64,000 nucleotides of DNA from Marmoricola sp. (lineage in GTDB: Bacteria; Actinomycetota; Actinomycetes; Propionibacteriales; Nocardioidaceae). The DNA lies in contig JAOPXD010000029.1 of NCBI GenBank assembly GCA_025965315.1, positions 19,034 to 83,033 of the forward strand, in the 5' to 3' direction. Made by a program: the position numbers and the translations under genes. Below are positions 1 to 64,000 of this stretch, piece by piece; position 1 is the stretch's first letter, and every line of letters starts with the position of its first letter. Under the pieces are notes generated by a model that worked only from the letters and a program-made list of their open reading frames with translations, was not told where the DNA came from and did not search any database.

Positions 1-645
1 GAGATGATTGCTCTCGCAGCCGAGCACCAGTCATTTACGTTGCTCAGTGTCAACGACTTCGGCGAGTCGTTTGCGACTCACTCGTCAGCTGACCCGAGCG
101 TCCTGTTGGAAGTCCTGTCCCGGCCACCTGTCGATACCGTTCTTTTCGCCGAGGACGAGGCCGCGGTTGCTTTGGCCTCAGCGCTCATCGAGCACGTCGA
201 CCCGATGCTGAGGAGACGCATGTCTATCGTCTGGGGCGGTGGCAGCGGATACATGCAGACGTTGCAACAGAAGCTGCCCCGCACTCCGGGAGCGCGGATT
301 CGATTCGGCTATCTGTACGACGGGGACCAGCGTGACAACATCGCAAAGTCGCCAGCTGACAAGTGGCCAGCGCTCTTTCTTCCGACTCACAACGACCCAG
401 ACATCTTGTTGCGGGAGCTGGGCGACGACCCGGAACGTTTGGGGGAGCGACTCGGCGTCACGGCGGACCGGGTACGGCGAGTTCTGGACAGGCTCGAGGG
501 CAAGGACAAGCACGACTGGTTCAATGAATTTTGTGCGGAGTTCGGCCGACCACAGGTCTTGGCAGTGATGACGTCGGAATGGGCGAAGAGAAACACTGAA
601 CATGCAACGTCATTCGTCGATGACTTGGTCAAAGCCATTCGATAG
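1..645 (+). CDS. C-terminal part of an AAA/OLD-like ATPase with TOPRIM-like region (5' truncated by window edge)
   Basis: Frame open from base 1; 'VDTVLFAEDEAAVALASALI...' TOPRIM-like strand followed by 'GYLYDGDQR' and a C-terminal helical region, typical of OLD-type nuclease tails. Confidence 0.5.
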   Translation, partial: EMIALAAEHQSFTLLSVNDFGESFATHSSADPSVLLEVLSRPPVDTVLFAEDEAAVALASALIEHVDPMLRRRMSIVWGGGSGYMQTLQQKLPRTPGARIRFGYLYDGDQRDNIAKSPADKWPALFLPTHNDPDILLRELGDDPERLGERLGVTADRVRRVLDRLEGKDKHDWFNEFCAEFGRPQVLAVMTSEWAKRNTEHATSFVDDLVKAIR

Positions 646-707
646 ACGTTCAAGATTTATTGGGTTGCGAGCGACATCCTGCGCTGTTCGAAGTTCGCTC
701 AGGCTCA

Positions 708-911
708 ATGACTGGAAAGCCCGACGAAGTTCCGTCCAAGCGCTTGCTTGCTTGGATACCGCCCTATGAGCTCTGGGACGTCAAGCGGCGACACCGGCTC
801 ATCGCGATGCGGTTCATGGCAGTGCCTTTCGTTAGAGAAGTCAAAAACTACGCCCGACCCCCGACAAGTGAGATGCGCCGCGTCGGGTGGTCATGCGAGC
901 GGGTGAGCTGA
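708..911 (+). CDS. small hypothetical protein (67 aa), overlaps the start of the next ORF
   Basis: ORF track 660..911; ATG at 708; stop TGA 909-911 overlaps ATG at 911. Confidence 0.35.
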   Translation: MTGKPDEVPSKRLLAWIPPYELWDVKRRHRLIAMRFMAVPFVREVKNYARPPTSEMRRVGWSCERVS

Positions 912-1168
912 TGGACAACTCGCCCGCTGACGGAGTACTACTTGAACCCAGGAAGTTGGCGGACCAGAAGGAGGCCAACGTGTTGCTCAGGACACTTGCG
1001 ACCATTCGTGAATCCAGCGGAGCACAACCCACCGTGCGATACGACGAGACCCAGAAGATGAGTTACGTTCAGGAAGGTGGCGCGTGGGTCCCAAGCTTTG
1101 AGTCACATGCGTTCAGTGGGACAAAAAAGGCGGACCTTGAGACGGGCGAGGACCAAAAGGGTCAATGA
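911..1168 (+). CDS. putative ATP-grasp-modified RiPP (graspetide) precursor-like peptide, 85 aa
   Basis: ATG at 911; 'VRYDETQKMSYVQEGGAWVPSFESHAFSGTKKADLETGEDQKGQ' resembles the YD-x3-Q ... G-x-P ... T/D/E-rich tail layout of TgmA-like peptides; ATGA overlap with the ATP-grasp gene. Confidence 0.5.
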   Translation: MDNSPADGVLLEPRKLADQKEANVLLRTLATIRESSGAQPTVRYDETQKMSYVQEGGAWVPSFESHAFSGTKKADLETGEDQKGQ

Positions 1169-2070
1169 CCCAAGCCGAGTCCGGCACAGTTCTGGTTGTC
1201 ACAAACGAGCGTGACTTCGCAGCCGACACAGTCATTGCCTCGGTTCTGGCCCGAGGTTGGAACGTCGAGCGGTGGAACACCGAAACGCATGCAGCCGTCA
1301 GCTGGAGACCGCAGGCCGTGCACGCCACAGACGACTACTCAGCGGTGTGGCTACGACAGTTTCTTGCCGACCCGCTGCCGACTACATCGGTCCGGGAGGT
1401 CGATGACTTCCTAGTGTCGCGTGAACAGTGGCGGACGTGGTTGACCGACCTCGCAGAGGGTCATGCCCGATGGATGAATCCGCTATGGGCTTCCCGTCGA
1501 GCTGAGAACAAGCTCGTACAGCTACGCACCGCCGGTGACGTCGGACTCGCAGTCCCGCCAACACTCGTGACGACCTCGCGTGTTGAGGCCGCCGAGCACC
1601 AGCGGCGCGTGGGTGACTGCGTCGTGAAGGCCCTCGCCAGTGCCTACTTCCCCTTCTCGGACTCAGCATTCATGTTCACTAGGGACCTCGACGCGGCCCT
1701 TAGTCTGGCCGCGGATGAGTGGTCGGACCCAGTCATCGTGCAACGCAAGGTCATGCCTCGTGTCGACGTACGAGTCTTTGTCGTCGGCGGCTTCGTGACT
1801 GGGGCGCGCACGGTGGTTTCGGGCACCGATTGGCGAACTAGCGCCGGTGAAGCGACCTGGGAGCGGCTCCTTGTCCCTGACGACCTTGCGTCCGCTTGCA
1901 AGTCATTGCTCCAACAGCTCGGGCTGGCATACGGCGCGATTGACTTTGCATACGACGGAAGGACGATGTGGTTCCTGGAGTGCAACCAGGCCGGCGAGTT
2001 CGGGTTCGTGGACCGACCGTTAAAACTTGGTGTATCCAACGCGATTGCTGGCTGGCTATGCGCCCGTTGA
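1165..2070 (+). CDS. MvdD/TgmB-like ATP-grasp peptide ligase
   Basis: Pre-ATP-grasp 'AVWLRQFLADP', 'WMNPLWASRRAENKLVQLRTAGDVGLAVPPTLVTT', C-terminal 'DVRVFVVGG', 'GAIDFAYDGRTMWFLECNQAGEFGFVD' as in graspetide synthetases. Confidence 0.82.
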   Translation: MTQAESGTVLVVTNERDFAADTVIASVLARGWNVERWNTETHAAVSWRPQAVHATDDYSAVWLRQFLADPLPTTSVREVDDFLVSREQWRTWLTDLAEGHARWMNPLWASRRAENKLVQLRTAGDVGLAVPPTLVTTSRVEAAEHQRRVGDCVVKALASAYFPFSDSAFMFTRDLDAALSLAADEWSDPVIVQRKVMPRVDVRVFVVGGFVTGARTVVSGTDWRTSAGEATWERLLVPDDLASACKSLLQQLGLAYGAIDFAYDGRTMWFLECNQAGEFGFVDRPLKLGVSNAIAGWLCAR

Positions 2071-2702
2071 CCGCACTCACGCGATTCGGAGCATCGGTCT
2101 GGGGACGGGTGGTCGCAGTCACAAGTTGGACGGTCCACCGTCTGCGTTCGTTGTGGGGCTGGGTCGAGAGCATCGGAACCAAAGCACTCATCCTGCTTCC
2201 CCAGACGCCAATCGCACTGCTCAAAAACCGCACGGTCCGTCGCAACAACGGCGGGAGAAGTGACTCAGCAATAGCAGCGGCCGCAGTCGCTGAGTCGGTG
2301 GATATTGATGCGGCGACGGCGTTGTGGCAGTCCGAAACGGACCGCCTCACCGGGCTGGCAACCAAGGGCGCAGCAGTCTTGGCTGCAGATGCCTTGGTGC
2401 TGACCGGCGTTGTTCAGTTGTCTTCGGATAAGGGCGTGGTGCGAATCATCTTCGTTCTTGCCATCGCCTATCTCCTGTTCGCGATTGTGGCAGCTTGCTT
2501 GGCGCAGCGTCCGATGCCACGTCACGGCGTCACATCGCAGGATGTGCTCGATGGGATAGGCGCGCGAGAGATGGTCATCGCAGTCGAGAAGAACGTGCCC
2601 CTGACCGGCATTATGAACAACCTGGTGAGCGCGAGCTTGAGCGACACACTCGTCTCGCTTTTACTCCTGTTAGCAGCAGTGGTCGTCAAGGTGACGTGTT
2701 GA
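2058..2702 (+). CDS. multi-TM membrane protein (SLATT/2TM-like), 214 aa
   Basis: ATG at 2058 overlaps the ATP-grasp stop by 13 nt; cytosolic 'ALWQSETDRLTGLATKGAAVLAADALVLTGVVQL' then hydrophobic segments and a C-terminal TM. Confidence 0.65.
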   Translation: MRPLTALTRFGASVWGRVVAVTSWTVHRLRSLWGWVESIGTKALILLPQTPIALLKNRTVRRNNGGRSDSAIAAAAVAESVDIDAATALWQSETDRLTGLATKGAAVLAADALVLTGVVQLSSDKGVVRIIFVLAIAYLLFAIVAACLAQRPMPRHGVTSQDVLDGIGAREMVIAVEKNVPLTGIMNNLVSASLSDTLVSLLLLLAAVVVKVTC

Positions 2703-2787
2703 GTCAGACATCGCGTTACTTGGCCCGAGCGCGGTTCAGGCTCCTGACTCTCACTTGAACTAGGAAGCCTACGGAGTCTTACTGACA

Positions 2788-3461
2788 ATGACGCCTGCGC
2801 TGTGGAAGCGAAATCCGAATGACGTAGCCACAGGGTTTGCGGGCCGGCATCCCGCTGATGTGTTGCCTGGCCTCTTTGTATGGGCAGTGTGGACGGCCGG
2901 AGGCTCTGACTTTCTGATACAGGTCGATGACAGGTATGGGGGCGCGGTGGTGCCGGGGTCCCACCATCCTGACCTCGTCGACATCAGCCACGTTCGCTGG
3001 GCGACGGGCAACGCCATCACTGCGGTCGACCTCTGCGCTGCAACACTTGGTCGTCCGTTCTGCGGGAACATAGGTGGGCGTCGAGTTCAGCTTGCGGCAC
3101 TTCGACCCTCAGCCGGGCATTCGGTACCTCAACTCTGTGCAGCATCGTCGCAGCCTTCTCCCACACGACTTCCTCATCTGGGTCGACGACACCCTTGCCG
3201 ACCAGCGCTACCAAGTCCTCCGCAATGCACGAAACCCCTTCACGCACTCATGGCTGACACGCCACCTTCGAGCCCACATTGGTAACCCCGACCCGGCCAT
3301 GCGGGACGAGGGTCGTTTACCGGCCGCGGCACGACTGCGCCGATGAACTCTCGCGATATAGTCGTGGCCTCTGCTGGGCTCGCGATTGACCGCGTCCAAC
3401 CCCTCATCGACGCAATCGAGTCACTGAGACTGTTCGCCTGGCCTGGAAGACTGGCGTGACC
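2788..3461 (+). pseudogene. frameshifted hypothetical gene (coding signal moves between three frames)
   Basis: Frame 1 'ALWKRNPNDVATGF...DISHVRWATGNAITAVDLCAATLGR', frame 2 'VEFSLRHFDPQPGIRYLNSVQHRRSLLPHDFLIWVDDTLADQRYQVLRNARNPFTHSWLTRHL', then frame 3 'MNSRDIVVASAGLAIDRVQPLIDAIESL' appear consecutive. Confidence 0.5.
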
Positions 3462-3569
3462 TCAGCTCGCGATAGAAGTCCACGTGCGAGCCGTCTTGCC
3501 CGTGAACTCGTCGGTGCTATGGGCAGGCCTTCCCCAGGTCGAGGCTGGTGTGATGGGCGCATGAGCCTC

Positions 3570-5978
3570 TCAAGTTTGTGTTGAGTCGTCAGAGGCAAGA
3601 GTCTCAGCCGGGCGGGCATAGATGAACTCGTCGAGCCCGACGATGACGTTGTACCAATACGCGCGGCCAGCGTTTGGGTACGCGTAAAGGAGGGCCGTCA
3701 GTTCTTCAATGGTCTGACGGGTCTTCAAGCTGTCGAGGGCGGCAATCCGTAGTGCCGTGTCATCGTCATACAAGGCCTCGTGTAGCTCTTCGGTGGTCCG
3801 CTCTGGCTGGCCCGCCCACCACTTCTTCGCCGAACTCGCCATGGAGTCAAGCTCGCTCGCCATCAACGCGTCAGCGACGGCGGGACCAAGCGGTCCGTCG
3901 AGGCTATTGATTGCATACATGAATCCCAAGTCATCGCCGGCGGCGCGCAGAGTCTGCGCAATTCGCGGTAGATGTTGGGAAGACGACCCCAGCCGGTCAA
4001 GCATCGTCCACAACTCTTGGCTCAGGAATGGCTGCCGCTCGATGAAGCTCAGCACTCGCTCGACGTCCGCTCCAGTCAACGCGGCCGACCGCGTCAGGAG
4101 GTCCGCAGCGATGCGACACCGCTCGTTGGCAAGAAAGTCTGCGACCTTCTCATTGCCGTCGAGCTGTTCCAACCAAGCTGCTCTCGAAGCTGCGGCCTCC
4201 GTATCGAGCACATCTCGTGCCTCGTCGAGCATCGCCGCAGGAACGCGGTACGTCAGCGCCTCCCACGCCAGGTTCGAAAGCGCGCTCACCCGGTCGTAGC
4301 CGCGAAGGGTGTCTTCATCGGTAAGCAGAGCCGTCAACTCGGCCTTGTGCCATGACTTCGCTTTGAGCTCTTTATTCTCGTTCAGGATTGCCAGGTATCC
4401 GGCGGCACGCTGCCGGTCTGACCGGGCATCTGTCATGAGCGCTGTGGTGACCTCGGCATTGCCATCAGCGAAAAGGACTCGGACAGTTGCGTCACTCAAA
4501 GTGCCGGCCTCAAGGCCATGACGTACTGCAGCGAGCCGCGCTGCCTTGTTCGACTTCTGGGCAGCGAGCCCGTTGAGGCCGGCTGGGCTGAGATTCGACA
4601 ACCTGGCTTCCAAAACCGCGTTCAGCTGGCTGGCGTGAGTCCCGCTTTCCACCAGACGTGCCAACTGGTCCGGTGCGCCATCGAGTGCATCTCGAACGCT
4701 TTCAAGGATGTCTCGGGTCGCCTCGTTCAGGTCCTCCCCATGGTCCTCGACACGAACTTCGAGGATTGCTCGGATGAGGCGAGTCACCTCGTCGCTGTCG
4801 GGCCCGACGCCAGCGGCGCTTGCGAAAGGTTCTAAGAAGTAGTCGAGAGCGTCGCCTCGGCCTGGTTCGGCATTAAGAACCTCTACCCAAATTACCGGCG
4901 GCAGCGGCCGTTCACCCATGGGCTCGGCGTCGTCGAACTTCCGCCATAATTCTGAAGGATGGATTCCGAGCCGCAGCATCGTTCGAGTCGCCCCGCGCGC
5001 GACTGATGTGTCGGACGAACGGGCGGCATCCATGAGCAACGTCTCGAGGGATTCGCGAATGGGCCCAATCACTGCCCAGCCTGGAATTGTGCGCTGGTGG
5101 AGACTCAAACTACTTCCAACGTCGAACAGAAGCGTGTTCAGCCAGCAGCCGTACTCGGCCTGAACCAAGTCAAGGTCTCCGCGACGTTTGTAGAGGCGGT
5201 TGGCGAGGTGGGCCTGAAGGAAATCGCCATCTTGATTGGCGGCTAACCCAACCAGCGTGAATCGGTCCCAGTCGATTGGCTTCTGAGGCATGTTGCCACG
5301 GACGACGGCCAGGATGTCTTCAAGAACCGTTGCCAGTTGGGTCGACCCTTCCTCAGCGGAAGCGCCGCCATCTGCCACGGCAGTGGGCGTTGGTGCTTGT
5401 GCCGGTTCTGATGGCCCTGCATCAGTGGTGCCCTTGGGTCCACTGTCGCGCTGACCCGAGCTCCGCGCCAACAGCTCACGTACGACAACCATTTGCACTT
5501 TGCGGGCGAGGCTGTCCGTGCTCTCAAACTGGCGAAACATGGCCGACTGCTGGTCCATGATTTTCTGGCGAAACTCCATAACCTGCAGAAGACCTGGCGC
5601 TCCCTCATCGACTACCGCTTTCGGGACGTCGGCGAAAAACAGGCAAATCTTTGGATTTGTGCCGTCATTGGTCCGACGCGCGACCGCGCTCTCGAACTCT
5701 TCTTCGAACCCCGAGGTGAACCCTCCTGTCGGCGTGCCCCAGCGCCGGCTTAGGACCCCGATGAACATGTCGCAGCGCTCGACCATCGGGTTGATGTGCT
5801 CTTGTGGCCGTCCAAAGTCTGGAGGGGTCGTCTCCCACCCGGTAGAGCGAACTCGGATGCCCTTCGACCCAAAGGTGTCGTTGAGTTCTGACTCAAGCGC
5901 GAAGATGGCCTTTCGCTCTGCTAAGACGTCACTCGGTGAAGCTATGAAGACTTCGAGTTCGACGACGTCGCTGGCCAA
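3570..5978 (-). CDS. DUF4062 (TIR-like) N-terminal domain with C-terminal alpha-solenoid/HEAT-like region
   Basis: 'ELEVFIASPSDVLAERKAIFALESELND...VRSTGWETTPPDFGRPQEHINPMVERCDMFIGVLSRRWGTPT' is DUF4062; TTG start with upstream GAGGGG SD; remainder helical repeats. Confidence 0.8.
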   Translation of the reverse strand: MASDVVELEVFIASPSDVLAERKAIFALESELNDTFGSKGIRVRSTGWETTPPDFGRPQEHINPMVERCDMFIGVLSRRWGTPTGGFTSGFEEEFESAVARRTNDGTNPKICLFFADVPKAVVDEGAPGLLQVMEFRQKIMDQQSAMFRQFESTDSLARKVQMVVVRELLARSSGQRDSGPKGTTDAGPSEPAQAPTPTAVADGGASAEEGSTQLATVLEDILAVVRGNMPQKPIDWDRFTLVGLAANQDGDFLQAHLANRLYKRRGDLDLVQAEYGCWLNTLLFDVGSSLSLHQRTIPGWAVIGPIRESLETLLMDAARSSDTSVARGATRTMLRLGIHPSELWRKFDDAEPMGERPLPPVIWVEVLNAEPGRGDALDYFLEPFASAAGVGPDSDEVTRLIRAILEVRVEDHGEDLNEATRDILESVRDALDGAPDQLARLVESGTHASQLNAVLEARLSNLSPAGLNGLAAQKSNKAARLAAVRHGLEAGTLSDATVRVLFADGNAEVTTALMTDARSDRQRAAGYLAILNENKELKAKSWHKAELTALLTDEDTLRGYDRVSALSNLAWEALTYRVPAAMLDEARDVLDTEAAASRAAWLEQLDGNEKVADFLANERCRIAADLLTRSAALTGADVERVLSFIERQPFLSQELWTMLDRLGSSSQHLPRIAQTLRAAGDDLGFMYAINSLDGPLGPAVADALMASELDSMASSAKKWWAGQPERTTEELHEALYDDDTALRIAALDSLKTRQTIEELTALLYAYPNAGRAYWYNVIVGLDEFIYARPAETLASDDSTQT

Positions 5979-6089
5979 GTTCGATACCCCTCTGGGTCGG
6001 CGCCCCGCGGCCCCAGTGAGTGAGCGGTGGCTTTCTCGAAGTGAGGCTAGCGAAGCTGGGCGCTCAGTGACATACCGGGCGTAACTGCT

Positions 6090-6109
6090 GGTCTAGTTCT
6101 AGTTAGACC
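6090..6109. promoter_or_regulatory. perfect inverted repeat GGTCTA-N8-TAGACC upstream of the RHS gene
   Basis: read directly: ggtctagttctagttagacc. Confidence 0.4.
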
Positions 6110-6192
6110 TTTCGGACAGCCTGTGAAAAACCTGATATTCCTTACCCCGCGCTCAGGCCACTCGGGTCCGGTGCAGGGGAGGGAAACCCGCT

Positions 6193-9100
6193 ATGCGGCG
6201 TTCGCACGCGTTGATGCTGCCCGTTCTGTCGGTGCTGCTCGTCCTTGGGACCGGGGTCGTGATTCCGGCAAGTCTGCCAGCTGCTACGGCGAGCTCCGCC
6301 AAGCCCGCGGTGTCGTCGCGACCCGACGGTGTGTCAGCAATGGAGACGGCGCAGCTGCAAGGTTCGCGCGTCGAGGACGAGTCCCAGCGGACACCTACCA
6401 CTGCCACATATGCGAATCCGGACGGTTCGTGGACGACCATGGCGTACTCAGGAGTGGTTCGCGCCAAGGGTGACGACGACTCGTGGGTGCCAATCGACGC
6501 GTCGGTAACGAAGGACAAGGGTTCGTACGAGCCAAGTGCGACTCCCTTCGACGTCAAGTTCTCGGACGGCGGCGATAAGACAGTCGGCACGGTGAACACG
6601 ACCTCCGACACGTCGGTTGAAGTCGGCTGGCCGACGAAGTTGCCTACACCGGTCGCGAGCGGCGACACCCTCACCTACCCGAATGCCGCCGCGGACTCTA
6701 GCGACCTCGTCGTCACATCCAAGGCCGACGGCTTCGACTACTCGATGGTCCTCGGCAAGGCGCCGGCCGCCGATGACACGCAGGTGGAGTACCGCATCCC
6801 GCTGACCTTCAACGGTGCCGACGTAGCGACGAACGACGACGGGTCGATTGTGCTCAAGGACGGCCGTAACCGGGTCGCGACGTTGACTGCGCCGGTAATG
6901 TGGGACGGGACGGCTGCCAACGCAAACGGAGCCGGTGATACGAAGCCCGTCGACGCAACCGTCGAGGGAACTGGCGATGACCGCACGCTCGTCCTGAAGC
7001 CCAACATGGACTACCTGCGCGACCCGAACACCACCTACCCCGTGACGGTCGACCCGAGCATCGTTATCAACACCGCTGGTGACACGTGGATTCAGTCGTC
7101 GGGGGATACCTCGAGTCAGTACACGTCGCCCGAACTGCACATCGGCTCGAACGACGGCGGGACCACGGTTGCGCGCTCGTTCATCTACTTCGACCTGACC
7201 GGTGTCAGCGCACCGACCGGCACGGTCTTCTCCAGCGCTCAGATGAAGCTGTCGAACTTCGAAACCGGAGCCTGCGCCGGCGCCTCGGTAACTGCTTCGC
7301 GCATTACCAGTGGTTGGACGGTCCCCAGCATCACCTGGGCGACACAGCCGACCGTAATTGCGACTCATGCGGCGTCCAGCACTGACAGTTTCGGCACGAC
7401 GGGTTGTAGTTCTGAAGGAACGATGGCCTTCGACATGACCGGCATGGTCAACGACTGGGGCGGTGGCGCATGGAACGTCGGTGTCCAGGTGAAGGCCGAC
7501 AACGAGACGGCTGCCTCGGGCTACCGCAAGGTCCGCTCGCTTGAGAACGGCGACCTTTCGAAGGTTCCGCAGCTGGTCCTGAACTACAACTCAACGCCTA
7601 GCGTTCCAGCGGCGACGGTTCAGGTTGCGCCGGGCATCACGAATGGCAGCACGGTGTACTCGAACGCGCACCAGCCGGCATTCACGACGTCAGTCAGCGA
7701 CCCAGACGGCGGCAGCGTGACGGCCCAATTCCAGCTCCTGCAGGGCGCAACGGTGGTCGACGACTGGACCAGCGCTTCGGTGCCCTCCGGCAGTGGTGTG
7801 ACGCACACTCCCAGCGCTTCCGTGGCAGATGGCACTTACACGGCCAAGTGGCGCGTCAGTGACGGCACCCTGACGTCGGCTTGGTCGTCCGGACAAGCAG
7901 TCGTCATCGACACTGTCGCGCCAACCGCGCCGTCCATCGACTGCAACGGCGGAACCGGTTACGCCAATAACAGCTGGTCCGGCAGCGGCCCAGCATCAGC
8001 GACGTGCGTGGTGACTACCTCCAGTGACACCGTCTCAATCTCGGCCACCAAGAACGGGGTCGACGCTGGCTTCCCGGCGTTGTCGGGCAATAGCACTTCG
8101 AAGAACTTCAACATCGCTACCAGCGACTACTTCGACATGAGAATGACCGCGTACGACGCGGCCGGCAACAGCAGCTCGACCGTCAAGTACCAGTTCGGGG
8201 TAGCAGGCGGGCTCCTGAACTCGCCGGCGGTCGGTGCGACATCGACGGGGACCTTCCCTTTGAACGCAACGGAACAGTCCGGGGCAACCAACGCAGTTGC
8301 ACAGTGGCGCTTGGCCGGCTCCACAGGGGCCTTCACGACCGCCACGAAGGTCACCAAGGATGGGTCAACCTGGACGGGCTTGCCGACCGATGCAGGAGTT
8401 CTGGGTCAAACTGGCGACCTCGTTTGGGACGCTGCCGCGGAGCCCGGCATTACCGCGCCGTCTAATCTTGAGGTGCGGATTTGCTACAACTACGCGGGGC
8501 CGACGCAGCGCTGCACACCAGCCCGTCAGGTTGGCCTCATCCAGCATGCTTTCGGGGCGAGTTATCCCACCGCAGATGTCGGGCCGGCTTCTGTTGCACT
8601 CATGACCGGCGAGTTTGACATTGACTCAACCGACGTCAACGTACCCGGGTACGCCGATACGTTGAGCATTTCTCGGACCGCTGAGTCCTTCAGCGGGACC
8701 GCTGCATCGCCCGCGCAAGCAGTCTTTGGTCCTGGTTGGATTGCAAACTTTGACGGGCCGAGCATCGGTGCCGCAGCGTCCCAGGTCATCGATAGGTCCG
8801 CGACCAACGGCAGCATCATTTTGGTCGGCCCCGACGGGCAGTCCACGGTCTACAAGACTTCGGGCACGCCAAGCGCTCAAAAGGTCGGGGTCTATGCCGC
8901 GCAAGGTATCGGCGCCAGCTACGACGAGCATCTCGAAATCGTCTCGGGGAGTCCGCTCACCTTGGTCCTAACAGAAGAAGATGGCACTCAGACGACGTGG
9001 AACTACGCGGGGTCGGGAGTATGGAACGTCAAGAACGTGGCTGACTCGTCGGCAGGCGCAGTCCCGGCAATCCGCTACGCGTACACCGGCTCATACCTGA

Positions 9101-12100
9101 CCGGAATCTTCTCCCAGGCGCCCAGCATTACTGACGCTAACTGCTCAGCAACGGTCCAGGTCGCAGGTTGCCGTGCACTCATTTTGAGTTACACCGGCAC
9201 CGGTAGCTCAACTCGCCTGACAGGGGTCGACTTGAAGACATACGACCCGAAGCCTCGTGCCACCGATGGCGGAGTGGCCGGCCAGGAGGCTGGGACCCCC
9301 GGCAGCGGTGCCGGAATGACCAGTGTCCCGGTCGCGAGGTACAGCTACGACACTTCAAACAATCTGGCGAGTGCCTGGGACCCGCGGCTGGACTACAACG
9401 CCGGGGCTAACCATGTCTCGACCAACTACACGTATCAAGGTCCAGCCAGCAAGACGATGCTCGCGTCGCTCACGCCTCCCGGCCAGAAGACCTGGAATTT
9501 CAATGTCGACGGCTCGGGCAGGCTTGACACAGTCACCCGACCTGAAGATGACGCTGTCGGGGGCACCGCGACCTGGAAGGTTAAGTACGGCGTGCCGCTT
9601 TCAGGTACCAGCCTTCCGACTATGACTGCGGCACAGGTTGCCACGTGGGGCGAGACGCAGGTCCCAACGCAGGCTGTCGCCGTTTTCGGGCCGGACGCAC
9701 CGAACTACACGGACTACACCTACGCGGACTTGACCTATTTCAACACCAACGGTCAGACCTTAAACGCTGCCCAGTACGGCGCAGGCGCCTGGCAAATCGA
9801 CACCACGCAGTACGACCCGACCTACGGAAACGTCTCGTGGACCTTGGATGCGACTAACCGCGCTCTCGGCCTGACTAGCTATAACTGGACGGCCTCGGAA
9901 ATCAGCAATGACCTGACAACTCGCTATACCTACAGCTCGGCGGGCGACCGTGTAGAGCAGTTCGTCGGCCCCAATGCCACTGTCGTGTCGAACAACGGAA
10001 CGACGGTGTATGGGCGCAAGCGCGTCGTCTACGACTATGACGACGAGGAGACGGGGAACCCGAGTCTGATTCCTGGACGCCCAGCAACAGACGCGGTACC
10101 GCGACGGAACCTCGTGGTTCAGCAAACGCAATCGCTCGTCGAGCGCACGACTGGCAACGTGTTCGACTCCAAGCAGACCCGCTACTTTTACGACCCAGTT
10201 GTTGCCGGCGATGGAAACGGCTGGACACTGCAGATACCCACACGAATCTCGGTGGGTCTCGCAGGTGGCTGGTCGACCACGGTCAACCGATTCGACGCGC
10301 AGGGCCGCACCATCATGACTCGCTCGCCAGAGGGTGTTGGGGTGAATACCTACACCGCGAACGACACGCGGTCTACCTTCACGACGTACTACGCGTCTGG
10401 AGCGACTGGTCCATCGGTCTGTCAAAACAAGCCTCAGTGGGTCGATGAGGTATGCCAGACGGGACCAGGCGACGGCACTTCTGCGCTTGCATCGACGACG
10501 GCGCCCACCACGAGCGTTACCGGGTACGACTACCTCGGGGACGAAACGCGGTCAGTAGACGTAACTGGTGCAGTCGCAAGGGCGAGCGTGTCGCTGACTG
10601 ACCTTGCTGGTCGGACAACGAAGGAAGCAACCAGCACCACCAACGCCCCGACCGGCGAAACCCCGATTCCTGATACCAGGTACACCTATTACGACAACAC
10701 GGGTCAGTTGTCGACTACCTCGAACGGAACGGCAACTGAAACGAACACGTATGACACGTGGGGGCGCGACCTGACTCAAACGGATGGCAATGGCAACACA
10801 GGAACGACCACGTACGACTCTGCCGACCGGGTCAGAACCTTCAACGATGGCAAGGGCACTTACACCTATACATACGACGGCAATGACGCAGCTGGAAATG
10901 CCGAGCGTCGCGGTCTTGTGACGCAGGTTGATGTCGGCCTCGCGTCCGGCCCGGACGTCTTCCAAGCGGCATATGATGCCGCCGGGGACCAATCCAAGCT
11001 CGTGTATCCCAACGGTGTGTCAGCGAGCAGCGTGTACGACGGCCTGGGGAACCAAATCACCGAGACCTACGCGAGCCCGTCTGGAAGCGCGTTCATGGGC
11101 TTCATTCGGTACTACGACATCGATGGTCGAGCCAAGACGTCTCTGACACCGCTCTCGTACGACACCTATGGCTATGACGAGCGTGGTCGCCTGACTCAGA
11201 CGAATGACCAGGTTTATGGCCAGTGCACCACGCGGGTGTACACCTTCAGCCTTGACTCCGACCGGAGTCAGATGAAGTCCTACGCCCCTGGAAACAACGG
11301 CACCTGTTCAACCGGCACAACAGCGTCAACGACGACTGGCACATTCGATGCCGACGACAAGAAGGCCGGCGATACATATGACGCGACAGGTCGCACCACG
11401 ACTCTGCAAGCTTCGGACACCGCTTCTCCGAGTGATGGTTCGGTCAACATCAGTTACTACGCCAACGACATGGTCGCTAGTCTTTCGCAGCCAAGCGCTA
11501 CCGGTGGGGCGGCTGCAAAGTCTTACGGTCTCGACGTTTCGGGCCGATTGTCGACGATGAGTTCGACGACCGCGGGAGTCGAGCTGCGAAAGACTGTCAA
11601 CCATTACGTGGACGACTCGGATTCGCCGGCTTGGTCGAGCGAGGACACCCGTCCGAACGGAAGTGCAGGATGGACCTCCAAATGGTCCCGGTATGTCGAG
11701 GACCCTTCTGGTGACCTGGGCCTGATTCAAAGTTCAGACGGGACGAGCCAGTTGCAACTCACCAACATGCACGGGGACGTGGTGGCAACCCTGCCAAACA
11801 CGACCACATTCAACGGATTGCAGAACTACAGCGAATCGACCGAATACGGCTCCGCCCGTACGACGACGCCTGCCCTAAATCAGTCGTATACCTGGCTCGG
11901 GGCGAAGCGACGGTCGAGCGATTCACTCGATTCCATCGTGCTAATGGGGTCCCGGCTGTACAACCCGACGACAGGGCGATTCTTGAGTCGCGACCCGATT
12001 CCTTGCGGGAACGACAACACCTACACCTACCCCGTCGACCCGATAAACCTTTACGACACGAGCGGCCAGAACACGAGTATGGGCGATGGGGGAGGGGTTG

Positions 12101-12450
12101 CGCCGCCTCCAAGGAGGAGTCACTCGAGTCGCAGTAAGGCCAAGAGTATTGCTTGCGGAGCTGTGGGCGCCCTCTCATACAGGGGAGACATTCGCGCCTT
12201 GAATGAAGCGGCTCACGGACACATCAAGAGGGCGCTGAGGGACGAGGTAGGCGCGGCGGCCGAGAACAAGGGCAAGCAGGTTGCTGTGAAAGGCATCGTG
12301 AAAACCCACCACCGCTTCTTTGGCGGTGGTCTGCATACCCTGCTGAAAAGGAGTGCCAGGCTTTCGAAGCTCGCGGCGAAGGGTGCTGAAAAGTTGGGCT
12401 CATCTGAGGCGTCACTGTTCGCGACCGCATTGGACTACGGGTTCTGTTGA
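6193..12450 (+). CDS. secreted DNRLRE/RHS (YD-repeat) polymorphic-toxin-like protein
   Basis: signal peptide 'MRRSHALMLPVLSVLLVLGTGVV'; DNRLRE-like 'DTWIQSSGDTSSQYTSPELHIGSNDGGTTVARSFIYFDL'; many YD repeats; core-end 'GSRLYNPTTGRFLSRDPI'. Confidence 0.92.
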   Translation: MRRSHALMLPVLSVLLVLGTGVVIPASLPAATASSAKPAVSSRPDGVSAMETAQLQGSRVEDESQRTPTTATYANPDGSWTTMAYSGVVRAKGDDDSWVPIDASVTKDKGSYEPSATPFDVKFSDGGDKTVGTVNTTSDTSVEVGWPTKLPTPVASGDTLTYPNAAADSSDLVVTSKADGFDYSMVLGKAPAADDTQVEYRIPLTFNGADVATNDDGSIVLKDGRNRVATLTAPVMWDGTAANANGAGDTKPVDATVEGTGDDRTLVLKPNMDYLRDPNTTYPVTVDPSIVINTAGDTWIQSSGDTSSQYTSPELHIGSNDGGTTVARSFIYFDLTGVSAPTGTVFSSAQMKLSNFETGACAGASVTASRITSGWTVPSITWATQPTVIATHAASSTDSFGTTGCSSEGTMAFDMTGMVNDWGGGAWNVGVQVKADNETAASGYRKVRSLENGDLSKVPQLVLNYNSTPSVPAATVQVAPGITNGSTVYSNAHQPAFTTSVSDPDGGSVTAQFQLLQGATVVDDWTSASVPSGSGVTHTPSASVADGTYTAKWRVSDGTLTSAWSSGQAVVIDTVAPTAPSIDCNGGTGYANNSWSGSGPASATCVVTTSSDTVSISATKNGVDAGFPALSGNSTSKNFNIATSDYFDMRMTAYDAAGNSSSTVKYQFGVAGGLLNSPAVGATSTGTFPLNATEQSGATNAVAQWRLAGSTGAFTTATKVTKDGSTWTGLPTDAGVLGQTGDLVWDAAAEPGITAPSNLEVRICYNYAGPTQRCTPARQVGLIQHAFGASYPTADVGPASVALMTGEFDIDSTDVNVPGYADTLSISRTAESFSGTAASPAQAVFGPGWIANFDGPSIGAAASQVIDRSATNGSIILVGPDGQSTVYKTSGTPSAQKVGVYAAQGIGASYDEHLEIVSGSPLTLVLTEEDGTQTTWNYAGSGVWNVKNVADSSAGAVPAIRYAYTGSYLTGIFSQAPSITDANCSATVQVAGCRALILSYTGTGSSTRLTGVDLKTYDPKPRATDGGVAGQEAGTPGSGAGMTSVPVARYSYDTSNNLASAWDPRLDYNAGANHVSTNYTYQGPASKTMLASLTPPGQKTWNFNVDGSGRLDTVTRPEDDAVGGTATWKVKYGVPLSGTSLPTMTAAQVATWGETQVPTQAVAVFGPDAPNYTDYTYADLTYFNTNGQTLNAAQYGAGAWQIDTTQYDPTYGNVSWTLDATNRALGLTSYNWTASEISNDLTTRYTYSSAGDRVEQFVGPNATVVSNNGTTVYGRKRVVYDYDDEETGNPSLIPGRPATDAVPRRNLVVQQTQSLVERTTGNVFDSKQTRYFYDPVVAGDGNGWTLQIPTRISVGLAGGWSTTVNRFDAQGRTIMTRSPEGVGVNTYTANDTRSTFTTYYASGATGPSVCQNKPQWVDEVCQTGPGDGTSALASTTAPTTSVTGYDYLGDETRSVDVTGAVARASVSLTDLAGRTTKEATSTTNAPTGETPIPDTRYTYYDNTGQLSTTSNGTATETNTYDTWGRDLTQTDGNGNTGTTTYDSADRVRTFNDGKGTYTYTYDGNDAAGNAERRGLVTQVDVGLASGPDVFQAAYDAAGDQSKLVYPNGVSASSVYDGLGNQITETYASPSGSAFMGFIRYYDIDGRAKTSLTPLSYDTYGYDERGRLTQTNDQVYGQCTTRVYTFSLDSDRSQMKSYAPGNNGTCSTGTTASTTTGTFDADDKKAGDTYDATGRTTTLQASDTASPSDGSVNISYYANDMVASLSQPSATGGAAAKSYGLDVSGRLSTMSSTTAGVELRKTVNHYVDDSDSPAWSSEDTRPNGSAGWTSKWSRYVEDPSGDLGLIQSSDGTSQLQLTNMHGDVVATLPNTTTFNGLQNYSESTEYGSARTTTPALNQSYTWLGAKRRSSDSLDSIVLMGSRLYNPTTGRFLSRDPIPCGNDNTYTYPVDPINLYDTSGQNTSMGDGGGVAPPPRRSHSSRSKAKSIACGAVGALSYRGDIRALNEAAHGHIKRALRDEVGAAAENKGKQVAVKGIVKTHHRFFGGGLHTLLKRSARLSKLAAKGAEKLGSSEASLFATALDYGFC

Positions 12451-12743
12451 CCTTCCCACATGACGACGATGACAGCATGACCTTCTGGGGTCGAATTCGA
12501 GCCTACGCCCGCTGGCGTTGGGATTCAGAAAACATGGTCACCAGTCTCCGTGGTTCGATTCTGATAATTACCCTGACCGGCCTGGTTGTGATTGGGCGAG
12601 GCCTAGTCAAGGGCGAGCCCGGCAGTGTTGGCGCGGGATTCTTGTTCTTCGCAATCGCTGCTTGGTTGTTTTTCGGTGACTGGGGCCTGACCTACTGGTT
12701 CCCCACCGTACGTAAATGGTGGCACGATAGACGCCGCCACTGA
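12447..12743 (+). CDS. small two-TM membrane protein, candidate immunity protein for the RHS tip
   Basis: TTG start overlaps the RHS stop by 4 nt (ATG option at 12477); 'SILIITLTGLVVIGRGLV' and 'VGAGFLFFAIAAWLFFGDWGL'. Confidence 0.55.
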   Translation: MTFPHDDDDSMTFWGRIRAYARWRWDSENMVTSLRGSILIITLTGLVVIGRGLVKGEPGSVGAGFLFFAIAAWLFFGDWGLTYWFPTVRKWWHDRRRH

Positions 12744-12958
12744 GCGCCGAAGTCCGCCCGTACTGGTCGGGTTCGTAGCCAGCTAGCTGGTCGAATGCCG
12801 CAAGGCCATCTCACCGAACGACCAAGCCTGCCTCTGCAAGCTGGCCGAGCTCTGGCCAACGTCCGCACTCAGTCACTAGCTCTGGCTCGTGAGCAAGCTG
12901 CACCTAAGGCGTACTGCTTGGTGGTGCTCGCAAGCGGCCAAAGCGTGGCGTTATCCAG

Positions 12959-13126
12959 GTGTATGGAATAGTGCGCCCGGAGATTGATGTAGTCCAACTA
13001 GTCCGAGCTGCCACCGCAAAGCACCGCGCCCACAATGCTGAGCTCCAAGCCCACTTGGAGCAGGCTGACGCACTCATCAAGGAGCTTGATGAGTGGATAG
13101 ACGAGCAACGTAGTCAGGCGTCGTAG
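12959..13126 (+). CDS. small coiled-coil-like hypothetical protein (55 aa)
   Basis: GTG (12959 or 12971) to TAG 13124-13126: 'VRPEIDVVQLVRAATAKHRAHNAELQAHLEQADALIKELDEWIDEQRSQAS'. Confidence 0.45.
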   Translation: MYGIVRPEIDVVQLVRAATAKHRAHNAELQAHLEQADALIKELDEWIDEQRSQAS

Positions 13127-13566
13127 TTCCATCCCGGCCGCGGCCGCATTTGCACGCCAACACTAAGAAGATGGCTGCGGACGTGCTTCGCACTCACCTT
13201 GTATCTATCTGCCAGGGACTGCAGTGATGCACCTGCCTCATAGCGGCGGGCAGCGTCTTCGACTTGAGAAGCACCGAGTCCCTGGTTGCGAATCGTGACG
13301 CCAGCTTCACGGAGCGTTCGCAGCACGGTTCCTTTGCCCAGGTTGTAGTCCTGCATGAGTTGGTTGCTGGAAGTGCCGGCTTCGTAGTCGGCAACCATCT
13401 GGGCTCGTACCTCAGGAGTGAACCGTTGGTCCAGCTTGTGACGAATCGGTCCTTCTGTAGCTACTTCTAGGAGTCGAACCTGACTCTGACTAACTGCCCG
13501 GATGGCTCGACGGAGGTCATCCCAAGCGCTTGCTTGTTTCCTATAGCGTCCTATGAGCTCCACCAA
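13114..13566 (-). CDS. helix-turn-helix protein (Hin/recombinase-type HTH)
   Basis: two HTH-like segments 'AQMVADYEAGTSSNQLMQDYNLGKGTVLRTLREAGV' and 'DAARRYEAGASLQSLADRYKVSAKHVRSHL'. Confidence 0.65.
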   Translation of the reverse strand: MVELIGRYRKQASAWDDLRRAIRAVSQSQVRLLEVATEGPIRHKLDQRFTPEVRAQMVADYEAGTSSNQLMQDYNLGKGTVLRTLREAGVTIRNQGLGASQVEDAARRYEAGASLQSLADRYKVSAKHVRSHLLSVGVQMRPRPGWNYDA

Positions 13567-13590
13567 GGGCCGCCCTCCGGGGCGGCTTTC
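13565..13590. terminator. putative hairpin terminator
   Basis: agggccgccctccggggcggctttctgg: GCCGCCC/GGGGCGGC stem followed by a T-rich stretch. Confidence 0.4.
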
Positions 13591-13611
13591 TGGTTTCAGC
13601 CCGGCACCGGC

Positions 13612-13776
13612 TCAGTGCGGGAGGTGCACCACCCCGGTCTCGATCTGGCTCAGGTCTCCGTCTCCACCGATCTCCTCGGGGGTCGGACCGGTGGTCCCTG
13701 CCGCCTTGTCGGCCGAGGCCGGTGCGTCGGGGGTCTCGTCCTGCTCGTCACGGTGGCCAGATGATTCAGTGCTCAT
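13612..13776 (-). CDS. small acidic hypothetical protein (54 aa)
   Basis: 'MSTESSGHRDEQDETPDAPASADKAAGTTGPTPEEIGGDGDLSQIETGVVHLPH'; ATG at 13776. Confidence 0.45.
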   Translation of the reverse strand: MSTESSGHRDEQDETPDAPASADKAAGTTGPTPEEIGGDGDLSQIETGVVHLPH

Positions 13777-13931
13777 GGCGCCGCATCCTGGGGGTCGGCG
13801 GACTGAAATTGCTCGCAGAGGGTCCACGACTGGTCCAGTCGCCCACCCGAAACTTGGGAGGATGGGGTGGGCGACCAGGATGGAGTGTGGACCACCGACC
13901 GACCTGTACCCCGGGCCCGGCTCCCTATTCA

Positions 13932-14684
13932 TCAAGCTGCCGGCGTCACCAGGTCGCTGCTGGTCGGAACGGCAATCGAGACCGGCTTGCCCCACCGCGT
14001 CAGGTTGACGATCGTGTGCTGGCCGTCGACGGTCGCGGTGATCCGGCGGAGCAGGTTGCCGGAGTCGACGTAGAACTCGAAGGTCATCAGTTCTGAGATT
14101 CCGCTGCTGCCCATCAGCACTCGGAAGGCTCCGGTTGCTTTCGTCGGATCGACCACCAGCCGGTACGCCGACAGCCCGTTGCTGTTCTTCGCCTTGTCCT
14201 TGGTCGCCGACACGATGCCCTTGCCGAATCCGGCCACCGAGTCGTGCGGGCCGATGTTGGTGAAGGTGCGCAGCAGGCTTCCGTAGCTCGGGTCGTTCTT
14301 GCCGATCATCAGGAACTTCCCGCCCGGACCCTGCTGGACGTAGACGATGCCGCGCGCCACGACGAACATCGTGCGGTGCCGGTTCTCGGTCCCGCGAGCC
14401 TCGATCGTGGTCGGCCCGGCGCCGTAGCTGATGTCGGCGGCGCCCGAACCCATCGGGCCGGAACTGACCGTGATGTGCACGCTGGTCTTGCTGTCGATCG
14501 CCGACAGCAGGTTCCGGACGAAGGTGGCCTTCGTCGTACCGGACTGGGTTCCCGCGGTTACCGACACGGAGGTCGGCGAGCCCGACGGCTTGTCCAGCGC
14601 GGCGGGCTGGTGAGCACCGCACCCGGCGACGAACAGGAGCGATCCCGTTGCGGCGACGACAGCAACACGGCGGAAGTGGGTCAT
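13932..14684 (-). CDS. secreted lipoprotein (LppX/LprAFG-like)
   Basis: lipobox 'LLFVAGCG'; 'SVHITVSSG...' and 'YRLVVDPTKATGAF...GISELMTFEFYVDSGNLLRRITATVDGQ'; ATG at 14684. Confidence 0.7.
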   Translation of the reverse strand: MTHFRRVAVVAATGSLLFVAGCGAHQPAALDKPSGSPTSVSVTAGTQSGTTKATFVRNLLSAIDSKTSVHITVSSGPMGSGAADISYGAGPTTIEARGTENRHRTMFVVARGIVYVQQGPGGKFLMIGKNDPSYGSLLRTFTNIGPHDSVAGFGKGIVSATKDKAKNSNGLSAYRLVVDPTKATGAFRVLMGSSGISELMTFEFYVDSGNLLRRITATVDGQHTIVNLTRWGKPVSIAVPTSSDLVTPAA

Positions 14685-14989
14685 GACGGGCTCCGGCTCG
14701 GCGAATCGGATAAGCGGGACCAACAGGGACCGAGGAAGGTGATACACAGCGACCGCTGAGGTCTCGGGTCCTCAACGGTCGCTGCAGTCACCATTCTGCC
14801 CGAAGATCCACCAATCTGCAATGACATCTTGAACTATTAGTACAGAATTCCAGTACGAGGTTTTTGGGCTGTTCTGGGCAGTTCGCGACCTTGAGGCGGC
14901 TCACTGCACCGACACCCTGGCCAATCGCCTAGAACACGTTCTAGTGTGGCGAGCCAGTACTGCCCCGCCCCCTGACGAAGGAACTCGCC

Positions 14990-15592
14990 GTGGAGAAGAT
15001 CGACCTGCTGCTCTGGGATGACGACGCCGTCATCGCTGCCTCGAACGTGAAGGTCGCCGGTCTCCGGTCGGTCGCTGTGTCTGCCGCCGCCGATCTTCCA
15101 GCCGCGCCGCTGCTGATGGGGAGCGGATCCTTGCTGCGCGGGTTCGCGGAGTTCTGGGTCGACTCGGTCGATGTCTGGCCCGAGATCGTCGCGCAGGCCC
15201 AGGGCGACGCCTACCTCGTCACCGAGTCGATCCCGCAGCCCGTCGACCAAGGCGTGCTGCTGACGCACTTCACCTGGTTCCCCAAGCCCGAGCGGCTCTC
15301 GGACGAAGCCTTCTTCCACGGCTGGCACGCCATTCACACGCCTTCGTCGGCGAGACTGCACCCGCTGCGTCAGGGCTACGTCCGCGACGCCGTCTCCCGG
15401 ACGCTGACCCCGGGCTCGGCGCCGATCCGCGCGATCGTGAGCGAGTTCTTCACCGAGGACGTCTACCTCGACCCGGCGCGCCTCTTCGGGAGCAAGGACG
15501 AGCTGATGGCCACCATGGACGAGCTGCCGCTGTACGCCGACCAGCAGGACATCTCGAGCTGCCCGCTGCGCAAGGTCCCGTCAGCCGGCTGA
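14990..15592 (+). CDS. EthD-domain-like protein
   Basis: 'HFTWFPKPERLSDEAFFHGWHAIHTPSSARLHPLRQGYVRDAV' EthD-like layout. Confidence 0.55.
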   Translation: MEKIDLLLWDDDAVIAASNVKVAGLRSVAVSAAADLPAAPLLMGSGSLLRGFAEFWVDSVDVWPEIVAQAQGDAYLVTESIPQPVDQGVLLTHFTWFPKPERLSDEAFFHGWHAIHTPSSARLHPLRQGYVRDAVSRTLTPGSAPIRAIVSEFFTEDVYLDPARLFGSKDELMATMDELPLYADQQDISSCPLRKVPSAG

Positions 15593-15602
15593 GCCGGCCC
15601 GA

Positions 15603-16889
15603 TCAGCTGTCAGGTGCGAACGAGAACTTCTCGCGGGCTGCCGCCTGCCGGGTCGGGACGTGCTCGGTCGGGACGTGATCCGCAGGGGCCTCGTACCCCT
15701 TGAGGATCTGCCGAGCGACTGATTGGCGGTGCACCTCGTCGGGGCCGTCGTAGATACGGGCAGCCCGCGCCCAGCGGTACATCGCCTCCAGCGGCAGGTC
15801 GCTGGAGTACCCGAGCGATCCGTGTGCCTGCAGCGCGCGGTCGATGACGTCGTGCAGCACCTTGGCGCCGAAGTACTTGATCATCGCGATGTCGGTGCGG
15901 GCCGCGGACGAGCCCTGCGTGTCCATCACCCAGGCGGCGTGCAGGGTCATCAGCCGCGCGGCCTGCATCTCTGCGGCGGAGTCGGCGATCCAGTTCTGGA
16001 TGGTCTGCTTCTCCGCGAGGATGCTGCCGTGGGCGTACCGGTACGTGGCACGCTCGCACAGCATGTCGAAGGCCCGCTGGGCCTGGCCGAGCCAGCGCAT
16101 CGCATGGTGGATGCGCCCGGGCCCGAGCCGGTGCTGGGCGATCACGAAGGCATTGCCGACACCGCCGAGCACGGCGTCCGCAGGAACCCGGACGTCGTCG
16201 TACCTGATCTCGGCGTGGTTGCCGTACCGGCCGAACCGGGCGGACGGGTCGTCCATGCTGCCGACGTCGCGGACGATCGTGATGCCGGGCGTGGCCGCAG
16301 GGACGATGAACATGGTGGCGCGGGCATGGCTCACGGCTTCCGGGTCCGTCACCGCCATCACGATCAGGAAATCGGCCACCGAGGCGTTGGACGAGTACCA
16401 CTTGTGGCCGTTGATGACCCACTCGTCGCCGTCCTGGACGGCACGGGTCACGAGCAGGGTCGGGTCCGAGCCGGCAGTGTCCGGCTCGGTCATCGAGAAG
16501 GCCGAACGGATCTCGCCGGCGAGCAGCGGTTCCAGCCAGCGCTCCTTCTGCTCCGGCGATCCCACCAGCGCCAGGATCTCGCTGTTCCCGCTGTCGGGCG
16601 CCGCGCAGCCGAAGGCCGCTGGCGCCAGCACGCACCTACCGAGGATCTCGTGCATCAGGCCGAGCCTGACCTGCCCGAAGCCCTGACCGCCGTGCTCGGG
16701 GTCGAGGTGCGCCGCCCAGAGCCCCTGCTGCTTGACCTGCTCCTTCATCGGCTTCAGGGCGTGGTCGATCGCGTCGATGTCGAGCTCGTCGAGGAGCGAC
16801 TCGAGCGGCAGCAGCTCGGTGCGGACGAAGTCCCGCATCCACTCGAGCTTGGCCTCGAACTCGGGTTCGGTACTGAAATCCCAGCTCAT
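15603..16889 (-). CDS. acyl-CoA dehydrogenase
   Basis: 'FSMTEPDTAGSDPTLLVTRAV', 'WVINGHKWYSSNASVADF', 'LQAHGSLGYSSDLPLEAMYRWARAARIYDGPDEVHRQSVARQIL'. Confidence 0.93.
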   Translation of the reverse strand: MSWDFSTEPEFEAKLEWMRDFVRTELLPLESLLDELDIDAIDHALKPMKEQVKQQGLWAAHLDPEHGGQGFGQVRLGLMHEILGRCVLAPAAFGCAAPDSGNSEILALVGSPEQKERWLEPLLAGEIRSAFSMTEPDTAGSDPTLLVTRAVQDGDEWVINGHKWYSSNASVADFLIVMAVTDPEAVSHARATMFIVPAATPGITIVRDVGSMDDPSARFGRYGNHAEIRYDDVRVPADAVLGGVGNAFVIAQHRLGPGRIHHAMRWLGQAQRAFDMLCERATYRYAHGSILAEKQTIQNWIADSAAEMQAARLMTLHAAWVMDTQGSSAARTDIAMIKYFGAKVLHDVIDRALQAHGSLGYSSDLPLEAMYRWARAARIYDGPDEVHRQSVARQILKGYEAPADHVPTEHVPTRQAAAREKFSFAPDS

Positions 16890-17977
16890 CTGGTGCCTCC
16901 GTCTGGTTGCAGGGTCACGTCGGTGGTGAAGTCCTGGGCGCGCTCGATCAGCGAGCAGGCGACCACGTGAAACATCTCGCCGAGCGCGAGGTCCGCCTTG
17001 CCGGCGCAGGCACGGGCGTAGGTGCCCTCGAGCACGATGCCGAGCTTGAAGCCGGCCAGCGCGGCGTACCAGTGGATCGCACCGAGGTCGCGCGTCGAGT
17101 GCTCGGCGTACCGGGCGACCAGCTCGGCACGGGACGCGAGCCCGCCTTCTCCGGCGAACTTCTGGGCGAGCACGTCCACCGGCGAACCGTCACCGGACGG
17201 CCAGGTCACCAGCAGCCAGCCGAGGTCGAGCAGCGGGTCGCCGATGGTGGCCATCTCCCAGTCCAGGATGGCGGCCAGCTCGGGCCCCTCGGTGTCGAAG
17301 AGCAGGTTGGCCACGTGGAAGTCGCCGTGCAGGATGCCCGGCCGGTACGTCGTCGGCAGCCGGGCGGTCAACCAGTCGGCAAGGTCGTGGACGCCGGGCA
17401 ACCCGGTGGCTGGGTAGCCGTCGAGTGCGGCGTAGGACTCGAGCTCGCCGAGCCATCGCGGGACCTGCCGCTCGAGGAACCCGTCTGGTTGTCCGAAGTC
17501 CGCCAGCCCGACCGCCTCGGGGTCCACCGCGCCAAGAGCAGCCAGGGCCTCGACCGCGCTCAACCCCATCCGGTGCCGGGTGGCGGCATCTCCGGCATGC
17601 AGCGCAGGTAACCCGTTGGAAGGATTGAACCCGTCGATCGACTCCATCAGGAAGAACGCCGATCCGCCCATCACCGATTCGTCGTCGCAGGCCGCGATCA
17701 GGGCGGGGGAGCGCACCTCGCGTCCCGTCAGCGCGGTGAGGATCCGAGCCTCGCGACGCAGGTTGTCGTTGCTCCTGGGGCGCAGGTGCCGCGGTGGTCG
17801 GCGTAGGACGTAGGTGTGGCCGCCCCGGTTGAAGCGGACCAGCAGGTTCTGGGTACCGCCCGTGAGGACGGCGACCTCGTCGAACGACCCGGTCGGCAGT
17901 CCTTGCCCGTCCATCCAGGCACCGAGGGCCGGGAGGTCCACCAGGCCACGCATGGCTGGGTCGAGGTCAGGTTCCAC
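16886..17977 (-). CDS. phosphotransferase (APH/ACAD10-like) family protein
   Basis: 'GILHGDFHVANLLFD...LAAILDWEMATIGDPLLDLGWLLVTW'; ATGA overlap with the acyl-CoA dehydrogenase. Confidence 0.9.
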   Translation of the reverse strand: MEPDLDPAMRGLVDLPALGAWMDGQGLPTGSFDEVAVLTGGTQNLLVRFNRGGHTYVLRRPPRHLRPRSNDNLRREARILTALTGREVRSPALIAACDDESVMGGSAFFLMESIDGFNPSNGLPALHAGDAATRHRMGLSAVEALAALGAVDPEAVGLADFGQPDGFLERQVPRWLGELESYAALDGYPATGLPGVHDLADWLTARLPTTYRPGILHGDFHVANLLFDTEGPELAAILDWEMATIGDPLLDLGWLLVTWPSGDGSPVDVLAQKFAGEGGLASRAELVARYAEHSTRDLGAIHWYAALAGFKLGIVLEGTYARACAGKADLALGEMFHVVACSLIERAQDFTTDVTLQPDGGTR

Positions 17978-18014
17978 GAAGTCAGTCCTCCTGCTGGTCG
18001 GGGGGATGAGCGGC

Positions 18015-18431
18015 TCAGCGCAGCACGCCGACGATCAGGAGCACGGTGGCTGCGACCATCACCGGAGCCAGGGTGACCAGCAGCAGGTCGACGGCGTGCT
18101 CCTTGGTCGGCGACGCCCGGTGCTCGCCCGTCGCGCCGGGGGCGAACTGGTGGCCCGCTCCCCAGAGTGCGCCGAGCTGGGTGGCGAGCCAGTTGGCGTA
18201 GCTGCTGTACGCGAGGAGTACGACGGTGACCACCTCCCAGGCGTGGGACAGGTTCAGCTTCGGCCACAGCAGACCGACGACGATCAGGAACGGTCCGTTG
18301 GTCATTCCCACCAGGTGGCTGGAGACGCCCATCCGGGGGTTCTTGAGGACCGGGATGGCCAGGCCCGTGAGCAGGCCGAGCAGGAAGAGGACCAGGCCGA
18401 GGGTGAAGAGGAGATCCTGCATCCCGGTCAC
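18015..18431 (-). CDS. membrane protein of the hydroxylaminobenzene mutase/styrene-oxide isomerase-like family
   Basis: 'LFLLGLLTGLAIPVLKNPRMGVSSHLVGMTNGPFLIVVGLLWPKLNLS'. Confidence 0.6.
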   Translation of the reverse strand: MTGMQDLLFTLGLVLFLLGLLTGLAIPVLKNPRMGVSSHLVGMTNGPFLIVVGLLWPKLNLSHAWEVVTVVLLAYSSYANWLATQLGALWGAGHQFAPGATGEHRASPTKEHAVDLLLVTLAPVMVAATVLLIVGVLR

Positions 18432-18447
18432 GCTAGCCCTGGAACGC

Positions 18448-18636
18448 CTACGCCGTCACTGGTGGAGCAGGTGGTGCCGGGCTAGCGTGCCCGAGGATGT
18501 GCTCGCGGGTCGGGACGTGCGTCCCGTGGGCGCCGCCGTGATCGCGGGCGTGCGCCTGGACCTGGGCGACCAGGTCGTCCTCGTCGGTGGCGATGATGGG
18601 TTCGCGGCAGCGTTTGCAGATCGTGGTCACAGTCAT
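18448..18636 (-). CDS. small CxxC protein (DUF1059-like)
   Basis: 'MTVTTICKRCREPIIATDEDDLVAQVQAHARDHGGAHGTHVPTREHILGHA'. Confidence 0.6.
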   Translation of the reverse strand: MTVTTICKRCREPIIATDEDDLVAQVQAHARDHGGAHGTHVPTREHILGHASPAPPAPPVTA

Positions 18637-18649
18637 GGATTTTACGATA

Positions 18650-18677
18650 CATAGTGTCGTGGTCCATGCATAGTGTC
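18650..18677. promoter_or_regulatory. direct repeat CATAGTGTC x2 (19-bp period) in a divergent promoter, candidate TetR operator
   Basis: catagtgtcgtggtccatgcatagtgtc between the divergent genes 18448-18636(-) and the TetR gene(+). Confidence 0.45.
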
Positions 18678-18690
18678 CTATACTGGCATC

Positions 18691-19263
18691 GTGCCCAAGC
18701 TGTGGAGCCAGACCATCGAAGGCCATCGGGCCGCCGTCCGGGACGCGACCTTGGACGCGACCGCCGCGCTCGTCGCCGAGCGGGGTCTGTCGTCGGTCAC
18801 CATGTCCGAGGTGGCGAGCAGTGCCGGGATCGGTCGCGCCACGCTCTACAAGTACTTCCCGGACGTCGACTCGATCCTCACTGCCTGGCACGAGCGTCAG
18901 GTCGGCGAGCACCTCGCGCGGCTCACCGAGATCCGGGAGCGCGGGACCGACGTGCACGGGCAGCTCGTCGAGGTCCTGACTGCGTTCGCCTTCATGAACC
19001 GCGGTCCGCACGACGACGAGGTCTCGGCGCTGCTCCACCAGGGCCGATACGTCACCACCGCGCACCAACGGCTGCACGGCCTCATCGAGGACCTGATCGT
19101 CGGTGGTGTGGGTGCTGGTGACCTGCGCGCCGATGTCCCGCCGACCGAGCTCGCCAGCTACTGCCTGCACGCGCTCGCGTCCGCAGGCAGTCTGTCCTCG
19201 AAGGCGGCGGTCCACCGGCTGGTCGGCGTCACTCTGGCCGGTATCACGGCGCAACGGTCCTGA
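18691..19263 (+). CDS. TetR/AcrR family transcriptional regulator
   Basis: 'VTMSEVASSAGIGRATLYKYFPDVDSILTAW' HTH; GTG 18691 or 18673 start. Confidence 0.9.
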   Translation: MPKLWSQTIEGHRAAVRDATLDATAALVAERGLSSVTMSEVASSAGIGRATLYKYFPDVDSILTAWHERQVGEHLARLTEIRERGTDVHGQLVEVLTAFAFMNRGPHDDEVSALLHQGRYVTTAHQRLHGLIEDLIVGGVGAGDLRADVPPTELASYCLHALASAGSLSSKAAVHRLVGVTLAGITAQRS

Positions 19264-19272
19264 ATCCTGCGG

Positions 19273-20352
19273 TCAGCCTGTCGCCTGGTTCATGGGCTGG
19301 AGCAGCCGCGGCATCCTCGTCGCACTCACGAGCACCGTGAACTCGACCACCGCCGGCGGCGTGAGCGGTAGCCGCGAGCCGGCTGCCGTCACCACGATGG
19401 TTTCGCTGGCGAGGAACTCACCGGTCCTGGGGTCGGCGAAGATGACCAGCTGTCTCCCGGATGTCAGACCAGGAGCAACGAACGCCGCGGCGGGTCGGCC
19501 GAGGCGATCAGCAGTGGTGCCGAGGTACTCGATGCCCTGGGTGGCGGCGAGCGAACGCCAGAGCGCAGCAGCCAGGCGAGGCGAGACCACCTGGTGCTGG
19601 TAGCGGCTGACGATGTCGGCCGCGACGCAGGAGGACGAGCTCGGACAGTCCTTCGCGGTGCCCGTCGGCGCAGGCAGTTCCGTGCTGGTCGACCGGGACC
19701 CTTCGAGCGGAAGGCTGAGCCGCCCGTCCCCGTCCAGCGCGCGGCCGTGACCCCGGACCAGGATCACCGTGCCGTCGGGGCGCACGTAGCGGCGGGTGAT
19801 CGTCGGCACGAAACGGGTCGACGTCCGGTGAGTGGTCGCGCTGCCCGGCAAGGTCCAGCTGTCGGTCTGGATCAGCTGGAAGTGCCCCGTTCCCGATGCT
19901 GGTTGTCGAGCGATCGCACGAGCGAGCCGGATCAGCCAGGGGCCGGCAGCCGTGCCCGTGAGGGTCGGGGTCGTGGCGCTGGCCAACGTGAACGTCGCCA
20001 TCCGCGGCGTCGGAACGGTCGCGCCGACGGCTTCCTGGTGCGGCGGGCTGACCGGACTGCGCGAGCCGACCACGACGAGAGTTGCACCCACGACGCTGAC
20101 CGCGACGACGCTTCCGACCGTCAGGACCCGGCGCCAGGGCAGTCGCTGCCGAGCGCCCGTGCTCGTCGGCGTGGTTCTTGCGGCGGGCGGCGTCGCGACG
20201 ATCCGGTGAAGGGCGTCCGACGCGGCGGCGTCCGTACGGCGCTGCTCCTCCTCGGTCAGGGTCTGGTCCGGGTGCAGCCCGAGCTCGGCGAGGAGGTCGC
20301 GCACCTCGCGTTCCAGATCGCTGTCCGCAGGGTCGTTGGTGGGGTCAGTCAT
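19273..20352 (-). CDS. membrane-anchored protein co-encoded with a sigma factor (putative anti-sigma/CU044_5270-like)
   Basis: overlaps the sigma gene by 8 nt; N-terminal cytosolic segment, one TM 'VLTVGSVVAVSVVGATLVVVG', extracytoplasmic domain. Confidence 0.6.
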   Translation of the reverse strand: MTDPTNDPADSDLEREVRDLLAELGLHPDQTLTEEEQRRTDAAASDALHRIVATPPAARTTPTSTGARQRLPWRRVLTVGSVVAVSVVGATLVVVGSRSPVSPPHQEAVGATVPTPRMATFTLASATTPTLTGTAAGPWLIRLARAIARQPASGTGHFQLIQTDSWTLPGSATTHRTSTRFVPTITRRYVRPDGTVILVRGHGRALDGDGRLSLPLEGSRSTSTELPAPTGTAKDCPSSSSCVAADIVSRYQHQVVSPRLAAALWRSLAATQGIEYLGTTADRLGRPAAAFVAPGLTSGRQLVIFADPRTGEFLASETIVVTAAGSRLPLTPPAVVEFTVLVSATRMPRLLQPMNQATG

Positions 20353-20857
20353 CGCTGGCTCCCTCGACCAGTCTGCGGAGCGACGTGCGTGCACGTCTGA
20401 GTCGCATGCTGACGGCTCCCGGGGTGGTCTCCAGGATCTCGGCGATTTCCGCGATCGTGTACCCGCAGATGAGCAACGAGATTACCTCCCGCTCCTTCTC
20501 GGGCAGCTTCGCGAGGGCGTCGCGCACCCTGGCGGACTGCTCGTTGCGTTCTTCCGGCGACTCGACCACCGTGGGCCGGACGTCGTGGTCGGCCTGGACC
20601 GCGTGGGCCAACCGCAGGCGGCGACGGTGACCGCGCTGGGCGTTGCGCAGCAGACCCTCGCAGATCCGGTACGCCAGGCTCTCGAGCTGCCGTTGCTCGC
20701 GGGCGTTCCCGGGAGCAGGAAGGTCCTTGTCCCAGATGGAACGAAGGGCCTCGACGGCGATCTCGTTGGCGGCGTCGACGTCGACCCACCTCTGGTTGAA
20801 GCGCATCAGTCGCGGGCGCATCTGGTGGAAGAACTCCTCGAACCTGCCGACGTCCAC
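20345..20857 (-). CDS. ECF-type RNA polymerase sigma factor
   Basis: 'RVRDALAKLPEKEREVISLLICGYTIAEIAEILETTPGAVSMRLRRARTSLRRL' region 4. Confidence 0.9.
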   Translation of the reverse strand: MDVGRFEEFFHQMRPRLMRFNQRWVDVDAANEIAVEALRSIWDKDLPAPGNAREQRQLESLAYRICEGLLRNAQRGHRRRLRLAHAVQADHDVRPTVVESPEERNEQSARVRDALAKLPEKEREVISLLICGYTIAEIAEILETTPGAVSMRLRRARTSLRRLVEGASDD

Positions 20858-20971
20858 CTAGCCAGTCCTTGCCGTCGGTCCGAATCGTCGCCGTCACGCT
20901 AACGGACCGACAGGGGGTGGTGGCGACGTTGGAGGGGTTATCCACAGGGGCAAATTCGCACAGGGTCGGTG

Positions 20972-22186
20972 CTACCGCCTCAGTGCCTCGGTGGGCTCGA
21001 TCCTCGCCGCCCGGGAAGCCGGGTAGAGGCCTGCGATCGAGCCGACGCCGAGGCCGATCGCCGGGGCGAGGAGCGCCAGCTGCGGTGACATCACCGCTGT
21101 CCAGTGCCGCGCCAACGAGACCGCGAGGATCACCAGGATCCCGGCACTGGTTCCGACCAGACCCCCGACACCGCCGAGCACGGCTGACTCACCCATGATC
21201 TGCGCGCCGATGTGCCGGGGCCGCGCTCCGAGCGCGCGACGAAGGCCGATCTCGGCAGTTCGTTCGACGACACCGACCAGGGTGGTGTTGGCGATCCCGA
21301 CAGCGCCGACCGCGAGGCAGATGAGGGCCAGGACGACCAGCAGAGCATTCAGGTCGTTACCGACCTGGTCCCGCAGCGACCGCGGGTCCGGGGGAGGAGT
21401 CACCGAGATCGCGTGCTCGTCGGTCGGGTCGAGCGCAGCCGGGATCTCACCGGCGACCTGGGACGCAGCGCCGTTCCTGGTGGCGACGACGACCGTTGCC
21501 GCCGTCTTGGCGCCCGGACTACCCCAGAGAGCCTGCGCGGTGCCGCGCGGGATGCTGACCGACAGCAGCAGCTCAGGATCCCTGACCGAGCTGCTGATCA
21601 CGCCCACGACGGTGAACGGCACGTCCTGGATGGTGATCGCTGGTTGCGTGGTCAGGGTGGTGATCCCGAGCCGTTTCGCCAGGGCGGCGCCGATCACGGC
21701 CACCCGTTGCCGGGCTCGGTCGGCGAAGGCGTCGTAGAACCGTCCCTGGGTCACCCGTGGCTGGACGGCTCGCCAGGCTCCGGCGGACACGGCGTACACG
21801 TCCGCGGTGCTGAGGGTCTCGGCCGTGGGACCGGCCCCGACCTGGTCCGGACTGACGTCGAGATGCCAGATCGTGCCGGCGCCGACGATGCCGTGGAGGC
21901 GTGCCAGCCGCGCGTCGGTGTCGGACGGGTAGGGAAACGGACCGGAGTCACTGACCCGTGCGTCGGTAGCAGTGACGGTGGTCGCGCTGAGCGCGTCGAA
22001 GGCGCTGCTGATCTGCCCCGACGCCGTGTTCGCCAGTCCCACGACGGTGACGAACGTCCCGACCCCGAGAACGACGCCGAGCGCCGTCAACGCTGATCGG
22101 CCCGGTCTGGCGACGAGCGAGGAAGCGCATTCGGCGATCAGCTGGCGCAGCGTCAACCGGGACGGCTCGATCGCCCAGGGCCGCAT
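20972..22186 (-). CDS. ABC transporter permease (MacB/FtsX-like)
   Basis: '[26 protein letters not shown]', '[33 protein letters not shown]'. Confidence 0.9.
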
Positions 22187-22878
22187 CAGTCGACCTCGGT
22201 GAGGTTGCCGTCGGTGATGGCGACGCGTCGCTGCGCGTGTGCGGCGACCTCGGGATCGTGGGTGATGACCACCACCGTCTGTCCTGTCGCGTGGACGTTG
22301 TCGAGGAGTCCGAGCACGGTGGCGGTGTTCCCGGAGTCGAGGTTCCCGGTGGGCTCGTCGCAGAGCAGCAGCTCCGGGTGGTTGATCAGGGCGCGGGCGA
22401 TGGCGACGCGCTGTCGCTCGCCGCCGGAGAGCCGTGACGGCGGTGCCTCGAGCCGATGGGCGAGCCCGACGCTGGTCAGCGTCCGCGCTGCTCGCGCGGC
22501 GAGCTCGGCGGTGGGCTCCGTGCGGTGCTGGTAGAGCGCCCCGAGCATCACGTTCTCCAGCGAGCTGCGCTGGTCGAGGAGGTGGAAGGACTGGAAGACG
22601 AACCCGATCAGCTGCGCGCGACAGGCCGCCCGGTCGCGTTCGGCGAGGCCGGAGACGTCGACCCCGGCTAGTCGGTAGGTACCGGCGCTGGGGCGATCGA
22701 GCAGGCCCAGCAGGTTGAGCAGGGTCGACTTCCCCGAGCCCGACGGGCCGATGATCGCCAGGTACTCACCGCGGGGGATGCGCAGGTCGATCTGCTTCAG
22801 CGCTCGCACCGGCGGTGGTCCCGGGTAGGTGCGCTCGACGTCGATCAGCTCGACAGCCGCTGGCTGCGTCGTCGTCAC
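22186..22878 (-). CDS. ABC transporter ATP-binding protein (MacB/LolD-like)
   Basis: Walker A 'GPSGSGKST', '[15 protein letters not shown]', '[12 protein letters not shown]'. Confidence 0.95.
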
Positions 22879-23978
22879 CGGGTCCCCACGATGACGTTGT
22901 CCCCGGGTCGGACCGCGCCGGCATGGGCCGGCCGGATCTCGGCGTACCCGCCTCCGGTGGTCCCGATGGTGACCGTGACGTCGTCAGAACGCCCGTGGCG
23001 GTAGACCACGACCTTGGCGTTGCCGTCGCCACCCATCGAGATCGCGCTCACCGGCACCGCCAGCACGGCGCCGTTGCTGGAGCTCGCCGTGATCGCGACC
23101 CGTACGTCCTGGCCGGCCCACGAGGACGGCAGCGGCTTGTCCGGGGTGATGATCGCCTGCCCGGCGTTGCCGTCCGTGGCCGGGACGAGCTTGGTGATGG
23201 TGCCTCGCGCCGTGCGGTCGAGCAGCTCGGCGGTCAGCTCGACGTCGGCGCCGAGCCGGATCAGATCCGTCGCCGCCGGCTGCCGCTCGACGAACACGAC
23301 CAGCTTCCCGGCGGCGATCTCGGCCGTCGCCTTGCTGGCGTCCTGGCCGAGGCTGGCGTCCATCGCCACCACGGTCGAGGTCGCCGCATTCACGTAGTCG
23401 ACGGCTGACATCGGCAGTCCGCCGCCGGTGGGGTGGTAGCCGTGGCTGGAGTACAGGGTCCGTACGCCGGCAGCGGTGGCGTCGCCGTACGCGCCGACCG
23501 GGTCGGTGTCGCCGTACCCGGTGCGCCTCAGCGCACGTTGGAGCTGCGTGACATCGGGACCGACGTCGCCGGGATGGAGATCGCGGTAGGCCGGGATCCG
23601 GCCAGGCAGGTAGAAGACAGGTTGACCGGAGACCTCCAGGACGACGTCGCCCGGCGCGAGCTCGGAGCCCGCCCGGTTCGGAAGCCTGGTGATCAGTGCT
23701 TCGGTGACGCCGGCCGGTGGTTGTGCAGGAACGGCGTTGACGGTGGAGAGCGACCCCACGTTCCCACGGGTGATCATGCCGGAGGAGACCACCCGCATCT
23801 CGGCCGGCGCCGTGATCACACTGGGCGGCGGAGCGGAGGATGCTGCGGCCACCTCGGCAGGCGATCTGATCCAGTGCGATGCCAGGAATCCGCCGGCGGC
23901 AGCGATCACGGCGACAGCGACGATCACCGCGAGTCCGCGCGTCCGGGGAGCGATCGGCTCAGGTTCAGCCCTTGCCAT
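22875..23978 (-). CDS. periplasmic adaptor-like protein with peptidoglycan-binding domain
   Basis: N-terminal TM; 'DVTQLQRALRRTGYGDTDPVGAYGDATAAGVRTLYSSHGY' PG-binding; 'GDNVIVGTR' end. Confidence 0.8.
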   Translation of the reverse strand: MARAEPEPIAPRTRGLAVIVAVAVIAAAGGFLASHWIRSPAEVAAASSAPPPSVITAPAEMRVVSSGMITRGNVGSLSTVNAVPAQPPAGVTEALITRLPNRAGSELAPGDVVLEVSGQPVFYLPGRIPAYRDLHPGDVGPDVTQLQRALRRTGYGDTDPVGAYGDATAAGVRTLYSSHGYHPTGGGLPMSAVDYVNAATSTVVAMDASLGQDASKATAEIAAGKLVVFVERQPAATDLIRLGADVELTAELLDRTARGTITKLVPATDGNAGQAIITPDKPLPSSWAGQDVRVAITASSSNGAVLAVPVSAISMGGDGNAKVVVYRHGRSDDVTVTIGTTGGGYAEIRPAHAGAVRPGDNVIVGTR

Positions 23979-24927
23979 GGAGCACCGCCGTGGCCTTCTT
24001 CAGCGCGGCCCGGATCTTGTTGCTCTCCTCGGTCAGCGCGAGCTGGTTCTTCTCGATCGCGTCGTGCTGGTAGTCGACGTCGACCTGGTGCCACTGCGGG
24101 ACGAGGTCGATCTTGTCCTTGCATCCGATGTCTGCGACCGCGGTCCTGATCTCGGTCGAGGACGCAGCTGATCCTGGCGAGCGGTCGAACGACGGGTCCA
24201 CCGGCGTCTGGTACTGGTAGCCCTGCTTCGCCATGCAGGTCGACCACCGGACGAAGAGCCGCTGGACCCGGGGGTCGGCCTTCGCGTGCTCGTACGCCGC
24301 GATCCTCAGGCCCTGCGCCAGCTCGTCCTTGACCTGGGCGTCCGGGCTTCCCCACAGCCTCGAGCGTGCGTCGCCGAGACAGCCTCCGGGCGGGATGGTG
24401 AGTCCGCCGAGAGTGCCGGGCGACGTCCAACCACCCGGCGGCGGTACGACGGAGCCGTCCTTGTTGCCGGTGTAGACGAACTCGTACGTCCTGCTCCCGC
24501 TGGGCATCGCGCTTGCCTGGCTGCTGCCCGGGACGACCTCGGGCAGGTAACCGTTCGCCCGGGCCTCGGTCAGGTCGTCGACCCCGTACAGGTGCGCGTC
24601 CGACTCCTGCTGCTCGGCGATCATCTCGTCGCGGTTGAGCGCCGGGGTCGACCTGGGGAAGCCGAACCTGACCATGCAGTCGCCGGCGAGCTGGAACTGC
24701 GCCTCCTCCATCGTGTACAGGTTCGATCCACTCAGCTCGTAGGCGACGAGCGGCGAGGTGAACGACGGCAGGTCCGACGGCAGCCGGGTGGGCGTCCTCC
24801 TCGGGGGCGCCGCCGAGGGGCTGCCGTTGGACGAAGGCGCCGGCCCCGCCGGTGCGCAGCCGGAGACGAGGACGGCACCGAGGACGACGAGGGTCGCAGC
24901 GGCGACGCGGCGTGTCACCGAAGCCAC
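23965..24927 (-). CDS. lipoprotein, hypothetical
   Basis: 'TLVVLGAVLVSGCAPAG' lipobox. Confidence 0.7.
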   Translation of the reverse strand: MASVTRRVAAATLVVLGAVLVSGCAPAGPAPSSNGSPSAAPPRRTPTRLPSDLPSFTSPLVAYELSGSNLYTMEEAQFQLAGDCMVRFGFPRSTPALNRDEMIAEQQESDAHLYGVDDLTEARANGYLPEVVPGSSQASAMPSGSRTYEFVYTGNKDGSVVPPPGGWTSPGTLGGLTIPPGGCLGDARSRLWGSPDAQVKDELAQGLRIAAYEHAKADPRVQRLFVRWSTCMAKQGYQYQTPVDPSFDRSPGSAASSTEIRTAVADIGCKDKIDLVPQWHQVDVDYQHDAIEKNQLALTEESNKIRAALKKATAVLHGKG

Positions 24928-25745
24928 CGCGGGCTCGTGGCGATCGCGGCCAGCTGCCCGGTGCTCATCGGCGGGTTGGTCCGTGTCACGACCCCGTCCT
25001 TCTCCGCCGTCGCGTTGTACGCCGTGACGGTGGTCGACCAGCCGTCGGTCTCGTAGATGGCGGTCGAGCTCATCACCGGGTCGCCATGGGGCACGTGCCG
25101 GCCGGTGTACTCGGGCACGGGTCCTTCAGTGATCAGCGTTCCGCCGTTCACGGTGCTGCAGGTGACACCGGGTTGCTGGCAGAGCGCTGACGAATCGTCC
25201 TCCCGGGACGGGCTCGTCGTCCTGCGGAGATCGGGTGCCTGCACCGACAGCTGGATCAACGCGCTCCCGTGGCCGTCGTCGAACAGCAGGCTGCCGGAAC
25301 GGTGCGCGGCGGAGGCCTGCGACACGATGCTGTGCAGCGGTTGGGCGCCATCCACGGACAAGGTCCGCGGCGGAGATGACGGTGATCCAGCACTCTGGTT
25401 CACCAGGTCCCGCGTGGACCCAGCGGGAAGCAGCGCTGCGAGTGTCCGGGCGGTCTGATCAGCCGGCACTGCGAAGTGATGGGTCGCCACCGGGGTGTTG
25501 CTCGGTTGGGCCGCCGGTCCTGCCGGCGCCTGCGGAGCCGCGTGCGCACCGAGGGTCCCGACCAGGACCGCAGCCGCTGCACCGACACTCGCGAGCGCTC
25601 CGCCTGCGGTAGCGATGCGCAGGGTGGCCCGACGCCGGCGCAGCCGGCGACCGCGAGCGAGCCCTCCGGCCACGATCCGATCCACCGGCACGGGCTCCCC
25701 GTGAACCCGGTCGCGCATCACCCGGGCAAGGTCGGTCTCGTTCAT
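24915..25745 (-). CDS. membrane-anchored protein following a SigE-type sigma factor (putative anti-sigma)
   Basis: 'MNETDLARVMRDRVHGEPVPVDRI...LRIATAGGALASVGAAAAVLVGTLG'; overlaps the sigma gene by 4 nt. Confidence 0.6.
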   Translation of the reverse strand: MNETDLARVMRDRVHGEPVPVDRIVAGGLARGRRLRRRRATLRIATAGGALASVGAAAAVLVGTLGAHAAPQAPAGPAAQPSNTPVATHHFAVPADQTARTLAALLPAGSTRDLVNQSAGSPSSPPRTLSVDGAQPLHSIVSQASAAHRSGSLLFDDGHGSALIQLSVQAPDLRRTTSPSREDDSSALCQQPGVTCSTVNGGTLITEGPVPEYTGRHVPHGDPVMSSTAIYETDGWSTTVTAYNATAEKDGVVTRTNPPMSTGQLAAIATSPRWLR

Positions 25746-26251
25746 CGCAGCTCTCCTTCTAGGGCGAAATCGGGTCCGAGTACCAGACGCAGCCGCTCCA
25801 GCGCCCGTGAGGCCTGGCGGCGGGTTGCGGCGGAGGTCTTGCCCAGGGCGGCGGCGATCACGTCGATCGTGCAGTCGTCGAAGTACCGCGCGACGAGCAC
25901 CGCTCGATCCGGTGCCGAGAGCTTGTCCAGCGCCGCCATCAGGTCGATCCGCAGCTCCACGTCACCGCTGTGGGACCTGGTCTCGACGCTGGTTTCGGGG
26001 ATGACCGCGATCGGACGCTCCGACGTCATCCGCCGTCGTCGCAGCGACACGAAGGTGCGCATCAGCGTGACGTGGGCATATCCCGCCGGGTTGTCGATCC
26101 GGCGGCTGCCCCAGGCGAGATAGACCTTGGCCAGGGTCTCCTGGACGAGGTCCTCGGCGGTGTGGGCGTCGCCGCACATCAGCCAAGCCGTGCGGAACAG
26201 CGGAGTCGTCCGCGCCACGGCGAACTCCTGAAAATCGACGAGATCACGCAT
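25742..26251 (-). CDS. SigE-family ECF sigma factor
   Basis: 'MCGDAHTAEDLVQETLAKVYLAWGSRRIDNPAGYAHVTLMRTFVSLRRRR' and 'LDKLSAPDRAVLVARYFDDCTIDVIAAALGKTSAATRRQASRALERLR'. Confidence 0.92.
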   Translation of the reverse strand: MRDLVDFQEFAVARTTPLFRTAWLMCGDAHTAEDLVQETLAKVYLAWGSRRIDNPAGYAHVTLMRTFVSLRRRRMTSERPIAVIPETSVETRSHSGDVELRIDLMAALDKLSAPDRAVLVARYFDDCTIDVIAAALGKTSAATRRQASRALERLRLVLGPDFALEGELR

Positions 26252-26414
26252 CGGATCGACTGGCTTCCTGTTGTTGGGGGCCTCTCGTAGGGAAGACGCA
26301 TCGAGAGCCGTGAATTGGGACAGGGCTGGAGAGCCCGACCTGTGGCGCTGTGGTGCACCCGGCGTCCCGGCTGCATCACAGGAACCGCTCAGACCGGGTG
26401 ATCCGGCCGGTCGA

Positions 26415-26807
26415 TCAGATCCACTTGAAGGAGGCGTTCTCGTTGTACGTGTTCGAGAGGTTGCCGTACTCGCCTGCGGGGATGAGGTCGTTCACCCCCT
26501 GGTAACCGGAGTTGTAGTAGACCCGCAGGTTGGCGGTGAGTCGCGCGTTCGCCACGCACGCAGTGTTGTTCTTCACGGCCTGGCCCTTGCCTGCTCCCGA
26601 GCTGAGGAACTCGTAGCCGGCGAGGTTGGACCTGGCCGTGGCGAAGTCCGACATCGAGTTGACGCAGCCGCTGTTGTAGTAGAAACCGGCCTCGCCGTCG
26701 TTGAGGACGCCGTCCTGGCCTGCGGCGAGGGCTGAGCCCGCCGTCGCTGCGAGGATTCCTCCGCTCAGTACACCGGCAAGGGCCGCGATCGTGGTCAACC
26801 TGGACAT
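26415..26807 (-). CDS. secreted peptidase inhibitor family I36-like protein
   Basis: signal peptide; two beta-gamma-crystallin-like halves 'GEAGFYYNSGC...NLAGYEFLSSGAGKGQAVKNNTACVAN...LRVYYNSGYQGVNDLIPAGEYGNLSNTYNENASFKWI'. Confidence 0.7.
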   Translation of the reverse strand: MSRLTTIAALAGVLSGGILAATAGSALAAGQDGVLNDGEAGFYYNSGCVNSMSDFATARSNLAGYEFLSSGAGKGQAVKNNTACVANARLTANLRVYYNSGYQGVNDLIPAGEYGNLSNTYNENASFKWI

Positions 26808-27007
26808 ACACCTATCCCTTCGTAAGGTCGCTGGGCGCGACACCTACAGATGTCCGGCGTTCGCGGGAATCTCACGTCCACAAGCAGCGCTGGGCGCGGC
26901 TGGGAAGATGCTGTGAACTGCGCGAATGCACTGGACGTCCGTGCCTCCGGGGTGATGATGGATGCTGGCGGGCGTGGGGTTCGCCGGGGGATCGCACCAG
27001 GAGTGGC

Positions 27008-28672
27008 ATGAGTCGTCGAGTCCTTGCAGCGTTCGCGGTCGCCACCCTGGGTCTGGCAGTGCTGACCCTTCCCGGCATCGCGACAGCCGGTACGCCGCAG
27101 ATCACTGCCGCGTGCGACCAGAACGTCGCCGTGGGTCACTTCACCTGCTTCGCCGAACGCCTGGTCACGCCGAACGCACGAGCTGCCGCAGGGGCCGCCG
27201 CGGCGCCGAAGGGCTACGGCCCGCGCGACCTGGCGTCGGCGTACGGGTTGGGGTCGGCGCCGTCGGGCGCAGGGCGGCGCGTCTTCGTCGTCGACGCGTA
27301 CGACGACGCCCACGCAGCGGCCGATCTGGCGACGTACCGCCGCCACTACGGACTGCCGGCCTGCACGGTCGCCAACGGCTGCTTCCGGAAGCTCAACCAG
27401 GTCGGCGCGACGAAGCCGTTGCCCAAGGTCGACACGGGGTGGGCGACCGAGACGTCCCTCGACCTGGACATGGTCTCCGCAGCCTGCCCGGCATGCTCGA
27501 TCACGCTGATCGAGGCCAAGGACCCCTCCGACAACCTGCTCGTCGCGGCGCGCGAAGCTGCTACCCGCGGCGGGAAGTACGTGTCGATGAGCTGGGGCGG
27601 CAACGACAACGCCTCGGATGCCGCCTCCGACACGAAGTACCTGAAGAAGAGCGGGGTCTTCTACTCGGTGGCGAGCGGCGACCAGGGCCAGGGCCTGCTC
27701 GCCCGTTCGGGTATCAGCTACCCGGCGACCTCGCCGTACGTGATCGCGGTCGGCGGTACCTCGCTCACCCGGGCCTCATCGACGAGCAGGGGCTGGTCCG
27801 AGACGACCTGGTCCGACACGATCTCCGGGTGCAGCTCCCACGAGCCCGTCCCGGCCTGGCAGGCGTCGGTGGCGACCCAGTGCAACGGCCGGGCTGATGC
27901 CGACGTGTCTGCTGTGGGCGACCCCGCCACCGGAGTGGCGGTCTACGACACCTACGACCACGGCTGGGAGGTCGTCGGCGGAACCAGCGCCGGCGCTCCG
28001 TTGATCTCCGGGATCGCGGCACGGGCAGGTGCCGCGAGCGGCACGCCGAGTGCGTTCCCGTACGCGCACGCGAGCGCGTTCAACGACGTGACGACCGGCA
28101 CCGACGCCGGGCTCTGCCTCGGCAACGTGCGGTGCCAGGCCGGTCCCGGATGGGATGGTCCGACCGGGCTGGGCACGCCGCGCGGCATCAGAGGGTTCGG
28201 TACCGGCACGCCGGCCGCTACGTCGTGCACCGGGAGCCTGGTGAGCAACGCCGGGTTCGAGTCAGGTGCTGCCGGCTGGTCGGTCGCTGCAGCGCGGGTG
28301 CACCAGAGCGCTGCCCTCGCTCATACGGGGGCTCGGTACGTGCTCCTCGACGGCACCGGGCGCGCCCGCACGGATCGGCTCGCCCGGACCGTGACGATCC
28401 CGAAGGGTTGCTCGGCCACGCTGAGCTACTACGTGCGCGTCGCGAGTGCCGACCACGGTCGTACGGCGCACGACAAGCTCGCGGTCCGGGTGAACGGTAC
28501 GACCCGGCAGAGCCGTAGCAACCTGAGCCGCGGCGCGCACTACCAGCGGGTCACCCTCAGCCTCAGCCGGTACGCCGGCACCCGGATCACGGTGGCCTGG
28601 GTCGGCAGCGAGAACGCGAGCCTCGCGACCGGGTTCTACCTCGACGACCTCCAGGTGACGCTCTCCCGCTAG
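27008..28672 (+). CDS. secreted S53 (sedolisin) family peptidase with C-terminal beta-rich domain
   Basis: 'WATETSLDLDMVSAACPACSITLIEA' (E/D), 'VGGTSAGAPLISGIAAR' (S), 'GYGPRDLASAYGL'. Confidence 0.9.
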   Translation: MSRRVLAAFAVATLGLAVLTLPGIATAGTPQITAACDQNVAVGHFTCFAERLVTPNARAAAGAAAAPKGYGPRDLASAYGLGSAPSGAGRRVFVVDAYDDAHAAADLATYRRHYGLPACTVANGCFRKLNQVGATKPLPKVDTGWATETSLDLDMVSAACPACSITLIEAKDPSDNLLVAAREAATRGGKYVSMSWGGNDNASDAASDTKYLKKSGVFYSVASGDQGQGLLARSGISYPATSPYVIAVGGTSLTRASSTSRGWSETTWSDTISGCSSHEPVPAWQASVATQCNGRADADVSAVGDPATGVAVYDTYDHGWEVVGGTSAGAPLISGIAARAGAASGTPSAFPYAHASAFNDVTTGTDAGLCLGNVRCQAGPGWDGPTGLGTPRGIRGFGTGTPAATSCTGSLVSNAGFESGAAGWSVAAARVHQSAALAHTGARYVLLDGTGRARTDRLARTVTIPKGCSATLSYYVRVASADHGRTAHDKLAVRVNGTTRQSRSNLSRGAHYQRVTLSLSRYAGTRITVAWVGSENASLATGFYLDDLQVTLSR

Positions 28673-29262
28673 CTCGTGGGCGAGTCCTCGGTCTCCTCGC
28701 GCAGGCGCGGTTCGGTCCGGTTCTCCGGACGGATGCCGGCCTTGTCGGCGTAGAAGGCACGCACGAAATCCATGTCGGCGACGACGTCCCCGGTCGGGTG
28801 GAAGGTCGGGCCGATGCCCAGGGTGCGGGTCGGACCGTCGACGAAGCCGAGGCTGATCGGGAGGCCGGTCTGCTCGGCGATCCGGTAGAAACCGGGCTTC
28901 CAGTACTCGCCCTTGCCGCGGGTTCCTTCAGGCGCGATGGTGAGCAGGAACGCGTTCGGGCCGTCGGCTTCCTCGAGCAGTGCCCGGATTGCCGCACCGG
29001 GATCGGCGCGGTCGAGCGGGACGCCGCCGGTCTTGCGAAGGACCCACCCCACCACGCCCTTGAAGTAGGTGTGGCTGATCAGTGCCTGCGGGCGGGCGCC
29101 GTGCGACCAGGCGATCGACAGCATCACGGCCCAGTCCCACTCGGAGGTGTGCGGAGCGCCGACGAGGATCCCGCTGGTCGGCACGTTGCCGACCAGCCGC
29201 CACCGCGTCAGCCGGAGGGTGCCTCGGGCGAGCGCGCGTCGGACCCTCATCGTGTGTGCCAT
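28669..29262 (-). CDS. 1-acylglycerol-3-phosphate acyltransferase-like protein
   Basis: 'GAPHTSEWDWAVML' (HxxxxD), 'APEGTRGKGEYWKPGFYRIA'. Confidence 0.85.
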   Translation of the reverse strand: MAHTMRVRRALARGTLRLTRWRLVGNVPTSGILVGAPHTSEWDWAVMLSIAWSHGARPQALISHTYFKGVVGWVLRKTGGVPLDRADPGAAIRALLEEADGPNAFLLTIAPEGTRGKGEYWKPGFYRIAEQTGLPISLGFVDGPTRTLGIGPTFHPTGDVVADMDFVRAFYADKAGIRPENRTEPRLREETEDSPTS

Positions 29263-29415
29263 GCCGTGACGCTAGCCCAGGGCGCGGAGCAAGCTGATCC
29301 TTCCGTCTCCGGTGAAGCGCACCATGTACGGGCTCGGTGCGACGTGGGCCGCGGCCGTCAGGGCAAGAACGATGCTGCCTGAGCTTGAGGGAGGTGATCT
29401 GGGTGCGTCCCGTGA

Positions 29416-29613
29416 GGTTCAGGAGAGGTTCTCGACCTGATCGCCCAGCACGTCACCAATGCGGAGATCGCCGAGCGGCTGTTCCTCTCCGAGCGCACGG
29501 TCGAGCACCACGTCTCGTCGGTGCTCGGCAAGCTGGGAGTCGGCTCCCGGGTCGAGGCTAGGAAGGAAGCGTCCGCCGAGGGATCCTGGACTGATCGTGC
29601 GCTGTTAGTCTGA
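29416..29613 (+). pseudogene. remnant of a LuxR-type HTH domain
   Basis: in-frame 'GSGEVLDLIAQHVTNAEIAERLFLSERTVEHHVSSVLGKLGVGSRVEARKEA' preceded by an in-frame stop at 29413-29415; no intact N-terminal part. Confidence 0.65.
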
Positions 29614-29659
29614 ATTGTTCCTGTTCGGGAACCAGCCGGTCAATCCACAGGGGCCCCCG

Positions 29660-31333
29660 ATGCGCCACAGTTCTGTCCTGGGCGTTGTCGCCTTCCTGGC
29701 CGTCGGTCTGTTGGTCCCGGCGGCCCACGCGCAGGACTTCAGCCCGGTGCCGCACCTGGTCCGGGACCTCCGGCCGGGTGCGACCGGCTCGAACATCGTC
29801 ACCGGCACGCGGGGAGGCGCCTCCCTCGGTTCGGTGGTGGTCTTCGGTGCCAACGCGACCGGGACGAACGACGGGATGCCGTGGGCGAGCGACGGCACGG
29901 CCAAGGGCACCAAGCTGCTGAGCACGGTGGCCAACGACCCGCAGGACTTCGTCGCGTTCAAGGGCGCCGTGTACTTCTCCGCCGACGACGCGGACGGACG
30001 CGAGCTCTGGAAGACGGACGGGACGCCTGCCGGGACCAAGCTCTTCGCGAACATCAACGCCGGAGCCGGGGTCGGTTCCGGGCCGGCGGATCTGACCGTC
30101 GTCGGCAGCAACCTGTACTTCGTGGCGACGCCGTCGGGCAGCGCCCAGCAGCTGTTCAGCCTGAGCGCTCCGCCTGCGGTCGGCCCGGCGTTCCTGCACC
30201 AGGTCACCAGCTTCACCGGAACCACGCAGATCAACGCCTTGGCCGCCTGGGGCTCCAAGATCGTGTTCGCGAGCTCGGCGACGGCCGGCACGGGCCTGGA
30301 GCCCTGGATCAGCGACGGGACCTCGAACGGGACCAAGATCCTGATGAACATCGCCCCGGGCGCGGCCAGCTCGAGCCCGAACGAGTTCACGCCGGTCGGC
30401 TCCTACGTCTACTTCCGGGCCGACACCGCGGCGTCCGGGGAGGAGCTCTGGCGCAGCGACGGCACCGGCAACGCCGGCGCGACCACCCAGGTCGCCGATC
30501 TCTGGCCGGGTTCGAGCGGCTCCAACCCGACCGACCTCTACGCCTTCGGCAACGAGCTGCTGTTCAGCGCGACGATCGCGAACGGCGACATGCTCTGGTC
30601 GACGACCGGTGCCAACCCCCAGGTCCTGGTACCCGGCCTCCGCGGCGGGGGCACCGACGACAACCCGACGGGCTGGACGCTCTACCGGGGATACGTGTAC
30701 TTCAGCGGGTCGACTCCGCAGCTCGGTGCCGAGCTGTACCGGACGATGGGCTCGCCCGCGACCACCACGATGGTCAAGAACATCAACACCGGTACGTCGA
30801 ACAGCTCACCGCAGGGCTTCCGGATCGTTGCCGGAGAGCTGCTCTTCAACGCGGAAGACGCGACCCACGGGTCCGAGCTCTGGCGCTCGAACGGGACCTC
30901 GACCGGCACCGCCCTGGTGGGCGACCTCAACCCCGGCAGCGCGAGCAGCTACCCGACCATGATCGGGGTCGTCGGCAACACCCTGTTCTTCGAGGCCCTC
31001 GACGTCGCGCACGGCCGTGAGCTGTGGTCGTACACGGCTGCGGCCTCGACGACGAAGGCCTCCCCGAAGGCGTCGTACACGAAGGCGAACGCCAAGGCCA
31101 AGCACATCCACGTGACCGTCAAGGTCACGGCGAGCGGCTTCACGCCGACCGGGACCGTCGTCCTCAAGAAGGGCTCGACGACGATCGGCACCGGGACGCT
31201 GGCGAACGGCAAGGTCTCGATCCGGATCACGATCAAGCTGCCCCACGGCAGGACCCGGGTGCGGGCGTACTACGGCGGGTCGTCCCGGGCGAGCACCTCG
31301 TCGTCGGCCGTGTTCACCGTCAAGGTGACGTGA
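29660..31333 (+). CDS. secreted ELWxxDGT-repeat (hyalin-like) protein with C-terminal Ig-like domain
   Basis: repeats 'ELWKTDGTPAGTKLF', 'EPWISDGTSNGTKILMNI', 'ELWRSDGTGN', 'ELWRSNGTSTGTALVGDLNPGS'; ATG 29660 with signal peptide. Confidence 0.88.
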   Translation: MRHSSVLGVVAFLAVGLLVPAAHAQDFSPVPHLVRDLRPGATGSNIVTGTRGGASLGSVVVFGANATGTNDGMPWASDGTAKGTKLLSTVANDPQDFVAFKGAVYFSADDADGRELWKTDGTPAGTKLFANINAGAGVGSGPADLTVVGSNLYFVATPSGSAQQLFSLSAPPAVGPAFLHQVTSFTGTTQINALAAWGSKIVFASSATAGTGLEPWISDGTSNGTKILMNIAPGAASSSPNEFTPVGSYVYFRADTAASGEELWRSDGTGNAGATTQVADLWPGSSGSNPTDLYAFGNELLFSATIANGDMLWSTTGANPQVLVPGLRGGGTDDNPTGWTLYRGYVYFSGSTPQLGAELYRTMGSPATTTMVKNINTGTSNSSPQGFRIVAGELLFNAEDATHGSELWRSNGTSTGTALVGDLNPGSASSYPTMIGVVGNTLFFEALDVAHGRELWSYTAAASTTKASPKASYTKANAKAKHIHVTVKVTASGFTPTGTVVLKKGSTTIGTGTLANGKVSIRITIKLPHGRTRVRAYYGGSSRASTSSSAVFTVKVT

Positions 31334-31406
31334 CCGATCCGGACGACCCGCGCTGCCGGGACCTTCGCCTCTGAGATCCTTCGTCGGCGTCCCCGACGCT
31401 GGAGGC

Positions 31407-31748
31407 ATGACTACAGACGAACGAATCGCCACCCTCGAATCCCGGATCGATCACCTCCAGGAAGCGCACCGCATCGTCGTCGGGCAGCTGGCCCAGGCGC
31501 ACATCGACCAGTGGCAGGGCCGTATCGACGACCTCGAGCTGCAGGTGCGCCTCGGCACCGCTGATGCCACCGACCGGATCGCGGTGCTGACCACCGAGCT
31601 CAACACCCGGTGGCGCCAGGCCAGGGCGCAGCTCGCCAGCGCGTCGGCCACCACGACCGAGGTCACGGACACGATCAGGACCGGCCTGGAGAGCGCGTAC
31701 AAGGACGTTCGCGATGCCGTGGTCGAGTCGCGCAAACAGCTCACCTGA
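31407..31748 (+). CDS. coiled-coil hypothetical protein
   Basis: ATG after a GGAGG-type SD; heptad-like 'RIATLESRIDHLQEAHRIVVGQLAQAHIDQWQGRIDDLELQ'. Confidence 0.65.
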   Translation: MTTDERIATLESRIDHLQEAHRIVVGQLAQAHIDQWQGRIDDLELQVRLGTADATDRIAVLTTELNTRWRQARAQLASASATTTEVTDTIRTGLESAYKDVRDAVVESRKQLT

Positions 31749-31753
31749 TCGGC

Positions 31754-34351
31754 GTGGACACCGTCGCCTCTGCGGCCGGCAAGGACGCGACCCAGGTCAT
31801 GGCGGCGCTCGGCGTCACCGACGCCGACGGGCTGTCGACCGCAGAGGCCTCTGTCCGCGCGCAGACCTACGGGCCCAATGCTGTCTCCACCAACGGCGCC
31901 CGGTTCTTCCCGGTGCTGCTGCGTCAGGTGCGCTCGCCCCTGCTCGGGCTCCTGCTCGCTGCGGCCGGTGCGTCGTTCGTGGTCGGGCAGCACAGCGACG
32001 CGATCATCATCGGTGCCATCGTGGCGATGTCGGTCGGACTCGGTTTCGTGAACGAGTACCGCGCCGAGAAGGCAGCCCAGGCGCTGCACTCCCAGATCAG
32101 CCACCAGGCCGTCGTGCTCCGGGACGGCGCGCGGGTCTCCGTCGACGTCGCAGCGCTGGTTCCGGGCGATGTCGTGTTCCTGGAGCTCGGTGACGTCGTG
32201 CCGGCGGACCTCCGGCTGCTCGAGGTCAACGGACTCGAGTGCGACGAGTCGATGATGACCGGCGAGTCCCAGCCGGTCGAGAAGGGTACGTCCCCAGTTA
32301 CGTCGGGCACTGCCCTGGCCGAGCTGAGCTGTGGTGCCCTGATGGGCACGGTCGTCCATGCCGGCAGCGGGCGCGGGGTCGTGGTCGCCACCGGTGCCGC
32401 TGCGCAGTTCGGATCGATCGCTGCCGGCCTCAGCACCCATCAGCTCGACACGACGTTCCAGTCCGGGCTGCGCCGCTTCTCGATGATGCTGGTCTACGTG
32501 GCCGGCGCCCTGACCACCTTGATCTTCGTGGCGAACCTGATCCTGCAGCGACCGTTCCTGGACTCGTTGCTCTTCTCGCTCGCCATCGCCGTCGGGATCA
32601 CTCCGCAGCTCCTTCCTGCCGTCGTCTCGACCAGCCTCGCTGCCGGCTCCCGCCGGATGCTGCTCCGCCGGGTCCTGGTCAAGCGGCTCGTCTGCATCGA
32701 GGACCTGGGGGACGTCGGCACGCTCTTCACGGACAAGACCGGAACGCTCACGCTCGGGCGGCTGACCTATGCGCGGGCGGTTGCGAGCGGAGAAGCCCGA
32801 ACCGCTGACGTCCTGCGCTGGGGACTGCTCTGCGCTGAAGCCCCGCCCATGAAGGCCTTCGCCGACGGGCACGCGGTGGGAGGCAACGCCCTCGACCGAG
32901 CGCTCGCGGACTCGCCGGCAGCCGAGCAGATCTGGGACCAGCTCGGTTCCTTCTCGCGCGAGTCGGTGCTGCCGTTCGACCACGACCGTCGAATGGCGTC
33001 GGTCGTCGTACGCGATCGGGTCGGGGTGACGACCCTGGTGACCAAAGGCGCACCGGAGACCGTTCTGGAACGATGCGTCGACGTACCGGAGTCAGCCCGG
33101 CGAGCACTCGCCGCCGAATTCGACGCCGGCAACCGGGTGGTCGCCGTGGCCACCCGGGCGACGGCACGGACGCAGCTGAGCGCCGACTGCGAGAGCGATC
33201 TCCACCTCGTCGGCCTGCTGGTGTTCCTCGACCCACCCAAGACCGACGCCGCCGATGCGCTCGCACGGCTGGCACGCCTGGGCATCACGACCAAGGTGGT
33301 CACCGGCGACAACCCGGCGGTCGCGGTCAAGGTGTGTCGCGACCTCGGGCTGGGCGGGGCGGCCGTCCTCACCGGGGTCGACCTCGACGCCCTGTCCGAC
33401 CAGGAGCTCCCGGCCGCGGTCGCGGCGACCACGGTGTTCGCCCGGGTCTCGCCGGCGCACAAGGCCCGGATCGTGACGGCTGGCCGCGTCGGTGGCGGAG
33501 GCGTTGCCTTCCTCGGCGACGGGGTCAACGACGCCCTGGCCCTGCACGCCGCCGACGTCGGTATCTCGGTCGACTCGGGCACCGATGTCGCCAAGGACGC
33601 CGCCGACGTGATCCTGCTCGACAAGGATCTCGACGTCCTCGCGGACGGGGTCGCCGAGGGACGCCGGATCTTCGCGAACACGATCAAGTACGTCCTGATG
33701 GGCACTTCGAGCAATTTCGGCAACATGTTCTCGGCGGCGACGGCGTCGCTGTTCCTGTCGTTCCTGCCGATGCTGCCCTCGCAGATCCTGCTCAACAACC
33801 TGCTCTACGACACCAGCCAGCTGGCGATCCCCACCGACAACGTCGACGAGGAGCAGCTGCGCCGGCCCTCGCACTGGGACCTCGCCTTCATCCGCCGCTT
33901 CATGTTCGTGTTCGGTCCGTTGAGCTCCGTGTTCGACTTCGCGACCTTCGCCGTGATGCTCGGCGTCTTCCATGCCGGTACGGCGGAGTTCCGGTCCGGG
34001 TGGTTCGTCGAGTCGCTGGCGACCCAGTCGTTGGTCATCTTCGCCATCCGGACCCGGCGGGTGCCGTTCTTCCGGAGCCGTCCGAGCCTGGAGGTCACCC
34101 TGGCTGCCCTCACCGTCGTCGCCGTGGGTGCGGTGCTGCCGGCGTCGCCGCTGGCGCACGCGCTGGGGTTCGCGCCGCTGCCGGGGGCGTTCTTCGCTGC
34201 CCTGGTCGGCATGGTGTGCGCGTACCTCGCCCTGATCGAGATCGGCAAGCGCTGGTTCTACCGGCTCTCCCAGGAGCCGGCGCCCGTCCCGGTCGTGCAC
34301 GGCAGGCTGCTGCGCCGTCGGGTGCGACGGTTCACCGTTGCCAGCAGATGA
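31754..34351 (+). CDS. mgtA: magnesium-translocating P-type ATPase
   Basis: 'MTGESQPVEKG', 'DKTGTLTLGRL', 'GDGVNDALALHAADVGISVDSGTDVAKDAADVILLDKDLDVLADGVAEGRRIFANTIKYVLMGTSSNFGNMFS'. Confidence 0.9.
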   Translation: MDTVASAAGKDATQVMAALGVTDADGLSTAEASVRAQTYGPNAVSTNGARFFPVLLRQVRSPLLGLLLAAAGASFVVGQHSDAIIIGAIVAMSVGLGFVNEYRAEKAAQALHSQISHQAVVLRDGARVSVDVAALVPGDVVFLELGDVVPADLRLLEVNGLECDESMMTGESQPVEKGTSPVTSGTALAELSCGALMGTVVHAGSGRGVVVATGAAAQFGSIAAGLSTHQLDTTFQSGLRRFSMMLVYVAGALTTLIFVANLILQRPFLDSLLFSLAIAVGITPQLLPAVVSTSLAAGSRRMLLRRVLVKRLVCIEDLGDVGTLFTDKTGTLTLGRLTYARAVASGEARTADVLRWGLLCAEAPPMKAFADGHAVGGNALDRALADSPAAEQIWDQLGSFSRESVLPFDHDRRMASVVVRDRVGVTTLVTKGAPETVLERCVDVPESARRALAAEFDAGNRVVAVATRATARTQLSADCESDLHLVGLLVFLDPPKTDAADALARLARLGITTKVVTGDNPAVAVKVCRDLGLGGAAVLTGVDLDALSDQELPAAVAATTVFARVSPAHKARIVTAGRVGGGGVAFLGDGVNDALALHAADVGISVDSGTDVAKDAADVILLDKDLDVLADGVAEGRRIFANTIKYVLMGTSSNFGNMFSAATASLFLSFLPMLPSQILLNNLLYDTSQLAIPTDNVDEEQLRRPSHWDLAFIRRFMFVFGPLSSVFDFATFAVMLGVFHAGTAEFRSGWFVESLATQSLVIFAIRTRRVPFFRSRPSLEVTLAALTVVAVGAVLPASPLAHALGFAPLPGAFFAALVGMVCAYLALIEIGKRWFYRLSQEPAPVPVVHGRLLRRRVRRFTVASR

Positions 34352-35385
34352 CGTTCTGGGGCTGGGTACGCCGGGTGGGGCTGACGGTGCTGGCCGTCGC
34401 CCTGGTGGAGTACCTCGCGGTGCCCCAGCTCGTCGAGGCGCGCAGCGAGCTGCGGCTCTTCGCCGACGCCAAGGTCTGGCTGCTCCTGGGGGCGCTCGTG
34501 TTCGAGGCCGCCTCGCTGCTGTCCTACACCGCGCTGACCCGGGCGGTTCTGGCACCGGAGGTCCGTCCGTCCTTCTCCGTCCAGCTCCGGATCGACCTGA
34601 CCGGTCTCGGGGCGAGCCACCTGCTGCCGGGCGGAACCGCGAGCGCCTCGGCGCTGCGGTACCGGCTGATGACCGCGCGCGGGGTCCCGGGGACGGATGC
34701 GCTCTCGACAGCCGCGGTCGAGACGGTCGTCGGATTCATCGGCCTGGTCGCCACCTTCACCGGCGGGGTCGTGCTGGCATCACCGGGCGTCTGGTCGCAC
34801 CCGGGCTACGTCCTGGCCGGGCTCGCCGGGGCGGCTGTGCTCGCTGCGGCGTACGCAGCAGTCGCGACGGGCCGACTGAGCCCCCGGTCCTGGCCGGCGC
34901 ACCGGGACCGTCGGGTCCGGGAGACCCGTGCCGGTCGCTGGTTCGCCGCTCAGAGCGCGCGCGCCGTCGTCACCTCACGTCGCGTGGCCGAGCGCGCGGA
35001 CACCCTCCTGCGGACGCGCCGGCAACGCCGCCGGCTGCTCGGCTGGGCTGCCGGGAACTGGCTGTTCGACGCGGTCAGCCTCTGGCTGTGCCTGGCGGCG
35101 TACGGCGTCGATGTCCGCCCCGGAGCACTCCTGGTCGCCTACGGGGCGGCCAACCTGGCCGGGTTGCTCCCGTTCACCCCCGGCGGACTCGGCATCGTCG
35201 AGGGGGTGCTGATCCCCGCGCTGGCCGTTCTCAGCGGAGCGGCAGGACCGGTCGTGCTCGGCGTCCTGACCTGGCGCGCGCTGGAGTTCTGGCTGCCGAT
35301 CCCGGTCTCCGGGCTGGCGTACCTCAGCCTCCGCCCCTGGAGCACCCGCAGGCTTCGTCAGGCGAGCGCCCACTCAGCGCGGTAG
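34348..35385 (+). CDS. lysylphosphatidylglycerol synthase TM-domain (UPF0104)-like membrane protein
   Basis: ATGA overlap with mgtA; 'LPGGTASASALRYRLMTARGVPGTDALSTAAVETVVGFIGL...NLAGLLPFTPGGLGIVEGVLIPALAVLSG'. Confidence 0.8.
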   Translation: MTFWGWVRRVGLTVLAVALVEYLAVPQLVEARSELRLFADAKVWLLLGALVFEAASLLSYTALTRAVLAPEVRPSFSVQLRIDLTGLGASHLLPGGTASASALRYRLMTARGVPGTDALSTAAVETVVGFIGLVATFTGGVVLASPGVWSHPGYVLAGLAGAAVLAAAYAAVATGRLSPRSWPAHRDRRVRETRAGRWFAAQSARAVVTSRRVAERADTLLRTRRQRRRLLGWAAGNWLFDAVSLWLCLAAYGVDVRPGALLVAYGAANLAGLLPFTPGGLGIVEGVLIPALAVLSGAAGPVVLGVLTWRALEFWLPIPVSGLAYLSLRPWSTRRLRQASAHSAR

Positions 35386-35657
35386 GCAGGATGCTGCGCG
35401 TACGGCAGGGCGAGCAGCCTGAGCGCCCGACAAGGTTGGCCGTCCTCCTTCGGGCAGCACCCGCACCGGGTGATCGTCTCGGTCCCGACCCGCGACACGA
35501 TCGTCATCGAGTGGTCGTTGTGCCGCTCGATCTCGGCGCGCAGCTCGGTGTGCCGGGCCGGCGGGTGGTGGCGGGTCGACGGCCGTCCCTGTCGCGCGTC
35601 CGACTCGGCTTCGTCCTGCATCGCGCGGGAGAGAAGGAAGTCCTTGATTGCTGTCAT
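35358..35657 (-). CDS. DUF6221-like protein
   Basis: 'FLLSRAMQDEAES...HTELRAEIERHNDHSMTIVSRVGTETITRCGCCPKEDGQPCRALRLLALPYAQHPAYRAEWAL'. Confidence 0.65.
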   Translation of the reverse strand: MTAIKDFLLSRAMQDEAESDARQGRPSTRHHPPARHTELRAEIERHNDHSMTIVSRVGTETITRCGCCPKEDGQPCRALRLLALPYAQHPAYRAEWALA

Positions 35658-35732
35658 GGCGCCTGCCGATCAGCGACGGACACGGTGCGATCCGAGTACG
35701 CACAGTTGTCCGACTTGTACGATACGCCGGTT

Positions 35733-36245
35733 TCAGCGGTTTGGGGTGACGAGCGCCGGGACCATCGCGTCGTGCGGGACCAGCACCACCGGGCAGCCCG
35801 CGCGCAGCCGCACCTCGGCCGTCAGACGCGTGCCGACGGCGCCCTCGCCGGCGCCGGGATCGGGTTCGTCCGTGCCGAGGACGAGGACGCTCGCCCCCTC
35901 GGCCGCGCTGAGGAGCAGGTCGCGGACGCTTCCGTTCTCGAGTCGCACCGAGTAGGTCGGCACCGACTCGACCCGGGCGAGTGCCTCCGCCACGGTCCTC
36001 GCCTGGGTCCGTGCCGCGTTCCAGCGCGGTTCGCAGAAGTGGCCCGCCACGCCGTGGACCACGACCGGTGCGTGCATCGGCCAGACGGTCACGATCTCGA
36101 GGGCCCAGCTGTTCTGGTACGCCGTGCGCATCGCCCACAGCAGCGCGTCGTAGCTCGCGGCTGATCCGTCCACGCCGACGACGGCGACGAAGCGGTGCTC
36201 GGCCGGCGTCCGCTGCGCAGGTACCTGGGGATCGCTCATCGTCAC
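35733..36245 (-). CDS. universal stress protein
   Basis: 'RFVAVVGVDGSAASYDALLWAMRTAYQNSWALEIVTVWP', 'VLVLGTDEPDPG'. Confidence 0.8.
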   Translation of the reverse strand: MTMSDPQVPAQRTPAEHRFVAVVGVDGSAASYDALLWAMRTAYQNSWALEIVTVWPMHAPVVVHGVAGHFCEPRWNAARTQARTVAEALARVESVPTYSVRLENGSVRDLLLSAAEGASVLVLGTDEPDPGAGEGAVGTRLTAEVRLRAGCPVVLVPHDAMVPALVTPNR

Positions 36246-37192
36246 AGGCCCGTCGCCGCGACGCCGGCGTCGATGCAGGCGTCAGGGACCACGACGACGA
36301 CGCACGGCGCACGTCCCACGACCTGCCTGCTGACCTCGTCGGTCAGCAGGTCGTAGAACGCGTTGGTCGGATGGGTGCCGATGACGACCAGCTCGGCCCT
36401 CTCGGCGGCCCGCAGCAGCGCGACGTGCGGAAGGTCGTGCACCGCCTGCAGGCTGACCCGTACGTCGGGGAACTTCTCGGCCATCCCGGCGACGACCTCT
36501 GCGACAAGGACGTGCTGGTCCTCGATGTTCGCCTGGACCAGGGACCGTGCCCGGGACGGGTAGCCAGCGGTCTGCTCGTCCCAGTAGGCGTGCAGCACGG
36601 TGAGCGGCAGCGATCGCACCGAGGCGATCCGGTACGCGAACTCGAGCGCCGCCGAGGACCGCTTCGTGCCGTCCACGCCGACGAGCACCCCCGACCTCAG
36701 ATCCCGGTCCTGACCGGTCGAGTCCGGGGTGAACTCACGCCCCTCACGGAGTACGACGACGGGGCAGGCGGCGTGCTGGGTGACCGCAAGACTGACGGAG
36801 CCGAGGAACAGGCTCGCCATCGGCCCACGACCGCGTGAGCCGAGCACGACCATCGAGGCATCCTCGGCCAGCTCGAGCAGGGCGTCCCGGGGGTCGGACT
36901 CGGTGAGCACCTGGTGCAGCACCACGGAGGCGTCCTGATCGGTCGCCACGTCGACGGCGTGCGTCAGCTCGGCCGCGCCCGCGGTCCGGCAGGCGTCGAG
37001 CACGAACGTCGGGTCGAATCCTGGCTCGATCATCCAGGAGCTGACGGCGACCGGGCTGATCGCGTGCGCGAGCACCAGCGGCCGGCGCTCCAGGGCCGCC
37101 TGGTCCACCGCCCACAGCACGGCCCGGTTGCTGCCGGTCGACCCGTCCACTCCGACGACGATGGCACCCAGCGGAATCTCTTTCGTATCCAT
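36242..37192 (-). CDS. universal stress protein, tandem UspA domains
   Basis: 'IVVGVDGSTGSNRAVLWAVDQAALERRPLVLAHAI', 'VVLGSRGRGPMASLFLGSVSLAVTQHAACPVVVLR', 'GVLVGVDGTKRSSAALEFAYRIA'. Confidence 0.92.
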   Translation of the reverse strand: MDTKEIPLGAIVVGVDGSTGSNRAVLWAVDQAALERRPLVLAHAISPVAVSSWMIEPGFDPTFVLDACRTAGAAELTHAVDVATDQDASVVLHQVLTESDPRDALLELAEDASMVVLGSRGRGPMASLFLGSVSLAVTQHAACPVVVLREGREFTPDSTGQDRDLRSGVLVGVDGTKRSSAALEFAYRIASVRSLPLTVLHAYWDEQTAGYPSRARSLVQANIEDQHVLVAEVVAGMAEKFPDVRVSLQAVHDLPHVALLRAAERAELVVIGTHPTNAFYDLLTDEVSRQVVGRAPCVVVVVPDACIDAGVAATGL

Positions 37193-37250
37193 GGTGCGAG
37201 CCTCGCCCGACCCGACCCGCCGGCGGCAGTGTCCGGTGGCCCGGATCGCA

Positions 37251-37264
37251 GGGACGAACGTCCT
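37251..37264. promoter_or_regulatory. DosR/DevR-box-like palindrome GGGACGAACGTCCT
   Basis: read directly; between the divergent USP and permease genes; resembles the GGGACTTNNGTCCC consensus. Confidence 0.5.
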
Positions 37265-37273
37265 ACGACGTCC

Positions 37274-37287
37274 GGGGGACTTTCACT
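37274..37287. promoter_or_regulatory. second DosR-box-like site GGGGGACTTTCACT (left half-site strong)
   Basis: read directly: tccgggggactttcactctgc. Confidence 0.4.
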
Positions 37288-37382
37288 CTGCGCCCGATGA
37301 CCTTCGGCCCTGATCCGGCGGTGCGCCCCGATGGTTGCGTGGACCCGGAGGCACCGGAGTCGCCGGTGCCGGAGGAGACCTG

Positions 37383-38789
37383 ATGACGCAGCTCGAGAAT
37401 CGACCGGCCGTGGTGATGCCGGCCCTGAGCTCGGACCGGCTGGGTCTGTCCCAGTCCACCGCGCTCGTGATGGGAAGCATCATCGGGGTGGGCATCTTCA
37501 GCCTCCCGTACGCGATCGCCTCGTACGGGCCGATCAGTCTGGTCGCGATGGGGATCGCGACCGTCGGTGCGATCGCGCTGGCGATGATGTTCGCGGTGAT
37601 GTCGCGCCGCTACCCGGCGCAGGGCGGTCCCTACGCCTATGCGCGTGCCGCGTTCGGCAACGGCCTCGGGTTCAGCAACGCCTGGTCCTACTGGATCACC
37701 GCTTGGGCCGGGAATGCCGCGATCGCCGTCGGCTGGGTGTTCTACGTCGAGATCTTCGTCAACAAGGGGAACGCTGTGGGCTGGTCGATCCTGATCGCGC
37801 TCTCCGGCCTGTGGATCCCCGCCGTGGTGAACCTCGCCGGCGTCCGGAGCATGGCGTCGTTCCAGGTCTGGACGACGGTGCTCAAGTTCGTCCCGCTGGC
37901 ACTGATGTCGACCCTCGGACTGTTCTTCGTCAGCGCAGGAAACTTCACGCCCTGGAACACCAGCGGCGACAGCAACGTCTCGGCCATCGGGGGCGCGATG
38001 GCGATCTGCCTGTTCAGCTACCTCGGTGTCGAGACCGCGTCCGTCGCGGCAGCCAAGGTGCGTGACCCCGCTCGCAACGTCGGACGCTCGACCATCTACG
38101 GAACGCTGGCCAGCGGGGTGGTGTACCTGTTCTCGCTGATCGCAGTCTTCGGGATCCTCCCGGCGAGCGCGCTGGCGCTGGACGGCAACAAGGCCTCCTA
38201 CTCCGCAGCCGCCAACGCGATCGTCGGGAGCGGGTCCTGGGCCGGCAACCTGGTGGCGCTCGCCGTGATCGTCTCCGGCATCGGGGCCCTGAACGGCTGG
38301 ACGATGATCGTCGCCGAGATGCCGTTGGCGGCGGCCAAGGACGGGTTGTTCCCCAAGCGCTTCGCCGAGCTGTCCGGGCGCGGGGTTCCCGCCTACGGAA
38401 TCGTCGTCTCGACCGGCCTCGCCTCACTGGCCGTCATCCTGAGCTACCTCGGGGCGAACGGCGCCACGGTGTTCACCACCCTGGTACTGATGACCGGGAT
38501 CACCTCGGCCGTCCCGTACGCGTTCTCGGCCCTGGCCCAGATCAGCTGGCGTCTGCGCGACCACCAGCACGGACACACGCCCAGGTTGTACCTCGACCTC
38601 GCGGTGGCCGCCGTGTCCCTGGCCGTCTCGATCGCCTTCATCTACTACTCCCGCAACACCGATGCCTCCTGGTACGTCGTCTGGGGCCCGTTCCTGATGG
38701 CAGGCGGCGCGTCGCTGCTCGGAATCCCCGTCTACCTGCGGATGCGGCCCTCGATGACGGCGCCCGAGCCCGTCCCTGCGTACCGATGA
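37383..38789 (+). CDS. APC-family amino acid permease (arginine/ornithine antiporter by context)
   Basis: '[34 protein letters not shown]' APC N-terminus; upstream of arcABC; ATG 37383. Confidence 0.85.
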
Positions 38790-38821
38790 TCACTCCGCTC
38801 ACCACCCACCGAAAGGTCACC

Positions 38822-40051
38822 ATGAACTTCCACGTCGATTCCGAGGTAGGCCAGCTCAAGCAGGCGATCGTCCATCGTCCCGGCCTCGAGCTCAGCCGGC
38901 TCACTCCGGCGAACGTCGACGAGCTGCTGTTCGACGACGTCATGTGGGCCGACCGGGCCCGCGAGGAGCACGACGCCTTCGTCGAGCAGCTCCAGGCCGG
39001 CGGCGTCCGGGTCCACGAGTTCGGGACCTTGCTCGCCGAGGCGCTCGACGCCCCGGGTGCCCGGGAGTTCCTGCAGGAGCGGCTGACCACCGCCACCAGG
39101 TTCGGCCCCGGACTGGACGCACCGCTCGACGAGTTCGTCGCTGCCACTCCCGCCCACAAGCTGGCCGAGCTGCTGATCGGGGGTGTCCTGAAGCGCGACC
39201 TCGCTGCCCAGCTGAACGCTCCCAGCCTGTTGATGGAGTACCTGGCGCCGGACGACTTCTTGATGCGCCCGCTTCCCAACCACCTGTTCCAGCGGGACAA
39301 CTCGGCCTGGGTCTACAGCGGGGTCTCGGTCAACCCGATGGCGAAGCGCGCCCGCCAGGGGGAGACGATCAACTCGCGGGTCGTCTACAACTTCCATCCG
39401 ATGTTCACCAGCACCCAGATGCGGTTCCTCTACGGCAACGATTCGTCGGCCCACGAGTCGGCAACCGTCGAAGGCGGTGACATCACCGTCATCGGCAACC
39501 GCGCCGTGATGATCGGGATGGGGGAGCGCTCCACCCCGCAAGGGGTGGAGATCCTGTCGCGGAGCCTGTTCCGCTCCGGCGACGTCGACACCGTGATCGT
39601 GGTCGAGCTGCCCAAGGAGCGGGCGTTCATGCACCTGGACACGGTGATGACGATGGTCGACCGGGACGCATTCTGCGTCTACCCCTACCTGCCCGACGAG
39701 CTCCGCTCGTTCACCCTGAAGGCCGTCGGGGACGGTGGTGACTTCAAGATCGAGGAGAACGCCGAGCTGTTCCCGGTCGTCGCCGAGGCCCTGGGCGTCA
39801 GCGACCTGCGCATCCTGACGACCCCGATCGACAAGAGGGGGGCGGAGCGCGAGCAGTGGGACGACGGCACCAACTTCTTGGCGATCGCGCCGGGCGTGGT
39901 GATGGGGTACGAGCGCAACACGACCACCAACGAGTACCTCGCCGACCAGGGCATCACGGTGGTCCCGGTCGTCGGTGAGGAGCTCGGCCGCGGCCGCGGC
40001 GGCCCGCGCTGCATGACCTGCCCGATCGAGCGCGACGCGGTGCCGGCATGA
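38822..40051 (+). CDS. arcA: arginine deiminase
   Basis: '[29 protein letters not shown]', '[27 protein letters not shown]', '[13 protein letters not shown]'. Confidence 0.95.
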
Positions 40052-41085
40052 ACGGGGCCGGCATGAGCGCCGTCGATCTCCGGGGCCGCAGCTTCCTCAA
40101 GGAGCTCGACTTCACCGCGACCGAGTGGCGGTACCTGCTGGACCTCGCCGTCCAGCTCAAGGCCGACAAGGCGAGCCGGACCGAGATCCCGACGCTGGTC
40201 GGTCGGAACATCGCGCTGATCTTCGAGAAGGCCTCGACCCGTACCCGCTGTGCCTTCGAGGTCGCGGCGTACGATCAGGGTGCTCACGTCACCTACCTCG
40301 ACCCGAACGGGTCCCACCTCGGCTACAAGGAGTCCGCGGCGGACACGGCGCGGGTGCTCGGTCGGATGTACGACGGCATCGAGTACCGGGGCTTCAAGCA
40401 GACGACGGCCGAGACCCTGGCCCTCCACGCCGGCGTACCGGTGTGGAACGGGCTCACCGACGAGTGGCACCCGACGCAGTCCCTGTGCGACATGCTCACG
40501 ATGCGCGAGCACGCGAACAAGCCCGACAGCGAGATCTCGTTCGCGTTCGTCGGCGATGCTCGCGACAACACGGCCAACTCGCTGCTGATCGCCGGCGCGA
40601 TGCTCGGCATGGACGTACGGATGGTGTCGCCGGCCTCGCTCGGCAACCCGGACGACGTCGTGAAGGCAGCGACCCTGATCGCGGACCAGACCGGGGCGAG
40701 GATCACCTGCACCAGCGACGTCGGTCCGGGGGTCGCGGGGGTCGACTTCGTCTACACCGACGTCTGGGTGTCGATGGGCGAACCGGTGGAGACCTGGTCG
40801 AGCCGGATCGATCTGCTGATGCCGTACCGGATCACCGGTGAGCTGCTGCGGCGGACCGGCAACCCGGACGTGAAGTTCATGCACTGCCTGCCGGCGTTCC
40901 ACGACCGCGCCACCGAGGTGGGCGAGCAGCTGTTCGGTCAGACCGGGATGACGGCGCTCGAGGTCACCGACGAGGTGTTCGAGTCGGCCGCCTCGATCGT
41001 CTTCGACCAGGCGGAGAACCGGTTGCACACGATCAAGGCGGTCCTCGTCGCGACGCTGGCGAACACCTCGGGAGCGACGTCATGA
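40048..41085 (+). CDS. arcB: ornithine carbamoyltransferase
   Basis: '[25 protein letters not shown]', '[21 protein letters not shown]', '[10 protein letters not shown]'. Confidence 0.96.
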
Positions 41086-41987
41086 GGATCGTGGTGGCTC
41101 TGGGCGGGAACGCGCTGCTGCGCCGCGGTGAGCCCCCGGAGTCGGCGATCCAGCTCGGTCACGTCGCGGAGGCGGCGCCGGCGCTGGCGAAGACAGCCAC
41201 CGAGCACCAGGTCATCCTCGTCCACGGCAACGGGCCCCAGGTCGGCATGCTCGCGCTGGAGAGCGCGGCGGATCCGACGCTGTCGGTGGCCTACCCGTTC
41301 AGCGAGCTCGTCGCCGAGACCCAGGGCGTCATCGGCTACTGGCTCCAGCAGGCGCTGACCAACGCCGGGCTGGTCACGCCGGTCGTCACCCTGGTGACCC
41401 AGACGGTGGTGGATGCCGACGACCCGGCCTTCGGCGCGCCGACCAAGTTCGTCGGAGCGGCGTACGACGAGGAGCAGGCGCACGCACTCGCCGCCTCGAA
41501 CGGCTGGACCGTGCGGGCCGACGGCAGCGGCTGGCGACGGGTGGTGCCGTCCCCGAGGCCCCTGCGGGTCGTCGAGACCGAGACCGCCCGGGTGCTCCTG
41601 GACGCCGGCACCACGGTCATCCTCGGCGGCGGAGGCGGGGTCCCCGTCGTCGAAGGCGCCGACGGGCTCCGTGGCGTGGACGCCGTCGTCGACAAGGACC
41701 TCGTCGCGGCACATCTGGCGATCGAGACGCACGCCGACCTGCTGGTGCTGCTCACCGACGTCGAGGGGGTGCTCACCGACTTCGGTCGGCCCGAGGAACG
41801 CCTGGTCCGCGCGGTCAGTACCGATGCGCTCCGGTCGATGTCCTTTCCCGAGGGCTCGATGGGCCCGAAGGTGGCGGCGGTGCTGCACTTCGTCGAGGAG
41901 ACCGGCAGGCAGGCTGCGATCGGCTCGCTGACGGCAGCAGGCGACGTCATCGCCGGTGCTTCCGGAACCCAGGTCCACCTGTCGTGA
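41082..41987 (+). CDS. arcC: carbamate kinase
   Basis: '[19 protein letters not shown]', '[13 protein letters not shown]', '[33 protein letters not shown]'. Confidence 0.95.
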
Positions 41988-44338
41988 TGCTGAGTCCGGA
42001 GGAGGTCGCCGAGGTCGATGCCTGGTGGCGCGCCGACATGTACCTCACGGTGGGCCAGATCTACCTGCGCGGGAACGCGCTCCTGCGCGAACCGCTCCGG
42101 GTCGAGCACATCAAGCCGCGGCTGCTCGGTCACTGGGGCACGAGTCCCGGCCTTGCGTTCATCTACGCACACGTCTCGCGGCTGATCAACCAGACCGGGC
42201 AGGAAGCGATCTACCTCGCCGGCCCGGGTCACGGCGGCCCGGCGCTGGTGGCGGCTTCCTGGCTGGAGGGCACCTACTCCGAGATCTATCCCGGGGTCTC
42301 TCGCGACGCGGCGGGCATGGAGCGGCTCTTCCGCCAGTTCTCGGCTCCCGGAGGGATCCCCAGCCACGTGTCGGTGACGACCCCGGGCTCGATCCACGAG
42401 GGTGGCGAGCTCGGGTACGTCCTGGTGCACGCCTTCGGTGCCGTGATGGACAACCCGGACCTGATCGCCGTGGCAGTCGTCGGGGACGGCGAGGCGGAGA
42501 CCGGACCGCTGGAGGGCTCGTGGAAGGGCATCTCGTTCCTCAACCCGGCGCGGGACGGCGCGGTGCTCCCGGTGCTGCACCTCAACGACGCCAAGATCAG
42601 CGGGCCGACCGTCCTGGGTCGCAAGGACCGCGACGAGGTTCGCGCACTCTTCAGCGGCCACGGGTACGACGTGATCGAGGTGGAGGGCTCCGACCTTCCT
42701 GGCATGCACCACCGGTTCGCCGAAGCCCTGGTCGAGTGCTGGTCCCGCATCCGCGAGATCCAGGCGGTTGCCCGTTCAGGTTCCTGGGACGGGAAGCGCC
42801 CGCGCTGGCCGATGATCGTGCTGCGCAGCCCCAAGGGCTGGACCGGTCCGCACGAGGTCGACGGCGTGCTGGTCGAAGGCACCTTCCGTGCCCACCAGGT
42901 GCCGCTGGCGGGGGTGCGCGAGAACCCGGACCACCTCGCACTCCTGGAGCGTTGGATGCGGTCGTACCGCCCGGACGAGCTCTTCGACTCCGGCGGCCGC
43001 CCGACCACGGACGCCCTCAACCCCGACGGGACGCTCCGGTTGAGCGGATCACCGCACACCGGTGCCGGCGCGAGGTCCGCAGAGCTCGTACGACGCGACT
43101 TTCGCCGGTACGCCGTTCCCGTCGGTGCGCCCGGCGGCGACCGTGCCGAGTCGACCCGGCGCCTGGGTCAGCTTCTCCGGGACGTCTACCTCGACAACCC
43201 GGACTCGTTCCGGCTCTTCTGCCCGGACGAGACCACCAGCAACCGGCTCGGTGACGTGTTCGCCGCGTCGGACCGCGCCTTCATGGAGCCGTCGACCGGG
43301 GCTGATGAGCACCTGTCCCGCGACGGCCGGGTGATGGAGGTGCTCTCCGAGCACAACTGCCACGGCTGGCTGGAGGGCTACACCCTGACCGGCAGGCACG
43401 GGATGTTCGCGTCGTACGAGGCCTTCGCGATGGTGAGTGCCTCCCAGACGGTCCAGCACAGCAAGTGGCTCGAGGAGTCGCTGGGACTTCCGTGGCGTGC
43501 CAAGGTCCCCAGCCTCAACGTCCTGCTGACCTCGACCGCCTGGCGCAACGACCACAACGGGTTCTCCCACCAGGGGCCGGGACTGATCCAGGTGATGCTC
43601 ACCCATCGGGGCGAGGTGACCCGGGTCTACCTGCCGCCGGACGCCAACTGCCTGCTGTCGGTCGCCGATCACTGCCTCCGGTCACGGTCCTACGTGAACC
43701 TCATCGTGATCGACAAGCAGCCGCAGCTCCAGTACCTCACGATCGACGAGGCCATCGCGCACTGCTCGGTCGGTGCGGGCACCTGGGACTGGGCCGGTAA
43801 CGAGGCCGACGGCGCGACTCCGGACGTGGTCCTTGCCTGCGCCGGGGACACCCCGACCCAGGAGACCGTGGCCGCTGCCCAGATCCTGCGGGAGCGGGTA
43901 CCGGACCTCCGGGTGCGGGTGGTGAACGTCGTCGACCTGATGACCCTGGTGCGACCGGGGGACCACCCGCACGGCATGTCCGCCGCTGCGTTCACCGGGC
44001 TGTTCACCGACTCGGTCGATGTCGTGTTCGCCTTCCACGGGTTTCCCGGTGCGGTCCACCAGCTGGTGCACGGCCGCCCGGACGCTGATCGGTTCCACGT
44101 GCGCGGCTTCATCGAGCAAGGCACCACCACCACCCCGTTCGACATGACGGTGCTGAACAGGATCTCGCGCTTCCACCTCGTCATGGATGCGCTCAACAAC
44201 GCGGGGACGACACCACGCGGGGGTGCTGAGCTGATGGACTGGTGCCGCGCACAGCTGGGCCGGCACCGCGCCTACATCCGCGAGAACCTCGAGGATCTGC
44301 CCGAGATCCGCGACTGGAGGGTCGGCGCCGGAAGCTGA
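41984..44338 (+). CDS. xfp: phosphoketolase (xylulose-5-P/fructose-6-P)
   Basis: 'YLTVGQIYLRGNALLREPL', 'GPGHGGPALVAASWLEGTYSEIYP', 'TPGSIHEGGELGYVLVHAFGAVMDNPDLIAVAVVGDGEAETGPL', 'SHQGPGLI'. Confidence 0.95.
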   Translation: MMLSPEEVAEVDAWWRADMYLTVGQIYLRGNALLREPLRVEHIKPRLLGHWGTSPGLAFIYAHVSRLINQTGQEAIYLAGPGHGGPALVAASWLEGTYSEIYPGVSRDAAGMERLFRQFSAPGGIPSHVSVTTPGSIHEGGELGYVLVHAFGAVMDNPDLIAVAVVGDGEAETGPLEGSWKGISFLNPARDGAVLPVLHLNDAKISGPTVLGRKDRDEVRALFSGHGYDVIEVEGSDLPGMHHRFAEALVECWSRIREIQAVARSGSWDGKRPRWPMIVLRSPKGWTGPHEVDGVLVEGTFRAHQVPLAGVRENPDHLALLERWMRSYRPDELFDSGGRPTTDALNPDGTLRLSGSPHTGAGARSAELVRRDFRRYAVPVGAPGGDRAESTRRLGQLLRDVYLDNPDSFRLFCPDETTSNRLGDVFAASDRAFMEPSTGADEHLSRDGRVMEVLSEHNCHGWLEGYTLTGRHGMFASYEAFAMVSASQTVQHSKWLEESLGLPWRAKVPSLNVLLTSTAWRNDHNGFSHQGPGLIQVMLTHRGEVTRVYLPPDANCLLSVADHCLRSRSYVNLIVIDKQPQLQYLTIDEAIAHCSVGAGTWDWAGNEADGATPDVVLACAGDTPTQETVAAAQILRERVPDLRVRVVNVVDLMTLVRPGDHPHGMSAAAFTGLFTDSVDVVFAFHGFPGAVHQLVHGRPDADRFHVRGFIEQGTTTTPFDMTVLNRISRFHLVMDALNNAGTTPRGGAELMDWCRAQLGRHRAYIRENLEDLPEIRDWRVGAGS

Positions 44339-44362
44339 CCGGCAGGAGTTCCGGTGGGATGG

Positions 44363-46354
44363 TCAGCGGGTCGGCGCGAGCTGTCGCGGTTCTGCGGGCT
44401 CGTCGTCGTGGATCGGGTCGTTGACGTCCGGGATCCGAAGCCACTCGGCGTACCTGAGGACCCTCGCGTACGCGCCGAGTGCGGCGTCGTACGACGGGAA
44501 CCTGCTGACCCCGGGCAGCTCGACCTGGTGGACGTCGGGACCGCTGGTGACCGTCATCAGGACCGGGAGCTGCGGATTGCGTGCGCGTGCGGAGATCACG
44601 GCCTTCAGGAACGGCGCCGGGTCCGAGATCTGTGTCGGGATGAGGACGATCAACAGAGCGTCGATCTCGCCGGAGGCCAGCACGGTGTCGATGCAGGCTT
44701 CGAGATCAGCAGCTGTTGCGGCGGCACCGAGATCGACCGGATTGCTCACCCCTACGGTTCCGGACACCTGAGTGCCGAGCAGCGCCTGGGTCGGGTCCGA
44801 GAGGCACGGGACCTCGAGCCCCAGGTCGTCGGCGGCGTCGGCGGCCAGGACGCCGAGTCCGCCGGCGTTGCTCATGATGGCGATCCGGCCGCCCCGGGGA
44901 AGCGGCTGCTCACCCAGCAGCAGGGCGGCTTCGGCGATGTCCGAAGCGCTCCGGCACGGGATCACGCCCGCGCGGGCCAGGAGTGCGGCGCTGTCTTCGG
45001 TACGGCCCGCGCCCGCCGCTGTGTGCGAGGTCCCCGCGCGGCGGCCGCCCTCGGACCGGCCACCGAGCGCGACGAGCAGCGGCTTGTGCCGGGCGAAGCG
45101 CTGACCGATCCTGGCAAACTTGCGGGCGTTGCCGAACGACTCCAGGTAGAGGGCTGCCGCGGTCACCGTCGGGTCCTCGAACCACGCCGACAACAGGTCG
45201 TTGCCGGACACGTCTGCCTTGTTGCCGAGCGAGACGAAGGAGTGCACCCCGAGGTTCAGCTCGGTAGCGACCTCGAGCAACGAGATCCCGACGCCGCCGG
45301 ACTGCGATCCGATCGCGAGGCCCCCGTACGGCGGCCGGGCCCGGGTGAAGGTCGCGTTCAGGCTGGTAGCAGGATCGTTCGCCAGGATTCCCAGGCAGTT
45401 GGGCCCGACCAGTCGGATGCCGGCGTCCCGGGCGATGCGCGCGACTGCGTGCTGGAGGTCCTTGCCGTCCTCGCCGAGCTCGCTGAATCCGGACGAGATC
45501 ACCACCACGGCTCGGGCACCGGCTGCTGCAGCGTCGGTCATGGAGGCGACCACCCGGTCGACGGGGACCGCGATGATGACGAGGTCGAGCGGGCCGGGGA
45601 CGTCGACGAGTCTGCGATAGGTCTGGAGACCTTCGACGGTGTCCGCCGCGGGATGCACCAGGCTCAGCGTCCCGGTGAAGCCGCCGAGAAGGATCGACTG
45701 AAGGACGGCGTGGCCGATGCCGGTGCCGTCCCGGCGAACGCCGACCACTGCCACGGCGCGCGGGTGCAGGAGCGGGTGCAGGGACAGCGCCTCGGACCGG
45801 CTCTCGCGGGCGTCGGCGGCCGCGGTCGCGTCACCGGAGCAGGCCGTCAGCATCTCCACCCGGACCAGGTTGTCCACGGGTGTCCTGGTCACCGCGAAAC
45901 CAGCATCGGCGAAGACCCGGAGCATCGCGCGGTTCTCGTGCATGACCTCGGCGACGAAGACCCTGATGCCGTCGCGGCGCGCGGTGGCGGCGAGGTGTTC
46001 GAGCAGCAGGCTGCCGGCACCGTGCCCGTGCTGACGGTCGGCGACCAGGAAGGCGATCTCGGCCGTGTCGGGTGTCAGCTGCTCGGCGGTCGCGAGCGCG
46101 ACGATCTCGCCGTGAACGGTCGCCACCAGTGAGGCGATCGTCGTACCGGTCGGGTCGAAGAGGTGCGCGGTGTAGTCGTGACCGGACTTGTGGCCGAGGG
46201 TGAAGAAGCGCAGCAGGTAGCTGTCGTCGCACACGTCGTCGTGCAGCGCGAGCAGCGCGGCCCGGTCCTCGGGTTGCAGGCCGCGGATGACGGCGACGGT
46301 GCCGTCGGCGAGAAGGACCTCTGCCGGCGCCGGCCCGGTGCTCGCTACGTTCAT
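44363..46354 (-). CDS. GNAT acetyltransferase fused to CoA-binding/ligase-CoA (ADP-forming acyl-CoA synthetase alpha) domains, without ATP-grasp beta domain
   Basis: N-terminal GNAT 'IRGLQPEDRAALLALHDDVCDDSYLLRFF...ADRQHGHGAGSLLLEHL'; 'HPRAVAVVGVRRDGTGIGHAVLQSIL', 'VGPNCLGILA', 'GSQSGGVGISLLE...VSLGNKADVSGNDLLSAWF'; ends at about 663 aa. Confidence 0.85.
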   Translation of the reverse strand: MNVASTGPAPAEVLLADGTVAVIRGLQPEDRAALLALHDDVCDDSYLLRFFTLGHKSGHDYTAHLFDPTGTTIASLVATVHGEIVALATAEQLTPDTAEIAFLVADRQHGHGAGSLLLEHLAATARRDGIRVFVAEVMHENRAMLRVFADAGFAVTRTPVDNLVRVEMLTACSGDATAAADARESRSEALSLHPLLHPRAVAVVGVRRDGTGIGHAVLQSILLGGFTGTLSLVHPAADTVEGLQTYRRLVDVPGPLDLVIIAVPVDRVVASMTDAAAAGARAVVVISSGFSELGEDGKDLQHAVARIARDAGIRLVGPNCLGILANDPATSLNATFTRARPPYGGLAIGSQSGGVGISLLEVATELNLGVHSFVSLGNKADVSGNDLLSAWFEDPTVTAAALYLESFGNARKFARIGQRFARHKPLLVALGGRSEGGRRAGTSHTAAGAGRTEDSAALLARAGVIPCRSASDIAEAALLLGEQPLPRGGRIAIMSNAGGLGVLAADAADDLGLEVPCLSDPTQALLGTQVSGTVGVSNPVDLGAAATAADLEACIDTVLASGEIDALLIVLIPTQISDPAPFLKAVISARARNPQLPVLMTVTSGPDVHQVELPGVSRFPSYDAALGAYARVLRYAEWLRIPDVNDPIHDDEPAEPRQLAPTR

Positions 46355-46830
46355 CGCGACGACCGCTGCTGCGGGATGTGGTCGGTCGGTGTGCCTCGGC
46401 GGGTGACCAGCTCGCTCCGCAGATCCCAGCCACGACCGAGACGTCGCCCGGTCAGCTCGCTCCACGGAAGCTTCAGCCACAGGTTGCGACTCACCCCCGT
46501 CGCCCACGGTCGGGGCCGCCAGATCGACTCGATCCGTGCGTACTCCTCCGGATCCCTGACAGCGGTCAGGCGGCCGTGGGCGACCACGCTCCAGCCGTGC
46601 TGGTAGCCGTGGTCGAACTGGTCGATCTCGAAGGCGGCCTTCGCGTCCTGCCCGTGCACCCCGAGCGGCCCGTACGGCGAGACCCGGATCACCACGGCCC
46701 GGTCGACGACCGAGTAGTTGACCGGGAAGACCTGCAGCCCGTGGGGCGTGGAGAAGACGATCCTTCCTACCACCCCGGACCGGAGCAGCTCCTCGCACGT
46801 CTCGGAGCTCAGCGCGATCGCGTCAGGCAT
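46351..46830 (-). CDS. pyridoxamine 5'-phosphate oxidase-family (PPOX) protein
   Basis: 'CEELLRSGVVGRIVFSTPHGLQVFPVNYSVVDRAVVIRVSPYGPLG' F420/flavin split-barrel pattern. Confidence 0.85.
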   Translation of the reverse strand: MPDAIALSSETCEELLRSGVVGRIVFSTPHGLQVFPVNYSVVDRAVVIRVSPYGPLGVHGQDAKAAFEIDQFDHGYQHGWSVVAHGRLTAVRDPEEYARIESIWRPRPWATGVSRNLWLKLPWSELTGRRLGRGWDLRSELVTRRGTPTDHIPQQRSSR

Positions 46831-47677
46831 GGTGATCCTCGAAGACCACCGCGACCGGGCAGCGGGCCCCTTCGACGACTGCCGCGGCATGGGAGCCGAG
46901 GCGAGGGAGAGATCCCTGGACCGGGTCGCGGTGGTGACCGACGACGATCAGGTCCATGGTCTCGCTCGCTGCGATCAGGGCCCGGTCGACGAAGACATCG
47001 CTGACCTCGAGGCGCGTCGGGACGTCCGGGAACTTCTCGGCCAGGCCGGCGACGCTCTCGCTGAGGACGCGATGCTCCTCGCTGTCGTCGGGAGCGCAGT
47101 GCAGCACGGTCAGGGGGAGGTCACGGAGCGATGCCTGCCGGTACGCGTACTCCAGGGTCGACCGGGTCGTCTCGCCACCGTCCGTGCCGACGAGGACGCC
47201 GCGGCGCACCGTCCCAGGACGGTACGGCCGGACGACGACGACCGGGCACGAGGCGTGCCGGGACAGTGCGACGCTCACCGATCCCAGGAGCAGCGAGGTG
47301 ACGCGGCCGCGACCCCGTGATCCCAGCACCAGGCACGCGGCGCGCTCGCTGTGGCTCAGCAGCATCTGACGCGGGTCCCCCTCGCCGAGAATGGTGACGA
47401 CGTCCAGGTCGGGACGGTCCGCCAGCACCCGGGCTCGCGCCTCGAACAGGGTCGTCCGGCCACCTTCGCGAACCGCGGTCCGGACGTCGTCCGGGATCAG
47501 GTTCGCCGTCGCGAGGCCGCCGAGCTCGAGGCCGCTGATCGGCTTCACGACGTGGATCAGGGTCAGCGTCCGGTTCTCGAGCTCGGCCTGCTCGGCGGCC
47601 CAGCGAAGGGCCTGGTCGGCGTGGTGGGAGCCGTCGTACCCGATGACGATGCTGTCGGCTGGTGCTTCGGTGGTCAT
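46823..47677 (-). CDS. universal stress protein, tandem UspA domains
   Basis: 'IVIGYDGSHHADQALRWAAEQAELENRTLTLIHVV', 'LVLGSRGRGRVTSLLLGSVSVALSRHASCPVVVVRP'. Confidence 0.92.
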   Translation of the reverse strand: MTTEAPADSIVIGYDGSHHADQALRWAAEQAELENRTLTLIHVVKPISGLELGGLATANLIPDDVRTAVREGGRTTLFEARARVLADRPDLDVVTILGEGDPRQMLLSHSERAACLVLGSRGRGRVTSLLLGSVSVALSRHASCPVVVVRPYRPGTVRRGVLVGTDGGETTRSTLEYAYRQASLRDLPLTVLHCAPDDSEEHRVLSESVAGLAEKFPDVPTRLEVSDVFVDRALIAASETMDLIVVGHHRDPVQGSLPRLGSHAAAVVEGARCPVAVVFEDHHA

Positions 47678-47734
47678 GACCTCAGCCTCGTCCGCGCCGT
47701 CGCGGCGCACCACGGCCGAAGAACCCCTCCGCGC

Positions 47735-47748
47735 GGGACCAAGGTCCG
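47735..47748. promoter_or_regulatory. DosR-box-like palindrome GGGACCAAGGTCCG
   Basis: GGACC-AA-GGTCC perfect arms about 57 nt upstream of the USP ATG. Confidence 0.55.
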
Positions 47749-47751
47749 GTG

Positions 47752-48771
47752 TCACGGGACCAGCACCTGTGCGAGCCCGCGGCGAGGAGTCCGCGGCAGC
47801 GTGGCGCGTCCGATCTCCTGCCAGCCGATCCGGAGCATCAGCTGCGGGTTCGCCGCGTCCTGGAGGACGTCGTGCTTGAGCGATTCCCGGGTCTCGTCGA
47901 CCTCGACGATCTGGCTCAGCGGGACGACCGAGAGGCCGGTGGCGGTCGCGTGCAGCCAGAGGGCGCTGGTCGCTTCGCCTGCCTGGAGCCAGGCGATCGG
48001 ACGGTCCACGCCGGTCGCGATCACGATCAGACCATCGGTACCTTCGACGCCTGCCTGGTCGCTGCTGCCGGAGAGTCGTTCTTCGAACCGGGTCGCTCGG
48101 CGGCCGCGATCAGAGTCGTCCTGGCCGAGCACCCCCAGCGGGACGCCGTCGGGGCGCACGTGATCGATCCAGCCGGCCACCTCTGCCGCTACCTCCGGCT
48201 GTCGACGCTGGATCTCCAACGCGCGGTTGACCAGGAGCTCGGCACGGATCCGAAGACCGGGTGCGGTCAGCGGGATCACCGACGCCCCGAGCCGGCGGGC
48301 GTGGTCGGCGAGGGCCTCCAGCCGGACGTCCGGGATCGGCCAGGACGTGAAGCGGCGCCGGTCGGTGCACCTGTCCGCCATCGCCGCGAGCCGGGCCGAC
48401 GCATCGGCCGGCACCGTGGCCGGGCTCAGCGTGACCCTGGCGAACACCTCGGGCTGCTCCGGGTCCGGCAACCGCTCGACCTCGGTGGCGTAGCCGAATG
48501 CCGATGCTGCGACCTGGAGGTGGTGCAGCGCGCCGCCGCAGCTGATCGTCAGGTTGCGACCGGTCGGGTCGGTGACCGGGAGCTGGCGGGACCGGTCGGC
48601 GCGCAGCTCGATCGCGTGCCGGTCCAGGCGCCAGGTCCAGGGCTGGGTGTTGTGGACGCTGGGCGCGCGGCAGGCGGCGCGGACGATGCGCCGCATCGCC
48701 TCCGGGCGATCGAGCTCGCCCTCCCTGGTCACGTCCGGCGGTCGATCCGTGGAGGGTTGATCTGCAAACAT
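47752..48771 (-). CDS. Acg-family nitroreductase-like FMN protein
   Basis: 'IVRAACRAPSVHNTQPWTWRLDRHAIELRADRSRQLPVTDPTGRNLTISCGGALHHLQVAASAFGY'. Confidence 0.9.
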   Translation of the reverse strand: MFADQPSTDRPPDVTREGELDRPEAMRRIVRAACRAPSVHNTQPWTWRLDRHAIELRADRSRQLPVTDPTGRNLTISCGGALHHLQVAASAFGYATEVERLPDPEQPEVFARVTLSPATVPADASARLAAMADRCTDRRRFTSWPIPDVRLEALADHARRLGASVIPLTAPGLRIRAELLVNRALEIQRRQPEVAAEVAGWIDHVRPDGVPLGVLGQDDSDRGRRATRFEERLSGSSDQAGVEGTDGLIVIATGVDRPIAWLQAGEATSALWLHATATGLSVVPLSQIVEVDETRESLKHDVLQDAANPQLMLRIGWQEIGRATLPRTPRRGLAQVLVP

Positions 48772-48829
48772 GATGGCCTTCCCGTGCTGCGCGTCTTTCC
48801 ACTGTCGCCGGAGTTGTTCTGCGACCGCA

Positions 48830-48842
48830 GGGGCAAAGGTCC
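48830..48842. promoter_or_regulatory. weaker DosR-box-like site GGGGCAAAGGTCC
   Basis: read directly in the nitroreductase/devR-like divergent intergenic region. Confidence 0.35.
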
Positions 48843-48900
48843 TCAAAGGTCGGGTCCACGGACTCGGGGGACTCGGGTCGATCACGCGTAGCCTCGAAGG

Positions 48901-49566
48901 ATGACGAGCCCACTGCCCGACGCCGAGACACCTGCACCGATCCGGGTGTTCCTGCTCGACGACCACGAGATCGTGCGGCGCGGGATCAAGGACCTGCTGG
49001 AGAGCGCCGGCGACATCGTCGTCGTCGGTGAGTCCGGTCTGGCGGCGGAGGCAACGAGCCGGATCCCGGCGCTGCGCCCTGATGTGGCGATCCTGGACGG
49101 CCGGCTTCCCGATGGATCCGGCATCGACGTGTGTCGCGACGTACGGTCCCTGGACCCGTCGATCAACGTGCTCATCCTGACGTCGTACGACGACGACGAC
49201 GCGTTGTTCGCGGCGATCATGGCTGGGGCGTCCGGCTACATCCTCAAGCAGGTGCGTGGAACTGATTTCATCTCGACGGTGCGCCTGGTCGCCGCCGGTC
49301 AGTCGACCCTCGACCCGGCCGTGACGGCCAAGGTGCTCGAGCGGTTGCGCAACGGACCGCAGGTCGACCCCGGGATCGCCAAGCTGACCGTGCAGGAGCA
49401 ACGCATCCTGGAGCTGATCGGCGAGGGCATGACGAACCGGCAGATCGCCGAGGCGATGTTCCTGGCGGAGAAGACCGTGAAGAACTACGTCAGCTCGTTG
49501 CTGGCGACGCTGGGCGTCGAGAACCGGACCCAGGCAGCGATCTACAGCACCCGCCACGGAAGCTGA
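48901..49566 (+). CDS. devR: NarL/DevR-type response regulator
   Basis: 'IRVFLLDDHEIVRRGIKDLLESAGDIVVVGESG...LDGRLPDGSGIDVCRDVRS', HTH 'ILELIGEGMTNRQIAEAMFLAEKTVKNYVSSLLATLGVENRTQAA'. Confidence 0.9.
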   Translation: MTSPLPDAETPAPIRVFLLDDHEIVRRGIKDLLESAGDIVVVGESGLAAEATSRIPALRPDVAILDGRLPDGSGIDVCRDVRSLDPSINVLILTSYDDDDALFAAIMAGASGYILKQVRGTDFISTVRLVAAGQSTLDPAVTAKVLERLRNGPQVDPGIAKLTVQEQRILELIGEGMTNRQIAEAMFLAEKTVKNYVSSLLATLGVENRTQAAIYSTRHGS

Positions 49567-49588
49567 GCCCGGGGGCTACGGTCGACAG

Positions 49589-51313
49589 ATGCAGCAGATC
49601 GCGCCTGATCCGGATCGGCCCACCGGACTGCGCGACTCAGGTTTCGACGAGCTCCTCCTCGAGGTCGCCGAGCGGGTCCAAGGTGCTCGCGACGAGCGCG
49701 CGCGCTGGGAGCTCCTCCTCGATGCAGTGGTCACCATCGGTGCCGACCTGTCCCTGGACCGGTTGCTCAGCCGGATCGTCACTGCCGCGAGCCGGCTCGC
49801 CGGGGCCGACTACGCCGCCCTCGGTGTGATCGGTCAGAGCGTGGAGCACCCGTTGCGGACCTTCGTCCACCACGGCGTCACCGAGGACCAGGTCGTCGAG
49901 ATCGGTGAGCTGCCGACCGGCCACGGACTTCTCGGCCTGATCGTCGACCATCCGGAGCCCTTGCGCCTGCACGACATCGCCGAGCACCCGGCGTCCTCGG
50001 GGTTCCCACCGCACCACCCGCCGATGGGTTCGTTCCTCGGTGTGCCGGTCCGGATCAGGGACCTGGTGTTCGGCAACCTCTACCTGACCGAGAAGGCGAA
50101 CGGCGAGGACTTCACCGAGCAGGACGAGCGGATCGTGGTGGCCCTGGCTGCAGCGGCCGGTGTTGCGATCGAGAACGCGCGCCTCTACGAACAGGCCGAG
50201 CAGCGCCAGCGCTGGCTCGAGGCCACGGCAGAGATCAACGGACTCCTGGTCAGGTCCTCCTCGGACCAGGACGCCCTGCAGGTGGTTGCGGACCGGGTTC
50301 GCGACCTGTCCGGCGCGGATCTCTCCTGGGTGGTCGCCGGGCCGGACGATGCGCACCTCCGGATCGAGGTCGTCTCGGGTGCCGAGGTGGACCGTGACGC
50401 GATGGCGTCGTGGTCGATGGACAGGTCGCTGGCGCGTGAGGTCGCGCGCTCGGGGAAGCCGCTGACGGTCACCGACATGGCCAGCGACCCACGCGCCACC
50501 ACGATGGACGTCATCGCCGGCTGGCCGGTTCTCGGACCGGCCATCGTCGTACCGTTCGGCCACGGGGTCGGTGTCGAGGGCGCGCTCGCGATCGCCTGGA
50601 CCCCGGCGAACGCCAGCGGGTTCGTCGGGGTGGATGCTGCGCTCCCGGCAAGCTTTGCCGAGCAGGCCGCGCTGGCCCTGCAGGTGATCAGGTCACGAGC
50701 CGATCAGCAGCAGCTCGCTGTGTTCCAGGACCGCGACCGGATCGGTCGCGACCTGCACGACCTGGTGATCCAGCGACTGTTCGCCGTCGGGCTCGGCCTC
50801 GAGAGCGTGGCGCGGCTGACGGACAAGCCTGCTGTCGCCGAACGGCTCGGGCTGGCGATCGACGACCTCGATGCGACCATCAAGGACATCAGGCGGACCA
50901 TCTTCGCGCTCGGTGCCCTTGACGAGGCTGCCGACATCCAGGCAGAGGTCACCCGGATGGTGGAACGCTCCGCGGCGACCCTGGGGTTCCGCCCCACCCT
51001 CACCTTCGAGGGCCCGATCAGGTCGCTGATCAACGATGCCACCGCACCCGAGGTCCTCGCCGTCCTGGGTGAGGCGCTGTCCAACGCGGCCCGACATGCT
51101 CACGCCTCGGCGGTGACCGTCGTTCTGTCGGTCGGGCAGGACGTGTCTCTCGAGATCACCGACGACGGTGCCGGGATCAGTCCGGGCGCTGTCGAGAGCG
51201 GCCTGCGGAACATGCGGCACCGGGCACAGAAGCACGGGGGCGCCTGTGTGATCGGGCCCGGTCCGTCCGGCGGCACGACGGTGCACTGGTCGATCCCCGC
51301 CGCCGCCGAGTGA
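49589..51313 (+). CDS. devS: DevS/DosT-type GAF-domain sensor histidine kinase
   Basis: tandem GAF 'GADYAALGVIG...LRTFVHHGVTEDQVVEIGELPTGHGLLGLIVDHPEPLRLHDIAEHPASSGFPPHHPPMGSFLGVPVRIRDLVFGNLYLTEK'; HisKA_3 'DRIGRDLHDLVIQRLFAVGLGLES'. Confidence 0.9.
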   Translation: MQQIAPDPDRPTGLRDSGFDELLLEVAERVQGARDERARWELLLDAVVTIGADLSLDRLLSRIVTAASRLAGADYAALGVIGQSVEHPLRTFVHHGVTEDQVVEIGELPTGHGLLGLIVDHPEPLRLHDIAEHPASSGFPPHHPPMGSFLGVPVRIRDLVFGNLYLTEKANGEDFTEQDERIVVALAAAAGVAIENARLYEQAEQRQRWLEATAEINGLLVRSSSDQDALQVVADRVRDLSGADLSWVVAGPDDAHLRIEVVSGAEVDRDAMASWSMDRSLAREVARSGKPLTVTDMASDPRATTMDVIAGWPVLGPAIVVPFGHGVGVEGALAIAWTPANASGFVGVDAALPASFAEQAALALQVIRSRADQQQLAVFQDRDRIGRDLHDLVIQRLFAVGLGLESVARLTDKPAVAERLGLAIDDLDATIKDIRRTIFALGALDEAADIQAEVTRMVERSAATLGFRPTLTFEGPIRSLINDATAPEVLAVLGEALSNAARHAHASAVTVVLSVGQDVSLEITDDGAGISPGAVESGLRNMRHRAQKHGGACVIGPGPSGGTTVHWSIPAAAE

Positions 51314-51359
51314 CGTGGTCCGGCCGGCCGAACGTCCTCCAGGTCGAGTCTTCCTGGGA

Positions 51360-52193
51360 TCAGGTGTCCAGGAACGCGAGCAGCACCTCGAGGAACGCGT
51401 TCTCCTGCTCACGGTGCGGCCAGTGCCCGGCACCGTCGAGGACGTGCACCTCGCAGGAGGCGTTGAACCGGCCCGGCGTCGCCTCGTACCCGTGCTGCAG
51501 CACGGGCGGCTCGTCGGCACCCCCGATGACCAGGCCCGGTACGTCGATCCTGGCCTGGTAGAACGGGTTCCCGGGTTGTAGCGCCTTGTAGTAGGCGAGC
51601 GAGCCGCGCAGGACCAGCGGGTCGGACAGAGCGGTGACCGCGGCGTCGACGGAGGCGTCACGAGCCGGGCCGTCCCAGCTCGGCGCCCAGCGCCGGTAGA
51701 GCCGGTCGACCATCCGCAGCCCGAAGAGGCGAGCCGTGGTCGCGGCCCAGGGCAGCTTGAAGTAGACGAAGTGCCGGCCGGTCCAGGCCGATCCCAGCGA
51801 CGGCTTCAGGGTGGAGGGGTGCGGGATCCCGAGCGCAACCATCTTGGTGACCCGGCCCGGGTACTTCGTCGCCGAGCAGTACGCCGCGTCCGCGCCCCAG
51901 TCGTGGCCGACCACCACCGCAGTCGGTTCGTCGAGGGCATCGAGGAGCAGGGCGACGTCGTCGGCGAGGTCGGTGCTCGCGAAGGCGCGGTCGGTGAAGG
52001 TGGCCGGGTGGTAGCCGCGCAGGAACGGCGCGACGGTCCGGTAGCCCGCGGCGTTGAGCCGGGCCCGGAGGCTGTCCCAACCGGTCGGCAGGTCGGGGAA
52101 CCCGTGCAGCAGCAGCACCAGCGGACCCGCACCGCTGTCGGCGTACCGGAACGTCTGCCCACCGGCGGAGGCCTCACGCCATTGCGTCGTCAT
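51360..52193 (-). CDS. alpha/beta hydrolase (epoxide hydrolase-like)
   Basis: 'VLLLHGFPDLPTGWDSLRARL', 'VVGHDWGADAAYCSATKYPGRV', 'GAGHWPHREQENAFLEVLLAFL'. Confidence 0.93.
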   Translation of the reverse strand: MTTQWREASAGGQTFRYADSGAGPLVLLLHGFPDLPTGWDSLRARLNAAGYRTVAPFLRGYHPATFTDRAFASTDLADDVALLLDALDEPTAVVVGHDWGADAAYCSATKYPGRVTKMVALGIPHPSTLKPSLGSAWTGRHFVYFKLPWAATTARLFGLRMVDRLYRRWAPSWDGPARDASVDAAVTALSDPLVLRGSLAYYKALQPGNPFYQARIDVPGLVIGGADEPPVLQHGYEATPGRFNASCEVHVLDGAGHWPHREQENAFLEVLLAFLDT

Positions 52194-52282
52194 CCGCTGA
52201 TCGTAGGGGCGGGGACCGCTCCGTTACAGGGATGAAACCTGGTCAAAGTCTCCCCGCAACGGGCGCCTGACAGCATCGCCCG

Positions 52283-53011
52283 ATGAGCCAGGCGCCGTCG
52301 ATCAGTCCGCGCAGACGCTCAGTGTTCGCGGCCCGGCTGATCAGCTCGACCACCGGCAGCGAGCCGCCGCGGGTGATCGAGGACCTGCGGCGAGCGATCC
52401 TGGCCGGTGACGAACCGCCGGGGACGCTGATCCCGATCGACGCGGTGGCGTCCTTCTTCGGGGTCAGCCACATCCCCGTCCGCGAGGCTCTCAAGGTGCT
52501 GCTCGGCGAAGGGCTCGTCGACCACGTCCCGCACGTGGGGTACAGCGTTGCCAAGCTGAGCTTCGCCGAGTTCCGCGAGCTCTACGAGGTACGTCAGGCG
52601 CTCGAAGCAGCAGCGCTGCGGGCTGCTGTCCAGCACGCCACCCTGGCTGACGACGAGACGGTGCGGGCCTCGCACGAAGCACTCTGCGCGGCCAGCGAGC
52701 AGGCCGACGACCGCAAGTACCACGCCGAGTCCCGACGCTTCCACATGGCGTTGATCGCGCCGGCGCGGATGAAGCGGCTGGTGCACATGTACGAGGGTGC
52801 CTGGAACATGACCGAGGCAGCACGCCCGATGGCCCGGGTCTCGGCCAACGGCCGGAAGACGTTCTGCGCCGACCACGACCACCTGCTCGATGCCTTCGTG
52901 GCCCGGGACGCCGAGCGTCTGGTGACCCAGTCGGCGGCGCACTTCGAGCACCTCAAGGACGCGATCACCGAGTTCCGCGACGATCCCGAGGTCTTCCGCC
53001 CGAGCGGCTGA
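52283..53011 (+). CDS. GntR/FadR (FCD) family transcriptional regulator
   Basis: 'IEDLRRAILAGDEPPGTLIPIDAVASFFGVSHIPVREALKVLLGEGLVDH' wHTH plus FCD domain. Confidence 0.92.
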   Translation: MSQAPSISPRRRSVFAARLISSTTGSEPPRVIEDLRRAILAGDEPPGTLIPIDAVASFFGVSHIPVREALKVLLGEGLVDHVPHVGYSVAKLSFAEFRELYEVRQALEAAALRAAVQHATLADDETVRASHEALCAASEQADDRKYHAESRRFHMALIAPARMKRLVHMYEGAWNMTEAARPMARVSANGRKTFCADHDHLLDAFVARDAERLVTQSAAHFEHLKDAITEFRDDPEVFRPSG

Positions 53012-53019
53012 GGGGCGCC

Positions 53020-53046
53020 GATATATCCGTCCGGCCTGGCTATATC
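53020..53046. promoter_or_regulatory. inverted repeat GATATA-N15-TATATC upstream of the NCS1 permease, candidate GntR operator
   Basis: read directly: gatatatccgtccggcctggctatatc. Confidence 0.45.
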
Positions 53047-53141
53047 TTTCCCGTCACCTCGGCGTGATCGCGGACGAGTGCCGCCGAAACAGCCGGTTCC
53101 TAACGTGACGGGATCGCCCCCCGGAACCCGAGGAGAACGTC

Positions 53142-54695
53142 ATGAGCATCCAGGAAGAACAAGCAGATCTCGTCGAGGCCGCCGGCTATCCGCCCGGTCG
53201 CGGTGTCGGCAAGCGGGAGTACCACCCGCGGCTGACCAACGAGGACCTCGCCCCGCTCAAGGAGCAGACCTGGGGCTCGTACAACATCTTCGCGTTCTGG
53301 ATGTCCGACGTGCACAGCGTCGGTGGCTACGTGACGATGGGAACGCTGTTCGCCATCGGCCTGAACGCGTGGCAGGTGTTCATCTGCCTGATCGTCGGCA
53401 TCTGCATCGTGCAGTTCTTCTGCAACCTGGTCGCGAAGCCGAGCCAGCAGGTCGGCGTACCGTACCCGGTAACCAGTCGGGCATCGTTCGGCGTCCTCGG
53501 TGCCAACATCCCGGCGATCGTCCGAGGGCTGATCGCGGTGGCCTGGTACGGCGTCCAGACCTTCCTGGCAGCCGAGTCGCTGAACATCGTCTTCCTCAAG
53601 CTCTGGCCAGGACTGGCCGACTGGGCGGACGTGAACAAGCACGGCTTCCTCGGGCTCTCCGCACTCGGCTACGTCAGCTACGCGATCCTCTTCGTGCTGC
53701 AGGCGGCACTGTTCTGGCGGGGCATGGAGATGATCCGCAAGTTCATCGACTTCGCCGGACCGGCGGTCTACGCGGTGATGCTGCTGATGTGCGGCTACAT
53801 GCTGTTCAAGGTGCACTTCCACATCAACCTGAACCTCTCCACCCACCAGCTCAGCGGCTGGTCGCTGATCTGGGGCCTGACCGCGGCGGTCGCCTCGGTG
53901 GTGGCGTACTTCTCCGGGCCGATGCTGAACTTCGGAGACTTCTCCCGGTACGCCGGTTCGTTCGAGTCGGTGAAGAAGGGCAACCTGCTCGGACTGCCGA
54001 TCAACTTCATCGCGTTCTCGCTGCTCACCGTGCTGACGGCATCCGCGACGGTGCCGCTGTACGGGCACCTGATCACCGACCCGATCGAGACCGTCCAGAA
54101 GATCGACAGCACCTTCGCGATCCTGCTCGGTGGCTTCACCTTCGTGGTGGCCACGATCGGGATCAACATCGTCGCCAACTTCATCTCACCGGCGTTCGAC
54201 TTCAGCCACGTCAACCCGCAGAAGATCAGCTGGCGGATGGGCGGCATGATCGCTGCCGTCGGCTCGGTGCTGGTGACCCCGTGGAACTGGTACTCGAACG
54301 ACAACGCCATCTTCTGGACCCTGGGCATCCTGGGTGCGCTGATCGGGCCGCTCTTCGGCATCCTGATCGCTGACTTCTACGCGATCCGGCAGCAGAAGAT
54401 CAACGTCGACGAGCTGTTCACGATGTCGCCGGACGGGGAGTACTGGTACAGCAACGGCTACAACCCGGCCGCGGTGAAGGCGGTGATCGCCTCGGGCGTC
54501 GTCTCGCTCGGCTCGGTGATCATCCCCAAGACGATGCACATCGTGACCTGGCTGCCGAGCTACAGCTGGTTCGTCGGCTGCGGGGCCGGCTACCTCGCCT
54601 ACCTGGTGCTCGCCCGTGCGGCGAACGTCGCCGGCTCGGCCTCGCGGCCGCTGCTCCCTGCGGCTGCGCCGGTCCTGGAGGGCACGGCAGCGTGA
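53142..54695 (+). CDS. NCS1 family purine/allantoin/cytosine permease
   Basis: 'WGSYNIFAFWMSDVHSVGGYVTMGTLFAIGLNAWQVFICLIVGICIVQFFCNLVAKPSQQVGVPYPVTSRASFGVLGANIPAIVRGLIAVAWYGVQTFLAAESL'. Confidence 0.94.
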   Translation: MSIQEEQADLVEAAGYPPGRGVGKREYHPRLTNEDLAPLKEQTWGSYNIFAFWMSDVHSVGGYVTMGTLFAIGLNAWQVFICLIVGICIVQFFCNLVAKPSQQVGVPYPVTSRASFGVLGANIPAIVRGLIAVAWYGVQTFLAAESLNIVFLKLWPGLADWADVNKHGFLGLSALGYVSYAILFVLQAALFWRGMEMIRKFIDFAGPAVYAVMLLMCGYMLFKVHFHINLNLSTHQLSGWSLIWGLTAAVASVVAYFSGPMLNFGDFSRYAGSFESVKKGNLLGLPINFIAFSLLTVLTASATVPLYGHLITDPIETVQKIDSTFAILLGGFTFVVATIGINIVANFISPAFDFSHVNPQKISWRMGGMIAAVGSVLVTPWNWYSNDNAIFWTLGILGALIGPLFGILIADFYAIRQQKINVDELFTMSPDGEYWYSNGYNPAAVKAVIASGVVSLGSVIIPKTMHIVTWLPSYSWFVGCGAGYLAYLVLARAANVAGSASRPLLPAAAPVLEGTAA

Positions 54696-55405
54696 GGATC
54701 CTGGTCGTCAACCCGAACACCACGGCGTCGATGACCGCACTGATCGGCGGGTGCGCCCGGGCTGCTGTCAGCCCGGGCGTCACCGTCGACGTGGTCAACC
54801 CGACCAGCGGACCCGTGTCGATCGAGAGCCACTACGACGAGGCCCTTGCGGTACCCGGCGTCCTGGAAGCGATCGCGGCCGGGGAGTCCGACGGGTACGA
54901 CGGGTACGTGATCGCCTGCTTCGGGGACCCCGGCCTGTACGCCGCCCGGGAGCTCGCCCGTGGCCCGGTCATCGGGATCGCCGAGGCTGCGATGCGCACG
55001 GCCGGCTACCTCGGCCGCTCGTTCAGCGTCGTCACCACCCTGGCCCGGACGCTCGGACATGCCCAGGACCTCGCGCACTCGTACGGCGCCGCCGAGCGGT
55101 GCGCGGGGATGCATGCCTGCGACCTCGCCGTCCTCGAGCTCGAGACGGACCCGGTCGCCCGCCAGCGGGTGCTCGACACCTGTCGCGCTGCGCTGGCCGC
55201 CGACCGGTCCGACGTGATCGTGCTGGGTTGCGCCGGGATGGCCGACTTCTGCGCAGAGCTGTCCTCCGTGCTCGGCGTACCGGTCGTCGACGGCGTGGCG
55301 GCCGCTACTGCGGAGGTGGAGAAGCTGGTCCGGCTGGGGCTGCGGACCAGCAAGCGCGGCGAGTTCGCGCCGCCGCCGAGCAAAGGCGCCCTCGTCGGTG
55401 GTTGA
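54692..55405 (+). CDS. Asp/Glu/hydantoin(allantoin) racemase family
   Basis: 'RILVVNPNTTASMTALIGGCARAA', 'VIACFGDPGLYAARELARGPVIGIAEAAMRTAGYLG', 'VIVLGCAGMADF'; GTG start overlaps the permease stop. Confidence 0.92.
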   Translation: MRILVVNPNTTASMTALIGGCARAAVSPGVTVDVVNPTSGPVSIESHYDEALAVPGVLEAIAAGESDGYDGYVIACFGDPGLYAARELARGPVIGIAEAAMRTAGYLGRSFSVVTTLARTLGHAQDLAHSYGAAERCAGMHACDLAVLELETDPVARQRVLDTCRAALAADRSDVIVLGCAGMADFCAELSSVLGVPVVDGVAAATAEVEKLVRLGLRTSKRGEFAPPPSKGALVGG

Positions 55406-55440
55406 GGAAGGCCGAAGACCCGTCTCGAAACCTGGCGAGA
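55391..55440. repeat. actinobacterial REP-like element overlapping the racemase stop codon
   Basis: 'ctcgtcggtggttgaggaaggccgaagacccgtctcgaaacctggcgaga' resembles the common 'GGTTGAGxA...ATCGAAACC' type; contains TCTCG/CGAGA arms. Confidence 0.5.
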
Positions 55441-55512
55441 AAATCGAGATTCCCCTTGCCCTTATGGACTTCAGCCCAAAAAATGTCGGTGCCCGTCCCT
55501 AGTGTTTGTTCC

Positions 55513-56841
55513 ATGACCTCGACCCCCATCATCGACACCGCAGCTCTGCTCGCTGCTGCGCGACGGGACCGTTTCGAGGCCGATGCAGCCGAGCGTCGGG
55601 TGCTCCAGCACGCGTTCGCGTGGGCACAGCTGCACGCCACTGACGACGAGGACCAGATGGCGACGTTCGGTGACTCCCCGGTTTCCCTGGCCGGGCAGGG
55701 TGCCCCGCACGTGTTGCAGTTCGCGGTCTTCGAGTTCGGGGCCGTGCTGGGGATGAGTCGGCGTTCGGCCGAGTCGTTGGTCGGTGACGCTCTGGAGCTG
55801 GGTCACCGGCTGCCACGGACCTGGGGACGGGTCACCGCTGGGCGGCTCAAGGCCTGGCGTGCCCGGCAGATCGCCCAAGCAACCCAGGTGCTGTCCCTCG
55901 AGGCCGCTGCGTATGTTGACGCGCAGGTTGCCGTCTACGCGTCGCGGATCAGTGCCAGCGAGCTGCAACGGCTCATCGATACCGCGATCGCCCGTTACAT
56001 GCCCGGCTACGCCGAACAGATCGCTTCGAAGGCCGATCAGACCCAGTTCCTAGAAATCGCTTACGACCAACCCTCCTACACCGGGACCTGCCGGATCGCC
56101 GGAGAGCTCGACATGCCCGATGCCCTGGACCTCGAACAAGCCGTTCAAGCAGGTGCTGAGCAACAGAAGACCCTCGGCTCCCAGCACCCGCTCGGATTCC
56201 GTCGAGCAAAGTCCTTGGGCAACCTGGCCCGCGGCGAGCTCGCCTTCGACTACAACAGCGGCCTGCCCGACCCCACCGAGACGCCTGAGGATTTGAGACC
56301 ACCGACTGTGGCGAAGCGTCAGGTCGTGCTCTACCTCCACCTCAGCCAGGACGCCATCACCGGCACCCGAACTGGATCCGGCGACGGCACGGGCCTGATG
56401 GAGAACGCCGGCAAGCAGCTGGTCACCAGCGAACAGATCCGCCAGTGGTGCCGCACCGCCGGGGCCGTCACCGTGCGCCCGGTCATCGACCTCAACGAAG
56501 AGATCAGCAACACCGGCTACCGGCCCTCGAACCGCCTACGCGAGCAAGTCATCCTGCGTGACCGTTGGTGCCCCTTCCCGTTCTGCGAATGCGACGCCCG
56601 CCACAGCGACCTCGACCACATCAAGGAATACGACCCGGACGGACCACCCGGCCAAACCGCCACCAGCAACTTCGGCGCGCCTTGCCGCACCCACCATCGG
56701 GTCAAGACCTTCAGCACCTGGACCTACACCATGATCGAATCCGGGGTCTTCCTCTGGCGCAGCCCGCACGGCTACCAATTCCTCAAAGACCGCAACGGCA
56801 CCCGCGACGTCACCCCGCCACCAATACCCGGCCCGGGATAG
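55513..56841 (+). CDS. DUF222/13E12-family HNH endonuclease
   Basis: N-terminal DUF222 'EFGAVLGMSRRSAESLVGDALELGHRLPRTWGRVTAGRLKAWRARQIAQAT'; HNH 'RDRWCPFPFCECDARHSDLDHIKEYDPDGPPGQTATSNFGAPCRTHHRVKT'. Confidence 0.93.
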   Translation: MTSTPIIDTAALLAAARRDRFEADAAERRVLQHAFAWAQLHATDDEDQMATFGDSPVSLAGQGAPHVLQFAVFEFGAVLGMSRRSAESLVGDALELGHRLPRTWGRVTAGRLKAWRARQIAQATQVLSLEAAAYVDAQVAVYASRISASELQRLIDTAIARYMPGYAEQIASKADQTQFLEIAYDQPSYTGTCRIAGELDMPDALDLEQAVQAGAEQQKTLGSQHPLGFRRAKSLGNLARGELAFDYNSGLPDPTETPEDLRPPTVAKRQVVLYLHLSQDAITGTRTGSGDGTGLMENAGKQLVTSEQIRQWCRTAGAVTVRPVIDLNEEISNTGYRPSNRLREQVILRDRWCPFPFCECDARHSDLDHIKEYDPDGPPGQTATSNFGAPCRTHHRVKTFSTWTYTMIESGVFLWRSPHGYQFLKDRNGTRDVTPPPIPGPG

Positions 56842-56904
56842 ACACGAACCAAGCTCGTCGCTCACCTCACCCGGCAGTGCGTTCCTCCACAGCGCCCGAA
56901 ACCC

Positions 56905-56954
56905 GTCAGAGCCGACGATTCTGCGACACCTGTTTCGCACACGGGTTCTGAGAC
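56905..56954. repeat. two adjacent copies of a GTCnCAGAACCG-type imperfect palindrome
   Basis: gtcagagccgacgattctgcgacacctgtttcgcacacgggttctgagac. Confidence 0.4.
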
Positions 56955-56989
56955 CCCCGGCCACGACACAGGACGCCTCGGACGCAACT

Positions 56990-57014
56990 GTCCGCAACCC
57001 GCCGTTTGTGGGAC
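56990..57014. repeat. copy of the same palindromic repeat family
   Basis: gtccgcaacccgccgtttgtgggac. Confidence 0.4.
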
Positions 57015-57057
57015 GCCTGCGGCTCTTGTGCGTGCTAGGGCGCTCGCCAGATCCGGC

Positions 57058-57942
57058 TCAGAGAAGAGGTGGCAGGCTGCGTGCGATTTGAAGTAGATCA
57101 GCAGTGGGCAGGAAATCACGCTGGGCGAGTGAGCAGACTTCTGCGATGAGTCCGGACCTCGGTTCCCAATCGACACAGTGCTCGTAACTGGCTTCGCTGG
57201 CGGTCGCGGGTAAGCCGTCGACCTCGCTGTGGCCCGTGACGGTTCCTTGCCTTGCCCAGGCGGTTGCCGAGCGCACGCGAATCTCCAACGAAGCTGTCCC
57301 GTTCTGATACTGGGTCAGGGCGACGAAGTTGTTGCGCGCTGTGTAGTGGTTCACGAGATCGCGTCGATAGCCGACGGGGATTCGGCCAGGAGTTGGCGCG
57401 TACTGGGCATCGAGGAGCCCGATCGCTTTGCCACTTCGGTCATCAATCAGGGTCCGCCTGCCTAGCGGCTCTTTGAGCTTGATCTGCAGATCGGCGTACA
57501 TGTCCGCCGAGTCTCCGCTGGTGATGAAGCTGCAGTTGATCACCGAGCCAGAGTGAGCCTTGACTGTGTAGTGGTAGCTCGCGACGCGCACTGCGTCTGA
57601 GGTCTCACTGATGAGGCGGACCTTGGGATCGAGTGAGGCACACGTTGGCTTGTCTGGCGATTCCACGCTCTCGACGTAGAGAGTTACGCGACGGGGATCA
57701 GAAATGCTGACGGCGGCACCGGCCGGCGAGGACTGCTCAATGTCGTAGGTCGTATCACCCCGAATCAGGGTCCTCGGCTTAGGTAGCTGAGAAACCGACG
57801 CGTGTGTCGAGTGTTCGCTAGCGATCATTACGGTGATCACAACAGCGCCAACCATCGCGCCGAGGCCGATGCCCGCAGCAACGAGCCAGCCCCGGGAAAT
57901 GCGCCGAGCGTCATAGTTTCCGCCGGACACCGGATCACTCAT
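57058..57942 (-). CDS. single-pass membrane hypothetical protein
   Basis: N-terminal TM 'WLVAAGIGLGAMVGAVVITVMIA' plus extracytoplasmic domain with Cys residues. Confidence 0.6.
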   Translation of the reverse strand: MSDPVSGGNYDARRISRGWLVAAGIGLGAMVGAVVITVMIASEHSTHASVSQLPKPRTLIRGDTTYDIEQSSPAGAAVSISDPRRVTLYVESVESPDKPTCASLDPKVRLISETSDAVRVASYHYTVKAHSGSVINCSFITSGDSADMYADLQIKLKEPLGRRTLIDDRSGKAIGLLDAQYAPTPGRIPVGYRRDLVNHYTARNNFVALTQYQNGTASLEIRVRSATAWARQGTVTGHSEVDGLPATASEASYEHCVDWEPRSGLIAEVCSLAQRDFLPTADLLQIARSLPPLL

Positions 57943-58015
57943 TTCAGGACCGTAGCGCCTACCAAGCCTTTGGTGCCCGGTGAATCATCCAGAAACTGTG
58001 TTCGGGTCAGGAGCA

Positions 58016-58040
58016 GTCGCAGAAACCTCCGATTGTGATC
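58016..58040. repeat. copy of the palindromic repeat family
   Basis: gtcgcagaaacctccgattgtgatc. Confidence 0.4.
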
Positions 58041-58080
58041 AGCCCCAGCGTCGGTCGCCCTACCAGAAGCGGCGATTAGT

Positions 58081-58296
58081 GTGGCCGACATGAACCTCCT
58101 AGCAATCTCGCAGCACGCCAGCGTCAAGCTCTCCGAAGTTGGCTTCCTCCTGTTCGTGATAGCGGGTGTATGGCTGGTTGCCGCTGAATTACAGCCTTCG
58201 AAATGGGCACGCTTCCGGATCGGCGTGAGTGGCGCCCTCATCGCCGGCGGAGGAGTACTGCTCATCATCGCGGCTCACTATGGAACGCTGGTGTAG
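58081..58296 (+). CDS. small two-TM hypothetical protein
   Basis: 'VGFLLFVIAGVWLVAAEL' and 'GALIAGGGVLLIIAAHYG'; ATG alternative at 58090. Confidence 0.5.
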   Translation: MADMNLLAISQHASVKLSEVGFLLFVIAGVWLVAAELQPSKWARFRIGVSGALIAGGGVLLIIAAHYGTLV

Positions 58297-58430
58297 CCCG
58301 AAACCGTCCCGTTGCGCTACGCGCGCCTACCGCGCCAAGTGTTCAGCTGCGGCGTCGGAGTGACTGTGATGACGTCGCATGTGACGGTCGAGTTGTGCCA
58401 TCGGCAGGCGTCCGGTCCTCTCCGACTAGG

Positions 58431-58838
58431 ATGGTGAACGTGTCTGAAGTGCCGCCGATTGAAGATGCTGACCCGGGCATCGTTGCGCCAGACCTGCTCG
58501 TGCGTCTGACTGCTTGCGAACGTCGCCGCATCCGCTCCAAGTTCGAGCGTGTGTTGGAGTCTGGTAGCAGTGGGCGTCGCTTCCCCCGTGTGAGCGAACC
58601 GATCGCGATCGCGCAGTATCTCGTCATCGAAGGCGTCCTAGAGGCGCTCCTAGTCCCGGACCTAGCGGTTGGCATCGTGCTCTACGCCCTGGTGGTCGTG
58701 GTGGTACCGAGCGTTCTGACTCCTGGAGCTGTGGCAGTGTCCGTCCTTCTGCTCTCTCTGGCAGTGGGGGCGATCCCCACCCAGTTGCGCAGGATGCAGA
58801 TCCGCCGCTACTTCAAACGACGCGGCAGCATCTCCTGA
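58431..58838 (+). CDS. hypothetical membrane protein
   Basis: ATG at 58431; 'IAIAQYLVIEGVLEALLVPDLAVGIVLYALVVVVVPSVLTPGAVAVSVLLLSLAVG'. Confidence 0.5.
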   Translation: MVNVSEVPPIEDADPGIVAPDLLVRLTACERRRIRSKFERVLESGSSGRRFPRVSEPIAIAQYLVIEGVLEALLVPDLAVGIVLYALVVVVVPSVLTPGAVAVSVLLLSLAVGAIPTQLRRMQIRRYFKRRGSIS

Positions 58839-58932
58839 CGCAGAAGCGAACCGCCCTCGTGTTCCGACCTTCAGTCCGTGCCAGCACGGACATCGGATCC
58901 GGTCGAAGCGCGACTCGGCAGATCCGGACGGT

Positions 58933-58953
58933 GTTTCACAACCGATTGTGAGT
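58933..58953. repeat. copy of the palindromic repeat family
   Basis: gtttcacaaccgattgtgagt (CACAA/TTGTG arms). Confidence 0.4.
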
Positions 58954-58984
58954 AGCGGGTCTGTTGGACGCGATGCCCACGATG

Positions 58985-59338
58985 TCAGGTGGGCAAACCC
59001 GTGCGCGTAGCGAACTTGTACTCCCAGACGTGGCCGTTCTTGGTCACCCAGACATCCTTGGGATCGGTTTCGGCATCGGGCACGTAGAGAACACCGTGCC
59101 CCCAGGTCGCGCCGAACCTCGTCACCGCGGTAGGTAGTTTCGACACCTCTCGCGCATGTCCGTAAATCGAGTAGTTGACGATCTGCTCAGACCGCAAACT
59201 TGGCGGCGCTTTCCCGAAGAGACGCTGCATCACCTGGTCGCTGGTCGGAGGGTGCTCCAAGTGGTACCAGCCACCGAGCCCGAACAAGCTAACGAGAACC
59301 AGCACTACCAGCGCCAGCTTCACAAGCCGCGATCTCAT
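58985..59338 (-). CDS. small membrane-anchored hypothetical protein
   Basis: N-terminal TM 'LVKLALVVLVLVSLFGLGGWYHLEH'. Confidence 0.5.
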   Translation of the reverse strand: MRSRLVKLALVVLVLVSLFGLGGWYHLEHPPTSDQVMQRLFGKAPPSLRSEQIVNYSIYGHAREVSKLPTAVTRFGATWGHGVLYVPDAETDPKDVWVTKNGHVWEYKFATRTGLPT

Positions 59339-59471
59339 GATCGGAGTATGTCGCAGTGGCCGGAGTTCGAGCCGCGTCCGGTGATTTCTGCAATGACTTC
59401 ATTCTGCGATGCGCGACCCGATGGTTCAGTCGCTGCCGGGCAGGTCGTCGCAGACTTTCGCTCCTGAGCCA

Positions 59472-59492
59472 GTCCCAGAACCGTCTGAGACG
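59472..59492. repeat. copy of the palindromic repeat family
   Basis: gtcccagaaccgtctgagacg (GTCnCAG/CTGnGAC arms). Confidence 0.4.
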
Positions 59493-59499
59493 CCGCTAG

Positions 59500-59877
59500 T
59501 CACCAAACGAACGGGGTGGACGGCGAACTTCGTGCGGCTCGACGGATGGAACGACGCTCGCTAATGCCGAGTGCTACCGCCAAGAGAACCGCCAAGCCGA
59601 ATGCGCCTTCAACGACTCGGTTGGCAACGTCGATCCGTGTGACTGCGGCCTCGTGGCACGAGTGGTCCTCTGTCGCCCTCTGGCTTGGTGACACCTCGCC
59701 GCCGTGACCGGTCGCGGTCGCTGAGTACCAATGCCATGCGCTACCGCAAATCCCATCGCTCTGATCGCTGACGCCACTGCCTGCCATGAGTGCCCAGATC
59801 AGGCCGGCACAGACCAACATCGACGCAGGAACCCAGAGCGCCGGGGCGAACCAATCAACCTTCCCGCCGGTCTCCAC
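59500..59877 (-). CDS. two-TM hypothetical protein
   Basis: GTG at 59877: 'VETGGKVDWFAPALWVPASMLVCAGLIWALMAGSG...VVEGAFGLAVLLAVALGISERRSI'. Confidence 0.45.
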   Translation of the reverse strand: METGGKVDWFAPALWVPASMLVCAGLIWALMAGSGVSDQSDGICGSAWHWYSATATGHGGEVSPSQRATEDHSCHEAAVTRIDVANRVVEGAFGLAVLLAVALGISERRSIRRAARSSPSTPFVW

Positions 59878-59923
59878 ATTTGCAGGGTAGCCGCGATGAG
59901 TCCCGGGCCGGTCGATCCGATGT

Positions 59924-59945
59924 GTCGCAGAACCGATTGTGCGAC
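59924..59945. repeat. copy of the palindromic repeat family with perfect GTCGCA/TGCGAC arms
   Basis: gtcgcagaaccgattgtgcgac. Confidence 0.45.
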
Positions 59946-59987
59946 ATGGTCGCTGTCGGCTACCGGACCTGGAGGACGTCCGTAAGC

Positions 59988-60689
59988 TCAATCAGCGTAG
60001 GGAGCGACGTGCTTGCTGTGGATCGTGCCCAGTGCGGTAACCGCAGCAGTGAGCGCTCCGGCGAGCAGCAGGCCGACGCCGAGGTGCCACTGCAGCAGGG
60101 CCGCCCCGACGGCTGCTCCGGCGAGGATCAGGACCACCGCGGAACCACGGCGAAGGCTGTCGCCGCTGCTCGCTCCCGAGCCGAGTCTGGAGTCCGCGGC
60201 GAGGCCGGTGATCGTGGAGGTGACCACGACCGTGGTGACGTCCTTGACGCCGATGAATCGCGCGGAAGCAGCCTGCACCCCCATCGCTGCTCCGAGGGTC
60301 GTGGTGATCGCCACCCCGCCGGCGTGCGAGAGGTCGTTCTCGATGAACAGGAGCAGCACCGCGACGACGAGCATCGTGGTCGCGACCAGGGAGAACAGTG
60401 CCGTCGTACGGGGGCTCCAGCCGGGTTCGGCCGACTTCAGGACCCGTCCGCCGAGGGCTGCGCCGGCCATGAAGCCGCCGAGCGCCAGCAGCGGTCCGAC
60501 GACCGGCAGGTTGCCGCCGCCGACCAGCCCCATGCCGAGGATGACCACGTTGCCGGTCATGTTGCCGGTGAAGACCCGGTCCAGTCCGAGGTAGCCGACC
60601 GCGTCGATCACTCCCGTGGAGAAGGTCAGGGCGAGCATCAGCTGCAGGTGGAACCGGTCGCGCGGTTCGGCGGCAATTCGGCGGCGCAT
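59988..60689 (-). CDS. YoaK-family (DUF1275) membrane protein
   Basis: 'MLALTFSTGVIDAVGYLGLDRVFTGNMTGNVVILGMGL', 'LGAAMGVQAASARFIGVKDVTTVVVTSTITGLAADSRLG'. Confidence 0.9.
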   Translation of the reverse strand: MRRRIAAEPRDRFHLQLMLALTFSTGVIDAVGYLGLDRVFTGNMTGNVVILGMGLVGGGNLPVVGPLLALGGFMAGAALGGRVLKSAEPGWSPRTTALFSLVATTMLVVAVLLLFIENDLSHAGGVAITTTLGAAMGVQAASARFIGVKDVTTVVVTSTITGLAADSRLGSGASSGDSLRRGSAVVLILAGAAVGAALLQWHLGVGLLLAGALTAAVTALGTIHSKHVAPYAD

Positions 60690-60760
60690 GGCGATGATTC
60701 TGGGCCGTCCGGACTGCTGTCGCGTCACCGGGTCGTAACGAGGGACCTCTAGGCTCGCCG

Positions 60761-61834
60761 GTGATGATTCTCCAGACCGGTGACGCGATCCCTGACGGGA
60801 CGACCTACCTGCCCTCGACGACCGACCACGTCCTCTGGGGCCGACTGCCCTGCGCAGCGGACCCCGCCGTACTCGTCATCGACTCCGGCGACGAGGTCGT
60901 GATCGACACGATCAGCCACGAGGGGATCCTCGAGGACCAGGGCCGCGACCCGCGCGCCTACTTCGAAGCGGCCGGTGCCTCGGACGTGCTCGAGGACGCG
61001 ATCACCCTTGCTGCGTCCGACTACCCGCGCACCTTCGGGGTCGACGGACCGCACGTCACCACCGGCCCGATCGAGGTCCGCGGGGCCAAGGTCGGCGACC
61101 TGCTGGCGATCCGGGTTTTGGAGACGCTGCCGCGCGTCCCGTACGGCGTGGTCTCCAACCGGCACGGACGCGGTGCCCTGCCGGGGGAGTACCCGCTCGA
61201 CGCCAACCTCAAGAGCTCGAGTGTCTTCAGCGTCTTCGCCGCGGTCGGTGAGGACGGTCGCGGACGGATCCCGCTGGCCCCCGGCAGCGAGCGGGACGTC
61301 ACCTTCGAGCTGCACCCGTTCCTCGGGATCATGGGCGTCGCCGTCGCCGGCGACGTGCGACCGCACTCGGTACCGCCGGGCCCGCACGGCGGCAACATCG
61401 ACATCAACCTGCTCACCGCCGGGTCGACGTTGTACCTCCCGATCCAGGCCGACGGAGCGCTCGCGTACGTCGGCGACCCGCACTTCGCCCAGGGCGACGG
61501 CGAGGTCGCGCTGACCGCGATGGAGGCCTCTCTCCGGGTCCGGCTCGGCTTCGACGTGATCGCCCGCGAGGACGCGATCGCCAGCTTCGGCGACCTGGTC
61601 GGACCAATGGCGGAGACCTCGGAGTTCCTGGTCCCGACCGGCATGAACGAGGACCTCGACATCGCCGTCCAGGACTGCGTCCGGGCCGCGATCGCCCTGC
61701 TCCAGGCGCGTTTCGGGATGGACCCCCGGCACGCCTATGCCTATCTCTCGGCCGCGACCGACTTCAACATCTCCCAGGTGGTCGATCTGGTGAAGGGCGC
61801 GCACGCCCGGATCCGGAAGGAGGATTTTTCGTGA
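60761..61834 (+). CDS. acetamidase/formamidase family protein
   Basis: 'ATDGPHVTTGPIEVRGAKVGDLLAIRVLE'-type segment (VDGPHVTTGPIEVRGAKVGDLLAIRVLE), 'GNIDINLLTAGSTLYLPIQADGALAYVGDPHFAQGDGEVALTAMEASLRVRLGFDV'. Confidence 0.93.
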   Translation: MMILQTGDAIPDGTTYLPSTTDHVLWGRLPCAADPAVLVIDSGDEVVIDTISHEGILEDQGRDPRAYFEAAGASDVLEDAITLAASDYPRTFGVDGPHVTTGPIEVRGAKVGDLLAIRVLETLPRVPYGVVSNRHGRGALPGEYPLDANLKSSSVFSVFAAVGEDGRGRIPLAPGSERDVTFELHPFLGIMGVAVAGDVRPHSVPPGPHGGNIDINLLTAGSTLYLPIQADGALAYVGDPHFAQGDGEVALTAMEASLRVRLGFDVIAREDAIASFGDLVGPMAETSEFLVPTGMNEDLDIAVQDCVRAAIALLQARFGMDPRHAYAYLSAATDFNISQVVDLVKGAHARIRKEDFS

Positions 61835-61847
61835 ATAGGCAGAGCGC

Positions 61848-63347
61848 GTGACTCTTCCCGGACTGACCGAGGCCTTCTGGGCCTACGAACGCGCCCTGAT
61901 GGCGAACGACCTCGACACCCTCGACCGGCTCTTCGCCCCCGGCCCGACCACGCTGCGCGGTGACGCTGCCGGTCTGCTGGTCGGCCACGACGCGATCAGC
62001 GCGTTCCGCGGCGGACGTGGGGGAGCCCCGGCACGGACGATCGTCGAGACGCACGTCCAGGTCATCGACGCGACCCACGCCCTGGTCGTCGCCGTCACCG
62101 AGCTGGCCTCCGGCGGTCGCGGTCAGCAGACCCAGCTCTGGGCGCTCCAGGACCAGGCCTGGGTGGTGACGGCAGCGCACGTGAGCATCCGGGCGGCGGC
62201 CTTCGACCCGCGGATCTGGCGTCTGGTCGGCGACCCCCTGGTGCCTCCCGCCGGCACCGGGCACCTCGACGGCGAGACGGTCGCGGTCAAGGACCTGTAC
62301 GCCGTCGCCGGCCAGCGGGTCGGGGCCGGCAACCCGGCCTGGCTCGAGCACGCAGAGCCCGAGGCCGTGCACGCCTGGGCCGTCCAGCGGCTGCTCGACG
62401 ACGGAGCTGCCGTCCGCGGGATCTCGCGGACCGACGAGTTCGCGTACAGCCTGGCCGGCACCAACGCGCACTACGGCACCCCGCCGAACCCGAAGGCACC
62501 GCACCGGATCTCCGGCGGCTCCAGCTCGGGCTCGGCTTCGGCGGTGGCGATGGGGCACGCAACGATCGGTCTGGGCACCGACACCGGTGGATCCATCCGG
62601 GTGCCGGCGGCGTACCAGGGCCTGTGGGGGATCCGTACGACGCACGGTGCGGTGAACGCCGAGGGCGTGCTCCCGCTGTCGGGGTCGTTCGACACGGTCG
62701 GATGGCTGACCCGCGAACCCGGGCTGCTCGCCCGGGTGGGGCGCTCGCTGCTTCCTGCGGACTCGGCGGTACCCGGCGACGTCGTCACGGTGGACGCACT
62801 GCTCGCGCTCGCGGAGCCCGCTGTGGCCTCGGCCGTCGGGGTCCTGGCGGCTGGCGTCGCCACCATCGACTGGCCCTTCGACGTGGCCGCGATGCTCCCG
62901 GTCTTCCAGACCCTGCAGGCGTACGAGGCCTGGCAGCAGCACGGTGCCTGGGTCGAGAGCCGGATGGATACCCTGGGTGCCGACGTCCGGGGTCGCTTCG
63001 AGCGGGCTGCGACGATCACCGCAGCCGAGGCCGCGCAGGCGCAGGGCGAGGTCGCCGGGCTCCGGGAGCGGATCCGCGCGCATCTCGGTGACCGGGTGCT
63101 GCTGCTGCCGTCCGCGTCGTCCGCAGCACCGCTGGTCAACGACGCGGCCGCCCTCGACGCGGTCCGGACGAGCACGATGCAGCTGACCTGCATCGCCGGG
63201 ATCGGGGGGCTCCCGGCCGTCGGGATCCCGGTGACCACCGCGGACGGTCTGCCGGCGGGCGCCTGCCTGGTTGGACCGGCTGGCTCGGACCGGGCTCTGA
63301 TCGCGCTCGCCGAAGGCTTCGCAGACCGCGGGCACACTCAGATTTAA
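61848..63347 (+). CDS. amidase with N-terminal AtzH-like (DUF3225, NTF2-fold) domain
   Basis: N-term 'FWAYERALMANDLDTLDRLFAPGPTTLRGDAAGLLVGHDAISAFR...QTQLWALQDQAWVVTAAHVSI'; amidase signature 'VAVKDLYAVAG', 'ISGGSSSGSASAVAMG', 'GLGTDTGGSIRVPAAYQG'. Confidence 0.92.
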   Translation: MTLPGLTEAFWAYERALMANDLDTLDRLFAPGPTTLRGDAAGLLVGHDAISAFRGGRGGAPARTIVETHVQVIDATHALVVAVTELASGGRGQQTQLWALQDQAWVVTAAHVSIRAAAFDPRIWRLVGDPLVPPAGTGHLDGETVAVKDLYAVAGQRVGAGNPAWLEHAEPEAVHAWAVQRLLDDGAAVRGISRTDEFAYSLAGTNAHYGTPPNPKAPHRISGGSSSGSASAVAMGHATIGLGTDTGGSIRVPAAYQGLWGIRTTHGAVNAEGVLPLSGSFDTVGWLTREPGLLARVGRSLLPADSAVPGDVVTVDALLALAEPAVASAVGVLAAGVATIDWPFDVAAMLPVFQTLQAYEAWQQHGAWVESRMDTLGADVRGRFERAATITAAEAAQAQGEVAGLRERIRAHLGDRVLLLPSASSAAPLVNDAAALDAVRTSTMQLTCIAGIGGLPAVGIPVTTADGLPAGACLVGPAGSDRALIALAEGFADRGHTQI

Positions 63348-63404
63348 CGTCGGTGAAACGCTCGTGCCGCGCTCGCTGTCATCTGCTGCCGTACGTTTCT
63401 TCTT

Positions 63405-63893
63405 GTGGATCTCGACACTTTCAACGCACTCGGGTCGGCTGAGGCCGCAGCGGTCCTCCGTCCGTGTGCCGAGGTCGGGTCCTGGATCGAAGGCGTCGTC
63501 GGCAGCCGCCCGTACGACAGCCTCGATTCGCTGCTCGTGATCGCGGAAGCGACCTCGGCCCCCTGGGGGGCGGCCGAGGTCGACGAGGCGCTCGGGCAGC
63601 ACCCGCGGATCGGCGAGCGCCCGGCCGGTGGCGGCGTCGAAGCGACGCTGTCGACGGCTGAGCAGTCCGGCATCAGTGGCGACGAGGACGCGATCGCGGA
63701 CGGCAACCGCGCCTACGAGGACACCTTCGGCCGGATCTTCCTGATCCGGGCGGCAGGACGCACCTCGGCCGAGGTGCTCGACCAGCTCACCGAACGGCTC
63801 GACAACGACCCGGAGACGGAGATCGCGGTCGCCGCCGGTCAGCTCCGCGAGATCGCGCTGCTCCGACTGAAGGGGATCTTCACCGATGACTGA
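63405..63893 (+). CDS. uraD: 2-oxo-4-hydroxy-4-carboxy-5-ureidoimidazoline decarboxylase
   Basis: 'LDTFNALGSAEAAAVLRPCAEVGSWIEGVV', 'GQHPRIGERPAGG', 'YEDTFGRIFLIRAAGRTSAEVLDQLTERLDNDPETEIAVAAGQLREIALLRL'. Confidence 0.94.
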   Translation: MDLDTFNALGSAEAAAVLRPCAEVGSWIEGVVGSRPYDSLDSLLVIAEATSAPWGAAEVDEALGQHPRIGERPAGGGVEATLSTAEQSGISGDEDAIADGNRAYEDTFGRIFLIRAAGRTSAEVLDQLTERLDNDPETEIAVAAGQLREIALLRLKGIFTDD

Positions 63894-64000
63894 GACCACG
63901 CTCTCCACCCACGTGCTGGACGCCGCGCTCGGCGTACCGGCGGTGGGACTCGAGGTGGCGCTGGCAACGGCCGACGGGACGCCGCTGGAGACGGCGACCA
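63886..64000 (+). CDS. uraH: 5-hydroxyisourate hydrolase, N-terminal part (truncated by window end)
   Basis: ATG at 63886: 'MTETTLSTHVLDAALGVPAVGLEVALATADGTPLETAT', transthyretin-like 'STHVLD' start. Confidence 0.9.
   Translation, partial: MTETTLSTHVLDAALGVPAVGLEVALATADGTPLETAT

Follow-up and report, generated by a model that had tools for sequence, protein, structure and literature searches.

We analysed a 64,000-nucleotide stretch of DNA from a Marmoricola sp. genome (hereafter, the window), in which genes for a small peptide, an ATP-grasp ligase and a protein with three transmembrane (TM) segments follow one another on the same strand. The features of this locus are as follows:

708-911, + strand: ORF1, ORF coordinates confirmed; not a member of the cassette.
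911-1168, + strand: longer alternative of ORF2, an earlier reading that starts at ATG 911.
966-974, + strand: likely ribosome-binding site of the peptide gene, AGAAGGAGG, read in the sequence.
980-1168, + strand: putative precursor peptide gene (62 aa, GTG start), with Shine-Dalgarno AGAAGGAGG 5 nt upstream; relatives of 62-66 aa start here.
1121-1165, + strand: putative modification core TKKADLETGEDQKGQ at the peptide C-terminus; [TS]KKxDxETGEDQKG is invariant across relatives.
1165-2070, + strand: ORF3, graspetide-synthetase-type ATP-grasp ligase, 301 aa (TIGR04187 1.3e-45, TIGR04185 1.4e-36; predicted structure).
2058-2702, + strand: ORF4, three-TM partner and putative membrane effector, 214 aa; family kept in cassettes (PADLOC PycTM E 0.0013).

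The initial annotation had described four chained ORFs forming one operon. All of its coordinates held, as did the ATGA overlap of ORF2 and ORF3 at 1165-1168 and the 13-nt overlap of ORF3 and ORF4 at 2058-2070, but the shared stop and start codons (TGA/ATG) at 909-911 probably have no meaning. Alignment showed that relatives of ORF2 are 62-66 amino acids long and begin at the position that corresponds to window residue ~24. Because of this shared start, and because AGAAGGAGG precedes GTG 980, we took the peptide gene as 980-1168; judging from the sequence, its true start is probably GTG 980 and not ATG 911. ORF1 shares a local similarity of 32 residues with the DUF262 protein upstream. No fetched locus outside its own genome contained a counterpart and tblastn matched only the window's own contig, so we rejected ORF1 as a cassette component, and the proposed operon loses its first gene. 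The remaining ORF2, ORF3 and ORF4 are a real recurring cassette of a small peptide, a graspetide-type ligase and a three-TM protein, and the predicted order of peptide, ATP-grasp ligase and TM gene was found in many relatives and is therefore not due to chance.

ORF3 matched TIGR04187 with 155.9 bits (E 1.3e-45; the model cut-off of 350 bits was not reached) and also matched TIGR04185 (E 1.4e-36) and TIGR04184, all three under their curated cut-offs; matches to these models were found in 17/17 cassette ligases. A profile built from 17 relatives matched AMdnB, MdnB, MdnC, CdnC and PsnB in the PDB. The predicted structure of ORF3 (pLDDT 82, pTM 0.83) had as its nearest PDB folds PruB (9bou, E 6.5e-23), AMdnB, CdnC, PsnB and MdnC, and K155, D201-x-R203 and E272-x-N274 were invariant in the ligase alignment. 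The earlier description of ORF3 as MvdD/TgmB-like is thus borne out both by the TgmB, MvdC and MvdD models and by a modelled fold resembling PruB and MdnC, and sequence and model together firmly place ORF3 in the graspetide-synthetase family. The locus therefore contains the ATP-grasp ligase of the synthetase family that is expected of a graspetide system. PADLOC defence models gave no match to the ligase at E<=0.01.

The C-terminal tail of the peptide, [TS]KKxDxETGEDQKG, is invariant in 14 aligned peptides and in a fifteenth on a Xenorhabdus bovienii plasmid, where the ligase is shortened beside an insertion sequence. The 14 came from the window, N. marmoriginsengisoli, Knoellia locipacati, another family member, Ilumatobacteraceae and Acidimicrobiia, from a Mu-like phage contig in IMG/VR, and from plasmids of Rhizobium, Azospirillum, Martelella, R. 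ruizarguesonis, A. tumefaciens and Mesorhizobium, so that one tail spans Actinomycetota, Alpha- and Gammaproteobacteria and a Mu-like phage. Synonymous variants occur at every invariant tail codon, with a mean of 6.4 synonymous differences per pair over 14 codons, which indicates that the tail is maintained by selection on the protein. Ligase identity to the window's ORF3 falls to about 28-30% within the same set. The actinobacterial and proteobacterial branches of these ligases were grouped in 26% of bootstraps when long branches were removed; in a fuller tree they were joined at 82/95, together with L004.

The peptide also has the make-up of a precursor adjacent to its ligase, with a leader of conserved layout, Thr/Ser/Lys donors and Asp/Glu acceptors. 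The initial annotation had noted that the C-terminus supplies Thr, Asp, Glu and Lys; this was correct but understated, as the tail is strictly conserved and not just rich in these residues. The annotation had also named a poorly conserved ORF2 beside a well-conserved ORF3 as grounds for abandoning its proposal, and we found the reverse, with the ORF2 tail better conserved than ORF3. The proposal of a precursor beside its ligase is thus strengthened by a putative substrate that is conserved in relatives. The HMM search that it suggested for ORF2 came back empty: no NCBIfam model, the TgmA-type TIGR04186 included, matched at E<=1. A search of 396 genomes of the class found the tail pattern in the own genome only, and the open literature yielded no instance of the exact tail sequence. 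The lack of HMM matches to ORF2 could be taken to mean that it is spurious and that the neighbouring genes are unrelated. This reading is vanishingly improbable given the conserved tail and its synonymous variation, and the recurring gene order already refutes it.

The order of peptide, ligase and TM gene recurs in Nocardioides (the matching locus is that of N. marmoriginsengisoli, L014), Knoellia, Ilumatobacteraceae and Acidimicrobiia, and on rhizobial and Azospirillum plasmids; in the Mu-like phage the cassette lies between G-like and I-like head genes. A sister set of loci shares the three-gene order, the leader layout and the TM family, but its precursors carry several repeated TKTxxxxE(S/R)DD cores rather than a single invariant tail. 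Plasmids of Agrobacterium, Sinorhizobium, Croceicoccus and P. aeruginosa carry such loci, as do a gut phage record, a Leptospira phage, IMG/VR contigs (four clear cases and one weak) and two E. coli strains, Ceylon31 and ZH177 (2/5,426 genomes). In Ceylon31 (L129:4341-9862) the cassette, with its genes at 7757-9862, comes directly after the hxsDBCA genes of a His-Xaa-Ser radical-SAM system, and genes for SIR2, UvrD and a HerA helicase are in the surroundings. Among IMG/VR relatives of the ligase, five loci carry the TM gene and several others carry a downstream methyltransferase-like gene instead, so the two look like alternative third genes. The Nocardioidaceae contain more ligase-TM pairs (L006, L007 and L012), two of them with other precursors. 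In L006 and L007, tandem small precursors with ETxDxDR ends precede a further ATP-grasp ligase, which is accompanied by a TM protein. A different graspetide-type ligase (L008:1039-3017) has two similar peptides ahead of it and is followed by a serine-dehydrogenase-proteinase-like gene.

Several loci are naturally broken. In A. tumefaciens cl001 (L128), a recent TM gene is intact, whereas an insertion has deleted the peptide gene and the larger part of the ligase gene. In Martelella it is the TM gene that is frameshifted, next to a peptide and a ligase that are kept, and the ligase of Mesorhizobium is interrupted by an insertion. Among the broken copies, L116 is truncated and has a TM gene but no ligase, and L107 has a ligase and peptide with a broken TM gene. 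These cases suggest that neither half is obviously lethal alone, though the genes there may be unexpressed.

ORF4 has three hydrophobic segments at about residues 102-120, 130-148 and 192-210, a pattern that recurs in its family, and the alignment of 18 cassette TM proteins showed an invariant R and K directly ahead of the first segment. The initial annotation was right that the third gene encodes a multi-TM protein where a methyltransferase might be expected, and the same is true in relatives. A profile of the family had four hits in 398 genomes of the phylum, of which three were true: the own genome, one taken as the L104 locus, and one additional ATP-grasp neighbour. All three adjoin an ATP-grasp gene, and among the sampled genomes the family is restricted to such loci. 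The fourth, a weak match in G889, is a UppP-like ORF with no adjoining ligase, and we counted it as a false positive. The distances between ligases and those between their TM proteins are correlated (r=0.91, permutation p=0.0002), a correlation that shared descent also raises.

To name the TM protein from Pfam proved impossible, because Pfam gave no usable match, and no match to its PycTM entry, and we abandoned this route. PADLOC models matched the family, those for PycTM most commonly (best E 3e-5; window protein E 0.0013), although the three PycTM models matched only 4, 4 and 2 of the 18 TM proteins, a minority, and weakly. In a ranking by the TM profile, with 108 ORFs of 2-5 TM segments from outside the cassettes as background, the TM protein of a graspetide locus on a B. 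thuringiensis plasmid came first, all four Pfam PycTM proteins followed at second, third, fourth and sixth place, and another ATP-grasp-linked TM protein came fifth. An hhalign comparison of the family with PycTM was weak (probability 14%, E 0.002), the PDB profile search gave matches at chance level, and the structure model of the TM protein (pLDDT 65) contained low-confidence helices for which Foldseek returned no match. We regard kinship of the TM family to PycTM as likely, although the resemblance is weak. PycTM proteins have been reported to form membrane pores (PMC11224242).

Third-position GC is 0.63-0.73 in genes around the cassette and 0.84-0.93 beyond about 14 kb, which indicates that the cassette lies in an acquired island; a sharp rise at about 13500-14000 of the window, from 0.65-0.75 to 0.85-0.93, marks its edge. 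The island contains a type II methyltransferase, a DUF262/GmrSD protein, an AAA protein, a DUF4062 gene and a conjugation-type ATPase. The ATPase is TrwB-like (L126:4353-6515), and the island could therefore be an integrative element. The region immediately upstream of the cassette (L126:17189-18346 and L001:16-981, which runs to window 645) contains the DUF262/GmrSD-like gene, which matches PADLOC NsnA, and after it an AAA/OLD-like gene with NsnB and HEC-04 matches; these two are probably a separate defence pair. In the window, the DUF4062 protein (3570-5978, - strand; 802 aa) matches PADLOC PDC-S60, and a 2085-aa YD/RHS-like protein (6193-12450, + strand) has a signal peptide and is polymorphic-toxin-like; a small membrane ORF behind it (12447-12743) could be its immunity gene.

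The neighbours of related cassettes include, among the matches listed, LmuA (Lamassu), AbiEi/ii, pAgo, Dsr1, restriction-modification, PDC-M01 and AbiJ, and those of Streptomyces TgmB control loci include, again among the matches listed, kinase-like PD-T4-6 and mads models; this is a side-by-side comparison of lists with a single-taxon control, and PADLOC includes generic families. Some cassettes have no defence neighbour: the flanks of L113 include amino-acid transport genes, and several large ORFs tested in the vicinity of L015 and L106 had no PADLOC match. In agreement with the initial annotation, we found neither an exporter nor a leader peptidase at the cassettes, and in the plasmid, phage and E. 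coli loci no neighbour of the cassette is annotated as a RiPP-type peptidase or ABC exporter. For the conflict or defence role that the annotation had proposed, the support is circumstantial (phage and plasmid carriage, defence neighbours and a weak resemblance to PycTM) and not functional.

The cassette resembles three known systems in part. The TgmABC (graspimiditide) loci of Streptomyces have a ligase of the same family, at about 35% identity, and a small precursor directly upstream; however, the cassette and its relatives have a TM protein in place of the PIMT-like methyltransferase (tgmC), and the tail is unrelated, in keeping with an ORF2 that no NCBIfam model matches. Thuringinin-type and related multi-core loci (clusters 13 and 18 in PMC8939145) likewise combine a ligase, a precursor and an uncharacterised multi-TM protein, and outside the cassettes our TM profile matches the TM protein of the B. 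thuringiensis plasmid best, but they have repeated cores and another gene order, and the relation of their TM proteins to the cassette family is weak. The B. thuringiensis plasmid locus (L123:4737-7395) has a PH-domain-fused ligase, a TM protein and a thuringinin-type repeated precursor. To the PycTM of Pycsar (PycC and PycTM) the TM partner bears a weak resemblance, in an R/K motif before a TM hairpin and a third TM segment later, whereas the cassettes have a peptide ligase instead of an adjoining nucleotide cyclase; no PycC was found among their annotated or profiled neighbours.

Our best reading, plausible though short of probable, is that the cassette is a graspetide-type module whose cyclised peptide acts inside the cell to control a membrane effector, probably in conflict with phages or between mobile elements. 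We base it on the conserved tail, the lack of processing and export genes, the co-diverging membrane partner and the mobile, defence-rich homes of the cassette. The ligase would use ATP to join Lys/Thr to Glu/Asp side chains within the conserved C-terminal tail. The cyclised peptide would stay in the cell rather than being exported, and would bind and set the state of the three-TM protein, its only linked partner. Detection of an infection or of another invading element would lead the TM protein to perturb the inner membrane and growth would stop, an abortive-infection logic like that of Pycsar or CBASS with a peptide in place of the nucleotide.

The main rival, somewhat unlikely in our view, is that this is an ordinary secreted graspetide, exported as an antimicrobial or signal, with the TM protein as exporter or self-immunity protein. 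Small three-TM proteins can have roles that include bacteriocin immunity. Most characterised graspetides are regarded as RiPP natural products, and the membrane proteins encoded at thuringinin loci were guessed to act in transport (PMC8939145). On the other hand, about three TM segments are few for an exporter, the plasmid, phage and E. coli copies lack the annotated peptidase or ABC exporter already mentioned, the tail is invariant, in contrast to diversified cores, and phages and defence islands carry the cassette.

An invariant ligand would also fit a guard arrangement, in which a constitutive cyclised peptide keeps the TM effector inactive until a phage interferes with either peptide or ligase and so frees it; Panoptes, with cyclic nucleotides and a 2-TM effector, is a precedent (PMC12657218). 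We consider this quite unlikely, as the intact TM gene of A. tumefaciens cl001 survives where the peptide is gone and the ligase is largely deleted, although it may be unexpressed. In a further alternative, the modified peptide would assemble with the TM protein in a non-lethal membrane role, such as superinfection exclusion or envelope-stress control; carriage by phages or prophages is what might be expected of exclusion genes. Envelope-stress genes are not linked to the cassette and nothing specific favours this alternative, which we judge improbable.

Some cassette loci may already be listed in published surveys (PMC8939145, PMC13097080), and the TKTxxxxE(S/R)DD loci possibly fall within the graspetide groups whose proteins match no HMM (PMC13097080). 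The invariant-tail subtype, the likely nature of the TM family and the association with phages and defence appear to be new. Makarova et al. 2022 (PMC8939145) guessed transport for the membrane proteins of cluster 18 and left membrane cluster 40 unexplained, and membrane proteins of graspetide loci have so far been transport candidates or unexplained. More tentatively than the reading of the cassette itself, it is possible that these loci, thuringinin-type loci included, belong to a class of immune systems on plasmids, phages and defence islands, in which a ribosomal peptide cyclised by an ATP-grasp ligase replaces the cyclic nucleotide and switches a PycTM-like effector. To our knowledge, the functions of most graspetides are not known. 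A tail that is invariant across phyla, a single membrane family and carriage by phages and defence islands suggest an intracellular role, and if this is true, modified peptides would join the signals of bacterial immunity.
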